In this document: in pieces, positions 1 through 64,000 of the stretch
How the letters are laid out: every line of letters begins with the position of its first letter
Numbering within the stretch: the stretch's first letter is position 1
Origin: Methylophilaceae bacterium LSUCC0401
GTDB lineage: Bacteria > Pseudomonadota > Gammaproteobacteria > Burkholderiales > Methylophilaceae
Assembly (NCBI GenBank): GCA_024919035.1
Contig: CP103442.1
Location: forward strand, 930,001 to 994,000
Reading direction: 5' to 3'
DNA length: 64,000 bases
Notes under the pieces: model-generated
Told to the model about the DNA's origin: nothing
Seen by the model: only the letters and a program-made list of their open reading frames with translations
Databases searched by the model: none
Made by a program: the position numbers and the translations under genes

Positions 1-1779
1 ATTCGTGAAATTTTTTCTGTAGGCAATGGTATTTTAGAACTAAATATTCAAAATATGCTTGGTGTTCTGTCTATGATTTTTTGGTCTTTAATCGCTGTAG
101 TCTCAGTGAAATATATTACTTTTATTATGCGCGCGAATAATAATGGTGAAGGTGGAATAATGGCTTTACTCTCGTTAGCCCACAGAAATGCTAAAACAAA
201 ACGCAAAAGAATGTTCATCGCTATTATTGGCATCATGGGAGCATGTATGTTTTATGCTGATGGCATGATCACTCCTGCAATTTCAGTATTATCAGCCGTT
301 GAAGGAATAGAAATTGCCTTTCCAGGGTTTCATTATTTTGTGATTCCAATAACGTTAGTAATAATCTTTTTTTTATTCTGGTTTCAAAGTCGAGGAACAG
401 CCTCAGTAGGCTTCTTATTTGGCCCAGTTATGCTAATTTGGTTCTCTACCTTAGCATTTTTGGGTGTCATTAACATCATTAATGAGCCCTCAGTTCTAAA
501 AGCCCTCAACCCTTTTTATGCCTATCAATATTTACACAGTAACTTTACTGTAGCTTTTATTACAATGGGAGCAATTATTCTATGCATCACCGGGGCAGAA
601 TCTCTTTATGCAGATATGGGTCATTTTGGCAGAGCTCCTATTCGGATTACTTGGTTTAGTTTTGTATTTCCAGCATTAACCCTTAATTATTTTGGTCAAG
701 GGGCATTGATTCTTAATAATGCGGAAAATATTTCAAATCCATTTTATTTGATGTCGCCAGAGTGGTTTACTATTCCACTTATTATATTAGCAACAGTGGC
801 GACGGTTATTGCCTCTCAGGCATGTATAACCGGTGCTTTTTCGGTATCCCGTCAAGCTCTTCAGCTTGGGTTCATTCCGCGAATGAAAGTCGACCATACT
901 TCTGAAAATCAAGAGGGTCAGATTTATTTGCCCCGAGTAAATTTTCTTTTAATGATTGGTGTGATTGCGGTTGTATTAATTTTTCAAAAATCATCAAATC
1001 TTGCAGCAGCTTATGGTGTTGCTATTACTATGGATATGCTTATAGCGTCATTGCTCGCCATTATAGTATTTGCTGAAATTTGGAAAAACTGGATAAAAAC
1101 AATTTTTGTTTTCTCTATCTTTCTTATTATAGATTTAGTTTTCTTTGGCGCTAATATCATTAAAGTCCCCCATGGTGGATGGTTTCCACTTCTAATTGGT
1201 ATCATCCTATTAATTTTAATGACCACCTGGAGTAAAGGCCGGGGGTTGCTCTACAAAAAACTTAAACAGGAATCAATGCTAATTAATGATTTTATTAAAA
1301 CCTTTAAAAGAGATTCAATAGCTCGAGTTAAAGGGACATCAGTTTTTATGACTCCTAATTCAGAAGGGGTCCCCCATGCTCTTTTGCACAACCTCAAACA
1401 TAATAAAGTCATTCATGAGAAAGTGGTCATTTTGACCGTAAAGTTCCTTGATATTCCTCATGCAAAGCAAAAAGATTTGTTAAAAATTGAAAAACTTCCA
1501 AATAATTTTTATCGCGCAACTATTAGTTATGGCTTCAGTGATGAACCAAATATACCTAGAGAGCTATCTCGCTCCAAAGAAAAAGGTTTGAAATTTGAAC
1601 CTATGAGCACGTCATATTTCATTGGTAAAGAAACCCTTGTAATTACTCAAGATAAAAATATGACTGTTGTTAGAAAAAGAATATTTTCATTTTTATTCAA
1701 CAGTGCTGAAGAAATTACAAATCAATTTAAATTGCCAGTCAATCGTGTTGTTGAATTAGGCAGTCAAAATAATTTTTAA
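1..1779 (+). CDS. kup: Low-affinity potassium transporter Kup (5' end outside window)
   Basis: Inner-membrane K+ uptake protein of the KUP/HAK family, probably a K+/H+ symporter. The reading frame is open from base 1; the first ATG inside the window (base 55) is internal, because the residues before it already match the family. About 592 codons are present, so only some 35-40 N-terminal residues should be missing compared with the usual 620-630. A conserved NNNGEGGIMAL stretch follows the first visible membrane helix; about ten more hydrophobic helices occupy the first two thirds, and the last 170 residues form the soluble C-terminal domain. The stop lies 4 bases before the next gene. Family assignment is firm; transport mode is known only from relatives. 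Confidence 0.93.
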   Translation: MREIFSVGNGILELNIQNMLGVLSMIFWSLIAVVSVKYITFIMRANNNGEGGIMALLSLAHRNAKTKRKRMFIAIIGIMGACMFYADGMITPAISVLSAVEGIEIAFPGFHYFVIPITLVIIFFLFWFQSRGTASVGFLFGPVMLIWFSTLAFLGVINIINEPSVLKALNPFYAYQYLHSNFTVAFITMGAIILCITGAESLYADMGHFGRAPIRITWFSFVFPALTLNYFGQGALILNNAENISNPFYLMSPEWFTIPLIILATVATVIASQACITGAFSVSRQALQLGFIPRMKVDHTSENQEGQIYLPRVNFLLMIGVIAVVLIFQKSSNLAAAYGVAITMDMLIASLLAIIVFAEIWKNWIKTIFVFSIFLIIDLVFFGANIIKVPHGGWFPLLIGIILLILMTTWSKGRGLLYKKLKQESMLINDFIKTFKRDSIARVKGTSVFMTPNSEGVPHALLHNLKHNKVIHEKVVILTVKFLDIPHAKQKDLLKIEKLPNNFYRATISYGFSDEPNIPRELSRSKEKGLKFEPMSTSYFIGKETLVITQDKNMTVVRKRIFSFLFNSAEEITNQFKLPVNRVVELGSQNNF

Positions 1780-1783
1780 TTTT

Positions 1784-2611
1784 ATGCAGAAAATTTTTAT
1801 ATTTTGTCTTTTTTTAATTAGCGCGTGCACTTCTACGACATTAAAAACAGATTCGGATGTCACTAGAAAACAATTTGTAATCCTTCCTGAATTTATGGCG
1901 CTGTCCATGGCAAATGAGGGTTATCAACAAGCTAAACAAAAAGCATTAGAACATAAACAATTAAATCAAGATGTTTACCTCTTAAATGAAGTTCGGAAAA
2001 TTAGTTACCGGTTAATCGACGAAGTAAGATATTTTCGTCCAGACGCCTCAGATTGGAAGTGGGAAGTTAATTTACAAACCAGTGATGAAATAAATGCTTA
2101 TTGCATGCCTGGTGGAAAAATTATGGTATTCACAGGCTTGATTGATAAGGCTGCCAAAACAAATGATGAAATTGCAGCGGTTGTTGGTCACGAGATAGCT
2201 CATGCACTTCGAGAGCATGGCAGAGAAAGAATGTCTACAGCTTTAGTCCAACAGCTAGGAATTTTGGGTTTTGCCATATACATCAGTGACTCATCAGATA
2301 ATCGTGAATTAAAAAATCTTGCCGTTCAAGGAGTCGCATTAGGCACTACGTTATTTTTTGCTTTACCTAACAGCCGTGAACAAGAAAGAGAAGCAGACAA
2401 AATTGGTTTAGAACTGGCTGCAAGAGCAGGATACAATCCGCTCGCAGCAGTAAGTTTGTGGCGAAAAATGGATGAGCTCAGTGACATGCAACCGCCAGAG
2501 TTTTTAAGTACTCACCCCTCCAATCAAAGCCGAATTGATGATCTTCAAATACAGGCAAAGAAAATTATGTACCTCTATGAGGAAAATAAAATTCGTTTTA
2601 CCAATAATTAA
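1784..2611 (+). CDS. M48 family zinc metalloprotease, lipoprotein (LoiP/YcaL-like)
   Basis: Probable periplasm-facing, lipid-anchored metallopeptidase that degrades misfolded outer-membrane proteins. The N-terminus is a lipoprotein signal peptide with lipobox LISAC (Cys about residue 15). The zinc site HEIAH lies at residues 136-140 and the third ligand sits in the EREAD motif near residue 201. No further membrane helices are seen, unlike HtpX, and there is no TPR domain as in BepA, so the small LoiP/YcaL type fits best at 275 residues. It starts 4 bases after kup, suggesting cotranscription. The exact substrate cannot be told from sequence. Confidence 0.88.
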   Translation: MQKIFIFCLFLISACTSTTLKTDSDVTRKQFVILPEFMALSMANEGYQQAKQKALEHKQLNQDVYLLNEVRKISYRLIDEVRYFRPDASDWKWEVNLQTSDEINAYCMPGGKIMVFTGLIDKAAKTNDEIAAVVGHEIAHALREHGRERMSTALVQQLGILGFAIYISDSSDNRELKNLAVQGVALGTTLFFALPNSREQEREADKIGLELAARAGYNPLAAVSLWRKMDELSDMQPPEFLSTHPSNQSRIDDLQIQAKKIMYLYEENKIRFTNN

Positions 2612-2662
2612 CTTTATTTTTCGGTAAAATAAGTCTTTTAAAAATTATACACAAGGTTATTA

Positions 2663-3490
2663 ATGAGTACTTTACAAGAAATTATTGAACAAGGCTTTGA
2701 AAACAGAGCTGAAATTAATCCATCGAACGCCCCACAAAATATTCGTGAAGCAGTAGCTGAGGTTTTACAAAAACTGAATATTGGAGAGCTTCGTGTAGCT
2801 ACTCGAGTCGGAGACAGTCAAAACTGGGAAACACACCAATGGATCAAAAAGGCAGTTTTACTATCTTTCAGATTAAAAGATAATGAAATTATGGAAGCTG
2901 GCTCTACCAAGTTTTTTGATAAAGTTGACTCAAAATTCAGAAACTTTACAGAAAATGATTTTAAGAGCGGTGGTTATCGCGTGGTTCCAAATGCAATCGC
3001 ACGCCATGGAAGTTTTATTGGAAAAAATGCTGTCCTCATGCCATCCTATGTAAATATTGGTGCTTATGTTGATGAAGGGACTATGGTTGACACTTGGGCC
3101 ACCGTGGGCTCGTGTGCTCAAATTGGTAAAAATGTTCATTTATCTGGTGGTGTTGGTATTGGTGGGGTTCTTGAACCTATTCAAGCTGGTCCAACAATTA
3201 TTGGTGATAATTGCTTTATAGGCGCTCGCAGTGAGGTTGTAGAAGGCGTTATTGTTGAAGACAATGTAGTAATTTCTATGGGAGTTTATATTGGCCAATC
3301 AACCAAGATTTTTGACCGTGAAACAGGTGAAGTCAGTTATGGTCGAATACCAAAAGGCTCAGTTGTTGTCTCAGGAAATCTTCCATCCAAAGATGGAACA
3401 TACAGTCTATATTGTGCAGTTATTGTTAAAAAGGTTGATGAAAAAACCCTTGGCAAAGTAGGGATTAACGAACTTTTAAGGGGTATTTAA
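2663..3490 (+). CDS. dapD: 2,3,4,5-tetrahydropyridine-2,6-dicarboxylate N-succinyltransferase
   Basis: Cytoplasmic enzyme of the succinylase branch of lysine/meso-diaminopimelate synthesis, transferring succinyl from succinyl-CoA to tetrahydrodipicolinate. The 275-residue length is typical. The N-terminal helical domain is followed from about residue 105 by left-handed beta-helix hexapeptide repeats (for example [13 protein letters not shown]-like turns) and a C-terminal lid. An AAGG-like Shine-Dalgarno sits 7-10 bases before the ATG. It heads dapD-yffB-dapE-prmB, an order common in betaproteobacteria, so DapD and DapE of the same pathway are co-expressed. Succinyl-CoA supply by sucCD is encoded elsewhere in the window. 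Confidence 0.96.
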
Positions 3491-3493
3491 AGT

Positions 3494-3856
3494 TTGGTTA
3501 AACTCTTTGGCATAAAAAATTGTAGCACTGTAAAAAAAGCATTGAACTGGCTTGATGAAAATTCAATTGAATACGGTTTTGTTGATGTAAAAAAAAACAT
3601 ATCGAAAGAAGACTTAAGTTATTGGTTTAATAATCTTCCAGAGGGTTTAATTCCACTTTCCTTTGTAAATCAAAAAGGGTTAACTTGGAGAAAATTAAGT
3701 CCAGACCTAAAAGAATATATAAAATCAAAAGATGGGATTATCAATTTAATTCTTCAATACCCCTCTGTAATGAAACGTCCCGTGTTAACAAAAGATAATA
3801 ATGTAAAAATTCTAGGTTATGATGAAAGTTTATATATGAAAGAATTTCATGTCTAA
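3494..3856 (+). CDS. ArsC/Spx-family thioredoxin-fold protein (YffB-like)
   Basis: A 120-residue protein of the ArsC/Spx superfamily. Near the N-terminus is the sequence GIKNCSTVKKALNWL, matching the YffB pattern with one N-terminal cysteine (about residue 10) and no second CxxC cysteine. YffB relatives are glutathione-using thiol reductases of uncertain substrate; arsenate reduction should not be assumed. The start is a TTG 3 bases after dapD's stop; no in-frame ATG precedes the motif. The end overlaps dapE by 8 bases. Its fixed place between dapD and dapE is shared by many beta- and gammaproteobacteria but is functionally unexplained. Confidence 0.85.
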   Translation: MVKLFGIKNCSTVKKALNWLDENSIEYGFVDVKKNISKEDLSYWFNNLPEGLIPLSFVNQKGLTWRKLSPDLKEYIKSKDGIINLILQYPSVMKRPVLTKDNNVKILGYDESLYMKEFHV

Positions 3857-4979
3857 AACTCTGGAGATTGCAAAAAAACTAATCAGTATCGAATCAATTA
3901 CACCCAATGATAATGGATGTATCGATTTAATTGAATCTGAACTTGCATCGTATAATTTCAAATTTGAAAGATTTGATAGTAATGGTGTTTCAAATTTATA
4001 TGCAAAATATGGCTCATCATCACCTTTATTAGTCTTTGCTGGTCATACTGACGTCGTCCCCACAGGTCCAATAGATCAGTGGTCATCAGATCCCTTTATC
4101 CCGACTGAAAGAGAAGGTAATTTATTCGGCCGTGGTGCTGCTGATATGAAAACATCATTAGCAGCGTTTATAGTCGCAATTCAAGAATTTCTAGAGGAAT
4201 ATCCAAATCATTTTGGATCAATTGGACTTTTTATTACCTCAGATGAAGAAGGGGTTGCCACTGACGGAACAAAAAAAATTGTCGAACGATTTATTCATGA
4301 CAAACAACAGGTTGACTTCTGTATTGTTGGAGAGCCCACAAGTTCAAAAATTTTTGGTGATACTATCAAGAATGGAAGAAGAGGATCATTATCAGCGACC
4401 CTTATTGTTAAAGGCATTCAAGGCCATATTGCATATCCACACTTAATTGATAATCCGATTCATCGAGCATCTTCCATCATTGATGAATTAAAAAAAATCT
4501 CTTGGGATGAAGGTAATGAATATTTTCCAAAAACATCATGGCAAGTGTCTAATATTAACGGTGGAACTGGAGCCACTAATGTTGTCCCTGGAAATGTTTC
4601 TATAAAATTTAATTTCCGTCATTCAACCGAATGCACTCCAGATCAATTAAAAAAAGACGTCGAAAATATTGTAAAAAAACACGCTGATGAATATGAATTA
4701 ATTTGGGATATCCCAAGTGAACCATATTTAACTGAACTCGGAAAATTAACCAGCGTATTAACAGATGCAATAAAAAATGTAACGAATATAATTCCTGAAA
4801 TATCCACCACTGGAGGAACTTCAGATGGAAGATTTATATCAAAAATATGTAGTCAAGTTGTTGAATTCGGCCCGATCAATGCATCCATCCATAAAATTAA
4901 TGAACATATCAATATTACTGATATCGAAAAATTAAAAAATATTTATAAACTTACTTTAGTTAAAATTTTAGAAAATTAA
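3849..4979 (+). CDS. dapE: Succinyl-diaminopimelate desuccinylase
   Basis: Zinc-dependent M20-family amidohydrolase that removes succinate from N-succinyl-LL-diaminopimelate, the step that yields LL-DAP for lysine and peptidoglycan. Length of 376 residues is normal. Visible motifs are FAGHTDVVPTGP (first metal His), GRGAADMKT (bridging Asp), TSDEEG (catalytic Glu and metal Glu) and GGTSDGRF near the C-terminus, with the dimerisation domain between. ATG overlaps the previous gene by 8 bases, implying translational coupling. Confidence 0.96.
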   Translation: MSKTLEIAKKLISIESITPNDNGCIDLIESELASYNFKFERFDSNGVSNLYAKYGSSSPLLVFAGHTDVVPTGPIDQWSSDPFIPTEREGNLFGRGAADMKTSLAAFIVAIQEFLEEYPNHFGSIGLFITSDEEGVATDGTKKIVERFIHDKQQVDFCIVGEPTSSKIFGDTIKNGRRGSLSATLIVKGIQGHIAYPHLIDNPIHRASSIIDELKKISWDEGNEYFPKTSWQVSNINGGTGATNVVPGNVSIKFNFRHSTECTPDQLKKDVENIVKKHADEYELIWDIPSEPYLTELGKLTSVLTDAIKNVTNIIPEISTTGGTSDGRFISKICSQVVEFGPINASIHKINEHINITDIEKLKNIYKLTLVKILEN

Positions 4980-4984
4980 ATCAT

Positions 4985-5848
4985 TTGAAACTAAATGAAA
5001 TCATTGAAAAAATAACAGATGAGTTTGACAATTCTGATATTTTTTTTGGCCACGGAGCATTATCTGCAATAGACGAAGCTGTTTGGCTGGTAAGCTCAGT
5101 TCTAAAGATTAAATTTAATGATATAAATAAACATCTTAAAACTATAGTATCTATTGAGGATGTAAATAAGATAAATCTGATTAAATCCATGAGAATTGAA
5201 CAAAGAATACCTCTGGCTTATTTACTCAATGAGGCTTGGTTAAAAAATGTTGAGTTCTATATTGATGAACGAGCTTTAATTCCTCGATCTTTAATTGCTG
5301 ATTTAATTCAAGATGATTTTTATCCATGGCTTGAATCCATTCATAATATTAAAAATGTTCTTGATCTGTGCTGTGGTTCAGGCTGTGTAGGAATTTTACT
5401 TGCGAAGTCATACCCTCACCTTGATGTTGATTTAATGGATATATCCCAACCCTCTCTTGAGGTTGCTAAGATTAATATCCAGAAGCATAATCTTCAAAAA
5501 AGAGTGACTGCTATTCAATCAAATTTGTTTGAGCATTGTCAAAAGAAATATGATTTGATTGTAACCAATCCTCCTTATGTAAATGCGAATGCAATGACTA
5601 AATTGCCAACAGAATATCAAAAAGAGCCTCAGCTTGCCTTAGCAAGCGGTGAAGATGGTTTGGACTTGACTCGACTAATCATAAAAAATGCAAAAAAGTA
5701 TTTAAATGACAATGGGAAAATTTTTATTGAAATTGGTCACAATCGCGATGTTGTTGATGAGGTATTTAAAGACTTGAATCTTTGGTGGGTAGATACTGAA
5801 TCGGGTTCTGATTATATATTTATGCTTGAAAAGAATGACCTTCCTTAA
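4985..5848 (+). CDS. prmB: 50S ribosomal protein L3 glutamine N5-methyltransferase
   Basis: SAM-dependent methyltransferase of the HemK family. A helical N-terminal domain is followed by DERALIPRSLIADLI, which resembles PrmB rather than PrmC, then a SAM-binding glycine motif (DLCCGSGCVG, about residue 127) and the catalytic NPPYV motif (about residue 196) used for glutamine side chains. It begins with TTG 5 bases after dapE; no in-frame ATG lies near. Its 3' end overlaps the 3' end of convergent rluB by 4 bases. The L3 target is inferred from family and gene order. Confidence 0.92.
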   Translation: MKLNEIIEKITDEFDNSDIFFGHGALSAIDEAVWLVSSVLKIKFNDINKHLKTIVSIEDVNKINLIKSMRIEQRIPLAYLLNEAWLKNVEFYIDERALIPRSLIADLIQDDFYPWLESIHNIKNVLDLCCGSGCVGILLAKSYPHLDVDLMDISQPSLEVAKINIQKHNLQKRVTAIQSNLFEHCQKKYDLIVTNPPYVNANAMTKLPTEYQKEPQLALASGEDGLDLTRLIIKNAKKYLNDNGKIFIEIGHNRDVVDEVFKDLNLWWVDTESGSDYIFMLEKNDLP

Positions 5849-6618
5849 ATGATCTCCAAAGATTTCATAATTTTATCAATATCTTTTTTTTCTAGCTCCT
5901 TGAATTTACCCCTTTTCAAATATGTTGGTAATTGAATTGGCCCATATCGAGTTCTAATCAATCGACTCACTTGTAAGTTTTGAGACTCAATGATTCTTCG
6001 AATTTCTCTATTTTTACCTTCCCTTAAAATCATTTTATACCACTGGTTAGCTCCCTCGCCTCCCGCATGTTCGAATTCATCGACATGCGCTATCCCATCT
6101 TCTAACTTAATCCCGGCTTTAATATTTTTAATAATCATTTCTGTAACTTCACCCAAAATTCTTACAGAATACTCTCGATCAATTTGCTTACTTGGATGCA
6201 TCATATGATTTGCAAGATTTCCGTCATTTGTTATTAACAAAAGTCCAGAGGTATTAATATCTAATCGCCCAATAGATATCCACTTTCCATTTTTTATTTT
6301 GGGTAGGTTTTGAAATACATTTAATTGATGTTTAGGGTCAGAGTGAGACACAATTTCACCTTCAGGTTTATGGTAAATAATTAAGCGTGTCTCGAAAACG
6401 TCCTTTTTTTTTATATGAATTCTTCGGCCATTAATATGGATAACCTCATCTCCATAAATTAACTGTCCTAGCTCTGCCGTCTTTTGATTAATCGTAATTT
6501 TACTTTGGCGAATTAGCTCTTCAATTGACCTCCTTGAGCCCACCCCAAGATTTGCTAAAACTTTTTGAACCCTTTCTTTTTTTTTTACTGGCTCAGGTAA
6601 TGAATTACTCTTCTTCAT
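5845..6618 (-). CDS. rluB: 23S rRNA pseudouridine synthase B
   Basis: RsuA-family pseudouridine synthase, expected to modify 23S rRNA position 2605. An N-terminal S4 RNA-binding domain (RVQKVLANLGVGSRRSIEELI) is followed by the catalytic domain with the conserved Asp in GRLDINTSGLLL. I place the start at the ATG giving MKKSNSLPEP because a GGA Shine-Dalgarno lies 8 bases ahead; in-frame ATGs at 6636 and 6639 would add seven residues. Either way it overlaps the end of scpB, so the two are probably coupled. It is the last gene of a leftward operon. Confidence 0.92.
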   Translation of the reverse strand: MKKSNSLPEPVKKKERVQKVLANLGVGSRRSIEELIRQSKITINQKTAELGQLIYGDEVIHINGRRIHIKKKDVFETRLIIYHKPEGEIVSHSDPKHQLNVFQNLPKIKNGKWISIGRLDINTSGLLLITNDGNLANHMMHPSKQIDREYSVRILGEVTEMIIKNIKAGIKLEDGIAHVDEFEHAGGEGANQWYKMILREGKNREIRRIIESQNLQVSRLIRTRYGPIQLPTYLKRGKFKELEKKDIDKIMKSLEII

Positions 6619-7219
6619 TTGCTGATTCCATGTCATCATTATTTTTGATATCTTCAGCTATTAAATTTTTTTCTCTTTGTATTAGATCTAAATTAAGTTG
6701 TTCCTCAAACTTTTCTACATCAGGTAATTCTGCTAGACTTTTTAATCCAAAATCATTTAAAAAGTGTTTGGTTGTTCCATACAAGGCAGGTCTTCCAGGA
6801 GTTTCTTTTATACCAACAATATCAATCCATTCACGCTCTGTCAGCTGCCTTATTGCATTGGGATTTAACGCAACTCCTCGAATAGATTCAATATCGCCGC
6901 GAGTCACCGGCTGTCTATAAGCGATTATAGCCAAAACTTCAAGAACAGCTCTTGAGTATTTTGGGGCTCGGTCAGGATTCATTCTCATCAGACTTTCTAC
7001 ATACTCTGTTTTGGCTTCAAATCGATAACCCGAAGCGACTTCAATTAAATTTAATGTTTTTTCATTCCACTCAACCTTTAACTCATCAATCAGCATCCTT
7101 ATGGTAGATCGGTCAATTTTTTCAGTAAATAATTTTTGAAGATCATCAACAGATAGTGGCTTATGAGATGTTAAAAGTGCAACCTCAATCACATCTTTTA
7201 GTTTTATATCTTTATCCAT
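6605..7219 (-). CDS. scpB: Segregation and condensation protein B
   Basis: Kleisin-interacting (kite) subunit of the SMC-ScpAB condensin, which organises and helps segregate the chromosome. The 204 residues contain two winged-helix domains; the stretch RAVLEVLAIIAYRQPVTRGDIESIRGV (two pieces) is the family hallmark at about residues 90-115. The acidic tail is poorly conserved. It follows scpA by one base, as in most genomes with this system. An SMC partner is not in the window. Confidence 0.94.
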   Translation of the reverse strand: MDKDIKLKDVIEVALLTSHKPLSVDDLQKLFTEKIDRSTIRMLIDELKVEWNEKTLNLIEVASGYRFEAKTEYVESLMRMNPDRAPKYSRAVLEVLAIIAYRQPVTRGDIESIRGVALNPNAIRQLTEREWIDIVGIKETPGRPALYGTTKHFLNDFGLKSLAELPDVEKFEEQLNLDLIQREKNLIAEDIKNNDDMESANEEE

Positions 7220-7220
7220 T

Positions 7221-8009
7221 TTAGGCTCTCATTAAATATATCTTTGAACAACTTGATTGCTGATGGATTTTTACTAATGATTCTTTTGCTAACTCCAAGA
7301 CTGCTAAAAAACAGACAACCATTTTTTGCAAAGGCTTTCTATCTTTTAAAAATAAATCATCAAAATCTATTTTTTCATGATCATCAAATTTTCTTAAAAT
7401 TTCACTCATATGCTCTCTAACTGACAATTCCGATCGATCTATTTTATGATGGGCAAGTTGATTAACTCTTTTTAAAACATTCCTCCAAGCATCAAATAAA
7501 TCTGCAACTTCTACATCTGGAAATTGATCTTGAAATATTTTTTCATAATAGACTTCTGGGGCTAGTCGATCATGTCCAAGCTGGGGAATGGTATTTAAAT
7601 TGATTGCTGCTTCTTTAACTAACTCATACTCAATCAATCGCTTGACCAACTCAGAACGAGGGTCGTCTTCGCTTTCCTCTGTTTCAGGTTTGGGAACCAA
7701 CATTCTTGATTTAATTTCAATCAACATCGCTGTCATTAAAAGATAATCTGCTGCTAGCTCGAGTTTAATTTCTTTCATTTTTTCAACATAAGTCATATAT
7801 TGATTTGTAAGACTTAGCATTGGGATATTTAAAATATCTAAATTGTTTTTTCTAATTAAATATAAAAGTAAGTCTAATGGCCCCTCAAATGACTCTAAAT
7901 AAACTTCAAGCGCATCAGGTGGGATATAAAGATCTTGAGGAAACTCTGATATTAATTCTCCATGAATTTTAGCCTGCAAATTTGGGTTAATTAAATTATC
8001 TAACTCCAT
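7221..8009 (-). CDS. scpA: Segregation and condensation protein A
   Basis: Kleisin subunit of the SMC condensin. The protein has the family signature FEGPLDLLLYLIRKNNLDILNI at about residues 39-60 (only the core FEGPLDLLLYLI need be looked for), a following helical bundle, and a C-terminal winged helix (about 195-262) that should bind the SMC head. At 262 residues it is of normal size. Its stop and the next start are one base apart, and its own ATG shares a base with the trpS stop region, so trpS-scpA-scpB-rluB form one leftward unit. Confidence 0.94.
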   Translation of the reverse strand: MELDNLINPNLQAKIHGELISEFPQDLYIPPDALEVYLESFEGPLDLLLYLIRKNNLDILNIPMLSLTNQYMTYVEKMKEIKLELAADYLLMTAMLIEIKSRMLVPKPETEESEDDPRSELVKRLIEYELVKEAAINLNTIPQLGHDRLAPEVYYEKIFQDQFPDVEVADLFDAWRNVLKRVNQLAHHKIDRSELSVREHMSEILRKFDDHEKIDFDDLFLKDRKPLQKMVVCFLAVLELAKESLVKIHQQSSCSKIYLMRA

Positions 8010-9208
8010 TAAAAATCCAAACCCATCGCTTCACGAACTTCACGCATCGTTTCACGCGCTAATTTACCAGCCTTTTCTGAACCTTCGGCCACAACACTTT
8101 TCACCAAATCAGGATTTTCAATATAATGAATCGCTCTTTCTTGGATCGGTTTTAATTCCTTTGAAATTGAGTCAATCACAGGTTGTTTACATTCTATACA
8201 ACCAATGCCTGCAGAGGTGCAACCTTCTCTCACCCAGTCTTGCACTTCCCCAGAAGAGTAAATTTGATGAATTTGCCAAACTGGGCATTTATTTGGATCT
8301 CCAGGGTCAGTCCTCCTGATCCTTGCTGGGTCGGTCGGCATTGTTTTTATTTTTTTATCCACCGTATCCATTGCTTCTCTTAAAGCAATTGTGTTGTTAT
8401 AAGACTTGGACATTTTTTGACCATCCAATCCAATCATTTTGGAAGCTGGTGCCAGTTTATACTCGGGTTCTAATAAAATAATTTTTCCACCGCCTTCAAG
8501 ATAGCCAAGCAACCTTTCCTTGTCCCCTAAACTCAAACCTTGATGTTCGTCAATCAGTGCTTGACCAGCTTCTAATGCCTGCTCATCTCCCTCTTCTTGA
8601 TAAGCATCTTTAAGTTCGTAGTAAAGCTTGCTTTTTTTTGATCCTAGTTTTTTTACAGCAAGTTGTGCTTTTTCCTCGTAACCCGCTTCTTTTCCATACA
8701 AGTGGTTAAAACGACGAGCCACTTCTCGAGTAAATTCAACATGCGGCACTTGATCCTCACCAACAGGCACTTGAGTGGCCTTGTAAATTAAAATATCTGC
8801 ACTTTGTAAAAGTGGATAACCAAGAAATCCATAAGTTGACAAATCTTTTGAACTTAGCTTTTCTTGCTGATCTTTGTAAGTTGGAACTCTTTCCAACCAG
8901 CCCAAAGGCGTTATCATACTCAGAAGAGTATGAAGCTCAGCATGCTCAGGGACTTTTGACTGAATAAAAATAGTCGCATGCGCCGGATCAACTCCAGCTG
9001 CTAACCAATCGATAACCATTTCCCATACATTTTCTTCGATAACCTCGGGAGAGTCATAGTGTGTAGTAAGCGCATGCCAATCGGCAACAAAGAAAAAACA
9101 TTCGCACTCATGTTGAAGCTGAATCCAATTTTTTAAAACGCCATTATAGTGCCCAAGGTGTAAATTACCGGTTGGTCTCATACCTGAAACAATACGCTCA
9201 ACTGCCAT
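8009..9208 (-). CDS. trpS: Tryptophan--tRNA ligase
   Basis: Class I aminoacyl-tRNA synthetase charging tRNA-Trp. The HIGH-like motif appears as PTGNLHLGHYNG at residues 12-23 and the KMSKS loop as GLDGQKMSKS near residue 270. At 399 residues it is of the longer betaproteobacterial type, with an insertion around residues 185-250 between the catalytic motifs and a cysteine-bearing segment (GCTSAGIGCIECK) near residue 330 in the anticodon-binding region. It precedes scpA in the same leftward operon. Confidence 0.96.
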   Translation of the reverse strand: MAVERIVSGMRPTGNLHLGHYNGVLKNWIQLQHECECFFFVADWHALTTHYDSPEVIEENVWEMVIDWLAAGVDPAHATIFIQSKVPEHAELHTLLSMITPLGWLERVPTYKDQQEKLSSKDLSTYGFLGYPLLQSADILIYKATQVPVGEDQVPHVEFTREVARRFNHLYGKEAGYEEKAQLAVKKLGSKKSKLYYELKDAYQEEGDEQALEAGQALIDEHQGLSLGDKERLLGYLEGGGKIILLEPEYKLAPASKMIGLDGQKMSKSYNNTIALREAMDTVDKKIKTMPTDPARIRRTDPGDPNKCPVWQIHQIYSSGEVQDWVREGCTSAGIGCIECKQPVIDSISKELKPIQERAIHYIENPDLVKSVVAEGSEKAGKLARETMREVREAMGLDF

Positions 9209-9225
9209 GATTATTACTCATAAAA

Positions 9226-9867
9226 TTATAAAAAAATACCCACTAATAAATTTTGAAAAAAACGTAACAAAGGAAGCAAAATTACCGTTAATAAACCGCT
9301 CATGATCATAAACAATAAAATAAACATGCCATAGCGCTCTAAGCTAGCTAGCTTATATGACCATGGGTTTGGTAAGAGGCTTACTGCCATTCTACCGCCA
9401 TCCAATGGAGGAATAGGAAGTAAATTCAGAAGCATTAAAACTAAATTAATCATAATACCCACTTGACACATTCCAGAAATAAAGAGGGAATAATTTACCT
9501 GGGTAGACTGAGTAAAATTTAATAAAATAACCCAAATTATAGCCATGAAGAAATTTGATGCTGGGCCAGCTAAAGCGACCCACATCATATCTTTTTTAGG
9601 ATTTCTTAAATTTGAAAAATTTACTGGAACAGGTTTCGCCCAGCCAAATAAAAATGGTGCACTCAATAACAATAATGCCCCAGGGATTAAAATGGTTCCA
9701 ATTGGATCTATATGCTTTAAGGGATTTAATGTGATCCTCCCTAAAAAAAATGCAGTTTTATCGCCAAAATGTTTAGCAGCGTATCCATGAGCAGCTTCAT
9801 GAACAGTAATGGCAAGCAATACAGGTATTATTGAAATAGTGAAATATTGAATTGGGTTCATTTCCAT
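9226..9867 (-). CDS. Site-2 protease family (M50) membrane metalloprotease
   Basis: Small integral-membrane zinc protease of the rhomboid-like M50 family. The HEAAHGYAAKHFGD motif at about residues 23-36 supplies the two zinc histidines and catalytic Glu inside the first helix, and NLLPIPPLDGGRM near residue 150 supplies the third ligand. Five to six hydrophobic helices fill the 213 residues; there is no PDZ domain, so it is not RseP. Relatives sit next to trpS in many betaproteobacteria, but the substrate is unknown. Confidence 0.87.
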   Translation of the reverse strand: MEMNPIQYFTISIIPVLLAITVHEAAHGYAAKHFGDKTAFFLGRITLNPLKHIDPIGTILIPGALLLLSAPFLFGWAKPVPVNFSNLRNPKKDMMWVALAGPASNFFMAIIWVILLNFTQSTQVNYSLFISGMCQVGIMINLVLMLLNLLPIPPLDGGRMAVSLLPNPWSYKLASLERYGMFILLFMIMSGLLTVILLPLLRFFQNLLVGIFL

Positions 9868-9879
9868 AATGAGATTATA

Positions 9880-10719
9880 TCAACTTGTCTGAGTAAATTG
9901 ATTCCATATTGGCTTAATCTTTTCTGGTAACTTATGCAGAGGTCCTAGGTCGCGATGAGAAACACCATGACCATGAAAATCCGAACCAATAGATCCAAAA
10001 AAATCAAACTGCTGGGCAAAGTCGGCAAAATAATCAATCTGATTAAGGCTTTGGCTACCAGATATTATCTCAATTCCTCCTCCTCCAAAATTTTTAAATT
10101 CTTGGAAAAATTGTGGGTAAAGTTTTTTACCCATGTCATACCTCCCTGGGTGAGCAATAACAGCAATACCGCCTGCATTTTTTATCCAACCCACCGCATC
10201 TTCAAGGGATGCCCATTGATGCTCAACATAACCAGGCTTACCTTTTGTCATGAACTTGTTAAAAACTGATTTAATATTTTTAGAATATCCTTTTGACACC
10301 AGATAATGGGCAAAATGAATACGTCCAATTACTTGATGGCTAGCAAAAGATTTTGCTCCCTCAAAAGCATTTGGAATTCCAACCATGGCAAGCCCATAAG
10401 CAATTTTTTTTGCTCGCTCAATTCTTCCTTCACGAATTCGTTCAAGACCTTTAATTAAGTTTTGATTATTTGGATCAAAATTGAGCCCAAGCATATGGAT
10501 TGTTCTTGACCTCCAGGTCACAGAAATTTCTACGCCATTGATAAAACTTATGCCTAATTCCTCTGCTTTTTTACGAGCCAAATCAAGACCAGAAATATCG
10601 TCATGATCGGTCAAAGCGATCATGTCAACATTTTTTTCAGCAGCGTATGAGATTAGATCATCAGGGTTTAAATTACCATCAGATACGTTAGAATGTGAGT
10701 GCAAATCAACTATGTACAT
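9880..10719 (-). CDS. PHP-domain phosphatase/5'-3' exonuclease (RNase AM/YciV family)
   Basis: Metal-dependent PHP-family enzyme. The N-terminal DLHSHSNVSDG and ALTDHDD motifs, HPGRYDMG near residue 190 and SDFHGHG near residue 255 are the metal-binding signatures. Characterised relatives (YciV/TrpH) hydrolyse 3',5'-nucleoside bisphosphates and trim 5' ends of rRNA. The 279-residue length is typical. It leads the leftward operon through M50, trpS, scpA, scpB and rluB; in many betaproteobacteria a Sua5/YciO gene lies between this gene and the M50 gene, but here only 12 bases do. Confidence 0.88.
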   Translation of the reverse strand: MYIVDLHSHSNVSDGNLNPDDLISYAAEKNVDMIALTDHDDISGLDLARKKAEELGISFINGVEISVTWRSRTIHMLGLNFDPNNQNLIKGLERIREGRIERAKKIAYGLAMVGIPNAFEGAKSFASHQVIGRIHFAHYLVSKGYSKNIKSVFNKFMTKGKPGYVEHQWASLEDAVGWIKNAGGIAVIAHPGRYDMGKKLYPQFFQEFKNFGGGGIEIISGSQSLNQIDYFADFAQQFDFFGSIGSDFHGHGVSHRDLGPLHKLPEKIKPIWNQFTQTS

Positions 10720-10766
10720 TAATAAATAATGTACTATAGTTTACTCAACATGTCAGTGATTAAATT

Positions 10767-11291
10767 ATGAAATTTTTTTTAGATCTTCTACCCGTGATAG
10801 TTTTTTTTACCGTTTATAAGTATTCGGATATTTTTTTAGCAACTTTATGGGCCATAATAATTAGTATTTTTATCGCTGCAGTCACTTTTGCAATAAAAAA
10901 AACCATTGAAAAAATGGTTATTGTGAATACTTTATTGATTACCTTTCTTGGGGGGTTAACAATTCTTTTCCAAGATAATACCTTTATCATGTGGAAGCCC
11001 ACAGCTATATATTGGCTTATTGCATTTACCCTTTTCGGAAGTCAAATTTTTTTAAGAAAAAATTTAATAAAAAAAATGATGGGTAAGCAATTTCAGTTAT
11101 CTGAAAAGCGCTGGAGTTTTTTAAATACCAATGTGATTATTTTTATGATTTTAATTGGCTTCTTGAATTTATATGTTGCATTCAATTTTGATGAAAACAC
11201 TTGGGTCAATTTTAAATTATTTGGAATTACGTCCCTACTGATATTATTTATGATTTATCTTGCAATCTTTGTTTCAAAGGAACCAAAGTAA
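10767..11291 (+). CDS. yciB: Intracellular septation protein A family (YciB)
   Basis: Inner-membrane protein of the YciB/IspA-septation family, 174 residues with five predicted hydrophobic helices beginning at residue 3 (KFFLDLLPVIVFF). Family members influence cell-envelope integrity and division; the biochemical role is unclear. It is divergent from the PHP gene, separated by 47 bases that must hold both promoters; a TATAGT hexamer at 10735-10740 is a possible -10 for this gene. Its stop TAA shares an A with the next ATG. Confidence 0.9.
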   Translation: MKFFLDLLPVIVFFTVYKYSDIFLATLWAIIISIFIAAVTFAIKKTIEKMVIVNTLLITFLGGLTILFQDNTFIMWKPTAIYWLIAFTLFGSQIFLRKNLIKKMMGKQFQLSEKRWSFLNTNVIIFMILIGFLNLYVAFNFDENTWVNFKLFGITSLLILFMIYLAIFVSKEPK

Positions 11292-11590
11292 TGTGGTACG
11301 TAATCCATAGTAAAGATGTTCCCGACTCGTTAGAGAAAAGATTGCGCACACGTCCTGAACACTTAAAAAGATTAAATGAGCTTCTGAATCAAGGACGGCT
11401 TTATGTGGCTGGACCGATACCAGCAATTGATAATGAAGATCCAGGTCCTAATGGTTATTTGGGTAGTTTGATTATTGCAGAATTTGAAACAATTGAGGAT
11501 GCGCAGAAATGGGCTCAAGAGGATCCTTATGTTATAGCAGGCGTCTATGCATCTTTTTCTGTTCAACCATTTAGGAAAGTTTTACCCTAA
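11291..11590 (+). CDS. YciI family protein
   Basis: A 99-residue ferredoxin-like alpha/beta protein of the YciI family. The conserved His near residue 5 (YVIHSKD) and the Asp in AQKWAQEDPYVIAGVY (about residue 77) match the proposed active-site pair of the family. Function is not established; some relatives act as small dehalogenase-like or dehydratase-like domains. It overlaps yciB by one base and precedes bolA, an order shared by many betaproteobacteria. Confidence 0.88.
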   Translation: MWYVIHSKDVPDSLEKRLRTRPEHLKRLNELLNQGRLYVAGPIPAIDNEDPGPNGYLGSLIIAEFETIEDAQKWAQEDPYVIAGVYASFSVQPFRKVLP

Positions 11591-11595
11591 ATCTC

Positions 11596-11838
11596 ATGCA
11601 AGTAGAAATTAAAAAAAGATTAGCAAAACTCAATCCTACTCAACTTGAAATCATAGACGATTCCGATCTTCATCGAGGTCACTCTGGCAATAATGGGGGC
11701 GGTCATTACACAATCAAAATCAACAGCTCCATTCTTCATGATAAATCTCGAATTGAGTCGCATAGGCTAATATATGATCTCTTAGGGGATTTAATACCTA
11801 CGAAAATTCATGCACTTCAAATTAAAATACTAAAATGA
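11596..11838 (+). CDS. BolA family protein
   Basis: An 80-residue BolA-fold protein. The segment HRGHSGNNGGGHYTIKINS (residues 27-45) holds the loop and histidines that relatives use, with monothiol glutaredoxins, to bind a [2Fe-2S] cluster. The C-terminal HRLIYDLLGDLIPTKIHALQIK is the conserved helix-strand. Such proteins link iron-sulfur status to envelope or stress responses. It overlaps the downstream parvulin gene by 4 bases and is three genes before feoAB, a suggestive but unproven iron context. Confidence 0.9.
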   Translation: MQVEIKKRLAKLNPTQLEIIDDSDLHRGHSGNNGGGHYTIKINSSILHDKSRIESHRLIYDLLGDLIPTKIHALQIKILK

Positions 11839-12608
11839 AAATACTTCCAATTTTTAGCTTACTCCTTCTCACAATTTGTACAGCAACCAAAGCAGAAATT
11901 TCAATCACAGTAAACGAGCAGCATCTTAATCCCGCACTGATCGAATTTATTTCAAAAGAACTAGAGTTACAAGGTAAAGAAATTACAGATGAAATGAAGA
12001 AAAATATTACCGAGAGATTAATAGAACTTGAAATTATGACAGATGCTGCTAGAAAAAAAGGGATAACTAATGAATCAAAATTTTTATCAAAAGTTGAGTT
12101 AACTTATATGGAATTAGCATACACGGAGTATTTGAAAAAATATTTATTAGACCATCCAATTTCAAAAGATGATATCAAAAAAGAATACGATGCATTCAAA
12201 AAAAAATTTGATAAAAAAGAATTTAAAGGTCAGCACATATTAGTGAAAACAAAAAATGACGCTGAAATGATTCATTCAAGAATTAAAAAAGGTGAACAAT
12301 TTGATGAAATTGCAAAAAACTTATCTTTGGATAAAGAGTCTGCAAAAAATGGTGGGGATTTAGGCTGGTTCAAAGATGAAGATATGGTTGATAGCTTTTC
12401 TGCAGAAGCTCATAAATTAAAACCAACTGAAGTAAGTGATGCTTTTCAGACTCAGTTTGGTTGGCATATATTAAAAATAAATGAGATCAAAAAAAGACCT
12501 CCTCCAGATCTTGAAACAGTTAAAAAACAAATTGAAGAGACATTAAAAAAAAGAAAGCTTACAGCCCATATTAAAGAATTAAAAGACAATGCAGAAATTA
12601 ACCGATAA
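11835..12608 (+). CDS. Periplasmic parvulin-type peptidylprolyl isomerase
   Basis: Exported folding catalyst. A signal peptide spans about residues 1-20 (ends TATKA), then a helical chaperone-like N-terminal region, and a single rotamase (PpiC) domain at about residues 130-225 with the features GQHILVKTKNDAEMI, GGDLGWF and FGWHILKI. The 257-residue length and its place before purL match the PpiC/Cbf2-like protein common in betaproteobacteria. The last 20 bases overlap the start of feoA. It may cooperate with SurA, encoded at the far end of the window. Confidence 0.9.
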   Translation: MKILPIFSLLLLTICTATKAEISITVNEQHLNPALIEFISKELELQGKEITDEMKKNITERLIELEIMTDAARKKGITNESKFLSKVELTYMELAYTEYLKKYLLDHPISKDDIKKEYDAFKKKFDKKEFKGQHILVKTKNDAEMIHSRIKKGEQFDEIAKNLSLDKESAKNGGDLGWFKDEDMVDSFSAEAHKLKPTEVSDAFQTQFGWHILKINEIKKRPPPDLETVKKQIEETLKKRKLTAHIKELKDNAEINR

Positions 12609-12828
12609 AACTTTATCTGACATTAATCAAAACTGTTCAGCAAAAATCATAGCTATAGATCATGAGGAATGGTTTATTAACAAAGCTGAAGCTTTGGGGG
12701 TAAAAATCAACAACATAATTACGGTTACTCATAAAAATAAAAAAGGTCCTATCTGTGTAAATATTAACACCACAAGTTTTATGATCCGCTTATCAGATGC
12801 TAACCGAATTAGAGTGGTGGAGTTATGA
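12589..12828 (+). CDS. feoA: FeoA family ferrous iron transport protein
   Basis: A 79-residue SH3-like cytosolic protein thought to assist FeoB. The sequence is diverged, but the pattern of an N-terminal strand, EEWFINKAEALGVKINNIITV and a final strand MIRLSDANRIRVVEL fits the family (canonical positions: LxxLGL.PG and the closing Ala-x-x-Ile/Val). The start ATG lies within the last codons of the upstream parvulin gene, a 20-base overlap in another frame, and the end overlaps feoB by 4 bases. Adjacency to feoB is the strongest support. Confidence 0.82.
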   Translation: MQKLTDKTLSDINQNCSAKIIAIDHEEWFINKAEALGVKINNIITVTHKNKKGPICVNINTTSFMIRLSDANRIRVVEL

Positions 12829-14552
12829 AAAAAATAGCACTTATTGGAATGCCAAATTCTGGAAAATCTACTTTTTTTAACTCAATTAGTGGGGCATCAG
12901 CAAAAGTTGCAAATTGGTCAGGTGTTACTGTTGATATTGAAAGTGTAAAGACGTTAATTTTTGGAGAAATCGTTGAGCTTATTGATCTCCCTGGAATATA
13001 TACTCTCAAACCTGGGTCCGATGACGAAGTTGTCGTCCACGATTTTTTAAATCATAACAAGATTGATGAAATTTTTTTCATTCTCAACTCCTCCCAAATC
13101 GATCGTCAAATTGATCTCGCTTTAGAATTTAAAAATTTAGGTTTTAAAGTTCGTATGCTTTGCAACATGAATGACGAAGCAAAAAAAAATGGTATTGAAA
13201 TCAACTACCAAAAACTAGAAAAACGATTAGCAATACCCATTCATCCAATCAGTGCAAAATTTCAATCAGGCTATGAATTCCTGAATAAAAAAATGCAAAC
13301 TCTAGAAAAGAAAATTTCTATTAAACCATTTGTTGAAAATGAAATATATCAATATGTAAAATTTCCTAAACAGTCAAATGACAATGTTACCAAAACCCTT
13401 GATAGATTTTTTCTCCATCATTTTTGGGGTTTACCAATTTTCTTTGTGCTTCTCTTTGGATTATTTCAAGCTATCTATGGAATTGCAGAGCCGCTTCAAA
13501 ATTTCATGGGCTTGGCTTTTGATTCAATCGGAGAAATAATTAGTTTGTTTTTAAATCAACATTTACCAAAACTATTTTCATCATTTTTATACGATGGTGT
13601 TTATCTGGGAGTAACTACAGTACTAACCTTTATTCCGGTAATTATTATTTTTTTTATAGTTATGTCATTTATTGAAAATTCAGGCTACCTCTCACGAGCT
13701 GGATTCGTCATGGATAAAATCATGGAAAAAATGGGATTAGATGGCAGAAGCTTTGTGATGATTTTATTTGGATTTGGATGTAACGTCCCTGCACTAATGA
13801 GTACAAAAATTATGCGCTCCAAAACAACCCGATTCCTAACCATGTTAATAATTCCTTTTTCACTCTGTTCAGCAAGGCTTCAGGTATTTTTATTTTTTAC
13901 AGCTATCTTTTTTAGTCCTCAAATGGGAGCGCTTGTTCTTTTTTTCATGTATATTTTAAGTTTCCTCATTATCATCATAACTGCACTCATTTTTAAGGAT
14001 AAAAAAGCTATAAATGAATCGGTTTTGATAGAGATGCCTCCCTACCGTTTACCCACAATCAAACAAACTTTACTCACAGCTATCCATGAAATAAACCATT
14101 TTCTTAAAAGAGCATCAAAATTCATTCTAGGTGGAGTGATTGTAGTCTGGCTTCTAACAAATTTTTATGTGTCTACAAATGTTACTATCGCTGATCACAT
14201 GAGTGGCTTTTTAGGTCCTATTTTTGACCCAATTGGTATTAACGATAAATTAATTATTGCTTTGATTTTTGGATTTATAGCCAAAGAAATTCTTATTGGT
14301 GCCCTAGCGGTTATTTTCTCTAGCAATATGGATAGCTTGGGAGATATTTTACAGACAGAAATAAATTGGCAACAAGCATTAAGTTTTATGACCTTTACTT
14401 TAATTTACACTCCCTGCTTATCAACAATCGCCACTATAAAAAGTCAATCAAAAAATATTCGATTAGTAGCAACATCACTTCTTTGGTCATTAGTTTTAGC
14501 CTGGATTGTCAGTTTCTGTTTTTACCAATTGTTAATCAATTTTAGCTCATGA
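12825..14552 (+). CDS. feoB: Ferrous iron transporter FeoB (compact form)
   Basis: Inner-membrane Fe(II) importer with an N-terminal G-protein domain. G1 is GMPNSGKST (residues 7-15), the switch region contains VTVD, G3 is DLPG and G4 is NMND (about residue 110). The membrane part has two Gate motifs: around GFGCNVPALMSTK (about residue 315) and IYTPCLSTIATIK near the C-terminus. At 575 residues it is clearly shorter than the roughly 770 of E. coli, ending just after the second gate, so the C-terminal cytosolic extension is absent. Iron specificity follows from the family. FeoC is not present. Confidence 0.94.
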   Translation: MKKIALIGMPNSGKSTFFNSISGASAKVANWSGVTVDIESVKTLIFGEIVELIDLPGIYTLKPGSDDEVVVHDFLNHNKIDEIFFILNSSQIDRQIDLALEFKNLGFKVRMLCNMNDEAKKNGIEINYQKLEKRLAIPIHPISAKFQSGYEFLNKKMQTLEKKISIKPFVENEIYQYVKFPKQSNDNVTKTLDRFFLHHFWGLPIFFVLLFGLFQAIYGIAEPLQNFMGLAFDSIGEIISLFLNQHLPKLFSSFLYDGVYLGVTTVLTFIPVIIIFFIVMSFIENSGYLSRAGFVMDKIMEKMGLDGRSFVMILFGFGCNVPALMSTKIMRSKTTRFLTMLIIPFSLCSARLQVFLFFTAIFFSPQMGALVLFFMYILSFLIIIITALIFKDKKAINESVLIEMPPYRLPTIKQTLLTAIHEINHFLKRASKFILGGVIVVWLLTNFYVSTNVTIADHMSGFLGPIFDPIGINDKLIIALIFGFIAKEILIGALAVIFSSNMDSLGDILQTEINWQQALSFMTFTLIYTPCLSTIATIKSQSKNIRLVATSLLWSLVLAWIVSFCFYQLLINFSS

Positions 14553-14577
14553 AAATAATAAATTAATATTGAATCTG

Positions 14578-14596
14578 TTAGAATACAAGATTCTAA
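14578..14596 (+). other. Inverted repeat before purL
   Basis: TTAGAAT and ATTCTAA form a 7-bp stem around the loop ACAAG. A competing 5-bp stem is possible between GAATC (14571-14575) and GATTC (14589-14593). The structure lies 16 bases before the GTG proposed as the purL start, in the only gap of the ppiC-feoAB-purL unit. It has no T tract, so it is more likely an operator, an mRNA structure or chance than a terminator. Confidence 0.35.
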
Positions 14597-14612
14597 TTTG
14601 TGGTTTATAAAC

Positions 14613-17600
14613 GTGATTCATCATCATTTTAGTAGCTCTGCACTATCTGAAAATCAACTTCAAAAATTATTAAAACGTATTCAACAATTTAATAAAAATA
14701 TTCTTGATATTCAAACACAGTATGTTCATTTTAGTAGTTTTATAGATACGCCATCAAATGAAAGTCTTACTCTTCTTGATAGCCTGCTAACTTATGGTGA
14801 ATATAAAAAACACCTCAAACATTCAGATTATAAATTTATAGTAATTCCTAGATTTGGAACTCTTTCACCTTGGGCATCAAAAGCTACGGACATTGCCAAG
14901 AAATGTAATTTAGATGTCAATAAAATTGAAAGAGGAATTGTTTTCCATCTTACACCGCTAAGCAATTGTAGTATCAGCAAAGAACAGCTTGAGCAAATCT
15001 CGTCATTGTGTATGGACCGGATGACCGAAACTGTTGTGTATAATTTAAATGATGCAGAAAAATTATTTACGGAAAACGCCCCAAAATCCTTAAATGAAAT
15101 TGATATTCTTCAAAAAGGAAGAGATGAGCTAGTCACCTACAATCAAAAAAATGGTTTAGCTCTATCAGAAGAAGAAATACAATATTTGATTGATTATTTT
15201 TTTAAAATCAAAAAAAATCCAACAGATGCTGAGCTCATGATGTTTGCTCAAGCAAATTCAGAGCATTGTCGGCATAAAATATTTAATGCAAAGTGGATCA
15301 TTGATAACAAACAACAAGAAAATTCACTTTTTGGAATGATTCGAAACACTCATCAAAAAAATCCTCACAAAACCGTTGTTGCTTATTCTGATAATTCATC
15401 GATTATTGAAGGAAAAGAAATAGCACGTTTTTATCCGTCGCAAAATAATGTATATAAAGCTCATATCGAAAAAACACACTATTTAATGAAAGTGGAAACG
15501 CATAATCACCCAACTGCAATATCGCCATTTCCTGGAGCTGCGACAGGAAGTGGTGGAGAAATAAGAGATGAAGGAGCCACCGGGCGAGGATCAAAACCAA
15601 AGGCTGGATTAACAGGATTTTCAGTATCTAATCTAAATATTCCTGAACTCAAATACCCATGGGAAAAAAAGCCTTCTAAACCAGCTCATATTTCATCCCC
15701 CCTAAATATTATGATGGAGGGGCCTATAGGTGGGGCTGCTTACAATAACGAATTTGGAAGACCAAACATTGCCGGTTATTTTAGGGTATACGAACAAGAA
15801 GTTAACGGTAAAAAATATGGTTATCACAAACCCATCATGTTAGCTGGAGGAGTTGGAAACATAAGTGATGAGCACACACATAAAAAAACATTAAATGAAA
15901 ATGTATTATTGGTGCAACTCGGCGGTCCTGGAATGCTAATTGGTCTCGGAGGTGGTGCAGCATCAAGCATGAATAGTGGATCAAATGAGGAAGATTTAGA
16001 TTACGCATCAGTTCAACGAGGTAATCCTGAAATTCAAAGAAGAGCTCAAGAGGTTATTGATCGATGTTGGCAATTAAAAAAATCAAATCCTATTTTGAGT
16101 ATCCATGATGTAGGTGCCGGAGGGTTGTCTAATGCATTCCCTGAGCTTATTAATGATGGAGGTGTGGGTGCTGAGTTTGATATTCGCAAAATTCAAACAG
16201 AAGAAAAAGGTATGGCTCCTCATGAGCTTTGGTGCAATGAGTCACAAGAAAGATATGTTTTAGCGATCAATGAAGATTCGCTAGATACTTTTAATGCTAT
16301 TTGTGTAAGAGAGCGATGTCCATACAGCATCGTAGGAAAAGCTACTAATAAAAAACATCTGCTTGTAAGAGATAGTCTACTTGGCAAAAATGTGGTTGAT
16401 ATGGATCTTAATATTCTTTTAGGAAAGCCTCCAAAAATTGAAAAGAATATAAAAACACCATCATTTAAATCTCTCCCTAAGTCAGCAACCTTTGATTTAG
16501 TGCCAACAGCAAAACTTGTTATAAGTCATCCATCTGTGGCATCTAAAAAATTTCTTATACATATTGGTGATCGATCTGTAACTGGGCTAATTGCTCAGGA
16601 TCAAATGGTTGGTCCATGGCAAACTCCTGTGTCTAATGTAGCAGTGACAAAACTATCATTTGAAAGTCAGTATGGTGAAGCATTTGCTGTTGGCGAACGC
16701 TCTCCCCTCGCCGTTATTGATGCAAAAAAATCAGCACGCATGGCTGTTGGTGAATCTATTACAAATATTTTAAGTGCATATATCGGAGATTTAAGAAATA
16801 TAAAATTATCTGCCAACTGGATGGCTGCCAGTGGAGACGATGAGGAGGATTTCAAATTATTTGAAGCTGTTAAGTCGATCGGTATTGAATTATGTCCTGC
16901 CTTGGGAATATCTATTCCTGTTGGCAAAGACTCTATGTCTATGAAAACTTCCTGGGATAATGAAAGTGTTACCTCACCGCTGTCTCTTGTTGTAACAGCC
17001 TTCTCGGAATGTCAAAATGTTTGCAAAACTTTGACTCCCGTTTTAGAAATATCGGACGACTTTAGTATGCTGTATATTGACTTAGGTTTAAACCAATACA
17101 GAACCGGCGCTTCAATAGCTGAACAAGTTACGAATCAAACTACTGCAAATGCTCCTGATTTAGATAATCCCGATCTATTGATTAATTTTTCCGATGCAAT
17201 TCAGTATTTAATTGAGGCAGGTTTAATTAACGCCTACCATGATCGCTCAGATGGAGGACTTTTCGCAACTTTGTGTGAAATGGCTTTTGCCTCAAGATCA
17301 GGCTTAGATATAGATTTATCAGAAATTTCCTGTGAATTTAATAGAATTTTGTTTGCAGAGGAGCTTGGAGCGGTTATTCAAGTTAATAAGGATAAACAAC
17401 AACACATAATAGACTTATTTAAGAGCAAAGGTATTAAGGACATTTTTTATATTGGTAAAACAAATAAATCTCAAGAAATTAGAATTAAACATGATAATCA
17501 AGTGTTTGTTGATAGCAGAGCAAACCTAGAAGCGCTCTGGTCCCAAAATAGTTTTCATATTCAATCCTTACGGGATAACTCAGAATTAGCGAAAGAGGAG

Positions 17601-18467
17601 CTGGAAACAATTTTTAACGATAATGATCCCGGTATCAATGAATCCTTATCCTTTAAATTAGATTTTCCAAATATTCATCATAAATCTAAACAAAAAATTG
17701 CAGTTCTCAGAGAACAAGGAGTCAATGGTCACTATGAAATGGCAGCAGCATTTCATTATGCGGGATTTGAATCAATCGATGTTCACATGCAAGATCTTCT
17801 CTCTGGTCACTTCAATTTATTAGATGTAAGAGCTTTAGTTGCTTGTGGTGGATTTTCATACGGTGATGTTTTAGGTGCCGGTGAAGGCTGGTCAAAAGTT
17901 ATATTAAATAATCCTAGTTTGAAAGAGCAATTCATTAGATTTTTTGAGAAAAATAATACCATTGCTCTCGGAGTCTGTAATGGATGTCAAATGCTCTCCA
18001 ATTTAAAAAGCATAATTCCAGGTACAGAATTTTGGCCAAAATTTGTTAAAAATACCTCTGACCAATTTGAATCAAGAGTGGTGTCCGTAAAAATACCAAA
18101 AACGAATTCAATTTTCTTCAAAGACATGGCTGGATCAGTTATTCCTGTGATCACAGCGCATGGTGAAGGAAGAGCTTCTTTTGAAAGATCAGAAGATTTA
18201 AACAAATTAAGTCAAATGGAACAAATTACATTACAATATGTCACAAACAAGCATAAGGAAACTTCATCTTTTCCTTACAACCCTAATGGTTCTAGTAAGG
18301 GGGTTACAGGATTCTCAAATGATGATGGACGGTTTAATATCATGATGCCACACCCTGAAAGAGTGTTCAGGAAAGACCAGCATACTTGGTCTAAAGATAG
18401 ATCAGGGGAATACGGACCATGGTTTAAGATGTTTACTAATGCACTTTATTTTTTAAATAATAGTTAG
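14613..18467 (+). CDS. purL: Phosphoribosylformylglycinamidine synthase
   Basis: Large single-chain FGAM synthase of purine synthesis, converting FGAR, ATP and glutamine to FGAM. Order of domains: PurS-like N-terminus, linker, two AIRS/PurM-like halves (motif NSEHCRHKIF about residue 225; THNHPTAISPFPGAATGSGGEIRDE in the first half) and a C-terminal glutamine amidotransferase with nucleophile in GVCNGCQML and the His-Glu pair in MPHPERVF. About 1284 residues, normal. I prefer the GTG at 14613, which gives MIHHHFSSSALSENQL, aligned with the family start; a TTG at 14598 would add five residues. No clear Shine-Dalgarno precedes either. Confidence 0.96.
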   Translation: MIHHHFSSSALSENQLQKLLKRIQQFNKNILDIQTQYVHFSSFIDTPSNESLTLLDSLLTYGEYKKHLKHSDYKFIVIPRFGTLSPWASKATDIAKKCNLDVNKIERGIVFHLTPLSNCSISKEQLEQISSLCMDRMTETVVYNLNDAEKLFTENAPKSLNEIDILQKGRDELVTYNQKNGLALSEEEIQYLIDYFFKIKKNPTDAELMMFAQANSEHCRHKIFNAKWIIDNKQQENSLFGMIRNTHQKNPHKTVVAYSDNSSIIEGKEIARFYPSQNNVYKAHIEKTHYLMKVETHNHPTAISPFPGAATGSGGEIRDEGATGRGSKPKAGLTGFSVSNLNIPELKYPWEKKPSKPAHISSPLNIMMEGPIGGAAYNNEFGRPNIAGYFRVYEQEVNGKKYGYHKPIMLAGGVGNISDEHTHKKTLNENVLLVQLGGPGMLIGLGGGAASSMNSGSNEEDLDYASVQRGNPEIQRRAQEVIDRCWQLKKSNPILSIHDVGAGGLSNAFPELINDGGVGAEFDIRKIQTEEKGMAPHELWCNESQERYVLAINEDSLDTFNAICVRERCPYSIVGKATNKKHLLVRDSLLGKNVVDMDLNILLGKPPKIEKNIKTPSFKSLPKSATFDLVPTAKLVISHPSVASKKFLIHIGDRSVTGLIAQDQMVGPWQTPVSNVAVTKLSFESQYGEAFAVGERSPLAVIDAKKSARMAVGESITNILSAYIGDLRNIKLSANWMAASGDDEEDFKLFEAVKSIGIELCPALGISIPVGKDSMSMKTSWDNESVTSPLSLVVTAFSECQNVCKTLTPVLEISDDFSMLYIDLGLNQYRTGASIAEQVTNQTTANAPDLDNPDLLINFSDAIQYLIEAGLINAYHDRSDGGLFATLCEMAFASRSGLDIDLSEISCEFNRILFAEELGAVIQVNKDKQQHIIDLFKSKGIKDIFYIGKTNKSQEIRIKHDNQVFVDSRANLEALWSQNSFHIQSLRDNSELAKEELETIFNDNDPGINESLSFKLDFPNIHHKSKQKIAVLREQGVNGHYEMAAAFHYAGFESIDVHMQDLLSGHFNLLDVRALVACGGFSYGDVLGAGEGWSKVILNNPSLKEQFIRFFEKNNTIALGVCNGCQMLSNLKSIIPGTEFWPKFVKNTSDQFESRVVSVKIPKTNSIFFKDMAGSVIPVITAHGEGRASFERSEDLNKLSQMEQITLQYVTNKHKETSSFPYNPNGSSKGVTGFSNDDGRFNIMMPHPERVFRKDQHTWSKDRSGEYGPWFKMFTNALYFLNNS

Positions 18468-18474
18468 GAAAATT

Positions 18475-18954
18475 ATGAAGAAGTTACTAGGTTTATTTAT
18501 TGTATTATTTTTTAGTATCCATGCCTTTGCTGGGTTATCAGATCCAGAAGAAATCGAATTCACCGGAGCTCTCAATGATGGTGATTTAAAAACTGTTCAA
18601 AAATATATAGAGCAAAAGGGAGTTCCCCTTGAAGATAAATATTTTGCATGGACACCATTCCTTATAACAGCGGCAAAAAATCAATTTCAAATCTTAAAAT
18701 ATTTAACAGAGAAAGGTGCTGATGTAAATTATGTGCATCCGGTAACACGAATGAATGGATTTCACCATGCAGCTTTTAATGGCAACAAAGAAATGGCTAA
18801 ATACATTGCTGAAAAAGGTGGGGATATTAATAAAAAATTAAAAGGTGATGTATCAATCATTAGAGCATTAAAAGAAGATGGTAAAGATGATATGGCTAAA
18901 TATTTATTGAGCTTAGGTGTAAATGAAGAAGGTTGTCAAGGAAAATGCTTTTAA
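18475..18954 (+). CDS. Small exported ankyrin-repeat protein
   Basis: A 159-residue protein with a clear signal peptide (MKKLLGLFIVLFFSIHAFA) and three to four ankyrin-like repeats between about residues 28 and 150; recognisable pieces include TPFLITAAKNQFQILKYL and GFHHAAFNGNKEMAKYIAEKGGD. The only two cysteines of the mature protein are at the extreme C-terminus as GCQGKCF (Cys154 and Cys158), which would suit a small disulfide or metal loop in the periplasm. It follows purL by 7 bases and is closed by a strong terminator. Exported ankyrin proteins usually bind other proteins; the partner is unknown. Confidence 0.85.
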   Translation: MKKLLGLFIVLFFSIHAFAGLSDPEEIEFTGALNDGDLKTVQKYIEQKGVPLEDKYFAWTPFLITAAKNQFQILKYLTEKGADVNYVHPVTRMNGFHHAAFNGNKEMAKYIAEKGGDINKKLKGDVSIIRALKEDGKDDMAKYLLSLGVNEEGCQGKCF

Positions 18955-18975
18955 CTTAAAATTTGATTTTTTTTG

Positions 18976-19007
18976 AAAAGCATCTTTGTTTAAAGATGCT
19001 TTTTTTT
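18976..19007. terminator. Bidirectional intrinsic terminator
   Basis: AAAAGCATCTTT and AAAGATGCTTTT form a 12-bp stem around a GTTT loop and run into a tract of seven further T residues; the complementary A-rich side serves the opposite strand. It separates the rightward purL-ankyrin unit from convergent serB, whose stop codon lies on its edge. Confidence 0.9.
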
Positions 19008-19851
19008 ATCTTGATTCGTAAAATTCAAATAGTTTGATTAAGGTTAAAAAGTAATTTTGTCGAACCGTCCAATCTACATAATCGTTTAATATCGGTTTAC
19101 CGTGCATAGAAATACTTAAACCCGACTCTTTAAACATTAACAAATCATTTGCGCCATCACCAATCGATATAACATCATCACTTTTTAATCCGTATTGATG
19201 AGTTAGTGTTTTAATAATATTAGCTTTTTTTTCTGCATTTATAATATCTCCATATAATTTACCAGTTAAAACACCATCGACCATCTGAAGTTCATTGGCA
19301 TAAGCTTGGTCCATTCGCAAAGTATTTTTAACAAACTCAACAAAGTAAGTAAATCCACCCGATACAATAATTGTTTTCAAATTAAATTTTTTTACATACT
19401 CGATCCACTCAACAACATAAGGTTGAAGTTTTATTTTTTCATTAATGATCTTTTCAAAAGCGCTTACATTTATACCTTTAAGTAATGAGACACGTTTTTT
19501 TATACTCTCATCAAAACTCAAATGACCCATCATAGTTTGCTCCGTGATCTCAGCAATTTCATTCTTAAGATTGATAAGATCAGCAATTTCATCTATACAT
19601 TCATTTTGAATCAAAGTGGAATCCATATCACAAACTAGCATTTTATAACTGGCAAGAGTTTTATTAATATCATTAAAAAACTGTGTATTCGATTTTTTTA
19701 GTAATTCTGAATATTCTTTATAAAATCCTGAAGTACTATCAAATGATAAAAAATCAAAACTCAACACTGAAATTTCAGATTGATCAAATGAAAGATGATT
19801 TTTATTAATAAATTTTTCAAAATCATTTCTAAAGATTAAAAATTTTTGCAT
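19006..19851 (-). CDS. serB: Phosphoserine phosphatase
   Basis: HAD-family enzyme for the last step of serine synthesis. The nucleophile motif is VCDMDSTLI (Asp75 and Asp77), the second motif Ser is in VSGGFTYF, and GDGANDLLM is the fourth motif. The C-terminal catalytic domain is complete, whereas the N-terminal 65 residues are too diverged for an ACT domain to be called with confidence. It stands alone, convergent with the purL unit and divergent from sucC. A short dyad TTGCAT-AC-ATGCAA covers its start codon. Confidence 0.94.
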   Translation of the reverse strand: MQKFLIFRNDFEKFINKNHLSFDQSEISVLSFDFLSFDSTSGFYKEYSELLKKSNTQFFNDINKTLASYKMLVCDMDSTLIQNECIDEIADLINLKNEIAEITEQTMMGHLSFDESIKKRVSLLKGINVSAFEKIINEKIKLQPYVVEWIEYVKKFNLKTIIVSGGFTYFVEFVKNTLRMDQAYANELQMVDGVLTGKLYGDIINAEKKANIIKTLTHQYGLKSDDVISIGDGANDLLMFKESGLSISMHGKPILNDYVDWTVRQNYFLTLIKLFEFYESR

Positions 19852-19859
19852 ACATGCAA
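19846..19859. other. Palindromic dyad at the serB start
   Basis: TTGCAT and ATGCAA are inverted copies separated by AC, lying over the serB start codon in the 61-base divergent spacer between serB and sucC. Such a position would suit a repressor site, but the dyad is short and chance occurrence in AT-rich DNA is possible. Confidence 0.25.
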
Positions 19860-19912
19860 TTATACAACCCTAATCAATCTGATATGATTATGTTTTTTAA
19901 TATAAAAAATAC

Positions 19913-21073
19913 ATGAACCTTCACGAATATCAGGCAAAAGAGCTATTAAGGCAATATGGAATAAGAACACCATTTGGGGAAGTTGCTGAAACCTTAAATG
20001 AAGTGAATGGTTTAGCAAAAAATATAAAAAATCCTGTGGTAATTAAAGCCCAAATCCATGCTGGTGGTAGAGGAAAGTCTGGTGGCGTAAAAGTTGTAAA
20101 AACCAAAGACGAAGCAGTTGAATTTGCAACAAAACTCCTCGGGAAAAATCTTATTACCTATCAAAATAAACCCCTCGGGCAACCCGTTCATAAAATCCTA
20201 TTTGAAGAGACGGAAGATATTTCAAGTGAATTATATTTTTCAATTTTAATAGATCGAGAAAAAGAAAAAATTTGCTTGATAGTTTCAAGTGCAGGTGGAA
20301 TGGAAATAGAAGAAATAAGTCAAAAAAATCCACAATTAATTTTAAAAGAATTTTGCAATCAAATTACAGGATTAATGGATTACCAAACTCGAGAGCTAGC
20401 TAATGCACTAAATCTTAATTCAGAACTTGCTTTTAAATTTAATCAATTCGCTAAGTCCGCTTACCGGCTATTTACAGAAAATAATTTATCTTTACTTGAG
20501 ATTAATCCATTAGTCATAAATAAGCATAACGAATTTGTTGCTTTAGATTGTAAGATTAGTCTTGATGATAATGCCCTATTTAAACAAAAAAAATTATCTG
20601 AACTTAGAGATTGGTCGCAAGATGATATAAAAGAAGCTGAAGCCCATCATGCTGGTTTAAATTACATCGCCTTAAATGGTCAGATTGGCTGCATGGTTAA
20701 TGGTGCTGGTCTTGCAATGGCTACAATGGATCTCATTCATCATTGTGGAGGTTCGCCAGCTAATTTCTTAGATGTTGGTGGCGGTGCATCATCAGAAACT
20801 GTTTCAAAAGCTTTTCAAATTCTTCTCTCGGATAAAAATGTTAAAGTTGTTTTAGTTAATATTTTTGGTGGCATTATGAGATGTGATGTTATTGCAGAAG
20901 GAATTATTAATACAGCAAAAGATATGGGCATTTTAATTCCAGTGGTGGTTCGACTTGAAGGTACAAATGTTGAAGCTGGAAAAGAATTGCTTAATAAAAG
21001 CAATCTAAATATTATTTCCGCTGATAATTTAATTGAAGCTGCTCAAATAGCAGTGAAGTTATCAAAGGAATAA
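19913..21073 (+). CDS. sucC: Succinate--CoA ligase (ADP-forming), beta subunit
   Basis: ATP-grasp beta subunit of succinyl-CoA synthetase. The N-terminus [12 protein letters not shown], nucleotide-binding [21 protein letters not shown] and the CoA-ligase-like segment [15 protein letters not shown] followed by NFLDVGGGA all match the family at the standard 386 residues. It is 4 bases before sucD. A TATAAA hexamer ends 6 bases before the ATG, which would put the transcript start at or very near the start codon. Similarity to malate thiokinase subunits was considered and is weaker. Confidence 0.96.
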
Positions 21074-21077
21074 GCTC

Positions 21078-21953
21078 ATGTCAGTACTAATTAATAAAAC
21101 AACAAAATTAATATGCCAAGGGTTCACTGGAAAACAAGGAACCTTTCATTCTGAGCAATGCATGTCTTACGGAACAAATCTTGTTGGAGGGGTTACTCCT
21201 GGTAAAGGTGGGTCAAAACATCTTAACTTACCAGTATTTAATACTGTTAAAGAAGCTGTTAATCAAACAAAAGCCAATGCAACAATGATTTATGTTCCAC
21301 CTGCATTTGCTGCAGATTCAATTATAGAAGCCAGTGAGGCAGGTATTGAAATCATTGTATGCATCACTGAAGGAATACCCACTTTTGATATGCTCAAAGT
21401 TAAAACTATCGTTAGTGCAAATAGATCAATTCTAATTGGGCCAAACTGTCCAGGGATTATTACCCCAGGAGAATGTAAAATTGGAATTATGCCTGGCAAT
21501 ATTCATCTTCCAGGAAAGGTAGGAATAGTTTCACGTTCAGGAACGCTTACCTATGAAGCCGTGAATCAAACTACAAAAAATGGATTGGGTCAAACAACCT
21601 GTATTGGTATCGGGGGTGACCCTATTAAGGGAATCAATTTTATTGAATGTTTAGAATTTTTTGAAAATGATCCAGAAACGCAAGGAATTATTCTTGTTGG
21701 CGAAATTGGTGGAAATGATGAAGAAGAAGCAGCTGAATATATAAGTGACAAAATAACAAAGCCTGTAGCTGCTTATATTGCTGGTGTAACCGCACCTGAA
21801 GGAAAAAGAATGGGTCATGCTGGTGCGATTATCTCGAAAAGCAGCGGTAAAGCGATAGATAAAATCAAAGCATTAGAAAAAGTAGGAGCTATTGTTGCCC
21901 AGACTCCATCAGAAATCGGACAGTCTATTGCCATGGCACTAAATAATGTTTAA
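21078..21953 (+). CDS. sucD: Succinate--CoA ligase (ADP-forming), alpha subunit
   Basis: CoA-binding alpha subunit; the phosphorylated histidine is in GHAGAIIS (about residue 244) and the N-terminal [13 protein letters not shown] is the CoA-binding loop. Length 291 residues is normal. With SucC it interconverts succinyl-CoA and succinate; in this window the succinyl-CoA user is DapD. The last 8 bases overlap the start of an exported ankyrin protein gene, so the two are almost certainly cotranscribed. Confidence 0.96.
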
Positions 21954-22881
21954 ACGAATATTGCTTACTGTAATTTTTTTTGTTTTTACACACTCTTATT
22001 CTGCAGACATTAATTATTTATTAACGGCATCTGCAAAAGGAGATATTGAAACAGTACAAGCAATACTAGACAGCGGAGCAGATATTAATGTTAAAGATTC
22101 TAATAATTTAAATGCTCTGATGTATGCTGCAAGAAAAAATAACTCTGAAATAATAAAAATCCTCATTAAAAATAAAATAGAAATAAATCATGCAGATAAT
22201 TCGGGATGGACAGCACTGATGTATGCTGCAAAAAAAAATTATATTGAATCGATTAAAATTTTATTGGCAAATAAAGCTGATCCAAAAATAACTGATCCAG
22301 ATGGATGGTCTGCATTTGGTTTAGCTGCCTCCTCTGGCCATAGCGAAACTATCGATCTTTTAATTCAATACGGTATTGATCCCAATAACAGGAATAATAG
22401 TGGTCAAACAATATTAATGATAGCTGCAAAAAAAGGAAATCTAGCCGTTGTCAAAAGCTTGTTAGACAGCAAAGCTAATTTATCTTTAAAAGATCCAAAT
22501 GGAAAGACAGCACTTATGATTGCCGCTGCAAATGATAATTTTGATGTGGCAAAGCTCCTTTTAAATCGAGGAGCCAACATCAATGACGTTGATAAATCAA
22601 ATTGGACACCTTTAATGTGGGCTGTTGAAAAGAAAAGTTCAAAAATTGCTTCTGCATTATTAGAGAGAGGATCAGATGTGAATCATAAAGACGATCAAAA
22701 GACGCCTTTACTTCATTTTGCAGTTTTTAATAATGATTATGAAATTGTCAAACTTCTTATTGAATACAATGTGAATCTAAAAGCAACAGATCAGTATGGT
22801 TTAACAGCCTATGTTTATGCCCTAAAAGAAAAAAATAAAAAAATTGTGGATCTCATAAAAGATAATGGAGGTACATATTAA
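21946..22881 (+). CDS. Exported ankyrin-repeat protein in the sucCD operon
   Basis: A 311-residue protein with a signal peptide (cleavage probably after HSYSA, about residue 20) and eight consecutive ankyrin repeats to the end. Regularly spaced cores such as [37 protein letters not shown] and [12 protein letters not shown] recur every 33 residues. No lipobox or other domain is present, so it is predicted to be a soluble periplasmic binding scaffold. Its ATG lies inside the end of sucD and its stop TAA shares a base with nadE's ATG. The placement between central-metabolism genes is striking but no function can be assigned. Confidence 0.88.
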
Positions 22882-24464
22882 TGAAAGTATGTTTACTCCA
22901 ATCTAACCCAATACTTGGAAATTTAACTCAAAATTTTAATTGGCTGAAAAACCAAATTAAAAAACAAGATGCTGATTTGTTTATAGCTCCTGAAATGGCA
23001 TTGCTTGGATATCCTGCTGATGACCTAATATCTGATAATTTGTTTATAGAAAAGCAACAAATGCTTCTTGAAAAATTTAAATCTGTGCTAAAAAAAAATC
23101 AAATGTTGATAATTGGTGGTGTAGCTGTGAATAAAAATGAAAGGTCAAATTCTGCTTTTCTAATTACAAAAAATAAACTAAATCGCCAAAATAAAATAAA
23201 TCTTCCGAATTACGGAGTCTTCGACGAAAAAAGATATTTTACCGCAGGAAAAAAAATAGAAATTATTTCATTTAAAAACAAAAAAATCTTAGTATTGATT
23301 TGTGAAGATTTTTGGGATAAAAAAATTGAAAAGTTTTATACAGATAAAACAATAGATTTATGTGTTGTGGTAAATGCATCTCCTTTTGAAATTAATAAAT
23401 TTTCCAAAAGACAAAATAGAGCTATTGCATTAACTAAAAAAATTAAATCACCTTTAATTTATTTAAATATGATTGGTGGTCAAGATGATTTGGTATTTGA
23501 TGGAGAATCATTTATTCTTAATAAAGAGAGTAAATTAATATTAAGATTAAATTCATTTAGAACTCATGTTAAAACTTTGGATTTAAATAAAACAAATCCA
23601 ACCCTTGCTCATAAAAATAATTTAGAAGAAGAGTTAATTCTTAATGCATGTATTCTAGGAACACGAGATTATTTAAGAAAAAATAAAATAAACTCAGTTT
23701 ATATTGGGTTATCTGGTGGAATTGATTCTGCACTTGTTGCTTTTATTGCATCAAAAGCAATACCAAAACATAAGGTAAATTGTATTATGATGCGAACAAA
23801 ATTTACATCAAATATTAGCTGTGAAGATGCAAGAAAATTAGCTAAAAATTTGGGAGTTCAATACAAAAATAAAGATGTCATGCCAATAATTAATAGTATT
23901 AATGAGTCATTAACTTTGGACTTTAAAAATAAACAACCTGATGTCACTGAGGAGAATATTCAGGCTAGAAGTCGTGGCTTAGTTCTTATGGCTCTTGCTA
24001 ATAAAGATAAAGCTGTTGTTCTATCAACCTCAAATAAAAGTGAATCCGCAGTAGGATATTCAACTCTTTATGGAGATATGGTTGGTGCATACGCCCCTCT
24101 CAAAGATATCTCGAAAACAAAAATTTACAATATAGTAAATTACATAAACCAAAAACAGAAAATTATTCCTCAAAGAATAATTACACGGCCGCCTTCAGCA
24201 GAATTAAAAGAAAATCAAAAAGATCAGGATACTTTACCGGACTATGCTATTTTAGATCGAATTATTGAGCTTTTTATTGACGATGGTCTTAATAGTCAAG
24301 AAATTATAAAACGTGGTTTTAAACCACAATTAGTTAAAAAAATTGTAAAATTAATACTTGGTAGCGAATTTAAAAGGCGTCAGAGTCCGCCAGGGCCAAA
24401 AATTTCCAGAAAAGCTTTTGGTAGAGAAAGAAGATTTCCAATAACGAACAACTATTTAGGGTAA
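22881..24464 (+). CDS. nadE: Glutamine-dependent NAD+ synthetase
   Basis: Two-domain enzyme amidating nicotinate adenine dinucleotide to NAD. The N-terminal nitrilase-type glutaminase domain has its Glu in IAPEMALLGYP (Glu38), the Lys before NLPNYGVFDEKRYF and the Cys in LICEDFWD. The C-terminal ATP-pyrophosphatase domain starts near residue 270 with GLSGGIDSAL and includes STSNKSE and the late motif SPPGPKIS. The 527-residue size is typical of the glutamine-using form. It completes NAD synthesis begun in part by NadC, encoded elsewhere in the window. Confidence 0.95.
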   Translation: MKVCLLQSNPILGNLTQNFNWLKNQIKKQDADLFIAPEMALLGYPADDLISDNLFIEKQQMLLEKFKSVLKKNQMLIIGGVAVNKNERSNSAFLITKNKLNRQNKINLPNYGVFDEKRYFTAGKKIEIISFKNKKILVLICEDFWDKKIEKFYTDKTIDLCVVVNASPFEINKFSKRQNRAIALTKKIKSPLIYLNMIGGQDDLVFDGESFILNKESKLILRLNSFRTHVKTLDLNKTNPTLAHKNNLEEELILNACILGTRDYLRKNKINSVYIGLSGGIDSALVAFIASKAIPKHKVNCIMMRTKFTSNISCEDARKLAKNLGVQYKNKDVMPIINSINESLTLDFKNKQPDVTEENIQARSRGLVLMALANKDKAVVLSTSNKSESAVGYSTLYGDMVGAYAPLKDISKTKIYNIVNYINQKQKIIPQRIITRPPSAELKENQKDQDTLPDYAILDRIIELFIDDGLNSQEIIKRGFKPQLVKKIVKLILGSEFKRRQSPPGPKISRKAFGRERRFPITNNYLG

Positions 24465-24806
<342 letters not shown>

Positions 24807-24807
24807 T

Positions 24808-25536
24808 TTATTTTAAAAATTTTTTTATTTGATCAAAATCATCAGCGGTATCAACCCCAATCATTTCTTTACCTGTATGCTTTACCATCGCTATTTGAAT
24901 ATTGTTATAGATCGCTCTTAGTTGCTCAAGCTTTTCAGTTTGTTCAATTTTTGGCTGATCTAACATACAAAACTCTCTGACTTGTTTAGCAGAATAAGCA
25001 TATATCCCCAGATGATGATAAGCTAAATCATCACAAAAATTTTCTATATTTAAGTTTCCTAATAAGCTTCGCGAAAATGTAATTGCCATATTATTATGAT
25101 TTAATAAAACTTTCACATTATTTGGATTGTTATACTCATCAAATGACTTGAATGATTTATACGCAGAGGCAAAAGAATTACCCAATGATATAGTTTGAGC
25201 AAGATTATTGATTAGATTTTCATCAACCAGCGGTTCATCTCCCTGAACATTTACTAATATCTGGGAATCATTAATTTCATTTACATTTAAAAATTCATTT
25301 ATCCTATCTGTCCCTGATGAATGGTTCTCAGATGTCATCGCTGATTTATAACCATATGATTCAGCAATCTTTTTTATTTCAATACTATCTGTGGCGATAA
25401 AAACCTCTGTTGCCAATGATTTCGATGCCTGCTGGGCAGTATGGATAAAAAGAGGTTTGTTATTAATTTCCAGTATAAGCTTTTTTTTAAGACGTGTGCT
25501 ATTTAAACGAGCAGGAATAACGACAATAAAATTCAT
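24808..25536 (-). CDS. kdsB: 3-deoxy-manno-octulosonate cytidylyltransferase
   Basis: Activates Kdo as CMP-Kdo for lipopolysaccharide inner core synthesis. The N-terminus [17 protein letters not shown] is the nucleotide-binding motif and [10 protein letters not shown] the metal-binding motif; HHLGIYAYS and [10 protein letters not shown] are further family signatures. 242 residues, slightly short but complete. Its ATG overlaps the stop of the Trm112-like gene as ATGA, and its end is one base from convergent glnB. Confidence 0.95.
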
Positions 25537-25697
25537 TTAATTTTTCGAGCCTGATCTGGAATCATAATTGGGATACCATCAATAATTGGATATGCCAATT
25601 TTGCGCCATTTGAAATTAACTCCTTATTTTTTTTATCAAAAATTAATTTCTCTTTAGTGATCGGGCAAACAAGAATATCGAGTAAGTTTTTATCCAT
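25533..25697 (-). CDS. Trm112-family small protein (YcaR-like)
   Basis: A 54-residue protein: it starts [18 protein letters not shown] and continues with [12 protein letters not shown], the pattern of the Trm112/YcaR family. Only one N-terminal cysteine of the usual zinc pair remains (CPIT), so zinc binding is uncertain. The family sits between lpxK and kdsB in many proteobacteria, as here; the start overlaps the lpxK end by 8 bases and the stop overlaps the kdsB start. Bacterial members have no settled function. Confidence 0.88.
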
Positions 25698-26655
25698 TTA
25701 GAACCCTATGTAATAACTTTTTTTCAAAATTTGGACACAATTTAACTTCTGACTGTAATACCCAAATATTTTTATTATTAATCTGGTTACATTTTACTGC
25801 ATCTTTTTGAGTTATAAGGAAATTTCTATTTTGTTCAAAGTCTTTTTTAGAAAACTTGTGATGATCCTCATATATTTGATAATCAAAAGAACATATTTTT
25901 TTTAAAGATGAAATTAAGCGCTCAGGATTTCCTATACCAATTGATAAATTTAAATTACTCAATTCCTTAATATCCTTCTTTATCTTTGTTTTTAAGTTTA
26001 CAACTTTTGTTGATAGTAAAAAATTAATATAATCAGTCTCTGAATTCTCTGAATTATTAATGACCATGGCCCCGGTATTGTTTAATCTTAAATAAGGCTC
26101 TCTAAATGGTCCCACTGGAAGTATCAGATGATTAGTTACGAAACGCTGATCATGAATTAAAATTTTATGATCAAAATGTAGATTTAGATGCTGTAGGCCA
26201 TCATCTGAAATAATTAAGTCAATATTCTTGTACTTATCTAGCATCATGAGACCTGATTTATATCTTGATTTTCCAACAAATACAGGAATGTTTAAGGATT
26301 GTTTTATCATTAAAGGTTCATCGCCTACGATATTGACATCAGAATTTTGATGAACTTCTCTATTGTCATTTAGCTTACCCTTATAGCCTCTTGAAATTAT
26401 TCCAACTTTAATATTTTTTTTTGTAAATAATTTCGCTAAGTATAAAACGAGCTGTGTTTTTCCTGAACCGCCAATAATTAAGTTACCAATCACTAAGGTT
26501 TTTACAGGCAACTTTTTTTGATTGAGAATATTAAATTTATATAGATATATACGTATATAAAAAAAAATATAATTTACTAAACACAGAGGTATGAAAACCC
26601 ATATAAGATTAGCTTTTTTGTACCACTGATTTAAAAAAAAGTTATGAAATAACAT
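25690..26655 (-). CDS. lpxK: Tetraacyldisaccharide 4'-kinase
   Basis: Inner-membrane-associated kinase that phosphorylates the lipid A precursor at the 4' position. An N-terminal hydrophobic helix (about residues 17-38) is followed by the P-loop [15 protein letters not shown] (about residues 56-69), and DDGLQHL is the second conserved nucleotide-site motif. Length 321 residues is normal. It lies 9 bases after msbA and overlaps the Trm112-like gene; lipid A synthesis and export are thus cotranscribed. Confidence 0.95.
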
Positions 26656-26664
26656 GAGAAAAAA

Positions 26665-28413
26665 TTATACTAAATCGGTTTTATATAATTTTGCATAAAA
26701 CCCTTTTTTTGAAATTAATTCGGCGTGAGTTCCTGATTCAACAATTTGTCCCTTATCTAAAACAAAAATTTTATCTGCATTCATAACTGTTGATAATCTG
26801 TGTGCAATGATGATTGATGTTTTATTTTTCATTAAATTATCCAGTGCAATTTGAACAAGTTTTTCAGACTCGAGATCAAGTGCTGAGGTCGCTTCATCCA
26901 ATAAAAGTATTGGAGCATTTTTAATAATCGCACGAGCAATTGAAATTCTTTGCTTCTGCCCTCCTGATAATTTTACTCCTCGATCTCCAACTAAATTATC
27001 AAGTTTATTAGGCAGCCTTTCTATAAACTCTCGAGAGTTTGATTGATCAATAACTTTTTCTAGCTGTTTATTTGTAATAGACTTTTTCTGCATCCCATAA
27101 CAAATATTATTTCGAATCGTGTCATTAAATAAAATTGTATCTTGGGTGACTAATGAAAAGTGACTCCTTAGATTAGCAAGCTTTAAACTCTTAATATTTT
27201 TTTTATCTAAAGTTATTTCGCCCTCATCAAACTCATAAAATCTTGGAAGAAGATTCATTAGTGTGGTTTTTCCACCTCCTGATTTACCCACTAATGCAAT
27301 TTTTTCACCTTTATTAATTTTAAGAGATATATTTTTTAAGATATATTGATTGGTGTCTTTATATTTGAATGATAAATTCTTAATCTCAATATTACCTTTA
27401 CATTCGTAAAGAACCTTCTCACCTCGATCATGTTCATTTTTTTCATTTAAAACATTCATAATACTTTTTGCTGCGGCAATACTCACTTGAAGTGACTCAT
27501 TAACTTCCGTCAGACTTTTGATTGGTTTTATCATCATTAATAAAGCACCAACAAATGCGGCGAACTCCCCTGTCGAAAAATTTGCAAGCGCATAGTAAAC
27601 AATCAAGCCCAAGGCTATTGACGCTATAATTTCTATCAACATGCTGTTAAATAAGGAGAGTCTGGCTAATCTAATTTGCATATTCATATTTTTTTTAACA
27701 ATATCAACAAATCGTTTCAGCTCATATCCTGCAGCTCCAAATATTTTGATAACCCTTTGTCCCGAAATCGTTTCTTCAGAATTTGAAGTCATTTCACCCA
27801 TAGATTCTTGAACTTCAAATCCATAAGCTCGTAATCGTGGAGACACCTTTTTTAAATATCGAATTATGACAGGGGTCATTAGCAAAAAAACTGAGGTTAA
27901 AAACCAATCTAAGTAAATCATATAAATGAATAAACCAATTACTGTAAACGATTCTCTAATAATCGTGAGACCAATTCGAGTAATTACCGCTGAAAGCTGA
28001 TCAGCTTCATAAGTTAATTTTGATACAAGCATTCCAGCATTATTATTATCAAAATAGGTAACCGGAAGTTTTAAATATTTTTTAAATGTATCAATTCTGA
28101 GATCCGCAACAACACCTCTTGATGTTTTACGCATATGATAGCCTGAAACAAATGAAGCAAAAGCTCTTATAAGCATTAGAAGCATCAATGAAACAGGGAG
28201 AATCAACTTCACCAGGCCGTCATGAGTATCAAAACCACTATCCGTTATTTCTTTAAGCAAGGCTAAAAAACCCGTATTCGTCAGAGAATAAACAACCATA
28301 AATGAAATGCTTAAAATGAGTGAAAATTTATAATTTAGTGCATATCGAAGAAGTTGTTTATAGATAGCTTTGAATTCAGAAAGCTTAATAGGGTTTGACT
28401 TGAATGAAGACAT
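26665..28413 (-). CDS. msbA: Lipid A export ABC transporter MsbA
   Basis: Half-transporter that flips lipid A-core across the inner membrane. Six hydrophobic helices occupy residues 25-320, followed by the ATPase domain with Walker A GKSGGGKTTL (about residue 378), signature LSGGQKQR, Walker B ILLLDEATSAL and the H-loop IIAHRLS. At 582 residues it is full length. It is 9 bases from lpxK and 11 bases after exbD. Confidence 0.94.
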   Translation of the reverse strand: MSSFKSNPIKLSEFKAIYKQLLRYALNYKFSLILSISFMVVYSLTNTGFLALLKEITDSGFDTHDGLVKLILPVSLMLLMLIRAFASFVSGYHMRKTSRGVVADLRIDTFKKYLKLPVTYFDNNNAGMLVSKLTYEADQLSAVITRIGLTIIRESFTVIGLFIYMIYLDWFLTSVFLLMTPVIIRYLKKVSPRLRAYGFEVQESMGEMTSNSEETISGQRVIKIFGAAGYELKRFVDIVKKNMNMQIRLARLSLFNSMLIEIIASIALGLIVYYALANFSTGEFAAFVGALLMMIKPIKSLTEVNESLQVSIAAAKSIMNVLNEKNEHDRGEKVLYECKGNIEIKNLSFKYKDTNQYILKNISLKINKGEKIALVGKSGGGKTTLMNLLPRFYEFDEGEITLDKKNIKSLKLANLRSHFSLVTQDTILFNDTIRNNICYGMQKKSITNKQLEKVIDQSNSREFIERLPNKLDNLVGDRGVKLSGGQKQRISIARAIIKNAPILLLDEATSALDLESEKLVQIALDNLMKNKTSIIIAHRLSTVMNADKIFVLDKGQIVESGTHAELISKKGFYAKLYKTDLV

Positions 28414-28424
28414 TTAATTAAGTC

Positions 28425-28847
28425 TTATTTCACCTGTGTGGCAAAAGTTACACGATTTAATCCAGACAATCTTGCTGCTTCCATTACATTAATAACAGAC
28501 TGATGATTTGACATTGCATCTGCATTAATCACAACAGAGGGTAAATCCTCTGTTTTAATTACAGATTTTAAATTTTTCAATTCTTTAGAAATTTCATTTA
28601 TGGAATTTTCTGATAATTTCTTATTATTGATAATATATTGGTTGTCAGCGGTAACAACAATATCAATTCGATCTAAATCTTTGTCTTGAGGTGAGGCTTC
28701 AGCAGTAGGCAGATTAATTTTTAACTCACTAAATTTAGAAAAAGTAGTGCTAACAACCAAAAAAATAATGATTACTAGTAACACATCAATAAGAGGAATA
28801 AAATTTATTTCAAGCTCCTCCGTTTGACTACCTCGTCTGAAATTCAT
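28425..28847 (-). CDS. exbD: ExbD/TolR family biopolymer transport protein
   Basis: Single-pass inner-membrane protein of the proton-channel complex. The one transmembrane helix (about residues 16-38, INFIPLIDVLLVIIIFLVV) carries the conserved Asp used in proton passage, followed by a periplasmic domain. 140 residues. It is paired with exbB, two bases away; no TonB, TolA or TolB is nearby. In this lipid A gene context, equivalent pairs occur in other proteobacteria, but which energy-using partner they serve is uncertain. Confidence 0.9.
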   Translation of the reverse strand: MNFRRGSQTEELEINFIPLIDVLLVIIIFLVVSTTFSKFSELKINLPTAEASPQDKDLDRIDIVVTADNQYIINNKKLSENSINEISKELKNLKSVIKTEDLPSVVINADAMSNHQSVINVMEAARLSGLNRVTFATQVK

Positions 28848-28849
28848 TT

Positions 28850-29455
28850 CTAATTTCCTTTTTGGTGAATTATTTCAACCAGCGTTATTGCTTGCTGTTC
28901 CATTTCTACAATTAAAGATTCAACCTTATTTTTAAAAAAACGATACATAATCATTGCAGGAACAGCAACAACAATACCTCCCGCTGTGTTATAGAGAGCA
29001 ATAGATATCCCTCGAGCAAACACAGTAACATCTGCCCCGCTGCTGGTAAAAGAACCAAATAATTCAACCATACCAATAATCGTTCCAAAAAGTCCCAAGA
29101 GTGGCGCGACAGTAGCAATGGTTCCTAATGTCGATAAATATTTTTCTAATCTATGAAATACAGCTCTTCCGGTTTCCTCTATTGATTCTTTTATCAAACC
29201 TGGCGAACTTGAAACATGATCAAGCGCTGTAGCAAAAATCTCTCCCATGTAAGAATGCTGCCTCAGTAATTCAATTGATTTATTATTAACTCCTTTTTGA
29301 TCAATTAAAACTTTCACCTCATTCAATAAATTTTTTGGGGCAATTGTTTCTGAACGCAATGCCCATAGTCTCTCGATGATAATTGCTAACGCAATGACTG
29401 AAGCAAAAACCAAAGGCCAAATCGGCCAGCCCGCGCCTTGAATAATATCCCACAC
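28850..29455 (-). CDS. exbB: MotA/TolQ/ExbB family proton channel protein
   Basis: Three-helix inner-membrane protein (hydrophobic spans near residues 12-30, 110-135 and 150-172), with the conserved LGLFGTIIGMVELF segment and the second TGGIV-like helix AGGIVVAVPAM. It starts with GTG, backed by a strong AAGGAG Shine-Dalgarno 7 bases upstream. 201 residues. It forms a complex with ExbD, encoded next. The 35-base gap to lolD is where many related genomes carry comEC. Confidence 0.9.
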   Translation of the reverse strand: MWDIIQGAGWPIWPLVFASVIALAIIIERLWALRSETIAPKNLLNEVKVLIDQKGVNNKSIELLRQHSYMGEIFATALDHVSSSPGLIKESIEETGRAVFHRLEKYLSTLGTIATVAPLLGLFGTIIGMVELFGSFTSSGADVTVFARGISIALYNTAGGIVVAVPAMIMYRFFKNKVESLIVEMEQQAITLVEIIHQKGN

Positions 29456-29490
29456 AATACGACTCCTTAAATACTTAAATTAGCTAAATA

Positions 29491-30156
29491 TTAACACTTT
29501 TTTAATCTGCCATCGATAAACTCAAATCTATTTTTAAAGTTACTTAACATACTCTGATCATGAGTAACTAAAAGTAACTTAATATTATTTTTTTGAGTCC
29601 CTTTTAATAATAAATCCATAACTATTTTTGAATTTTTTTTATCCAAATTACCAGTAGGTTCGTCAGCAAATATGACTTTGGGCTGGTGAATCAGGGCTCT
29701 GCATATAGCTACCCTTTGCTTTTCTCCGCCTGATAATTGATTAGGATAATGCATAATTCGATCTAAAAGCCCAACTGAATTCAACAATTTCTTGGCTTGT
29801 TGCATAGCATAACCATCATTAATATTATTAACTTTAAGGGGAAGCATGACATTCTCCAACACATTAAAATCGTTCAACAAATGATGGAATTGATAAATAA
29901 AACCAAACTCATGCTTTCTTAGATTGATAAGTTCAGATTGTTTTATTCCACATAGTTCATTTCCAAAAAACTTAATCGATCCTTTATCACAAACATCTAA
30001 TCCTGCAATAATCTGCAAAAAAGTACTTTTACCAGAGCCAGACACCCCAGTAAAAACAGCACTATCTGATAATTTAATAGATAAATTTGAAAATAATGGC
30101 TTGTCAAGTGCCGGAAAAGTTTTTTTTAAATCATGTATTTCCAAAAAATTACTCAT
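29491..30156 (-). CDS. lolD: Lipoprotein-releasing system ATP-binding protein LolD
   Basis: ATPase of the LolCDE complex, which extracts outer-membrane lipoproteins from the inner membrane and hands them to LolA. Walker A GVSGSGKSTFL, signature LSGGEKQRVAICRAL and Walker B VIFADEPTGNLD are intact in a 221-residue protein. The first 8 bases overlap the end of the permease gene, so both are made together. Confidence 0.94.
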   Translation of the reverse strand: MSNFLEIHDLKKTFPALDKPLFSNLSIKLSDSAVFTGVSGSGKSTFLQIIAGLDVCDKGSIKFFGNELCGIKQSELINLRKHEFGFIYQFHHLLNDFNVLENVMLPLKVNNINDGYAMQQAKKLLNSVGLLDRIMHYPNQLSGGEKQRVAICRALIHQPKVIFADEPTGNLDKKNSKIVMDLLLKGTQKNNIKLLLVTHDQSMLSNFKNRFEFIDGRLKKC

Positions 30157-31411
30157 TTTTTAAAACCTCAGCCGGGTTTATTTTTGAAGCAACATAACTT
30201 GGATAAATTGTTGCCATCAAGGCTAATATGATTGAAACAAAAACTACAAAGTTAATATCTGAAATCATTATCATTGAGGGAAGTTCATTAATGTAATAAA
30301 TATCTTTTGATAAAAATTGAATATTAAAAACTCTTTCAATAAAAGGAACAATGGTGTTGATATTAGATGCAATTAATGCTCCCAAAAGAAGCCCAATAAA
30401 AGACCCAATCAATCCAATAATAAATCCTTGCATTACAAAAATTCGAACAATATGAAGTTTAGAAAACCCAATAGTTTGTAATATAGCAATGTCTTTTTTT
30501 CGGTCATATACACTCATAGTCAAAGATGCAATGAGATTAAATGCTGCAACAGCAATAATTAGAGTAAGAATTATTGCCATCACTCTTTTTTCCATTTGTA
30601 TAGCTGAAAAAAAGTTTTTATTTTTATTGGTCCAATTATTTACAAAAGCATTGATATTTAAATCATAAAGGATTTGTTTCACTTGTGATTCTGTAGGCAG
30701 AGTTTCATCTGAATTTTTTAATTGAATTTGAATGCCTGAATACAAAGTATTTGTATTTTTATAAAATATTTTTCTCGCATTTTTTTGACTTATCAAAGCT
30801 AAGCTGCTGTCAAATTCATAAATCCCAGCATCAAATATTCCTGAAATAATAAATTTTTTTATGACAGGATAACTTCCAACAGGACCGAAATTTAATTTTG
30901 GTATCAGTAAATTTATAGAATCGCCCACTGTTACACCCATAATTCTTGCAAGATCTATACCAATGATCATTTCATAACGATCATTATTTAGAATTTTTGA
31001 ACCAATTACTATTTTTTCAAAAAGATGATTTACTTGACCCTCTTTTTCAGGATCAACTCCTCGTATTTGAATACCATGATTGTTATTATTATTTGTAATT
31101 AAACCTTCACCAGAAATAAAAGAAGCATAGGCATCAATTGATGAAATATTATCCAATCGATTAGATAGCTCATTAAATTTATCTTGATCATCTAAGCCAC
31201 CGTAAATCTCAATGTGAGATGTCGCATCTAAAATTCTTTTTTTTAACTCATAGTGAAAACCGTTCATAACAGACATCACAACTATAAGTGCCATGACTCC
31301 AATGGATATTCCTAGAATGCTTGACAGGCCAATAAAAGATATAAAACGGCTTTTACTTCCGTTTATGAGAATTTTTTTCGATATCCAAAGGTCAAGTAGA
31401 AAGGATTTCAT
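30149..31411 (-). CDS. lolC: Lipoprotein-releasing system permease (LolC/LolE family)
   Basis: Inner-membrane permease of the lipoprotein release ABC transporter. One helix near the N-terminus (about residues 24-50), a large periplasmic domain (50-265), and three helices at the C-terminus give the 4-helix FtsX-type layout; 420 residues. The segment SIGVMALIVVMSVMNGF is the family hallmark. Only one permease gene is next to lolD, so either LolE is elsewhere or the complex is a LolF-type homodimer; the symbol is therefore approximate. Confidence 0.9.
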   Translation of the reverse strand: MKSFLLDLWISKKILINGSKSRFISFIGLSSILGISIGVMALIVVMSVMNGFHYELKKRILDATSHIEIYGGLDDQDKFNELSNRLDNISSIDAYASFISGEGLITNNNNNHGIQIRGVDPEKEGQVNHLFEKIVIGSKILNNDRYEMIIGIDLARIMGVTVGDSINLLIPKLNFGPVGSYPVIKKFIISGIFDAGIYEFDSSLALISQKNARKIFYKNTNTLYSGIQIQLKNSDETLPTESQVKQILYDLNINAFVNNWTNKNKNFFSAIQMEKRVMAIILTLIIAVAAFNLIASLTMSVYDRKKDIAILQTIGFSKLHIVRIFVMQGFIIGLIGSFIGLLLGALIASNINTIVPFIERVFNIQFLSKDIYYINELPSMIMISDINFVVFVSIILALMATIYPSYVASKINPAEVLKNE

Positions 31412-31460
31412 TTTTAAATCATTTATTAGTTATGAAGATTTGATCTGATAGAATTATGTC

Positions 31461-32030
31461 ATGTTTACAGGCATAATTAAAACAATTGGTAAGGTTAAGA
31501 GTATTGAAGAAATTCAAAATGATATTCATCTTGCTATTAGTTATCAAAGTAATTTTGATCTTGAATTAGGTGATAGTATTTGCGTGAATGGTGCCTGTTT
31601 AACTGTATTTAAGTTCACAGCCGATACCTTAGAATTTCATTTATCTAAAGAAACACTTTCCAAAATTGTTCCTTTTAAAATTAATCAATTTGTTAACCTA
31701 GAAGAGTCTCTTAGAGTTGGTGATAAGGTTGGTGGTCATTTTGTCTTTGGTCACGTTGATTCTCAAGCTGTATTGGTAGACATAAAAAAGGAATCAAATT
31801 GTGAAATATGGAATTTGCAAATTCCTGAATCTTTTCAAAAATTTATCGCTTCAAAGGGATCTATTAGTCTAAACGGGGTAAGTCTCACAATTAATAGCGT
31901 AAAAAAAAATATCTTTACAGTAAATTTAATACCTCATACTATCGACCACACTGTATTTAAACATAATAAAATTAATGATCATCTAAATTTTGAAATTGAT
32001 ATGCTGGCAAGATATGCATTAAATGGTTAG
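31461..32030 (+). CDS. ribE: Riboflavin synthase
   Basis: Trimeric enzyme that dismutates 6,7-dimethyl-8-ribityllumazine to riboflavin. The two lumazine-binding repeats are visible: MFTGIIKTIGKV with GDSICVNGACLTV in the first half, and GGHFVFGHVD with GSISLNGVSLTIN in the second. 189 residues, slightly short. A TAGAAT hexamer ends 6 bases before the ATG. The 49-base spacer is too short for an FMN riboswitch. Followed by ribBX after 5 bases. Confidence 0.95.
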   Translation: MFTGIIKTIGKVKSIEEIQNDIHLAISYQSNFDLELGDSICVNGACLTVFKFTADTLEFHLSKETLSKIVPFKINQFVNLEESLRVGDKVGGHFVFGHVDSQAVLVDIKKESNCEIWNLQIPESFQKFIASKGSISLNGVSLTINSVKKNIFTVNLIPHTIDHTVFKHNKINDHLNFEIDMLARYALNG

Positions 32031-32035
32031 AAAAT

Positions 32036-33112
32036 ATGCTGAATAATATTGAATCGATAATTGAAGATCTAAAAACGGGAAAAATGGTTGTTCTTGTTGA
32101 CGATGAGGATAGAGAAAACGAAGGTGATCTTGTTGTAGCAGCTGATAACATCTCACCCGAAATTATAAATTTTATGGCGAAATATGGACGTGGTCTTATT
32201 TGCCTAACCCTCACAGAGGACAAAGCGAAACAGTTAAATCTTCCATTAATGGTTCAAGAAAATGAAGCAAAGCTTGGTACTAATTTTACAGTCTCTATTG
32301 AAGCAGCAGAGGGAGTATCAACGGGAATCTCTGCCAGTGACCGCTCTACAACCATTAAAGCAGCCATTCATCCAGATGCAACCAAGAAAAGTATTGTTCG
32401 ACCTGGTCATATTTTTCCCTTGATATCTCACCCTGGGGGAGTTTTATATAGAGCTGGTCACACAGAAGCAGGTTGTGACTTAGCCCAGATTGCAGGGTTT
32501 CAACCGTATTCTGTTATATGTGAAATTTTAAATGATGATGGGTCAATGGCTAGACTTGATGATTTAAAAATTTTTGCAAAAAAACATGATCTAAAAATAG
32601 GCTCTATAGCAGACTTAATTGAATACAGAAGAAGAAAAGAAAACTTAATCAAGCGAACCAGTGAAGAAATTCTAAAAACAGAGTACGGTGAATTTAAGCT
32701 CATAACCTATAAAGATATTATTTCAGATTATATTCATCTAGCTTTTATAAAAGGTGAAATTCTCAACAATGAACCCATTATGGTCAGAGTTCATGAACCG
32801 CTATCAATCCTTGACTTCATTATCAAAGATGACAAACACTCATGGTCACCGAATGATGCATTTAAAAAAATAGCACAGGAAAAGAATGGGGTCATTCTCT
32901 TTCTCAATTATGGAAATTTAAACAAAGTACAAAAAATTAACGATCTTGATCAGCAGCCCAAAAATAAACAGAATGATTTACGTAATTATGGAATTGGCTC
33001 CCAAATATTAGTTGATCTTGGCATTAAAGAAATGAAACTACTTGCTTCTCCTAGAAAAATGCCAAGTATGATTGGCTTTGGTTTGGACGTAAAAGAATTT
33101 ATAGAAAAATAA
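32036..33112 (+). CDS. ribBX: 3,4-dihydroxy-2-butanone-4-phosphate synthase with inactive GTP cyclohydrolase II-like domain (RibBX)
   Basis: The N-terminal 200 residues are an intact RibB: VDDEDRENEGDLV, ASDRSTTI, RPGHIFPL and HTEAGCDLA are all present, so ribulose 5-phosphate should be converted to the four-carbon riboflavin precursor. The C-terminal 155 residues are related to RibA but lack the zinc-binding cysteine cluster (SECLTGD...RCDCG is replaced by HEPLSILDFI...), so GTP cyclohydrolase II activity is not expected. Such RibBX hybrids are known from proteobacteria. A true RibA must be encoded elsewhere. ribH and nusB, often next in line, are absent here. Confidence 0.9.
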   Translation: MLNNIESIIEDLKTGKMVVLVDDEDRENEGDLVVAADNISPEIINFMAKYGRGLICLTLTEDKAKQLNLPLMVQENEAKLGTNFTVSIEAAEGVSTGISASDRSTTIKAAIHPDATKKSIVRPGHIFPLISHPGGVLYRAGHTEAGCDLAQIAGFQPYSVICEILNDDGSMARLDDLKIFAKKHDLKIGSIADLIEYRRRKENLIKRTSEEILKTEYGEFKLITYKDIISDYIHLAFIKGEILNNEPIMVRVHEPLSILDFIIKDDKHSWSPNDAFKKIAQEKNGVILFLNYGNLNKVQKINDLDQQPKNKQNDLRNYGIGSQILVDLGIKEMKLLASPRKMPSMIGFGLDVKEFIEK

Positions 33113-33206
33113 ATTTATGATAAAATAAGTTTATTGATTGAAAAAAATATACATCAACAAAAATCCTCTCGATTCCCAGAATCTAACCCATCCCTTTTTT
33201 TTTACA

Positions 33207-33689
33207 ATGACGTCTGATCATTTAAATCTTTTTTCAATTAAAAATAAGAAAGGTCCAGTTTTGGGCCTTGATCTAGGAATAAAAAAGACTGGGGTCGCCA
33301 TTGGAAATAATGAATTAAAAACATCAGAGAATCTCACTACCATCACTGCAAAAAATAAAGAAGAGAGATTAAAAAAAATAAAAGAAATTGTAGATCAATG
33401 GCAGCCCATTTACATCGTCATTGGCCTACCAACTAATCAAGATGATTCCATGAGCGCAGTGTCAAGGTTCTGTTTAAATACAGGAAAAGAAATTAAAAAT
33501 AAATTGAATATTCCTGTTGTATTCACAAATGAAAACTACTCTTCAACGGAAGCAGAGGGTTTTATAGAAAATCATTTAAATTTAAATTTAAGGAAAAATA
33601 ATGATCTAATTGATCAACTTTCAGCGGAGATCATCCTTCAAACCCATTTCAATGAAATAGACTCTCTAAATAGTACTGAAAAAATATGA
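33207..33689 (+). CDS. ruvX: Holliday junction resolvase-like protein RuvX (YqgF)
   Basis: RNase H-fold protein of the YqgF family, implicated in processing the 5' end of pre-16S rRNA. The first acidic motif is [14 protein letters not shown], and [11 protein letters not shown] and [11 protein letters not shown] are the later conserved motifs. The start is uncertain: TTG 33138, ATG 33207 and TTG 33261 are in frame. Only 33261 has a good Shine-Dalgarno (AAGAAAGG), but it would leave just three residues before the catalytic Asp; I list the ATG. A run of nine T lies between the first two candidates. Overlaps pyrB by 4 bases. Confidence 0.86.
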
Positions 33690-34633
33690 AAAATATACAA
33701 ATTAATGAAAATGGAAAATTAAAACATTTACTAACAATTGAAGGTCTTTCAAAAAATATCATTAATGAGATTTTTGTAAGAGCAGACTCATTTCTTGACT
33801 CAGAAAAAAATAATGTAAAGAAAGTTGATCTTTTAACTGGAAAAACCATCTGTAATCTTTTTTTTGAAAACAGCACGAGAACACGAACTACATTTGAAAT
33901 AGCCGCAAAAAAACTATCTGCTGATGTAATTAACCTTAATGTAAATACATCATCACAATCTAAAGGTGAATCAATTTTAGACACCATAAATAATTTAATT
34001 GCTATGCATGCGGATATGTTTGTCATTCGACATGGTCAATCGGGTGCTGCGCACTTTATTGCAGAAAATATTAACCCAAAAATTAAAATTGTAAATGCGG
34101 GTGATGGTTACCATGCCCATCCAACTCAAGGATTACTTGATGCTTTTACTATAAGACATTACAAAAAAAAATTTACAAATCTTAAAGTTGCCATTGTGGG
34201 TGACATAAAACATTCTAGAGTTGCTAGATCAGAAATTAATGCATTAAATATTTTAGGTGTTCCTGAAATACGAGTGATTGCTCCAAAGACTTTAATGCCA
34301 TATGGAGTTGAAGAACTTGGTGTGATTCCATATGACAACTTTGACGAAGGCATAAAAAATGTTGATGTAGTCATGATGCTTAGATTGCAACAAGAAAGAA
34401 TGGATAATGCACTGATTCCAAGCCAAGAAGAATATTTCAAAACTTTTGGATTAACAGCAAAAAGGATTAATTATGCAAATCCAGATTGTATTATTATGCA
34501 TCCAGGTCCGATGAACCGTGGTGTGGAAATTGAATCGAAAGTTGCAGATTCACATCAAGCAGTTATTCTTCCGCAAGTAAGTTTTGGGATTGCAATCAGA
34601 ATGGCAGTTATGTCGCTTTTATTGGAGGAATGA
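33686..34633 (+). CDS. pyrB: Aspartate carbamoyltransferase catalytic subunit
   Basis: Second step of pyrimidine synthesis: carbamoyl phosphate plus aspartate to carbamoyl aspartate. The carbamoyl-phosphate motif [11 protein letters not shown], the [11 protein letters not shown] motif and MLRLQQERM are intact in 315 residues. No regulatory pyrI follows; instead the next gene, overlapping by 4 bases, encodes a dihydroorotase-like protein without a zinc site, matching the pyrB-pyrC' arrangement of pseudomonads in which the inactive partner is needed to assemble the ATCase. Confidence 0.95.
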
Positions 34634-35910
34634 TGAGGTATCTTATAAAAAATATAGAGATTTTAAATAATGATCATCACTTTCAAAAAAAAGAGTTTTT
34701 ATCCATTACAAAAGGTAAATTAAAAGAACATGCAGATGTTGATCTATTAAATGAAAAATTAAAATATGAGATTATTGATGGGCAAGACTGTATTTTTTTG
34801 CCTGTGGTCACTGATCTCTATGCAGACTTAAAAACTCCTGGACAAGAATATAAATCAATATTGGATCAAGAAATATCGGCTGCCACTGCCGGTGGTATTA
34901 CAACGGTTTGTTGCCAACCAGATACAGACCCGGTTCTTGATGAGCCCAGTTTAATAAAAGATTTAATTACTAAGGCTAATAAAGTTTTTCCAATTAATAT
35001 CAAGCCAATAGCAGCAATAACAAAAGATCTAGAAGGTCAGCAAATTGCTGAGATGAAGGAATTATACGATGCGGGAGCTATTGGATTTTCTCAAGCTGAA
35101 AAATCTATTATCAACACAAAAGTTTTATTAAGAGCATTTGAATATGCCAAAACATTTGGGTTTACTTTATTTTTAAGAGCATCTGAAAATTTTTTAACTG
35201 AAAATACATTCGCAAATGAAAGTGCAATTGCAACCCGGCTAGGTATTAGAGGATCGAATAAAAATGCAGAAGTGATAGAAGTTCTTAAATATATTGCCCT
35301 CTCTAAAGAGATCGGTACCAAAATTCACTTGTCTAAAATATCTTGCAGAGAATCATTAGAAATCATTGCAAGAGCGAAAAATGAAAATATTAATGTCTCA
35401 TGTGATGTCTCTATTAATCAGCTTTTGTTTACTGATCAAGATATCGATTTATACAATAGCAATTATCATCTGAGCCCGCCACTTCGATCAAAATCTGATC
35501 AAGACTCAATTCTTGAAAGTATAGAATTAAATATTATCGACGCTGTTTGTTCAGATCATCGACCAGTAGAAGATGATAAAAAAAGATTACCTTTTGAAGA
35601 GTCTGAGAGTGGCGCCTCAAGCTTTGAAACATTTATTCCCTTGACATTTAAAGCAGCCAAAATACATAGATTAAATTTAGAGCATTTACTATCCAAAATT
35701 AGTTACTCGCCATACAAAATAGTCTATGGAGAAAGTTATGATTACTTAAATAATAAAAATACTGATTTTTGTATTTACAATAAGTCACACAATTGGGTTG
35801 CTTCACCCAATGAGTTAAAAAGTTCTGGAAAAAATGTGCCATTCAATTGGGAGCTTGAAGGAAGAGTGACGCATACCTTTGTAGATGGTATGAAAATCTA
35901 TCAACTTTAA
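34630..35910 (+). CDS. pyrX: Non-catalytic dihydroorotase-like subunit (PyrC'/PyrX)
   Basis: A 426-residue member of the class I dihydroorotase/amidohydrolase family. The first zinc motif, normally DxHxHLREPG, reads [11 protein letters not shown], with Tyr64 and Asp66 in place of the two histidines. The metal histidine usually found in a TPHHL-type motif is also gone ([10 protein letters not shown]), although the late SDHRP remains. Catalysis is therefore not expected. In Pseudomonas such PyrC' proteins form a dodecamer with PyrB. Two tandem ATGs follow the GGAGGA Shine-Dalgarno; I use the first. An active PyrC should exist elsewhere. Confidence 0.86.
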
Positions 35911-35931
35911 GTTAATTCAAATAAATTACTG

Positions 35932-35959
35932 TTGCAACAAATTTAAATCGCAATATAAT
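35932..35959 (+). promoter_or_regulatory. Sigma-70 promoter of the PAAKK repeat gene
   Basis: A -35 element TTGCAA (35932-35937) and a perfect -10 TATAAT (35954-35959) are 16 bases apart. The predicted transcript starts near 35966, leaving a leader of about 44 bases with an AAGGAAT Shine-Dalgarno at 35998-36004. The -35 lies inside a perfect 10-bp palindrome TGTTGCAACA (35930-35939). Confidence 0.75.
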
Positions 35960-36009
35960 AACCACTTGTAGTTTAATGTTTTACTTTTTTTTTAAATAAG
36001 GAATAAGAT

Positions 36010-36315
36010 ATGTTAGATAAATTAGTTAATGCCCTCATGGGAAAAGAGTCAAAAGAACCAGCTGCTAAGAAACCAGCTGCTAAGAAACCAGCTGCTAAGA
36101 AACCAGCTGCTAAGAAACCAGCTGCTAAGAAACCAGCTGCTAAGAAACCAGCTGCTAAGAAACCAGCTGCTAAGAAACCAGCTGCTAAGAAACCAGCTGC
36201 TAAGAAACCAGCTGCTAAGAAACCAGCTGCTAAGAAACCAGCTGCTAAGAAACCAGCTGCTAAGAAACCAGCTGCTAAGAAACCAGCTGCTAAGAAACCA
36301 GCCGCTAAGAAATAA
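36010..36315 (+). CDS. Lysine/alanine/proline repeat protein, histone H1-like
   Basis: A 101-residue basic protein. Residues 1-16 (MLDKLVNALMGKESKE) form a short amphipathic helix; the rest is PAAKK repeated exactly 17 times to the stop. The composition resembles the tails of AlgP, bacterial histone H1-like and HupB-type proteins, which bind DNA or RNA without a fixed fold; binding here is inferred from charge only. It has its own promoter, a good Shine-Dalgarno and a terminator, so it is an independent one-gene unit. Repeat periodicity of 15 bases keeps the frame through copy-number change. The downstream neighbour yggS is unrelated. Confidence 0.85.
   Translation: MLDKLVNALMGKESKEPAAKKPAAKKPAAKKPAAKKPAAKKPAAKKPAAKKPAAKKPAAKKPAAKKPAAKKPAAKKPAAKKPAAKKPAAKKPAAKKPAAKK
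36058..36312 (+). repeat. Coding minisatellite, 17 copies of a 15-bp unit
   Basis: The unit CCAGCTGCTAAGAAA is repeated 17 times head to tail. Sixteen copies are identical and the last differs only by a silent GCT to GCC at 36303. Such uniformity at synonymous sites points to recent expansion or continual homogenisation by slippage. The unit multiple of three means any gain or loss changes protein length by five residues without a frameshift. Confidence 0.97.
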
Positions 36316-36340
36316 TAACGTTTTATTTCTAACATATCTT

Positions 36341-36372
36341 AAAAAAACCAGGCTTTTGCTTGGTTTTTTTTT
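36341..36372 (+). terminator. Intrinsic terminator after the PAAKK gene
   Basis: AAAAACCAGGC pairs with GCTTGGTTTTT around a TTTT loop (one G-U pair) and continues into nine T residues. It lies 26 bases after the repeat gene's stop and 12 bases before the yggS ATG, so yggS needs its own promoter. Confidence 0.88.
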
Positions 36373-36383
36373 ATAATAAAACT

Positions 36384-37055
36384 ATGAACCTACAAAACTT
36401 TCAATCAATAAAAGAGCAACTGAATCAGTTTGAATATGAAACAAAAAAAAGAATCGAACTGATAGCTGTATCAAAAAAACACTCTGTAGATAAAATTCAA
36501 TATTTAATTCAAGCGGGACAAAAAAACTTCGGGGAAAATTATGCGCAAGAAGGTATTGAAAAAATTAAGTTAATTAATAATCCAGGAGTAAATTGGCACT
36601 ATATTGGCCCCATTCAAAGTAATAAAGCTGCACAAATAGGAACCTACTTTGATTGGATTCATAGTATTGATAGATTAAAAATTTATCAAAAAATAAAAAA
36701 CCAAGCAGAATTAATAGACAAAAAAATAAATTTTCTTATTCAAGTTAATATCAGCGGTGAAGATACAAAAAGTGGTTTAAATATCTCCAATCTTGATGAT
36801 TTTTTAATAAATATCGATACAAATAGCTCTCATTTAATTTTTAGAGGAGTCATGGCTATTCCATCTAATACTGATAATGAAGTTCAGCTCAGTTCTGAAT
36901 TTAAGCTAATGCAAACAACCTTTGATAACTTGAAACAAAAATTTTCATCAGTTGACACTTTATCGATGGGAATGTCTAATGATTATCTTTTAGCATTAAG
37001 GTATGGGGCTACTATGGTTCGTATTGGCTCAAAAATTTTTGGAGATAGAGTATGA
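36384..37055 (+). CDS. yggS: Pyridoxal phosphate homeostasis protein YggS
   Basis: TIM-barrel PLP-binding protein of the YggS/PROSC family, controlling free PLP rather than catalysing a known reaction. The PLP lysine is in ELIAVSKKHS (about residue 28), and GENYAQE, HYIGPIQSNK and SMGMSNDYLLAL are family motifs. The ATG at 36384 gives 223 residues; an earlier in-frame start at 36360 lies in the terminator and is rejected. A TATAAT at 36372-36377 ends 6 bases before the ATG. It overlaps proC by 4 bases, the usual pairing. Confidence 0.94.
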   Translation: MNLQNFQSIKEQLNQFEYETKKRIELIAVSKKHSVDKIQYLIQAGQKNFGENYAQEGIEKIKLINNPGVNWHYIGPIQSNKAAQIGTYFDWIHSIDRLKIYQKIKNQAELIDKKINFLIQVNISGEDTKSGLNISNLDDFLINIDTNSSHLIFRGVMAIPSNTDNEVQLSSEFKLMQTTFDNLKQKFSSVDTLSMGMSNDYLLALRYGATMVRIGSKIFGDRV

Positions 37056-37855
37056 CATCAGAGATAACTTTTATCGGATGCGGAAATATGGCGCAAGCGA
37101 TGATTTCTGGTTTATCTGCTTCAAAAAATCGCTACCAAATTAATATTATTGAAAATGATCAAAAAATTATAGATAAAGTCAAAGACCATCTACCTATAAG
37201 AGTTATTAAAAGCATTGATTACACTCAATCCGACATTATTATTTTAGCAGTGAAGCCAAAAGATATAAAAGAGGTTTGTAAAAAGCTCAAAGTCAAAGAC
37301 TCCATAGTTATTAGTATTGCCGCAGGCATTCAGTTAAAAACTATTGAAAAATTTATGAATGGGTACAAGAAACTGGTCAGAGTAATGCCTAATTTATGTG
37401 CTTTTGAAGGCAAAAGTATTAACGCCATTTATTTTAATGATGCTATTGATGAAAAATCTAAAAAAAGTATAGATATTATTTTTAAAAGTATTGGTTCAAA
37501 TATATTTTTTGATGAAGAAATCATGATCGACAGAGCAACAGCGATTTCCGGAAGTGGTCCAGCTTATGTGTTCTACTTTATGCAGGCATTAATAGAGGCC
37601 GCATTAAAACTAGGATTACCTAAGGAAGAGTCAAGAAAACTAGTCTTTGGCACCCTAGAAGGTTCTTGCGCTGTGGCAAAAAAAAATATTGATAACTTAA
37701 ATCAATTAATTAAAAACGTTTCCTCAAAGGGTGGAACAACAGAAGCTGCCATAACTAGTTTTGCCAAAAATAATTTTAAAAATATTATAGAAAATGGAAT
37801 AAAAGATGCAGCAAATCGTGCCTCAGAAATTAACGATGAAAATTCAGCATCATGA
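37052..37855 (+). CDS. proC: Pyrroline-5-carboxylate reductase
   Basis: Last step of proline synthesis, NAD(P)H-dependent reduction of pyrroline-5-carboxylate. The Rossmann motif IGCGNMAQAMI is at the N-terminus; AVKPKDI, RVMPNLCA and SGSGPAYVFYFMQAL are family signatures, with the C-terminal dimerisation helices SSKGGTTEAAI. 267 residues, complete. Expressed with yggS through a 4-base overlap; both proteins relate to amino acid/PLP metabolism. Confidence 0.95.
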   Translation: MTSEITFIGCGNMAQAMISGLSASKNRYQINIIENDQKIIDKVKDHLPIRVIKSIDYTQSDIIILAVKPKDIKEVCKKLKVKDSIVISIAAGIQLKTIEKFMNGYKKLVRVMPNLCAFEGKSINAIYFNDAIDEKSKKSIDIIFKSIGSNIFFDEEIMIDRATAISGSGPAYVFYFMQALIEAALKLGLPKEESRKLVFGTLEGSCAVAKKNIDNLNQLIKNVSSKGGTTEAAITSFAKNNFKNIIENGIKDAANRASEINDENSAS

Positions 37856-37875
37856 CTAAAAAACTTTATTAAAGA

Positions 37876-38970
37876 ATGATTAAAAAAAATATCATAGTTG
37901 GATTATCTGGAGGGGTAGATTCAGCCGTGACTGCTCACCTACTCAAAAAACAAGGTCATAACGTTAAAGCATTGTTTATGAAAAATTGGGAGACTGATGA
38001 CGACGATGAATACTGCTCAAGTAAACAGGATCTTATTGATGCCATTAGTGTTGCTGAAAAGATTGGAATTGATATTGAGGTTGTAAACTTCGCAAAAGAA
38101 TACAAAGAGAAAGTTTTCAATTTATTTCTTTCTGATCTTAAGAAAGGTGTCACCCCGAATCCAGACATTCTTTGTAACTCTGAAATAAAGTTTGAGGCCT
38201 TTTTATCCCACGCTATAAAATTGGGAGCTGATTTTATTGCAACCGGTCATTATGCAAATGTTATTGAGAAGGATGGTCTTTTTTTTCTAACTAAAGGAAT
38301 TGACTCCTCAAAAGACCAGAGTTATTTTCTACATAAATTAAATCAAAAACAATTATCAAAATCAATTTTTCCGCTCGGTCAATATCTTAAAAGCGAGATA
38401 AGAGAGATTGCGAAAAAAAATGGTTTACATAATTTTGATCGAAAAGATTCCACAGGGATCTGTTTTATTGGTGAAAGACCTTTTACTGAATTTTTAAGTC
38501 AATTTATTAAAAAGAATCCTGGTGACATAGTCTCTGTGGAAGGAGAAAAAGTTGGAAAGCATGAGGGTTTAACTTTTTACACGATTGGGCAACGCCAAGG
38601 ACTTCATATTGGTGGAACAGCACGAGGGAATGGAGAGCCTTGGTTTGTTGTAGAAAAAAATTTAAAAGAAAATATGTTGGTTGTTGCTCAAGGTAGAAAT
38701 CATCCATCTTTGTTCCATGATGCCCTTATTGCTGAAAATTTACATGTGATTAGTAATCCATTTCCTATAAAGAGGGTTATTGGGGCAAAAACGAGATACA
38801 GGCAACCAGATGCAGCATGTCAGATAGATCAGATAGAAAAAAATCAGCTAACCTCGCTTTTTGGACAAAAACAATGGGCTATAACGCCAGGGCAATATGT
38901 AGTTTTTTATGACAGCAACGTTTGTCTTGGTGGCGCAGTGATTCATTCAGCATACAATAGTTTCAACTAA
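37876..38970 (+). CDS. mnmA: tRNA-specific 2-thiouridylase MnmA
   Basis: Forms 2-thiouridine at the wobble position of Lys, Glu and Gln tRNAs. The ATP-pyrophosphatase motif GLSGGVDSAVTAHLL opens the protein; the catalytic cysteines lie in PNPDILCNSEIKF (about residue 98) and DSTGICFIGERPF (about residue 195). 364 residues, normal. It starts 20 bases after proC and is followed by nadC after 7 bases. Confidence 0.96.
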   Translation: MIKKNIIVGLSGGVDSAVTAHLLKKQGHNVKALFMKNWETDDDDEYCSSKQDLIDAISVAEKIGIDIEVVNFAKEYKEKVFNLFLSDLKKGVTPNPDILCNSEIKFEAFLSHAIKLGADFIATGHYANVIEKDGLFFLTKGIDSSKDQSYFLHKLNQKQLSKSIFPLGQYLKSEIREIAKKNGLHNFDRKDSTGICFIGERPFTEFLSQFIKKNPGDIVSVEGEKVGKHEGLTFYTIGQRQGLHIGGTARGNGEPWFVVEKNLKENMLVVAQGRNHPSLFHDALIAENLHVISNPFPIKRVIGAKTRYRQPDAACQIDQIEKNQLTSLFGQKQWAITPGQYVVFYDSNVCLGGAVIHSAYNSFN

Positions 38971-38977
38971 ACAATCC

Positions 38978-39841
38978 ATGCAGTTTAAATATAAATTAAA
39001 ACTTTTACAGGAAATTAAAAAACATATTTCCCTTGCATTATCAGAGGACCTCGGAAGTGGAGATTTAACAAAATCATTCATTCCTCCTAAATCATACTCA
39101 TTAGCAAAAATTATTACTCGTCAAGACGCTATTTTTTGTGGAAAAATATGGATCAATGAAATCATTAAAACCAGAAAATCACTGAAGATAAAATGGTTGG
39201 TTAAAGATGGTCAAAAAATAACTAAAAATCAGTCAATATGTGAAATATCTGGCTCCACCCGCGATATTCTTGCAGTAGAAAGAGTATGTCTCAATTATAT
39301 TCAAGTTCTTTCTGGAACAGCGACAACCACAAATACTTTCGTAAATCTAATCAAACATACAAAATCAAAAGTTTTTGATACCCGAAAAACTCTCCCCGGA
39401 ATGAGGTTAGCCCAGAAATATGCAGTAAAAGTTGGTGGTGGTCGAAATCAAAGATTGGGTTTATATGACAATGCTCTTTTTAAGGAGAATCACATCACTG
39501 CTAACGGCAGCTTATTAAATTTGCTAAAAAAATTAAGGCAAAAAAAAATGTTTTTAAACTCACAAATTGAAGTTGAGTCAATTGATCAATTAACAACAGC
39601 TTTAAAATACCCCATAAAAAATATATTATTAGATAATTTCTCAGTTACTGATGTAAAAAAAGCCCTGCAAATTTCTAATCACAAAATTAACCTTGAAATC
39701 TCTGGCAATATCAATAAAAGGACCATCCTAAAGTACGCTTCATTGGGAAAACTAAGAATATCTGTCGGGCTGCTTACAAAAGATATACAAGCTATTGATT
39801 TCTCAATGTTAATTCAATCAAAAAAAACCAGTAATACTTGA
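38978..39841 (+). CDS. nadC: Nicotinate-nucleotide pyrophosphorylase (carboxylating)
   Basis: Quinolinate phosphoribosyltransferase of de novo NAD synthesis. EDLGSGDLT near the N-terminus, ERVCLNYIQVLSGTAT, DTRKTLPGMRLAQKYAVKVGGG and LDNFS are hallmark motifs. 287 residues. Product nicotinate mononucleotide feeds NadD and then NadE (encoded in this window). NadA and NadB are not here. The stop is immediately followed by two overlapping inverted repeats before ilvB. Confidence 0.95.
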   Translation: MQFKYKLKLLQEIKKHISLALSEDLGSGDLTKSFIPPKSYSLAKIITRQDAIFCGKIWINEIIKTRKSLKIKWLVKDGQKITKNQSICEISGSTRDILAVERVCLNYIQVLSGTATTTNTFVNLIKHTKSKVFDTRKTLPGMRLAQKYAVKVGGGRNQRLGLYDNALFKENHITANGSLLNLLKKLRQKKMFLNSQIEVESIDQLTTALKYPIKNILLDNFSVTDVKKALQISNHKINLEISGNINKRTILKYASLGKLRISVGLLTKDIQAIDFSMLIQSKKTSNT

Positions 39842-39878
39842 CCAAACCTATATAAATAGGTTATTTTAGCGGTTTGGT
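39841..39878 (+). other. Overlapping inverted repeats upstream of ilvB
   Basis: AACCTAT (39845-39851) pairs with ATAGGTT (39856-39862) across an ATAA loop, whereas ACCAAACC (39841-39848) pairs with GGTTTGGT (39871-39878). The two stems share AACC and so exclude each other. The second is followed by TTAAA, not a T tract. A TTGACC at 39838 with a TTATTT 17 bases on is a possible promoter overlapping the dyads. An operator or a small switch is possible. Confidence 0.4.
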
Positions 39879-39891
39879 TTAAATTCATATA

Positions 39892-41613
39892 ATGAGTACA
39901 AACAAGTTAACAGGTGCAGAAATTGTTATACATTCCTTGCACAAAGAAAACACAGAATTTGTTTTTGGTTATCCTGGCGGAGCTGTTCTAAATATCTATG
40001 ACGCCATTTTTCAGCTAAAAAAATTCAAGCACGTTCTTGTTCGTCATGAACAAGCAGCAGTACATGCTGCTGATGCTTACTCAAGATCCACAGGTAAAGT
40101 TGGAGTGGCGCTTGTAACTTCTGGACCTGGGGCCACAAATGCGGTTACTGGAATTGCAACCGCACACATGGATTCCATTCCTATGGTGATCATTTCTGGT
40201 CAAGTTCCTACCCATGCAATAGGCCAAGATGCTTTCCAAGAATGTGACACAGTGGGAATAACACGACCATGTGTTAAACATAATTTTTTAATCAAAAAAA
40301 TAGAAGACATAGCCCCTACCATTAAAAAAGCATTTCACATTGCAAAAACTGGGCGTCCAGGTCCAGTTGTTGTTGATATTCCTAAGGACATAACTGCTGA
40401 AGAGGCAGAATTTATTTATCCAGAAAATATTGAGTTAAGGTCATATAATCCAGTTGAAAAAGGTCATCAAGGTCAAATAACAAAGGCTTTAGAACTTCTG
40501 ATTCATGCAAAACGACCCATGGTTTACACTGGTGGAGGTGTGGTTTTAGGTGATGCCTCTGAATCTTTAACTAAATTAATGAAGAAACTTGGATTTCCTG
40601 TAACAAGCACTTTAATGGGATTAGGTGGATTTCCAGCAAGTGAAAAACAATTCCTTGGAATGTTAGGTATGCATGGAACCTATGAGGCAAATATGGCGAT
40701 GCAAGAATGTGATGTTCTAATTGCTGTTGGTTCTCGTTTCGATGATAGAGTCATCGGTAATCCCGATCATTTTTTATCAAAACCAAAAAAAATAATCCAT
40801 ATTGATATCGATCCAGCATCAATCTCAAAAAGAGTAAAAATTGATGTACCGATTGTGGGAAGTGTAAAAAGTGTTCTTGAAGATATGCTTGTTATATATG
40901 ACTCTCTTAAGACTGCTCATGATAAAAATAATCAAAAAGAGTGGATGATTCAAATTGAATCTTGGAGAGGGAAAAAATCATTAGACTTTCAAAACAGCAA
41001 AGAGGTGATTAAGCCCCAATATGTTGTGCAAGAATTACATAAAGTAACCAATGGTGATGCTTTTATAACCAGTGATGTTGGTCAACATCAAATGTGGGCA
41101 GCTCAATATTACCCATTTGATAAGCCAAGGAGATGGTTAAATTCAGGAGGTCTAGGAACTATGGGTGTGGGCTTACCCTATGCAATGGGAGCCCAATTAG
41201 CTCACCCAGAGGCACAAGTTGCTTGCGTCACTGGTGAAGCCTCAATTCAGATGTGTATCCAGGAATTATCCACATGCAAACAATTTCACCTTCCGATTAA
41301 AATTATTAACCTCAATAATCGATATATGGGAATGGTCAGACAATGGCAAGAATTTTTTTACGGTAATCGTTATGCTGAATCATACATGGATGCCCTCCCC
41401 GATTTCGTCAAATTAGCAGAATCTTATGGTCACATTGGAATGCAAATAAAAAATCCAAGTGACGTTTCCAGCGCTCTAGAAGAAGCATTTTCTATAAAAA
41501 ACAAAGAGCGACTTGTATTTTTAGATTTTTTAACTGATCAAACAGAAAATGTATATCCAATGGTTCCGAATGGCAAAGGTCTTTCACAAATGATTTTAGC
41601 TGAGGATTTATAA
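39892..41613 (+). CDS. ilvB: Acetolactate synthase large (catalytic) subunit
   Basis: ThDP- and FAD-dependent first common enzyme of branched-chain amino acid synthesis. The ThDP glutamate is in LVRHEQAAVHAADAY (about residue 48), the FAD domain is central (YTGGGV, GSRFDDRV), and the ThDP/Mg motif near the C-terminus is GEASIQMCIQEL with NNRYMGMVRQWQ. 573 residues. The usual GDG of the metal motif reads GEA here (V-T-G-E-A-S), as also seen in some family members. Its stop shares bases with ilvN's start. Confidence 0.95.
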   Translation: MSTNKLTGAEIVIHSLHKENTEFVFGYPGGAVLNIYDAIFQLKKFKHVLVRHEQAAVHAADAYSRSTGKVGVALVTSGPGATNAVTGIATAHMDSIPMVIISGQVPTHAIGQDAFQECDTVGITRPCVKHNFLIKKIEDIAPTIKKAFHIAKTGRPGPVVVDIPKDITAEEAEFIYPENIELRSYNPVEKGHQGQITKALELLIHAKRPMVYTGGGVVLGDASESLTKLMKKLGFPVTSTLMGLGGFPASEKQFLGMLGMHGTYEANMAMQECDVLIAVGSRFDDRVIGNPDHFLSKPKKIIHIDIDPASISKRVKIDVPIVGSVKSVLEDMLVIYDSLKTAHDKNNQKEWMIQIESWRGKKSLDFQNSKEVIKPQYVVQELHKVTNGDAFITSDVGQHQMWAAQYYPFDKPRRWLNSGGLGTMGVGLPYAMGAQLAHPEAQVACVTGEASIQMCIQELSTCKQFHLPIKIINLNNRYMGMVRQWQEFFYGNRYAESYMDALPDFVKLAESYGHIGMQIKNPSDVSSALEEAFSIKNKERLVFLDFLTDQTENVYPMVPNGKGLSQMILAEDL

Positions 41614-42104
41614 TGCGCCATATTATTTCTCTTTTAATGGAAAATGAATCCGGAGCACTATCCAGAGTTTCTGGTCTATTTTCTGCTCGAGGCTACAATA
41701 TAGAATCTCTGACCGTGGCACCAACCGAAGATCCTTCGTTATCAAGAATGACGATTGTTACTACTGGATCAAATGAAGTCATAGAACAAATTATCAAACA
41801 ACTCAATAAACTGATTGACGTTGTAAAAGTTTTGGATTTAAACGATGGAAAACATATTGAACGTGAGTTAATGCTTGTAAAAGTCAAGGCCTCTCATCAA
41901 TACCGTGAGGAAATGAAAAGAATTAGTGATATTTTCAGAGGCAGGATCATTGATGTCTCAGATAATACCTTCACTATTGAAATTACTGGATCATCAACCA
42001 AGCTTGATGCCTACATCGAAAGTTTAGACAAGTCAGCAATTGTTGAAACTGTTCGCACGGGTGCATCTGGAATTGGTAGAGGTGATAGAATACTGAAAAT
42101 TTAA
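41613..42104 (+). CDS. ilvN: Acetolactate synthase small (regulatory) subunit
   Basis: Regulatory partner giving valine feedback control. The ACT domain opens with HIISLLMENESGALSRVSGLFSARGYNIESL and is followed by a C-terminal domain with VKASHQYREEMKRI. 163 residues as in IlvH. It overlaps ilvB by one base, so stoichiometric translation is likely. Confidence 0.95.
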   Translation: MRHIISLLMENESGALSRVSGLFSARGYNIESLTVAPTEDPSLSRMTIVTTGSNEVIEQIIKQLNKLIDVVKVLDLNDGKHIERELMLVKVKASHQYREEMKRISDIFRGRIIDVSDNTFTIEITGSSTKLDAYIESLDKSAIVETVRTGASGIGRGDRILKI

Positions 42105-42109
42105 TTTAG

Positions 42110-43135
<1,026 letters not shown>

Positions 43136-43774
43136 ATGAATAAAAACTTCCCCATTCTTGCAAGAGAGGGTTGGCCCTTTATTGGATTAACCCTTTCGTT
43201 ATTAATTTTATCCATACTCTTTTGCCCCACCTTAGTAGTGATCTTGTTTCTAATTATTACCATTTTTGTGATCCAATTTTTTCGGGACCCCACTAGGTTA
43301 GCAAATACTAACCCAAATGAAGTCACATCAGCCGCTGATGGCAGAGTTATTGCAATTGAAAAAACAAGGGATCCATTTAATAATCGAGATTCTTTGAAAA
43401 TAAGTGTATTCATGAATGTCTTTAATGTGCATTCTAATAAGGCGCCTATTTCTGGAAAAGTTACCCAAAAAATTTATAAGCCGGGTAGTTTTTTAAATGC
43501 GGCATTAGAAAAAGCATCTAGTGAAAATGAATTGTGTGCAATTACCATCAAAACCCATGACAAAAAAATTATAACCTCAGTACAAATAGCAGGATTAATT
43601 GCTAGAAGAATTTTATGTTATGCAAGTGAGGGTGAAACCTTATCGAAAGGACAGCGTTACGGTTTTATTCGATTTGGGTCAAGAGTGGATCATTATCTGC
43701 CAGTAAATTCAAAAGTAAAAGTAAAGCTTGGTCAAAAAGTAAAAAATACTATCACCACTTTAGCTGAGATTTAA
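43136..43774 (+). CDS. psd: Phosphatidylserine decarboxylase (short form)
   Basis: Makes phosphatidylethanolamine. Hydrophobic N-terminal helix (about residues 18-45), then SAADGRVIAIE, FMNVFNVHSNKAPISG and the self-cleavage site Gly-Ser within RFGSRVDHYLP (about residue 182), where the pyruvoyl group forms. At 212 residues it is the archaeal/alphaproteobacterial-type short form also typical of betaproteobacteria. The ATG follows directly on the ilvC stop. pssA, which normally comes next, is missing; rppH in reverse lies 6 bases away. Confidence 0.94.
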   Translation: MNKNFPILAREGWPFIGLTLSLLILSILFCPTLVVILFLIITIFVIQFFRDPTRLANTNPNEVTSAADGRVIAIEKTRDPFNNRDSLKISVFMNVFNVHSNKAPISGKVTQKIYKPGSFLNAALEKASSENELCAITIKTHDKKIITSVQIAGLIARRILCYASEGETLSKGQRYGFIRFGSRVDHYLPVNSKVKVKLGQKVKNTITTLAEI

Positions 43775-43780
43775 AGTTAA

Positions 43781-44254
43781 CTAACCGGCAATAAACTCCC
43801 AGAGTTCATTTAGTGCTTGAGAATATACATCTTTTTTAAAATCAACTACTTCATTTAAGGGCTGCCAAAATTCTTCCCAGCGCCATTGATCAAACTCAGG
43901 CGCATCATGAGTATTTAAGTTTATTTGCTCATCCTCACCAATAAATCTAAGTAAAAACCATATTTGTTTTTGTCCCTTATAGCGTCCCTGCCAATAACTT
44001 CTCACAAACTTTTCAGGGACATCGTACTTAAGCCAGTCTTTTGATCGTCCAATTATTTCAATATTTTCTGGCTCTAAACCAACCTCCTCATACACCTCAC
44101 GATACATAGCCTCTTCTGGTGTTTCGCCAGCCTGTATGCCTCCTTGAGGAAATTGCCAATTATTCTCATTGGTTCGTTTAGCCCATAGGATTTTATGATC
44201 CTTATTAATAATTACGCTAGCAACGTTAGGCCTATATCCATCATCATCAATCAT
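43781..44254 (-). CDS. rppH: RNA pyrophosphohydrolase
   Basis: Nudix hydrolase that removes pyrophosphate from mRNA 5' ends and so triggers decay. The Nudix box is GGIQAGETPEEAMYREVYEEVGL (the core REVYEEVG at about residues 52-59). The N-terminal DGYRPNVASVIINKDHKILWAKR and FPQGGIQ match RppH. 157 residues. It is a single-gene leftward unit between psd and the beta-propeller lipoprotein gene. Confidence 0.94.
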   Translation of the reverse strand: MIDDDGYRPNVASVIINKDHKILWAKRTNENNWQFPQGGIQAGETPEEAMYREVYEEVGLEPENIEIIGRSKDWLKYDVPEKFVRSYWQGRYKGQKQIWFLLRFIGEDEQINLNTHDAPEFDQWRWEEFWQPLNEVVDFKKDVYSQALNELWEFIAG

Positions 44255-44300
44255 TGTTAGAATTCCTTATCTATACTCAATTTTTTCATAAATATCCAAT

Positions 44301-45239
44301 TTGATAAACATATCTTTAAAAATTTTTTTAATTCTATCCTTTATCCTAAATTTATCTGGGTGTCAGAATTCCACCGTTGCCCTTATAACCAACCAGGGCG
44401 ATGATACTGTCTCGATAGTTAATTTGGATGACCTTAAGGTAATCAAGACCCTTCAAACCGACAAAGGTCCTCTAGGCGTTGAATTTATTGATACTAATCA
44501 TGCGGTAATTTCAAATACAAAAAATCAAACCCTACAAGTCATAAATCTTAATAATTTTGAAATTACTAACCGAATCAAATTGGGATTCACTCCTTTGGGA
44601 ATGGTGTCCATTACAAAAGAAAAGCGGCTCTATGTATCCTCATGGTACGAAAACAAAATTTATCTATTTGATACACAATCCTGGAAGCAATTGCTTCAGA
44701 TTGAGGTGGCAAAGACACCATCCGGCTTGGCTTACAATACCAAACAAGGCCTCCTTATTTGTGCCAATCGTGATGAAAATATTGCAACCATAATAAAAGA
44801 TAATAAAATTCTAAAGACGATAAAAACAGGTGAACATCCATTTGGTGTCTATACACTTGATGACCAAGCTTTTACGGTAAACGTCTACTCAAATAATATT
44901 ACTCAAATAGATTTAAATAATTTCTCAAGCAAAGAGATTAATTCAGGGAGTCATCCTTACAATATGGTGATCCATAAAAATAAAATTTTTATTACCAATA
45001 CCCAAGACGACACGGTGAGCGTGGTCAACAAAACCACTCAAGAATTAATTGTTAACTTAAAAACCCAAGAGGTTCCAGAAAATATTGGTATAGATGAAAC
45101 AAATAATCAACTAGTAATAACCAATTGGGGATCAAACACAATTAGTATATTTGATCTAAATACTTTGAAATTAATTAAACATATTAAAACTGGAAAAGAA
45201 AGTCGTGCTTTTGGGAATTTTATTTGGTCAAAAAGATAA
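44301..45239 (+). CDS. YncE-like beta-propeller lipoprotein
   Basis: Predicted lipoprotein: signal peptide with lipobox LSGC (Cys about residue 21), then seven blades of the YVTN/YncE type, each with a core such as DDTVSIVNLDDLKVIKTL, QTLQVINLNNFEITNRI or NTISIFDLNTLKLIKHI. 312 residues. The start appears to be TTG. Such propellers bind proteins or ligands in the periplasm; no catalytic residues are recognised. It lies 61 bases before the exported SRPBCC gene, which has its own promoter, so functional linkage is only suggested. Confidence 0.83.
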   Translation: MINISLKIFLILSFILNLSGCQNSTVALITNQGDDTVSIVNLDDLKVIKTLQTDKGPLGVEFIDTNHAVISNTKNQTLQVINLNNFEITNRIKLGFTPLGMVSITKEKRLYVSSWYENKIYLFDTQSWKQLLQIEVAKTPSGLAYNTKQGLLICANRDENIATIIKDNKILKTIKTGEHPFGVYTLDDQAFTVNVYSNNITQIDLNNFSSKEINSGSHPYNMVIHKNKIFITNTQDDTVSVVNKTTQELIVNLKTQEVPENIGIDETNNQLVITNWGSNTISIFDLNTLKLIKHIKTGKESRAFGNFIWSKR

Positions 45240-45269
45240 AATTCTATTTAGTTATAGTAAGATGGAGTT

Positions 45270-45278
45270 TGTTATAAG
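45270..45278 (+). promoter_or_regulatory. Extended -10 promoter of the SRPBCC gene
   Basis: TGTTATAAG is an extended -10 (TG-N-TATAAG). The expected start near 45285 leaves a short leader containing an AAGGA Shine-Dalgarno (45290-45294) ahead of the ATG. No good -35 was seen at the standard distance. Confidence 0.5.
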
Positions 45279-45300
45279 AATAAATATTTAAGGATTTTAG

Positions 45301-45825
45301 ATGAAAAAATTAGTTGTATTTTTAACCGCATTATTTTTTGTTTTTACAGCATTTGCTCATGGTCCAACACCACAAAAAGTTCAAAAATCAGTCAAAATTG
45401 CTGCGAGCCCAGCTACTGTATGGGCAGTGGTAAAAGATTTTGACAATGCTAACAAATGGCTCCCTTTTGTATCAGATATTAAAATTGAAACTAAGGGTGA
45501 AGAAAAGTTTAGAACCTTAACTCTTAAAAAAGGTGGCAAGGTCTTAGAAAAGCTCAAAGGAGTTGATGATGATTTAATGAAAATTAAATTTGAAATTGTT
45601 GAGGGTGATGTTCCTGTTGCGGATTGTAATATGTACATCACGGTCACTAAAGGAGCAAATGACAATGAGTCTGAAGTTCAATGGACTGCTCGCTTTTACA
45701 GAGTATATAAATTAAATCCACCCATTCCTGAAGGTCAAGATGACGAGTCTGCATTGAATGCTATGAACTCTGTTGTCGATGCCGCTTTGCCAGAATTAAA
45801 AAAACTTATTGAATCACAAAAGTAA
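45301..45825 (+). CDS. Exported SRPBCC-family protein
   Basis: A 174-residue protein with a signal peptide ending TAFA and a helix-grip (START-like) fold of the polyketide cyclase/dehydrase family: KSVKIAASPATVWAVVKDFDNANKWLP is the typical first strand-helix, followed by five strands and a long C-terminal helix (ALNAMNSVVDAALPELKKLI). This fold forms a pocket for hydrophobic ligands; the ligand is unknown and most relatives are cytoplasmic, so export is notable. It has its own promoter and precedes the esterase gene by 15 bases. Confidence 0.86.
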   Translation: MKKLVVFLTALFFVFTAFAHGPTPQKVQKSVKIAASPATVWAVVKDFDNANKWLPFVSDIKIETKGEEKFRTLTLKKGGKVLEKLKGVDDDLMKIKFEIVEGDVPVADCNMYITVTKGANDNESEVQWTARFYRVYKLNPPIPEGQDDESALNAMNSVVDAALPELKKLIESQK

Positions 45826-45840
45826 TTTTTTTAATTTATA

Positions 45841-46437
45841 TTGCTTCAACTTAATAAAGAATCGCATACCAAGGCCTTAATTATTTGGTTACACGGCCTT
45901 GGTGCAGATTCAAATGATTTTTTCCCCTTTTTTAATATTAAAGAGTTTAAGAACTACCATATTGTTATTCCTAATGCACCATTAAGACCAGTTTCATTGA
46001 ATCAAAATATGCTGATGAGGGCATGGTTTGATATGAAAAATCTAACCCTTGAGCACTTAAACGAATCAGACTTTATTGATTCATCGCAGATCATTGATAA
46101 GATTATTAATAACTTCAATCACGATAAGGTCATCATCGGTGGATTCTCACAAGGTGCTGCCTTATCTTTGTATTATGGAGCAACATCAAACAATAAAATT
46201 AATGGGATTGTATGCTTTTCAGGATTTTTACCAAATTTTAGTTATGCCCATAAAAATATGGATACACCCATTTTAAAAATTCATGGCACACATGATGAAA
46301 TCATCGATATTAAGGTTTCACAGCAATCCATGTCTCAAATAAACTTTTCTAACCTTAATTCTAAAAGCTACAATATGGGTCATAATGTGGTTAATGAACA
46401 AATTTCTGATTTTCTTGAATTTTTGGAGAAATTATAA
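45841..46437 (+). CDS. Alpha/beta hydrolase, carboxylesterase/acyl-protein thioesterase family
   Basis: A 198-residue serine hydrolase of the phospholipase/carboxylesterase (EstB/APT) family. WLHGLGADSNDF opens the fold; the triad is Ser103 in GGFSQGAAL, Asp152 in GTHDEII and His181 in MGHNV. No signal peptide, hence cytoplasmic. The start is TTG; the family's first strand begins a few residues later, which supports it. Physiological substrate is unknown. It overlaps xseB by one base. Confidence 0.88.
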   Translation: MLQLNKESHTKALIIWLHGLGADSNDFFPFFNIKEFKNYHIVIPNAPLRPVSLNQNMLMRAWFDMKNLTLEHLNESDFIDSSQIIDKIINNFNHDKVIIGGFSQGAALSLYYGATSNNKINGIVCFSGFLPNFSYAHKNMDTPILKIHGTHDEIIDIKVSQQSMSQINFSNLNSKSYNMGHNVVNEQISDFLEFLEKL

Positions 46438-46658
46438 TGGCCGAGAAAAATAAAAGTTTTGACCTGATTCTTGAGGAACTTGAAGCCATAGTTGAATCAA
46501 TGGATGATGGAAATTTAAAACTTGAAGAAACCATTGATTCCTATGAAAGAGGAATAACCTTGATTAAACAAGCTCAGCAAAGTCTTCAGGCTTTTGAAAA
46601 AAAAATTAAAATTTTAAATGAACAAAATGAGTTAAAAGATTTTGATGAGCCAAGTTGA
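46437..46658 (+). CDS. xseB: Exodeoxyribonuclease VII small subunit
   Basis: 73-residue coiled-coil subunit of exonuclease VII, which degrades single-stranded DNA. The segment FDLILEELEAIVESMDDGNLKLEETIDSYERG is the family core (residues 7-38). xseA is not in the window. It is placed before ispA-dxs, a common order, and overlaps ispA by 14 bases. Confidence 0.92.
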   Translation: MAEKNKSFDLILEELEAIVESMDDGNLKLEETIDSYERGITLIKQAQQSLQAFEKKIKILNEQNELKDFDEPS

Positions 46659-47517
46659 AAAATTTGAAAAATTCAAATCCGAATTCAATAATTTCCTATT
46701 AGAGCGAATTCCAAAAACAAATAATGTCCTTCATAAAGCCATACGTTACTCATTAGAAAATGGTGGTAAACGTTTTCGGGCATACCTCCTGTTTATTGTT
46801 GGAAGACATTTTAAATATTCCAAACATCAGCTTTATTCCTTCGGTGCTGCTATAGAAATGATTCATGCCTACTCTTTAGTTCATGATGACCTCCCATGTA
46901 TGGATAATGATGACTTAAGGCGCGGTAAAAAAACATGTCATAAAAAGTTTGATGAGGCACAAGCGCTCTTGGTTGGGGACGCCCTTCAATCACTGGCGTT
47001 TCAATTGCTCAGTTCTGATAGCATTAAAATATCGAGTGAGCTTAAATTAAAGTGTATTCATCTAATTGCAAATTCAATCGGCCCTGAGGGTATGGTGTTT
47101 GGGCAGTCGCTGGATATGCTTTATGAGAAAAAAAAGCCAAATAAAAAAATCCTTGAAATGATTCATTCCAATAAAACAGGTAAGCTGATTAGCGCTAGTA
47201 TTCTCCTTCCTGTTTTGCTCTCAAATCTGCATAAGTCGCGATATAATAATTTTTCTATTTTAGCTAAATTATTGGGCTTGTTATACCAAATGATTGATGA
47301 CTATTTGGATGCAACATCAAATAAAACCATCTTAGGAAAAAATCCTGGAAACGACTTAAATACAAAAAAAATTACTTACTTTTCTTTGTATGGACAGAAA
47401 AGATTGAAAGCAATTATAGAAATCAATTTTAAAGAAATAGCAAGATTAGCAAAAAATCTAAAACTCCCAACCGAGTTTACCTTTTTAATAACAGAAATGT
47501 ATGAACGCATTGAATAG
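46645..47517 (+). CDS. ispA: Farnesyl diphosphate synthase (polyprenyl synthetase family)
   Basis: Condenses isopentenyl diphosphate with allylic diphosphates. The first aspartate motif is HDDLPCMDNDD (about residue 83) followed by RRGKKTCHKKF; the second is MIDDYLD (about residue 223), where bacterial enzymes usually have DDILD. 290 residues from the ATG at 46645; a TTG one codon earlier is a weaker start. It overlaps dxs by 17 bases. Confidence 0.94.
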   Translation: MSQVEKFEKFKSEFNNFLLERIPKTNNVLHKAIRYSLENGGKRFRAYLLFIVGRHFKYSKHQLYSFGAAIEMIHAYSLVHDDLPCMDNDDLRRGKKTCHKKFDEAQALLVGDALQSLAFQLLSSDSIKISSELKLKCIHLIANSIGPEGMVFGQSLDMLYEKKKPNKKILEMIHSNKTGKLISASILLPVLLSNLHKSRYNNFSILAKLLGLLYQMIDDYLDATSNKTILGKNPGNDLNTKKITYFSLYGQKRLKAIIEINFKEIARLAKNLKLPTEFTFLITEMYERIE

Positions 47518-49330
47518 CAACCTTCTTGATCAAGTTAATTCTTTAGAAGATTTAAAGAAATTAGAAAAAAAACAATTACCTACCCTCGCATCTGAGATTA
47601 GAGAATTTTTAATAAAATCTATTCAAGAAACCGGAGGCCACTTAGCATCCAACCTGGGGGTGATTGAATTAACTATTGCCTTGCACTATATTTATAACAG
47701 TCCCAAAGATATTTTAATCTGGGATGTTGGTCACCAAACATATGCCCATAAAATTTTGACTGGTAGAAAAAATCAATTTAGTACATTACGACAATTCCAA
47801 GGGTTATCTGGCTTTCCAAAACGGGATGAGAGTGATCATGATCATTTTGGTACAGGCCATTCGAGTACATCAATTTCTGCGGCATTTGGTATGGCAGAAG
47901 CATTTAATAAACAGCGTTCAAATTCAAAGAGTATTGCTATTATAGGAGACGGCGCCCTGACTGCCGGGATGGCCTTTGAGGCCTTAAACAATGCCGGAAA
48001 CAGTAAGAGTAATATTTTAGTTATTTTAAACGATAACGATATGTCCATATCAAAAAATGTGGGAGCCTTAAATAACTATCTTGCTAAACTTTTAAGTGGA
48101 AAAATTTATGGTGGATTTAAATCAACCAGTAAACAGATTTTTGAAAAAGTACCCTCTATTCTTGAGTTGGCTAAAAAAACAGAAGAGCATGTCAAAGGAA
48201 TGGTGACTCCTGGAACTCTCTTTGAAGAATTTGGATTTAATTATATTGGACCTATTGATGGTCATAATTTGAATGTATTAGTTGATACCTTAGAAAATAT
48301 AAATAATTTAAGGGGTCCTCAATTTCTTCATGTGGTTACTAAAAAAGGTAATGGGTTCTCTCCCGCTGAGAAAGATCCAAATAAATTTCATGGGATCTCA
48401 AAAAAAACTTCTTTATCTACAAATCAAAAAACTTTCACTCAAGCCTTTGGGGAATGGATTCTGGATTATGCGAAAAAGGATAAAAGTCTTGTCGCAATAA
48501 CCCCAGCTATGTCAGACGGAAGTGGGTTAACAGCATTTGCAAAAAAATATCCTTCTCGATTTTATGATGTTGGTATAGCTGAACAACATGCTGTGACTTT
48601 TGCAGCTGGGTTAGCTTTAAAAGGTTTTAAACCGGTCGTTGCTATCTATTCAACTTTTATGCAGAGGGCCTATGATCAAATAATTCATGACGTTGCTCTA
48701 CAAAAAATTTCTATGGTATTTGCAGTAGATCGCGCAGGAGTAGTAGGAGCAGATGGTCCGACTCATAATGGTAGTTTTGATATTTCCTTTATCCGATGTA
48801 TACCCAACACCGTCATCATGAATCCTGTTAACGAGCAGGAGTTAAAAGATATGCTTACCTTGGGTTATAAATTAAATAAGATTTGCTTTATCAGATACCC
48901 TAGGGGATATGCGTCAAAATTAAAATCTGCCGCCGTAAAATTTGGAAAATCTGTTGAAATTTTAAAGGGTAAAAAATTAGTTTTCTTATGTTTTGGTCCC
49001 CTCATGGAGAATATAATTCCTATAGCAGAAAAATACAATTATGCTGTCATCAATATGAGATTCTCCAAGCCGATTGACCAAGAGTTAATTCTTGCCGCTG
49101 CTAAAAAATATAAATACATTGTGACTATAGAAGATAACACAATCGCAGGGGGCGCTGGATCCTCAGTATTGGAACTATTATCTAAAAATAATATCCTAAT
49201 AAATACGTTAGTGCTCGGCTACTCAGATGAATTTTCAGATCATGGCTCACAAGAAGAAATTCATAAAAATTTTAATCTTGATACACAGTCAATAGAAAAT
49301 AAAATTGTTAACTTTATATCCAAATGTTAG
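47501..49330 (+). CDS. dxs: 1-deoxy-D-xylulose-5-phosphate synthase
   Basis: ThDP enzyme joining pyruvate and glyceraldehyde 3-phosphate, the entry into non-mevalonate isoprenoid synthesis. HLASNLGVIELTIALH, the ThDP motif GDGALTAGMAFEALNNA (about residues 149-165), and the second-domain DVGIAEQHAVTFAAGLA are all intact in 609 residues. Supplies IspA with precursors through later steps encoded elsewhere. Confidence 0.96.
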   Translation: MNALNSNLLDQVNSLEDLKKLEKKQLPTLASEIREFLIKSIQETGGHLASNLGVIELTIALHYIYNSPKDILIWDVGHQTYAHKILTGRKNQFSTLRQFQGLSGFPKRDESDHDHFGTGHSSTSISAAFGMAEAFNKQRSNSKSIAIIGDGALTAGMAFEALNNAGNSKSNILVILNDNDMSISKNVGALNNYLAKLLSGKIYGGFKSTSKQIFEKVPSILELAKKTEEHVKGMVTPGTLFEEFGFNYIGPIDGHNLNVLVDTLENINNLRGPQFLHVVTKKGNGFSPAEKDPNKFHGISKKTSLSTNQKTFTQAFGEWILDYAKKDKSLVAITPAMSDGSGLTAFAKKYPSRFYDVGIAEQHAVTFAAGLALKGFKPVVAIYSTFMQRAYDQIIHDVALQKISMVFAVDRAGVVGADGPTHNGSFDISFIRCIPNTVIMNPVNEQELKDMLTLGYKLNKICFIRYPRGYASKLKSAAVKFGKSVEILKGKKLVFLCFGPLMENIIPIAEKYNYAVINMRFSKPIDQELILAAAKKYKYIVTIEDNTIAGGAGSSVLELLSKNNILINTLVLGYSDEFSDHGSQEEIHKNFNLDTQSIENKIVNFISKC

Positions 49331-49339
49331 ACTTACCGT

Positions 49340-50128
49340 ATGAATAAATTAAAAGATAATATTGAAGACGTTCAAAATACGCCAGATAAAAGACACCTAG
49401 ACATAGACAAAGTTGGAATAAAATCAATAAGACACCCCATATCTGTCAAAGACAAAACTGGTGGCGATCAATCAACTATTGCGATGTTTGACATGTATGT
49501 TCACCTTCCTCATAACTTCAAGGGGACACATATGTCTCGATTTGTTGAAATCTTAAATGAAAATGAAAAAACCATAAGTGTACAAAATTTTGAAAAGATA
49601 TTACGTGACATGCTACACCGACTTGAATCAGAAGCTGGAGATGTTGAGATGACCTTTCCTTACTTTGTAAATAAAAAAGCTCCTATTTCTGAAGTTGAAA
49701 GCTTACTAGACTATGAAGTAACTTTTATTGGAAGCATAAAAGAAGATACATTCACCAATCAAATCAAGGTCGTTGTCCCCGTTACAAGCTTATGCCCATG
49801 TTCTAAAAAAATATCTGATTACGGAGCCCATAATCAAAGATCACATGTAACGGTCACAGTTAAAACTACAGAATTTGTCTGGATTGAAGATATTATTAAA
49901 CTGGTTGAAGAAAATGCATCATCAGAATTATATGGTCTTCTCAAAAGGCCTGATGAAAAATATGTGACTGAAAAAGCCTATGATAATCCTAAATTTGTTG
50001 AAGATATGGTGCGTGATATCGCAACTGATTTAAATAAGGACCAGAGAATAAAAAGTTATGTGGTTGAGTCAGAAAATTTTGAGTCCATTCATAATCACTC
50101 TGCTTATGCAATGATTAGAAGCAATTAA
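49340..50128 (+). CDS. folE2: GTP cyclohydrolase I type 2
   Basis: First enzyme of tetrahydrofolate (and tetrahydromethanopterin) synthesis, GTP to dihydroneopterin triphosphate, in the metal-promiscuous FolE2 form. The signature [21 protein letters not shown] (its core [16 protein letters not shown]) holds the active cysteine and histidine. 262 residues. FolE2 helps when zinc is scarce. Its stop overlaps the convergent MFS gene's end by 4 bases. Confidence 0.95.
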
Positions 50129-51288
50129 TTAAATAATTTTGAAATACTGAATCGAGATTTTATCCCTACAAGTGCGATAAAAAAACCAATTAAGGGAAAT
50201 AATGCTGATAAGGTAAATGCTGTCGATGCTGAATACATCTGAATGACATACCCCCCACCTAAACCTCCCAATGCTCCACCCACCCCATAAGTGATGCTGT
50301 TGTATAGAGCTTGTCCCTTAGCGTGATTTTTTCCTGAGAAAAACTGATGTATCATTTCAATCGATGCGACATGAAAAGAACCAAAAGTAAAAGCATGCAT
50401 CATCTGAGCAATCAGGATCATCAATAAACTGTGGGCAAAAGAACCTATTAAGTAAAAACGAGCCACAGCTATAAATAAACTAATTAATAAAATTTGTTTA
50501 AAATTTAAATATCGAGTAATTTTTGGCATCAAGAAAAAAATAAAAATTTCACAAATAACGCCAAGTGCCCATAAAAATCCAATGATTGAATTAGAATATC
50601 CTTGTTCACTCATATAAATGGAGTAAAAATTATAAAGTAATCCATGTGAGGTCACCATTAATGCGCATGATAATAAAAGGCTAAAAACTTCTGGCTTCTT
50701 GATAATTTGAAAAAAAGATTTTCTACCAAAGCTTTCTTGATGATATGGTTTATCAGGAATGCTGTAGCTAAAAATAAAAATAAAAAATTGCGTTAATAGC
50801 AACATAAACAGTAAAAATTTAATTCCAAAAATATCAAAAATAAACCCAAGACCTAATGAAGCCACAATAAATCCTAGAGATCCCCAAGCTCTAATTTTGC
50901 TGTAGTGTCCGTTGGTTGTTGCTAAATGTGATAAGGTTAATGACTCAGCCAAGGGCAAAGTTGAACTGGTAAAAACACTCATGGCCATCATTATTATAAA
51001 AATCTCGATGAAGCTATCTGCCCAAAAAATTCCTATAAACCCTATAAATCCTATGAAAGAAGTTAATCGAATCCATAACGATCTTTTTTCGGTATGATCG
51101 GCAACCCAGCCCCACAAATTTGGAGCAAAAATTCTGCTGAGTTGAAAAAAAGATAAAAGAAAACCAATCTCAATAGGGGTAAATGACTTGAAGGTTAAAT
51201 ACAATCCCCAATAGGGAACAAAAAGCCCTACAAAAAAATAATAAATAAAATAAAATCGTGAAAGATTAAAATGGAGATTTTTAACCAA
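50125..51288 (-). CDS. MFS transporter, HcaT/LacY-like family
   Basis: A 387-residue integral-membrane protein with twelve predicted helices of the MFS_1-like (LacY/HcaT) group. Visible features include the opening [20 protein letters not shown], the loop [10 protein letters not shown] between helices 2 and 3, and [13 protein letters not shown] in helix 11. Related genes are commonly annotated as 3-phenylpropionate transporters, but substrate cannot be inferred. It lies 6 bases after aroC. Confidence 0.85.
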
Positions 51289-51294
51289 GATAAA

Positions 51295-52368
51295 CTATTT
51301 TCTTTTTACTAAATAATTTTGAGCTTTATCTCTGAGCAAATGATCCATTACAACTAAGGCCATCATAGCTTCAACAATTGGAACGGCTCTGATGGCTACA
51401 CACGGGTCATGACGCCCCTTGGTCTTCATCAAAATGGGTTTATTTTTTTTATTCACAGATTTTCGGTCTTGGGGGATGCTTGATGTGGGCTTAAAGGCAA
51501 CATTTGCGGTGAGTGGTTGACCCGTTGTGATGCCGCCCAAAACACCACCAGCATTATTACTTAAGAATCCTTTCGGGGTAATTTCATCGCTATGTTCAGA
51601 CCCTTTTTGTTCAACCGAATGAAATCCTGCGCCTATTTCAACTCCTTTTACCGCATTAATACTCATCAATGCATGAGCAATATCAGCATCCATTCGATCA
51701 AAAATAGGTTCGCCAAGACTGCTCGGTACATTTTTAGCTTCAACATGAATTATCGCCCCCACAGAGTCTCTATCAGAACGAATATTATTTATATAAGCTT
51801 CAAGCTCAGGAATAATTTTACTGTTTGGAGCAAAAAAAGGATTTTGATTAACATGTTTCCATGAAATAAAAGGAATATCAATTGTGCCAATTTTTTTTAT
51901 ACATGCCTGTATTAAAACCTTATGTTTTTTGAGTAACCATTTTTTTGCAATTGCTCCGGCTGCAACTCGAATTGCGGTCTCCCTGGCGCTGGAACGTCCT
52001 CCCCCTCGGTAATCTCTGATACCATATTTTTGTTGATAAGTTAGATCTGCGTGCCCAGGCCTAAAGGTATCTTTAATATCAGAGTAATCTTTTGAGCGTT
52101 GGTCCTCATTAAAAATTATCAAGCCTATTGGAGTGCCTGTCGTTTTCCCTTCAAAAATACCAGAAAGGATTTGCACTCGATCACTCTCTTTTCTCTGGGT
52201 TACAAATTTTGATGTCCCAGGTTTTCTTCGATCAAGATCAACTTGAAGGTCTTGCTCAGATAACTCCAACCCAGGTGGGCAACCATCAACAACGCCTCCA
52301 ATAGCAATACCATGAGACTCACCAAACGTGGTAAGTGTAAATAATTTTCCAATCGAGTTACCTGACAA
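51295..52368 (-). CDS. aroC: Chorismate synthase
   Basis: Final shikimate-pathway enzyme, needs reduced FMN. Opens with [19 protein letters not shown], then [20 protein letters not shown]-type core ([14 protein letters not shown]) and [14 protein letters not shown]; the C-terminal [19 protein letters not shown] is intact. 357 residues. The start is TTG with an AAGGA Shine-Dalgarno 6 bases before it. Confidence 0.96.
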
Positions 52369-52414
52369 TTTAAATCCTTATTATTTTTTTTATTATATCA
52401 TTTTTCATTATTGA

Positions 52415-52945
52415 TCATTTTAGAACTTTATACTCACCAGGCCGTAGGTCATCTAAAAAAAACATATCAATTTTATGTCGGATAATTCTTAATGTTGGAT
52501 AGCCCACTGAAGCTGTCATTTTGCGCACTTGACGATTTTTTCCTTCAACGATTTCAATATTTATCCAGGATGTTGGAATATTTTTTCTAAATCTGATTGG
52601 TTTTGATCGTTCCCATATTTTTGGCTCATCAATTAAATTAACCAAAGCGGGTTTGGTTATATAATCTTTAATTATCACACCTTCCATCAAATTTTTTAGG
52701 GCCTTTTCATTAATCTCGCCTTCAACTTGCACCCAATATCCTTTATACTTATTGCTGTTTGGTGATGAAATTTCATGCTGGATTTTTCCATCATCGGTCA
52801 GAATCATGAGGCCCTCACTGTCAGTATCTAAACGACCAGCAGGGTAAATATTAGGAATGTTTATAAATTTTTTTAATGTTGGGTGAGTATCATGGTGAGA
52901 AAATTGACTGATAACACCGAATGGTTTATTAAATAAAATAATCAT
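52415..52945 (-). CDS. rluE: 23S rRNA pseudouridine synthase E-like
   Basis: Short RsuA-family pseudouridine synthase without an S4 domain. ILFNKPFGVISQFS at the N-terminus and the catalytic Asp in AGRLDTDSEGLMIL are clear; ENKN-like GKNRQVRKMTASVGYPTLRIIR closes the core. 176 residues matches RluE, which modifies position 2457; the position is inferred. Divergent from icd with only 17 bases between starts. Confidence 0.9.
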   Translation of the reverse strand: MIILFNKPFGVISQFSHHDTHPTLKKFINIPNIYPAGRLDTDSEGLMILTDDGKIQHEISSPNSNKYKGYWVQVEGEINEKALKNLMEGVIIKDYITKPALVNLIDEPKIWERSKPIRFRKNIPTSWINIEIVEGKNRQVRKMTASVGYPTLRIIRHKIDMFFLDDLRPGEYKVLK

Positions 52946-52962
52946 GAATAATTAGGAATTCG

Positions 52963-54201
52963 ATGAATCAAATTATTAAAACCCCCACGAATGGTCAAGC
53001 CATAAATGTAAAAAAAAATCATGAGCTTAATATACCAGATTTTCCAATCATCCCATTCATTGAAGGTGATGGTATCGGTGTTGATATTATGCCAGCGATG
53101 CAATCAGTTGTTGATGCAGTAGTCAAAAAAATTTACTCTGGCTCAAAAAAAATTGAATGGCTGGAAGTCTTTGCTGGAGAAAAAGCGGCAAACTTATATG
53201 GCAATAATCACTACCTTCCCGAAGAAACACTCGATGCTTTAGAAAAATACATTGTTTCTATCAAAGGTCCTCTTGCAACCCCTGTTGGTGGAGGCATTCG
53301 ATCCTTAAATGTTGCTATGCGCCAAAAACTTGATTTATTTGTATGCTTGAGACCTATTCAATATTTCGAAGGCGTTCCTAGTCCTTTAAAAAATCCAGAA
53401 AAAACTGATATGGTAATTTTTAGAGAAAATACCGAAGATATCTATGCGGGTATTGAATACCAACAAGGTACTCATGAGGTAAATAAAATCATTGGGCTGC
53501 TTAAAGAGTTTAATGATGATGGTAAAGTAAGATTTCCTCATAGTAGCGCCATAGGAATTAAACCTGTCTCAATCGAGGGCTCTCAGCGTCTAATTCATAA
53601 AGCTATTCAGTTCGCCATTGATAATAATCGAAGATCCGTCACTCTTGTTCACAAAGGTAACATCATGAAATTTACTGAGGGTGGGTTTAAAGAATGGGGT
53701 TATGCAATTGCTAAAAAAGAATTTGGTGCGCATTTAAATGAATCTGGTGAAATTGTGTTGAACAATGGTATTAGAATTAAAGACTGTATCGCGGATGCAT
53801 TTTTACAAGAAATTTTACTCCGCCCTGAAAGATATGATGTCGTTGCCACATTAAACTTAAATGGTGACTATATCTCTGACGCACTTGCTGCTCAGGTGGG
53901 AGGTATAGGAATATCTCCAGGTGCTAATTTATCAAACAACTTGGCAATATTCGAAGCTACCCATGGAACGGCACCTGATATAGCAGGTAAGAATATTGCT
54001 AATCCAAGTTCTCTAATTCTCTCAGCACATATGATGTTATCCCACATAAAATGGAACGAAGCGGCAAATGCGCTGGATAAAGCCTTTAGAAAAACACTTC
54101 TAGAAAAGAAAGTTACCGCTGATTTTTCAGTTCACATGGGTGTCAATGCAATGTCAACAAGTGACTTTGCTCAGGCTATTATTGAGAATTTAGAAGGTTA
54201 A
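52963..54201 (+). CDS. icd: Isocitrate dehydrogenase, probably NAD-dependent
   Basis: Homodimeric type I isocitrate dehydrogenase making 2-oxoglutarate. Substrate motif [13 protein letters not shown] (Ser114, the residue phosphorylated in E. coli) and [11 protein letters not shown] are intact. The cofactor pocket departs from E. coli's NADP form: the Lys-Tyr of HGTAPKYAG is Asp339-Ile340 (HGTAPDIAG), and the Tyr and Arg that contact the 2'-phosphate align with Ala386 and Val390. Asp-Ile at these positions marks NAD-specific enzymes. 412 residues. Preceded by AGGAATTC Shine-Dalgarno; 3' end overlaps the cold-shock gene by 4 bases. Confidence 0.95.
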
Positions 54202-54401
54202 GCTTTTTGTATATTTGAAGCTTGCTTACCTTTTGGGCCATCAGTTACTTCAAAAGTAACACGTTGACCTTCTTTTAAGCTTTTATATCCATCACCAGTG
54301 ATAGATGAAAAATGTGCAAATAAATCTTCAGATCCGTCATCAGGTGTGATGAAGCCAAATCCTTTTGCATCGTTAAACCACTTTACTGTTCCTTCAGCCA
54401 T
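54198..54401 (-). CDS. Cold-shock DNA/RNA-binding protein (CspA family)
   Basis: 67-residue single OB-fold RNA chaperone. RNP1 is KGFGFITPD and RNP2 is LFAHFSSI; the start [15 protein letters not shown] is canonical. It melts mRNA secondary structure. A Shine-Dalgarno AGGAAG lies 5 bases before the ATG, and the 157-base upstream spacer, the longest in the window, probably holds its promoter and a structured leader. Confidence 0.96.
54200..54223. other. AAGCTT inverted repeat at the icd/csp convergence
   Basis: Two AAGCTT hexamers 12 bases apart can form a 6-bp stem at the overlapping ends of icd and the cold-shock gene, with TTTTT in the loop's first part. It is the only candidate for ending either transcript here and is weak. 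Confidence 0.25.
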
Positions 54402-54558
54402 AAAACTTCCTACATAATGTTGGGGAGGCGCCCCTAAAAGTTTGTATTAAGAATGAGTGAAGACTTAATTGAGATTTAGAATACACAGATAAGCTTAATG
54501 CAAACACCTTGAGTTCAATACGGTACGTAAATTTTAAAGTAAAGTCAAGAAATACTTA
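54402..54558 (-). promoter_or_regulatory. Leader and promoter region of the cold-shock gene
   Basis: 157 bases without a gene. Reading leftward, TTGACT (54543-54548) could be a -35; the matching -10 is poor (TACCGT at 54520-54525), which would give a leader of about 115 bases. Just before the Shine-Dalgarno the RNA would read GGGGCGCCUCCCC, a short GC hairpin (54423-54437 region) that stands out in AT-rich surroundings. Long structured leaders are typical of cspA-type thermoswitching mRNAs. Confidence 0.5.
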
Positions 54559-55248
54559 TTACATTAAGGACTTAAATTCTTCTAGAGGTATTGCTCCTGA
54601 AACACGATTTCCATTTTGGAAAATAATAGTTGGGGTTGATTGGATGCCATGCTTAAGAGCAAAGTCTTGTATTTGTTTTACCGGGGAAACACAATTTGCA
54701 TCATTAGCCGGTAATTGAGCATTGGTCATAAAATTAATCCAATTTTTCGATGGATTATCTGAACACCAAATTTTTAAGGACTTTTCTTCTGCCTCGGGAT
54801 GAATGGCCAAAGGAAAAATAAATGTATAAATTTCAATATCATCTAACTTCATCAATACATCCTTTTCTAATTTTCTACAAAATGGGCAGTCTATGTCAGA
54901 AAAAACTGCTACTTTTTTTAGTCCATTACCTTTTTTAATTTTAATAGCCAAGTCTTTTGGTAAATTTTCGAACGGGATTCTTTGCAATTCAGATAATCGA
55001 TCTGCGGTAAGATCTTTTTTTGTTTTAGGATCAACCAAGTGTCCATCAACTATTAAAAATTTAAAAGATTTATCTGTGTAAATGATCTGATTTCCCAAAT
55101 AAACCTCATATAAATCATTGAATTGAGTTTTACTAATGCCTTGAATTTTTATATCCGGATACTGTGCTTTGATCGCCTTTTCAAGCTTACCAACATCCGC
55201 ATAAACAGCAGTTATAAAGAATAACAGTACTATACAAATAAATTTCAT
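54559..55248 (-). CDS. dsbC: Thiol:disulfide interchange protein DsbC
   Basis: Periplasmic disulfide isomerase. Signal peptide (ends VYADV region, about residue 18), N-terminal dimerisation domain, then a thioredoxin fold with active site DIDCPFCRKLEK (about residues 116-127) and a second cysteine pair (WCSDNPS...NCVSP). 229 residues. Likely clients in the window are LptD and the cysteine-ended ankyrin protein. Expressed with the upstream monooxygenase genes: the starts and stops touch. Confidence 0.94.
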   Translation of the reverse strand: MKFICIVLLFFITAVYADVGKLEKAIKAQYPDIKIQGISKTQFNDLYEVYLGNQIIYTDKSFKFLIVDGHLVDPKTKKDLTADRLSELQRIPFENLPKDLAIKIKKGNGLKKVAVFSDIDCPFCRKLEKDVLMKLDDIEIYTFIFPLAIHPEAEEKSLKIWCSDNPSKNWINFMTNAQLPANDANCVSPVKQIQDFALKHGIQSTPTIIFQNGNRVSGAIPLEEFKSLM

Positions 55249-56336
55249 TAGATCATCGCCTCAGCTAACAGTTTTTTAATTAAATTAGAATTATTGATTA
55301 ATTTAGTTGGTAATTTCATCAAAGGTTGGAAAAAATCACCCTGCTTAATCATCATAGCATCAATTGTTGAGGTTAAATAATGAATAAACGTTTCATCGGC
55401 AGCTCTTTTAATGTTGTATTTTTTAATAAAGTTAGCTTTTCCATAATCATGATATGAAGATTGATTGATCAGTGAACTAAAATCCACAACATCTCCAAAA
55501 CCTAAGTTGAGTCCTTGTCCTGCAAGAGGATGAACCCGATGAGCTGCGTCGCCCATGATGATCATTCGAGATAAATTATTTTTTATAACTTTTGATTGAA
55601 GAATTGGATAGGACTGCCTTTCGGTTAATAAGCTTATCGAAGTAAGCCCACACATCTTTTGAATATTTTTTTCAAAATTCTGATCTGACAATGATAATAA
55701 ATTTTTAATTACGTCATCTTTTGCCGACAATACAATAGAAAACTTATTATCTTCAAAAGGAAGTATGGCAAGAATTTGATTATTATAAAAATATTGATAT
55801 GCCTTATTTTCTAGGCTAGTTTTAGTAGCAAAACAGGCCACAATTGCAAACTCTTGGGTGTTGTTAACCGTCTCTATGACTCCCAAAGATTCGTTTAAAC
55901 GATGATCCGTATTAATAATTAAGTTTCCTTGAATGTTTTGACTAGTTAATGAAATGTAATTTATATCAGTTTTCACTGTAATATCATTAACCTCAGTGGC
56001 GGCATGAAGTTTAAAATGTTTAATGGTTTTAAAAATATCATCACTGTTAGTCATATTGAATAACGTGAAGGGTCTGGAATGTTCATTAGCAAAAGTAATT
56101 TTTTCTTGTTTAAAAAAAATATCAATATTTTTAATGGGATAAAATTCTGAAAAAGGTAATTTAAAATTATCTTCAAACCATTGATAAAAACTTGGCTTTA
56201 CTGCATAAAACCGAGTCTCTAATTTTTTTTTGGGCAAACATAAGTTAACATAATCAATCTTTTGCTTATTAAGTAAAATTTTTAATAAATTTGAAACAAT
56301 ATTATCTCCAAGCAAAATAACTTTAGTTTTTTCCAT
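55248..56336 (-). CDS. Degenerate UbiH/UbiF-family FAD monooxygenase
   Basis: A 362-residue member of the ubiquinone-hydroxylase flavoprotein family. The late motif GDAAHRVHPLAGQGLNLGFGDV is perfect, placing it in the family. The N-terminal FAD fingerprint GxGxxG reads LLGDNIVSNLLK, the DxRxxAL region reads LETRFYAV, and the central DG motif reads INTDHRLNES. FAD binding may be impaired. It overlaps the intact paralogue upstream by 14 bases; the pair may act together in ubiquinone synthesis, with this one as a scaffold, or it may be fast-evolving but active. Confidence 0.8.
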   Translation of the reverse strand: MEKTKVILLGDNIVSNLLKILLNKQKIDYVNLCLPKKKLETRFYAVKPSFYQWFEDNFKLPFSEFYPIKNIDIFFKQEKITFANEHSRPFTLFNMTNSDDIFKTIKHFKLHAATEVNDITVKTDINYISLTSQNIQGNLIINTDHRLNESLGVIETVNNTQEFAIVACFATKTSLENKAYQYFYNNQILAILPFEDNKFSIVLSAKDDVIKNLLSLSDQNFEKNIQKMCGLTSISLLTERQSYPILQSKVIKNNLSRMIIMGDAAHRVHPLAGQGLNLGFGDVVDFSSLINQSSYHDYGKANFIKKYNIKRAADETFIHYLTSTIDAMMIKQGDFFQPLMKLPTKLINNSNLIKKLLAEAMI

Positions 56337-57474
56337 AACTAAATTTCTCTCTAAACATTTTTTTTACAAAAAAACTATTATCAAGGAAAAGCATTGCTGA
56401 GCCTCTTAACAAATTTGCTCCAACTATTTGATTTGAAAACCCTTTCACTAAATGACTTGATATTTTCATCAAAGAAAGAACCTCTCTTTTTCTTTGATCG
56501 CTATATTGTTTTAATAGAGCCTCAGATATTTGATAGTTATTTTTATAAAGCAAGCTTGATAAAACCTTAAGATCACGAATAGTCAAATTTAATCCTTGTC
56601 CAGCAACTGGATGCATAGAGTGTGCTGCATTACCTGACACTACAATATTTTTTTGATAAGGTTGTCTAATAAATTGATGGCTAAGTGGATAGGCAGATTT
56701 TTCTTCAATATGAGTCAACTTCCCAAGCCTTTCGCCAAAATGATCGACAAATAAAGTTGCAAATGTTTGCTTGTCACAATTCAACATTTGCATGATGTAG
56801 TCTTTTTTTCCGGTCCAAACCAGTTTAGATAGATTTTGATTCTCTAGGGGTAAAAGAGCTATAGGGCCATTAACAGTAAATCGCTCAAAAGCGCAATGTT
56901 GATGATTTAATTCTGTACGAATTTCTGTCACTAGAGCCACTAAACCATCCATATTTGGATCGGTCTCAAATTCAAATGTATTGCTCAACAGCTTGCCGAT
57001 ACCGTCAGAAAACAAGAGGAAATCATACTTATATATTTTATTTTTACCGTCGGTAAAAAAATCTTGCTGATCGTTAATACTGAAGACTTCACTTTCAAAT
57101 ATTATTTTGATGTATTTGTTATTTTTAGCCTTATCAAGCAATAACTTAATTAAATTTTTATATCGAATGACATAGCCCAATTCTTTATTATCGTCCTCGA
57201 TTAAAACTCTGCCAAAGGAGTTTTTCTGACTCGTATGAATTGTTTTTATTGGAACAAAGCTGGAATCTTGATCTGGACTGATTCCTATTACCGATAAAAT
57301 TTCAATGGAGCTTGGAGACAATGCAAGAGCACGAGACTGCTGAGTAAAAAAATCTTCAGGTTCCTTCTCATGAAGAATAATTTGAAAAGTTTTTCTTGCA
57401 TTTAATAGGGCAAAAATGAGTCCAGCTGGGCCAGCTCCAATTACTCGAATTTGACTTAAATTATCCTTTTCCAA
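56323..57474 (-). CDS. ubiH: UbiH-family FAD-dependent ubiquinone hydroxylase
   Basis: Flavoprotein monooxygenase for ring hydroxylation in ubiquinone synthesis. GAGPAGLIFALLNA is a proper FAD fingerprint, SRALALSPSSIEIL the second motif, FSDGIGK the DG motif, and GNAAHSMHPVAGQGLNLTIRD the UbiH-like late motif (Asn in place of the usual Asp). 383 residues. Which ring carbon it hydroxylates cannot be told. Sits between pepP and the degenerate paralogue, the pepP-ubiH-ubi order known from E. coli. Confidence 0.88.
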   Translation of the reverse strand: MEKDNLSQIRVIGAGPAGLIFALLNARKTFQIILHEKEPEDFFTQQSRALALSPSSIEILSVIGISPDQDSSFVPIKTIHTSQKNSFGRVLIEDDNKELGYVIRYKNLIKLLLDKAKNNKYIKIIFESEVFSINDQQDFFTDGKNKIYKYDFLLFSDGIGKLLSNTFEFETDPNMDGLVALVTEIRTELNHQHCAFERFTVNGPIALLPLENQNLSKLVWTGKKDYIMQMLNCDKQTFATLFVDHFGERLGKLTHIEEKSAYPLSHQFIRQPYQKNIVVSGNAAHSMHPVAGQGLNLTIRDLKVLSSLLYKNNYQISEALLKQYSDQRKREVLSLMKISSHLVKGFSNQIVGANLLRGSAMLFLDNSFFVKKMFREKFSYGKN

Positions 57475-58780
57475 TAATTGATTCCAAGTCCTGAATTTCT
57501 TTTGGGCACTTTGCTGTCAAAATTATAGGTGAATTTCCATTCACCAAAACATCGTCCTCAATTCTGATGCCCATCCCCTGGAAAACTTTAGGAATCTTTT
57601 CATTTTTCTGAAAATACAGACCAGGCTCTATAGTTAAGATTTGTCCATCTTTTAATTTAATTGAATTATTTTTTTGGTCATAGTAATCACCGACATCATG
57701 AACATCTAGACCCATCCAATGGGATGTTCGATGCATAAAATATTTTTTATAAAGTTGTTTTTCAATAATCTCATTAATTGAAGATTTAATAATTTTCAGA
57801 TCTTTCAATCCTTGCGCCAAAACCCTCACTGCAGTTTCATGAGGATCATTGAATGCATTATTCCTTTTAACACATTCAATTGCTTTTTTTTGTGCCTCTA
57901 ACACAATCGCATAAACATCTCTTTGAGCCGCTGAAAATTTTCCATTAATTGGATAAGTTCGGGTAATGTCTGACGCATAGCATCCATACTCACAGCCAGC
58001 ATCAATTAAAATCAGATCGCCATTTATTAGCTTTGCATTATTTTGAATATAGTGTAACGTGCATGCGTTTTTTCCAGAGGCAACAATCGAATGATATGCC
58101 TCATTTCTAGCTCCATTTTTTGCAAACTCATATCTCAGCCTAGCTTCAACATGATATTCATATTGATCTAAATGAATATTTGCCATGGCAAACTTATGCG
58201 CTTCACTAGAAATATTTGCCGCCTTTTGAATTATTTCAATTTCATCTTTACTTTTAATGGATCGCATCTCGTCAAGTATAGTATTCAGAGAATGAATATG
58301 ATTTCTCATCACCGGGCCCACCCTCTTACCTTTGCTCGCAATATTTAATGCTTTTGACAGCATGGAGCGTAAATCTAAATCTTCCTGAAGCAGATAAAAA
58401 TTTGTGTGTGTTGAAATTAATTCATTTAAAAAAGATTTAAACTCTTTTAAATCAAGACCTGCTTCAAATAAAAATTCTTGAGCTGCTTTTTTTGGTCCAT
58501 AGAGAAAGCCATCCCAGATTTCTTTTTCCTTATTTTTTGTTTTTGTAAAAATAAAAGACTGATTGGGCTTAGAGGTAATAACAAGAATAGATTCGGACTC
58601 AGGAAATCCTGATAAATAATGAAAATAACTATTTGAGCGATAAGGATAATGTGTGTCATTTGATCGAATTTGGTCAGATGAGTTTCTGACAATTGCAATT
58701 CCTCCATTTAACAAAGCTGCTAGATGTTTTCTTCTTTGTCTATAAATCATAGGTTTAATTGTCATATTTTGTATTTTCAT
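57461..58780 (-). CDS. pepP: Xaa-Pro aminopeptidase
   Basis: Dinuclear-metal aminopeptidase of the pita-bread fold, cleaving N-terminal residues before proline. Metal ligands appear in DAGCEYGCYASDITRTYPI, HRTSHWMGLDVHDVGDY, IEPGLYF and IRIEDDVLV. The start is uncertain: ATG 58780 overlaps murU by 26 bases, while in-frame ATGs at 58765 and 58750 also fit; the last gives MIYRQRRKHLAALL, close to the usual family N-terminus. About 429-439 residues. Confidence 0.93.
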   Translation of the reverse strand: MKIQNMTIKPMIYRQRRKHLAALLNGGIAIVRNSSDQIRSNDTHYPYRSNSYFHYLSGFPESESILVITSKPNQSFIFTKTKNKEKEIWDGFLYGPKKAAQEFLFEAGLDLKEFKSFLNELISTHTNFYLLQEDLDLRSMLSKALNIASKGKRVGPVMRNHIHSLNTILDEMRSIKSKDEIEIIQKAANISSEAHKFAMANIHLDQYEYHVEARLRYEFAKNGARNEAYHSIVASGKNACTLHYIQNNAKLINGDLILIDAGCEYGCYASDITRTYPINGKFSAAQRDVYAIVLEAQKKAIECVKRNNAFNDPHETAVRVLAQGLKDLKIIKSSINEIIEKQLYKKYFMHRTSHWMGLDVHDVGDYYDQKNNSIKLKDGQILTIEPGLYFQKNEKIPKVFQGMGIRIEDDVLVNGNSPIILTAKCPKEIQDLESIIGKG

Positions 58781-59420
58781 ATTTTAATCTTTCAGGAGTA
58801 CCTATGTCAGACCAGTAGCCTTGAAATAAAGATCCGCTTATTCTATTTTTTTTAATATTGTTTTCAAATACTGTTTTCAATTGAATTTTTTCACCTTTTG
58901 TATATTCAGTAAACATCTGTTTTGTATAAATACCAATCCCAGAAAATGTGAAGTCTCTAGTGAGATTAACTAATTCACCTGCTAAGCCAAAATCACCTTG
59001 GTCTTTAAAAATAGGATTTGGAACAAATATCAAATGCGCGATGATTCCATCTTTAAGCTGATATTTGATGATTTCCTCATATTTAAAATCAGTGAAAATA
59101 TCAGAATTAGTGACTAAAAAAGGATTATCATCAAAAAAATCTAATGCATTAATGATACCTCCTGCAGTCTCAAGTGGTTCCGTTTCAATCGAAAATGTTA
59201 TCGATACTTTATTTTCGTATTTAGTGGTGACAAAGTCGATAATTTGCTCATAAAGATGAGAAACATTAATTAAAAAATCATCAAAACCAGCTTCAATTAA
59301 CTTATTAAGCTGTATCTCAATTAATGCTTTATCTTTAATTCTTAACAGGGGCTTAGGTGTTTTATTTGACAAACTCCCCATTCTCATTCCTCTTCCAGCC
59401 GCAAGTATCATGGCTTTCAT
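58755..59420 (-). CDS. murU: N-acetylmuramate-1-phosphate uridylyltransferase (MurU-like)
   Basis: Nucleotidyltransferase with the fingerprint MILAAGRGMRMGSLSNKTPKPLL and Asp of the metal motif VTNSDIF (about residue 108). 221 residues. In Pseudomonas, MurU with AmgK returns cell-wall MurNAc to UDP-MurNAc, bypassing fosfomycin-sensitive MurA. Here murU and amgK overlap by 4 bases and are divergent from lptD as in pseudomonads, which supports this role over a generic sugar pyrophosphorylase. Confidence 0.88.
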   Translation of the reverse strand: MKAMILAAGRGMRMGSLSNKTPKPLLRIKDKALIEIQLNKLIEAGFDDFLINVSHLYEQIIDFVTTKYENKVSITFSIETEPLETAGGIINALDFFDDNPFLVTNSDIFTDFKYEEIIKYQLKDGIIAHLIFVPNPIFKDQGDFGLAGELVNLTRDFTFSGIGIYTKQMFTEYTKGEKIQLKTVFENNIKKNRISGSLFQGYWSDIGTPERLKYENTKYDN

Positions 59421-60403
59421 AAGCCATCCTGCTTTCTTTTTTCAAGAATGAGCTGTCCCACATATTTTAATTTTGGATAATTTGGAATAATTTCCAGAAG
59501 ATATTCTTCGATGAGGGGAATGTCATTTAAATATTGATGTTTACCATCTCTTTCAGAGAGCCTTTTAAAAATACCTAAAATTTTTAGATGTCTTTGAACT
59601 CCCATTAATTCAAAATCAATAAAAAATTCAGAAAAATCATCTGTTAATCCAAACGAATCTCTTGCAAGCTTCCAATACCTGATACATTTATCAATGATGA
59701 ATTGTGCATTTTTTTCATGATAAGCATCTTTTAAGATAGATACTAGATCATAGGTTACCGGACCAATGAGGGCATCTTGGAAGTCAATCACTCCAATTTC
59801 AGTATCATTTATAAGTAGGTTTCGTGAATGAAAGTCTCTATGAACAAACTTTTGAACTTGAGACTCGGCTCTCTCAATTAAGTAACTGTATATTCCCAGA
59901 AGTTTAGCCTGATCAAAGTTGATATTTTTTAAATACCAAGTATGAAACAAATCAAGCTCATCTTGAAACTTTTTATGATCGTAAGAATTGATCATAAAAC
60001 CTGAACAATTCAGCTGCATCTGGTATATCAAGTGAATTAGCTTTTCAAACATCTCATCCTCTTGGTAATTTGAATCATTAAAAAACTCAAGAAGAGAGGT
60101 AGCCCCAAGATCTTGCATAATAATAACGCCAAGTTCAAGATTAATTTCAAAGAGCACTGGCGCATTTATATTTTTTTCTTTTAGGCTTTTAGCTAAAAAA
60201 ATAAATTGATCAATTGGCTCTATATCTGGTGGAGCAACCATAATGATGTATGTTTTATCTTTAAAAAAGGCTCTGTAATACTTTCTAAAGCTTGCATCCT
60301 CAGAAGCTTTTGATACGTCATACTTTGCCTTAAAGTAATTATCTAAAAAATTTATTATCTTTTGGTCTAAATCAATCATTTTTTTAGAGATTTGTGAAAT
60401 CAT
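59417..60403 (-). CDS. amgK: N-acetylmuramate/N-acetylglucosamine kinase (AmgK-like)
   Basis: Aminoglycoside-phosphotransferase-fold kinase of 328 residues. The catalytic loop is HRDFHSRNLLI (Asp about residue 195), and the metal motif is IGVIDFQDALIGPVTYDL. AmgK phosphorylates the anomeric carbon of MurNAc released in peptidoglycan recycling. First gene of the leftward unit amgK-murU-pepP-ubi-dsbC, sharing a 105-base divergent spacer with lptD. Confidence 0.88.
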   Translation of the reverse strand: MISQISKKMIDLDQKIINFLDNYFKAKYDVSKASEDASFRKYYRAFFKDKTYIIMVAPPDIEPIDQFIFLAKSLKEKNINAPVLFEINLELGVIIMQDLGATSLLEFFNDSNYQEDEMFEKLIHLIYQMQLNCSGFMINSYDHKKFQDELDLFHTWYLKNINFDQAKLLGIYSYLIERAESQVQKFVHRDFHSRNLLINDTEIGVIDFQDALIGPVTYDLVSILKDAYHEKNAQFIIDKCIRYWKLARDSFGLTDDFSEFFIDFELMGVQRHLKILGIFKRLSERDGKHQYLNDIPLIEEYLLEIIPNYPKLKYVGQLILEKRKQDGL

Positions 60404-60441
60404 TATTTTCTTAAAAATTTGTTATAAATTGTTGATTTTAT

Positions 60442-60469
60442 TTGATTTGTTAAAAATATCATTTAAAAT
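60442..60469 (+). promoter_or_regulatory. Predicted lptD promoter
   Basis: TTGATT (60442-60447) and TAAAAT (60464-60469) are 16 bases apart. Downstream, a run of six C and the small hairpin ACTC-TCTG-GAGT (60481-60492) lie in the leader; no Shine-Dalgarno is close to the lptD ATG. The rest of the 105-base spacer is plain AT-rich DNA that must also serve amgK. Confidence 0.6.
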
Positions 60470-60508
60470 ATACCCCCCGGACTCTCTGGAGTTATATTTT
60501 TAGAATTA

Positions 60509-62776
60509 ATGATTTTTAATAAGCGCACATTCTTTATTTTAACCAAATCAGTTATTTTAGGTTATTTAGTTATAAGCAATTGCTTTGCAATTGATAACCC
60601 AAATGATACAGATTTATTTATTGAGGGTGAGTCTCTTGAAAATACTATCGATAAGCAGATCAAAGCTTCAGGCAACGCTGTTCTCATCAAGTCTGGTAAT
60701 CGCATTGAAGCTGATACTATAGTATATGATCAAATATCTAATCAGCTAAAAGCTAAGGGCAATGTTAACCTGGAAAATAGAAATTCAAGAATAACTGGTC
60801 AAGAATTAATACTTAATGTTGATGAGTCCATTGGAGAGATTCCTAATGCTACTTTTGATACAGACATAAAAAATGAAGCATCTATTAATCAATCTATTAG
60901 AGGTAATGCATCTAAACTTACACTTCAAGGCGAAAACAAAACAATTTTAGATAATGCAAAAATAACAACTTGTGAGGTTGGCAAGACAGATTGGTTTATA
61001 AAAGGTAGTAAGATCAATATTGATAATATGACAAAGTCTGTTGATGCAACCAATGCTTTAATGGAATTTAAAGGTTTACCAATAATGTATTCACCGATGG
61101 TAAATTTTTCATTCAATAAAGAAAGAAAGAGTGGTTTTTTAAGTCCTACTTGGGGAACAACAACAAGAAGTGGATTCCAAGCAAAAACACCTTACTACTT
61201 TAATATAGCACCAAATCAAGATGCTACAGTAACTCCAAGATATATGGGAAAAAGGGGTTTACAAATTGGTGGCCAATACCGCTATATTACAAACGAATCT
61301 GAAGGTGAGGCAAATTTAGAATTTCTAAATAACGATTACATGACCAATGAACAAAGATATCTGATAAATTTAAAACATAAACAACGTTTTACTAACAATT
61401 TTTCTGGTTTTTACTCTTACCAGAAAGTATCTGATAACGATTATTTTGCAGATATGTCATCTTTAGTTTCAAGAACATCGAGGGTAATTATGCCTCAAGA
61501 ATTGGGTCTTGATTATATTAATAAAAAAGATCAATGGTCCGTTGGCCTTAGAGTTACAAAATTTCAATCTTTAACTACTTCATCGCCTTATGAAAAATTA
61601 CCACAAATTTTTGCCGATAGAAAAGATGAATTTTTCGGGATTGAATCCCTTTCTCGTTTTGATTTCACGGAATTTGATGCAAACAACTCACACAATAAAG
61701 ACGTACAGAATAATCTTAAGCCCACAGGGAGTAGATTTATATACAATCAAAGTTTTTCAAAGGCAATTATTGAAAATAGTTATTCTTTTGTAAAACCAAA
61801 AATTTCATTTAATTACAGAAATTATGATACTAATCATTCACTTTCAACTTCCTCAGAAAGTTTTTTTATACCAAGGGTATCAGTAGACAGTGGACTATAC
61901 TTTGATCGATCTTTGGATTTTTTTGGTAATTCATTAACTCAAACACTTGAACCAAGAGCTTTTTACTCATATACACCATTTCATGATCAATCAATGCTAC
62001 CAATATACGATACAAGACTAACGGACATTAATCTTTATAATATTTTTTCAGAAACACAATTTATAGGATATGATCGAATAGAAGATACTAACCATCTTAC
62101 AGCTGGATTCACATCTAGATTCGTTGATGCCACTGGAGCTGAAAGAGTCGCTTTGACTTTTGCTCAGAAATTTTACTTATCAGATCGTAATGTGCTTAAT
62201 GACCCAGTCTATTCAACTGCTGATTCGAGCCTTGAAAGATCCTCCAGTGATTTCTTATTTGGAGGAAATGCCAGAATTACTAAGCATCTAACTTTCAGAT
62301 CTATGACACAATACAATCCTGAACAAAACTCTTCAAAAAGGGTTGCTTATGGATTTAAATATAATCCTCAAGATGGAAAGCTTCTTAAATTTGATTATAG
62401 ATTTATTGAATTTCCATCCTCAAACGAGACAAGGTTAAAACAATTTAATATTTCTGGACAATGGCCTCTTGGTCAAGGTTATTATGCTGTTGGCAGATAT
62501 AATTTCAATTTAGATAATTCAAAAGTTATTGAATCACTGGGAGGTATTGAATATGACGCAGGCTGCTGGAGCTCAAAACTAGTTTTACATCGCTTATCTT
62601 TAGCAACCGAAGAGGAACCTAACTATTCACTATGGTTTCAACTAGAACTTGGAGGTCTTGGAAGTATAGGTACTGGAAAAGCACGAAAGCTAAACAGAGT
62701 TTTAATGAGAAATGTTCCAGGAGCCTCATGGGCCTCTACTTACGATGACGACATACGAAAACAGAATTATGAATAG
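60509..62776 (+). CDS. lptD: LPS-assembly protein LptD
   Basis: Outer-membrane beta-barrel that inserts lipopolysaccharide into the outer leaflet with LptE. Signal peptide (about residues 1-27, ends NCFA), OstA-like beta-jellyroll domain (about 45-150: ASGNAVLIKSGNRIEADTIVYD), then the 26-strand barrel. 755 residues. The mature protein has only two cysteines, Cys155 (TTCEVGKTDW) and Cys686 (DAGCWSSK), where E. coli has four; one inter-domain disulfide is predicted. Stop overlaps surA's start by 8 bases. Confidence 0.95.
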   Translation: MIFNKRTFFILTKSVILGYLVISNCFAIDNPNDTDLFIEGESLENTIDKQIKASGNAVLIKSGNRIEADTIVYDQISNQLKAKGNVNLENRNSRITGQELILNVDESIGEIPNATFDTDIKNEASINQSIRGNASKLTLQGENKTILDNAKITTCEVGKTDWFIKGSKINIDNMTKSVDATNALMEFKGLPIMYSPMVNFSFNKERKSGFLSPTWGTTTRSGFQAKTPYYFNIAPNQDATVTPRYMGKRGLQIGGQYRYITNESEGEANLEFLNNDYMTNEQRYLINLKHKQRFTNNFSGFYSYQKVSDNDYFADMSSLVSRTSRVIMPQELGLDYINKKDQWSVGLRVTKFQSLTTSSPYEKLPQIFADRKDEFFGIESLSRFDFTEFDANNSHNKDVQNNLKPTGSRFIYNQSFSKAIIENSYSFVKPKISFNYRNYDTNHSLSTSSESFFIPRVSVDSGLYFDRSLDFFGNSLTQTLEPRAFYSYTPFHDQSMLPIYDTRLTDINLYNIFSETQFIGYDRIEDTNHLTAGFTSRFVDATGAERVALTFAQKFYLSDRNVLNDPVYSTADSSLERSSSDFLFGGNARITKHLTFRSMTQYNPEQNSSKRVAYGFKYNPQDGKLLKFDYRFIEFPSSNETRLKQFNISGQWPLGQGYYAVGRYNFNLDNSKVIESLGGIEYDAGCWSSKLVLHRLSLATEEEPNYSLWFQLELGGLGSIGTGKARKLNRVLMRNVPGASWASTYDDDIRKQNYE

Positions 62777-64000
62777 AATAAAAAATTTATTTATTTATAT
62801 TAGTTTAAGTATTTTTATTTCCCCTACATACTCTTACCAAGAATTAGATAGAATTATCGCCATAGTAAATAAAGAACCAATAACTTATAGAGATCTCGAA
62901 GACGGGATAAATAAAGCAGAATTGTATTTTCAAAAAAATAATATCAAACCGCCTGAGGATGATATTATTCAAAAAAAGGTTCTTGATGAATTAATAGAAA
63001 AGAAACTACTTGAAAATTACGCAAACGAATGGAATATAAAGGTATCACAAGAAGATATAGAAAATGTTGTAAACAATATAACTTTGTCAAATCAAATAAG
63101 TATAGAGGAATTTAAAGAAAGTTTAAAAAATCAAAACACAAATTTTGATGATTTTGTTAAGAATTTAAAATTTGAAATCTTATTAAAAAAAATTAAAAAT
63201 CAGGAAATTAGTTCAAAGCTCAATATTTCAGATTTTGAAGTCGAAAAACATAAGAAAAAATTAGCTAAAATAAAACCAGATGTATACAACTTATCTCATA
63301 TTTTATTAAAATTTCCTCAAGATCCAACTGCAAAACAGAAAGAAGATAAACGAGAGCTAGGTAAAAAGTTATATCAAATGCTTCAAATTGAGGAGTTTAA
63401 AAAAATTGCATATGAATATTCAGACGCTCCTGACTCAAATCAAGGTGGCGCAATCGGAGAATTAAGTAAAAATGAATTGCCTGAAATTTTTATAACCCAA
63501 TTAGATAATCTTAAAACTGGTGATATTTCGGAACCATTTGAATCAGGAAATGGAATTCATATTATTAAAGTCAATTCTCTAAAAAGTTTTGATGATAGAG
63601 ACATATCGCGCAAGGAGATTCAAAAATATTTTGTTCGTCAAATTGTAATTAGAACGTCTGAATTGCAATCAGAAGACGATATCATTTCAAAGCTAAAAAG
63701 AATAAAAAAAGAAATACAAAATGGTGGTGATTTCGAAATACTCGCAAAGAAATATTCCGAGGACTTCTCATCTACCAACGGTGGAAAAATTGGTTGGTTT
63801 TCAGAAGGTATGGATCAAAAACTTGAGCTTGAGTTATCTAAAATAGATAAAAATGAAATTAGTGAACCATTTCAAACAAATAATGGGTGGCATATTATTC
63901 AATATACAGATAGGAAAATTGAAGATATGAGATCAGAAAATATTGATAATCAAATTAAGATGGATCTTATTAACGAACGAACAGAGCTTCTTTTTGAAGA
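62769..64000 (+). CDS. surA: Periplasmic chaperone/peptidylprolyl isomerase SurA (3' end outside window)
   Basis: Chaperone for outer-membrane proteins, LptD among them. Frame is open from the ATG at 62769 to the window end (410 codons). Signal peptide to about residue 22 (SPTYS), SurA N-terminal chaperone domain (DRIIAIVNKEPITYRDLE onwards), first parvulin domain about 172-270 (LSHILLKFP...GNGIHIIKV), second about 285-385 (RQIVIRT...NNGWHIIQYTDR). Only the last 15-40 residues should be missing. Overlap with lptD indicates cotranscription. Confidence 0.94.
   Translation, partial: MNRIKNLFIYISLSIFISPTYSYQELDRIIAIVNKEPITYRDLEDGINKAELYFQKNNIKPPEDDIIQKKVLDELIEKKLLENYANEWNIKVSQEDIENVVNNITLSNQISIEEFKESLKNQNTNFDDFVKNLKFEILLKKIKNQEISSKLNISDFEVEKHKKKLAKIKPDVYNLSHILLKFPQDPTAKQKEDKRELGKKLYQMLQIEEFKKIAYEYSDAPDSNQGGAIGELSKNELPEIFITQLDNLKTGDISEPFESGNGIHIIKVNSLKSFDDRDISRKEIQKYFVRQIVIRTSELQSEDDIISKLKRIKKEIQNGGDFEILAKKYSEDFSSTNGGKIGWFSEGMDQKLELELSKIDKNEISEPFQTNNGWHIIQYTDRKIEDMRSENIDNQIKMDLINERTELLFE

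Follow-up and report, generated by a model that had tools for sequence, protein, structure and literature searches.

The window, a 64,000-nucleotide stretch of the genome of Methylophilaceae bacterium LSUCC0401 (a single contig of 1,307,234 bases), contains a short gene belonging to a conserved gene family found in two small-genome genera. These genera are designated g1, which includes the window genome, and g43, and we take them to be the marine OM43 group and Ca. Methylopumilus, respectively. Family members occupy the same position next to yggS, begin with a constrained N-terminal helix, and continue into a basic tail encoded by an in-frame tandem array that turns over rapidly. The constant helix and neighbors combined with a tail of variable length suggest an H1-like protein of variable length. 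The family appears restricted to one clade as far as our sequence searches of family genomes, order genomes, and a genome collection reach.

Gene, repeat array, and flanking signals

The features of the locus, in window coordinates, are:
34630..35910, + strand: dihydroorotase-like gene, presumably pyrC' (named from its sequence), upstream neighbor and synteny marker; no Pfam hit at 1e-5.
35932..35959, + strand: predicted sigma-70-like promoter TTGCAA-16-TATAAT, from a scan; TATAAT kept in the genus.
35998..36003, + strand: Shine-Dalgarno-like AAGGAA, found by eye; relatives have a purine-rich stretch before the ATG.
36010-36315, + strand: open reading frame for a protein of 101 residues, MLDKLVNALMGKESKE and then (PAAKK)17.
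36010..36045, + strand: N-terminal helix MLDKLVNALMGK (AF2 prediction), the part of the protein that dN/dS shows to be conserved.
36046..36057, + strand: short linker ESKE, which differs among the species whose sequences were compared.
36058..36312, + strand: 17 x 15-bp units encoding (PAAKK)17, of which unit 17 differs silently at 36303.
36341..36370, + strand: putative terminator hairpin ACCAGGC..GCTTGGT plus T run, from the fold, the conservation of the stem, and a unique match in the window.
36387..37055, + strand: downstream neighbor and synteny marker with PF01168, which we take to be yggS.
37052..37855, + strand: proC, the next gene, with PF14748 and PF03807.

An earlier note on this DNA had read the frame as a short helix followed by 17 PAAKK pentamers, 16 of them identical at the DNA level. 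The open reading frame and its translation agree with this, placing 16 residues ahead of the repeats, and the unit read-out gave 16 copies of CCAGCTGCTAAGAAA and a final copy, CCAGCCGCTAAGAAA, with one silent Ala change. Tandem Repeats Finder describes the array (36056-36312) as period 15, 17.1 copies, 99% matches, and score 507; none of the other six rows in the window scores above 73. Based on the codon use of 58 window open reading frames, the probability that all 16 independently drawn units agree is ~2e-22. AAG makes up 17% of the Lys codons in these frames, yet it encodes the first Lys in 17/17 units. None of 64 window open reading frames scanned for the start motif matched; the gene itself lay outside those 64, because the overlap rule favored longer frames that overlap it, and the result does not bear on the gene.

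The same note had assigned the gene a promoter and a terminator of its own, and the conservation of the TATAAT and of the stem, together with the predicted fold, supports this assignment. The promoter scan found one site in that stretch versus 1.0 expected by chance. The predicted promoter is believable because the position of TATAAT, 37-56 nt 5' of the ATG, is kept in 22/22 g1 sequences. TATAAT is absent from 11/11 g43 sequences, and TTGACTA is present in 10 of these 11, the other being cut short. The automatic terminator scan found none at the gene. Folding of the 70 nt at 36316-36385 gives -18.9 kcal/mol (z -6.9) and a 13-pair hairpin (36341-36370) with a T run. The stem ACCA(A/G)GC..GCTTGGT is present across both genera in 24/25 records, including that of the window; the 25th record is truncated where its contig ends. 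The stem match occurs once in the window, and Rfam gave one sub-threshold leader match, which lies over the terminator.

Active dihydroorotases carry a metal-binding HxH motif. The PyrC-like protein encoded at 34630-35910 has other residues where HxH is expected, and it is probably a non-catalytic PyrC' partner of PyrB. By eye, a pyrB-like frame lies directly 5' of the repeat gene in part of the genus.

Distribution of the family and constraint on its helix

The family was traced by a yggS search in 61 genomes and by reading upstream of yggS. Relatives have the pattern M[LI]xK[LF]xxxxxG followed by basic repeats. In g43, the relative in G110, MIKKLISAIFGSSKPAETNSTLPATISKPSTSVSAKKK(PAAKKK)n, is encoded between pyrC' and yggS-proC. 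A profile search of 187 family genomes located the gene in 22/31 genomes of g1. Four more (G016, G024, G030, and, with broken frames, G029) contain the gene, or the 3' portion of it, upstream of yggS, and all or part of the gene is therefore present in 26/31. The other five are uninformative: the contig of G022 ends in the terminator, and yggS was not found in G002, G012, G021, or G025. In G027 the gene is at a contig end, and yggS was not found. The gene is present in 14/16 g43 genomes, beside yggS on the same contig in 13 and at a contig end in G120; the remaining two are uninformative, with neither gene nor yggS in G111 and a contig that ends in the terminator in G119. In both genera yggS adjoins the gene wherever the contig reaches that far.

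In other genera, G033, G125, and G139 have a pyrC'-like frame just before yggS, and the gaps to the next in-frame ATG are 2 (by eye), 18, and 46 bp, respectively; therefore, there is no room for the gene. Among 18 stretches 5' of yggS from other genera, 14 hold a long PilT-like frame (named from its sequence), L118 (split) and L126 (short) hold PilT-like pieces, and L124 and L128 belong to the three pyrC'-like cases above. In a SecA tree of 24 genomes, the 19 genomes with the gene all fall on the same side of a branch with 100/100 support. Leaving the tree root aside, the simplest history is that the gene arose once, in the common ancestor of both small-genome lineages. The profile gave 15 matches outside g1 and g43 among 399 genomes of the order, which were sampled from a larger group; none of these matches spans all 30 model positions. 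The genome-collection scan returned 66 stretches with the peptide pattern, of which 3 were confirmed, the confirmation being strict for so short a query; all 3 are ascribed to members of the genus (G020, G017, and G004). A phage origin was considered and dropped, as none of the eight viral-contig stretches with the peptide pattern was confirmed. The draft genome G121 has two versions of the gene (L074 and L080) on separate contigs that differ in linker and K/R order; this bin may combine two strains.

The helix codons are constrained. Codons 2-11 have a dN/dS of ~0.07 among 22 g1 sequences and 0.14 among 11 g43 sequences, values computed from ten codons in related pairs with a pS of 0.66, which is near saturation. 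G008 has the motif without the Gly, and the reading frame is broken at the locus in two drafts, G013 and G029. The encoded proteins are strongly basic in 25/25 full-length records from 24 genomes, with lengths of 38-121 residues and net charges of +9 to +47; records with N gaps or cut arrays were left out of this set. AF2 predicts a helix at residues 2-9, with a mean pLDDT of 81 over the first ten residues, and coil beyond it with block means of 54-66. The hydrophobic moment of the helix is ordinary, being reached by 19-22% of shuffles for the g1 helices and by 9% for the g43 helix.

Turnover of the repeat array

Unit numbers differ between close relatives. Downstream flanks are at least 97% identical in 5 of 36 pairs with complete arrays, and the unit number differs in 5/5. 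The Ala-Lys/Ala-Arg unit counts in these pairs are 14/12, 14/11, 12/11, 12/14, and 12/14, where the g43 counts include one unit in the linker and three of the pairs are drawn from three genomes and are not independent. G122 and G123 share 100% identity across the 200 bp upstream and 99.4% across the 900 bp downstream, and they have 12 and 14 units. Synonymous units also vary. Among sister species of the window genome, G010 uses GCAGCTAAGAAA, and the 3' half of the G020 array, an array with an N gap within it, uses GCTGCTAAGAAG. The G007 array is built from blocks of differing synonymous units. The same region disrupts assemblies. Of 19 fragmented g1 assemblies with a placed yggS, 8 end 400 bp or less upstream of yggS, where rounded contig counts predict 0.3. 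The break lies within the array in seven of these eight and in the terminator in G022.

The differing unit numbers and synonymous units have the appearance of repeated duplication, loss, and homogenization. Slippage or homogenization that changes length by single units, as the earlier note had envisaged, is supported by the close relatives and the assembly breaks; a copy number fixed across relatives with synonymous divergence, the outcome that would have spoken against it, was not observed, as copy number varies among the close pairs.

Candidate functions and known systems

The helix resembles the start of other proteins. Of the 15 profile matches that the 399 order genomes gave outside g1 and g43, 8 start at model position 1. 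Five are the start of PcnB-like frames (L163, L169, L171, L172, and L174, of which only L174 was scanned and has PF01743), two are the start of HDOD-type frames (L164, scanned, with PF08668, and the similar L167), and the eighth is L165. Within g1, the start of SecA matches the profile (L178 and L179; L178 was scanned and has PF07517). In part of the genomes read, the SecA and PcnB N-termini share the pattern M-hydrophobic-x-K-hydrophobic-hydrophobic-x-x-hydrophobic-hydrophobic-G; the likeness covers only ~11 residues, and the remainder is an ATPase or a polymerase rather than a basic repeat. An origin of the N-terminus from a duplicated secA or pcnB 5' end is not supported: the pattern is shared, yet the starts found in a single genome are often not close. 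The PcnB start MIKK/MIKR plus basic linker is found in larger Methylophilaceae (L208-L212 versus L213-L231) and is missing or rewritten in both small-genome genera. The N-terminus of SecA contacts ribosomes and SecYEG or phospholipids (review, PMC8082313, in excerpt), and a docking helix is a fair guess given these contacts and the SecA/PcnB-like start.

The window protein matches Pfam PF07382 (HC2) with 51.2 bits against a cut-off of 40. The HC2 model also matches the N-terminal extension of DksA and the tails of other proteins, whereas Pfam gave no hit for the g43 relative at 1e-5. Judged from these sequences, the HC2 match is compositional, since the DksA extension passes and the g43 relative does not. 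NCBIfam NF038053 (Burkholderiales histone H1-like) gave 42.3 bits, which does not reach its cut-off of 80. The window genome DksA (L144:1283-2041; G000:C1:1237482-1238240) has a K/P/A/V-rich extension of ~137 residues before DksA_N, and the extension in G028 (L153) is shorter. Other K/P/A-rich tails in the family belong to proteins that we take from their sequences to be TatA-like (L155), L17-like (L152), L21-like (L147), and DUF2892-like (L145). Small K/A/P-rich proteins in g44 (L136-L140, L148, and L149) end in a hydrophobic/Lys stretch such as GAFFKKLLG and are the mirror image of the g1/g43 design; they were rejected as homologues, having another locus and the reversed order, and are at most convergent.

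Our preferred reading, which we give about an even chance, is an H1-like, disordered polycation that would bind nucleic acid, be docked by its N-terminal helix, and drift in length. The 12-residue helix would dock the protein on the inner membrane surface, the ribosome, or a partner protein, and the disordered Lys/Pro/Ala tail would bind nucleic acid through its charge. The 15- or 18-bp tandem array would gain, lose, and homogenize units by replication slippage or unequal exchange, and selection would act to keep the helix, an open reading frame, and a basic composition rather than an exact length. A basic nucleic-acid-binding tail with a docking helix is plausible and in line with the AF2 model, the composition, and the SecA/PcnB resemblance. 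Hc2 and the AlgP tail both bind DNA (PMC2848022 and PMC9239181, in excerpt). We infer nucleic-acid binding from the composition together with these precedents, docking from the likeness to the SecA and PcnB N-termini, and likewise any use the cell may make of the length variation. A more specific proposal, which we consider rather unlikely, is that a SecA-type helix on the inner membrane or translocon and a slippage-adjustable PAAKK cable on DNA or polysomal RNA would tether membrane to nucleic acid, with a single origin in the ancestor of the two lineages. If so, the membrane and nucleoid of streamlined pelagic methylotrophs would be joined by a link that varies in length in their populations.

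A plain nucleoid protein like Hc2 or BpH1, with a helix that dimerizes or binds another nucleoid protein without contacting the membrane, would account for the tail composition and the HC2 score, and the unit number varies as in Hc2 (PMC2848022, in excerpt). However, the conservation of the helix exceeds what a DNA-binding tail needs, its start is SecA/PcnB-like, and an extra DNA packer is not obviously needed because three HU/IHF-family genes are already present. We regard this explanation as possible but doubtful. Distinctly less probable is an RNA- or ribosome-bound protein with a tail on rRNA or mRNA. Its helix would dock at the ribosome as the SecA N-terminus can (PMC8082313, in excerpt), and the likeness to SecA and PcnB, the latter an RNA enzyme, fits, but the motif is short and the identified neighbors pyrC', yggS, and proC are non-ribosomal.

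A tail that joins polyphosphate or PHA granules to the chromosome as in AlgP or PhaF is very improbable. The AlgP KPAA repeats bind DNA and AlgP is needed for even spacing of polyphosphate granules (PMC9239181, in excerpt), and an HC2-like protein is found on Herbaspirillum PHB granules (PMC3783465, in excerpt). Against this, PPK1 has no match in 25/31 and PPK2 none in 29/31 genomes of the genus, many of them incomplete, both are unmatched in the complete window genome and in the single-contig G018, and there is no room for a phasin-like domain or a 124-residue helical domain. An AlgP-like polyphosphate role is unlikely because the window genome lacks a PPK1 or PPK2 match, and polyphosphate-granule function was rejected as the conserved role after these searches. 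A functionless low-complexity frame held open by slippage would explain the fast array turnover, the second plus-strand frame and the antisense frame that are also open across the array, and the frames broken at the locus in two drafts. It is hardly credible given the constrained helix, the conserved TATAAT and terminator, the shared position in two genera that the 100/100 branch places together, and a basic tail in 25/25 full-length records.

In two genera with genomes of ~1.3 Mb, a single unstable minisatellite gene is retained at a constant position. The family offers a natural series of proteins (38-121 residues) for asking what the length of an H1-like tail does. It could also serve as a fast strain marker for pelagic Methylophilaceae, and the array accounts for the repeated breaks in draft assemblies of this group. 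The functional claim would gain interest if the helix proved to be a membrane or ribosome anchor. No paper naming this gene was among the literature matches listed. The terms 'histone', 'lysine', and 'nucleoid' are absent from the excerpted main text of the OM43 transcriptome paper PMC5120137, and 'histone' is absent from the excerpts of PMC10872708.

Length-variable proteins of Lys-rich pentamers are already known. Chlamydia Hc2 (hctB) and Bordetella BpH1 likewise have Lys-rich pentamers, and their size differs from strain to strain as repeats are gained and lost in frame (PMC2848022, in excerpt). Hc2 differs in its length of 165-237 residues and in varying by 36-residue elements, which are higher-order units of pentamers plus one hexamer (PMC2848022, in excerpt), whereas the proteins described here have 5- or 6-residue units. 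By eye, the arrays contain no Hc2-type 36-residue element, and some of their units stand in alternating pairs. Hc2 and BpH1 also differ from this family in the conserved 12-residue N-terminal helix found here, and the likeness is not claimed as common descent.

Pseudomonas AlgP has a 124-residue helical domain and acts on polyphosphate granules (PMC9239181, in excerpt), in contrast to a 12-residue helix in a genome without a PPK match. PhaF is similar in joining a K/A/P-rich DNA-binding tail to a docking part (PMC9239181 and PMC3783465, in excerpt), but its docking part is a phasin domain. Neither the helical domain of AlgP nor the phasin domain of PhaF has a counterpart at the N-terminus here, where AF2 predicts only the helix at residues 2-9. 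Compared to these systems, the distinguishing features are the conserved 12-residue helix, the short units, and the restriction to one clade across the genomes searched.
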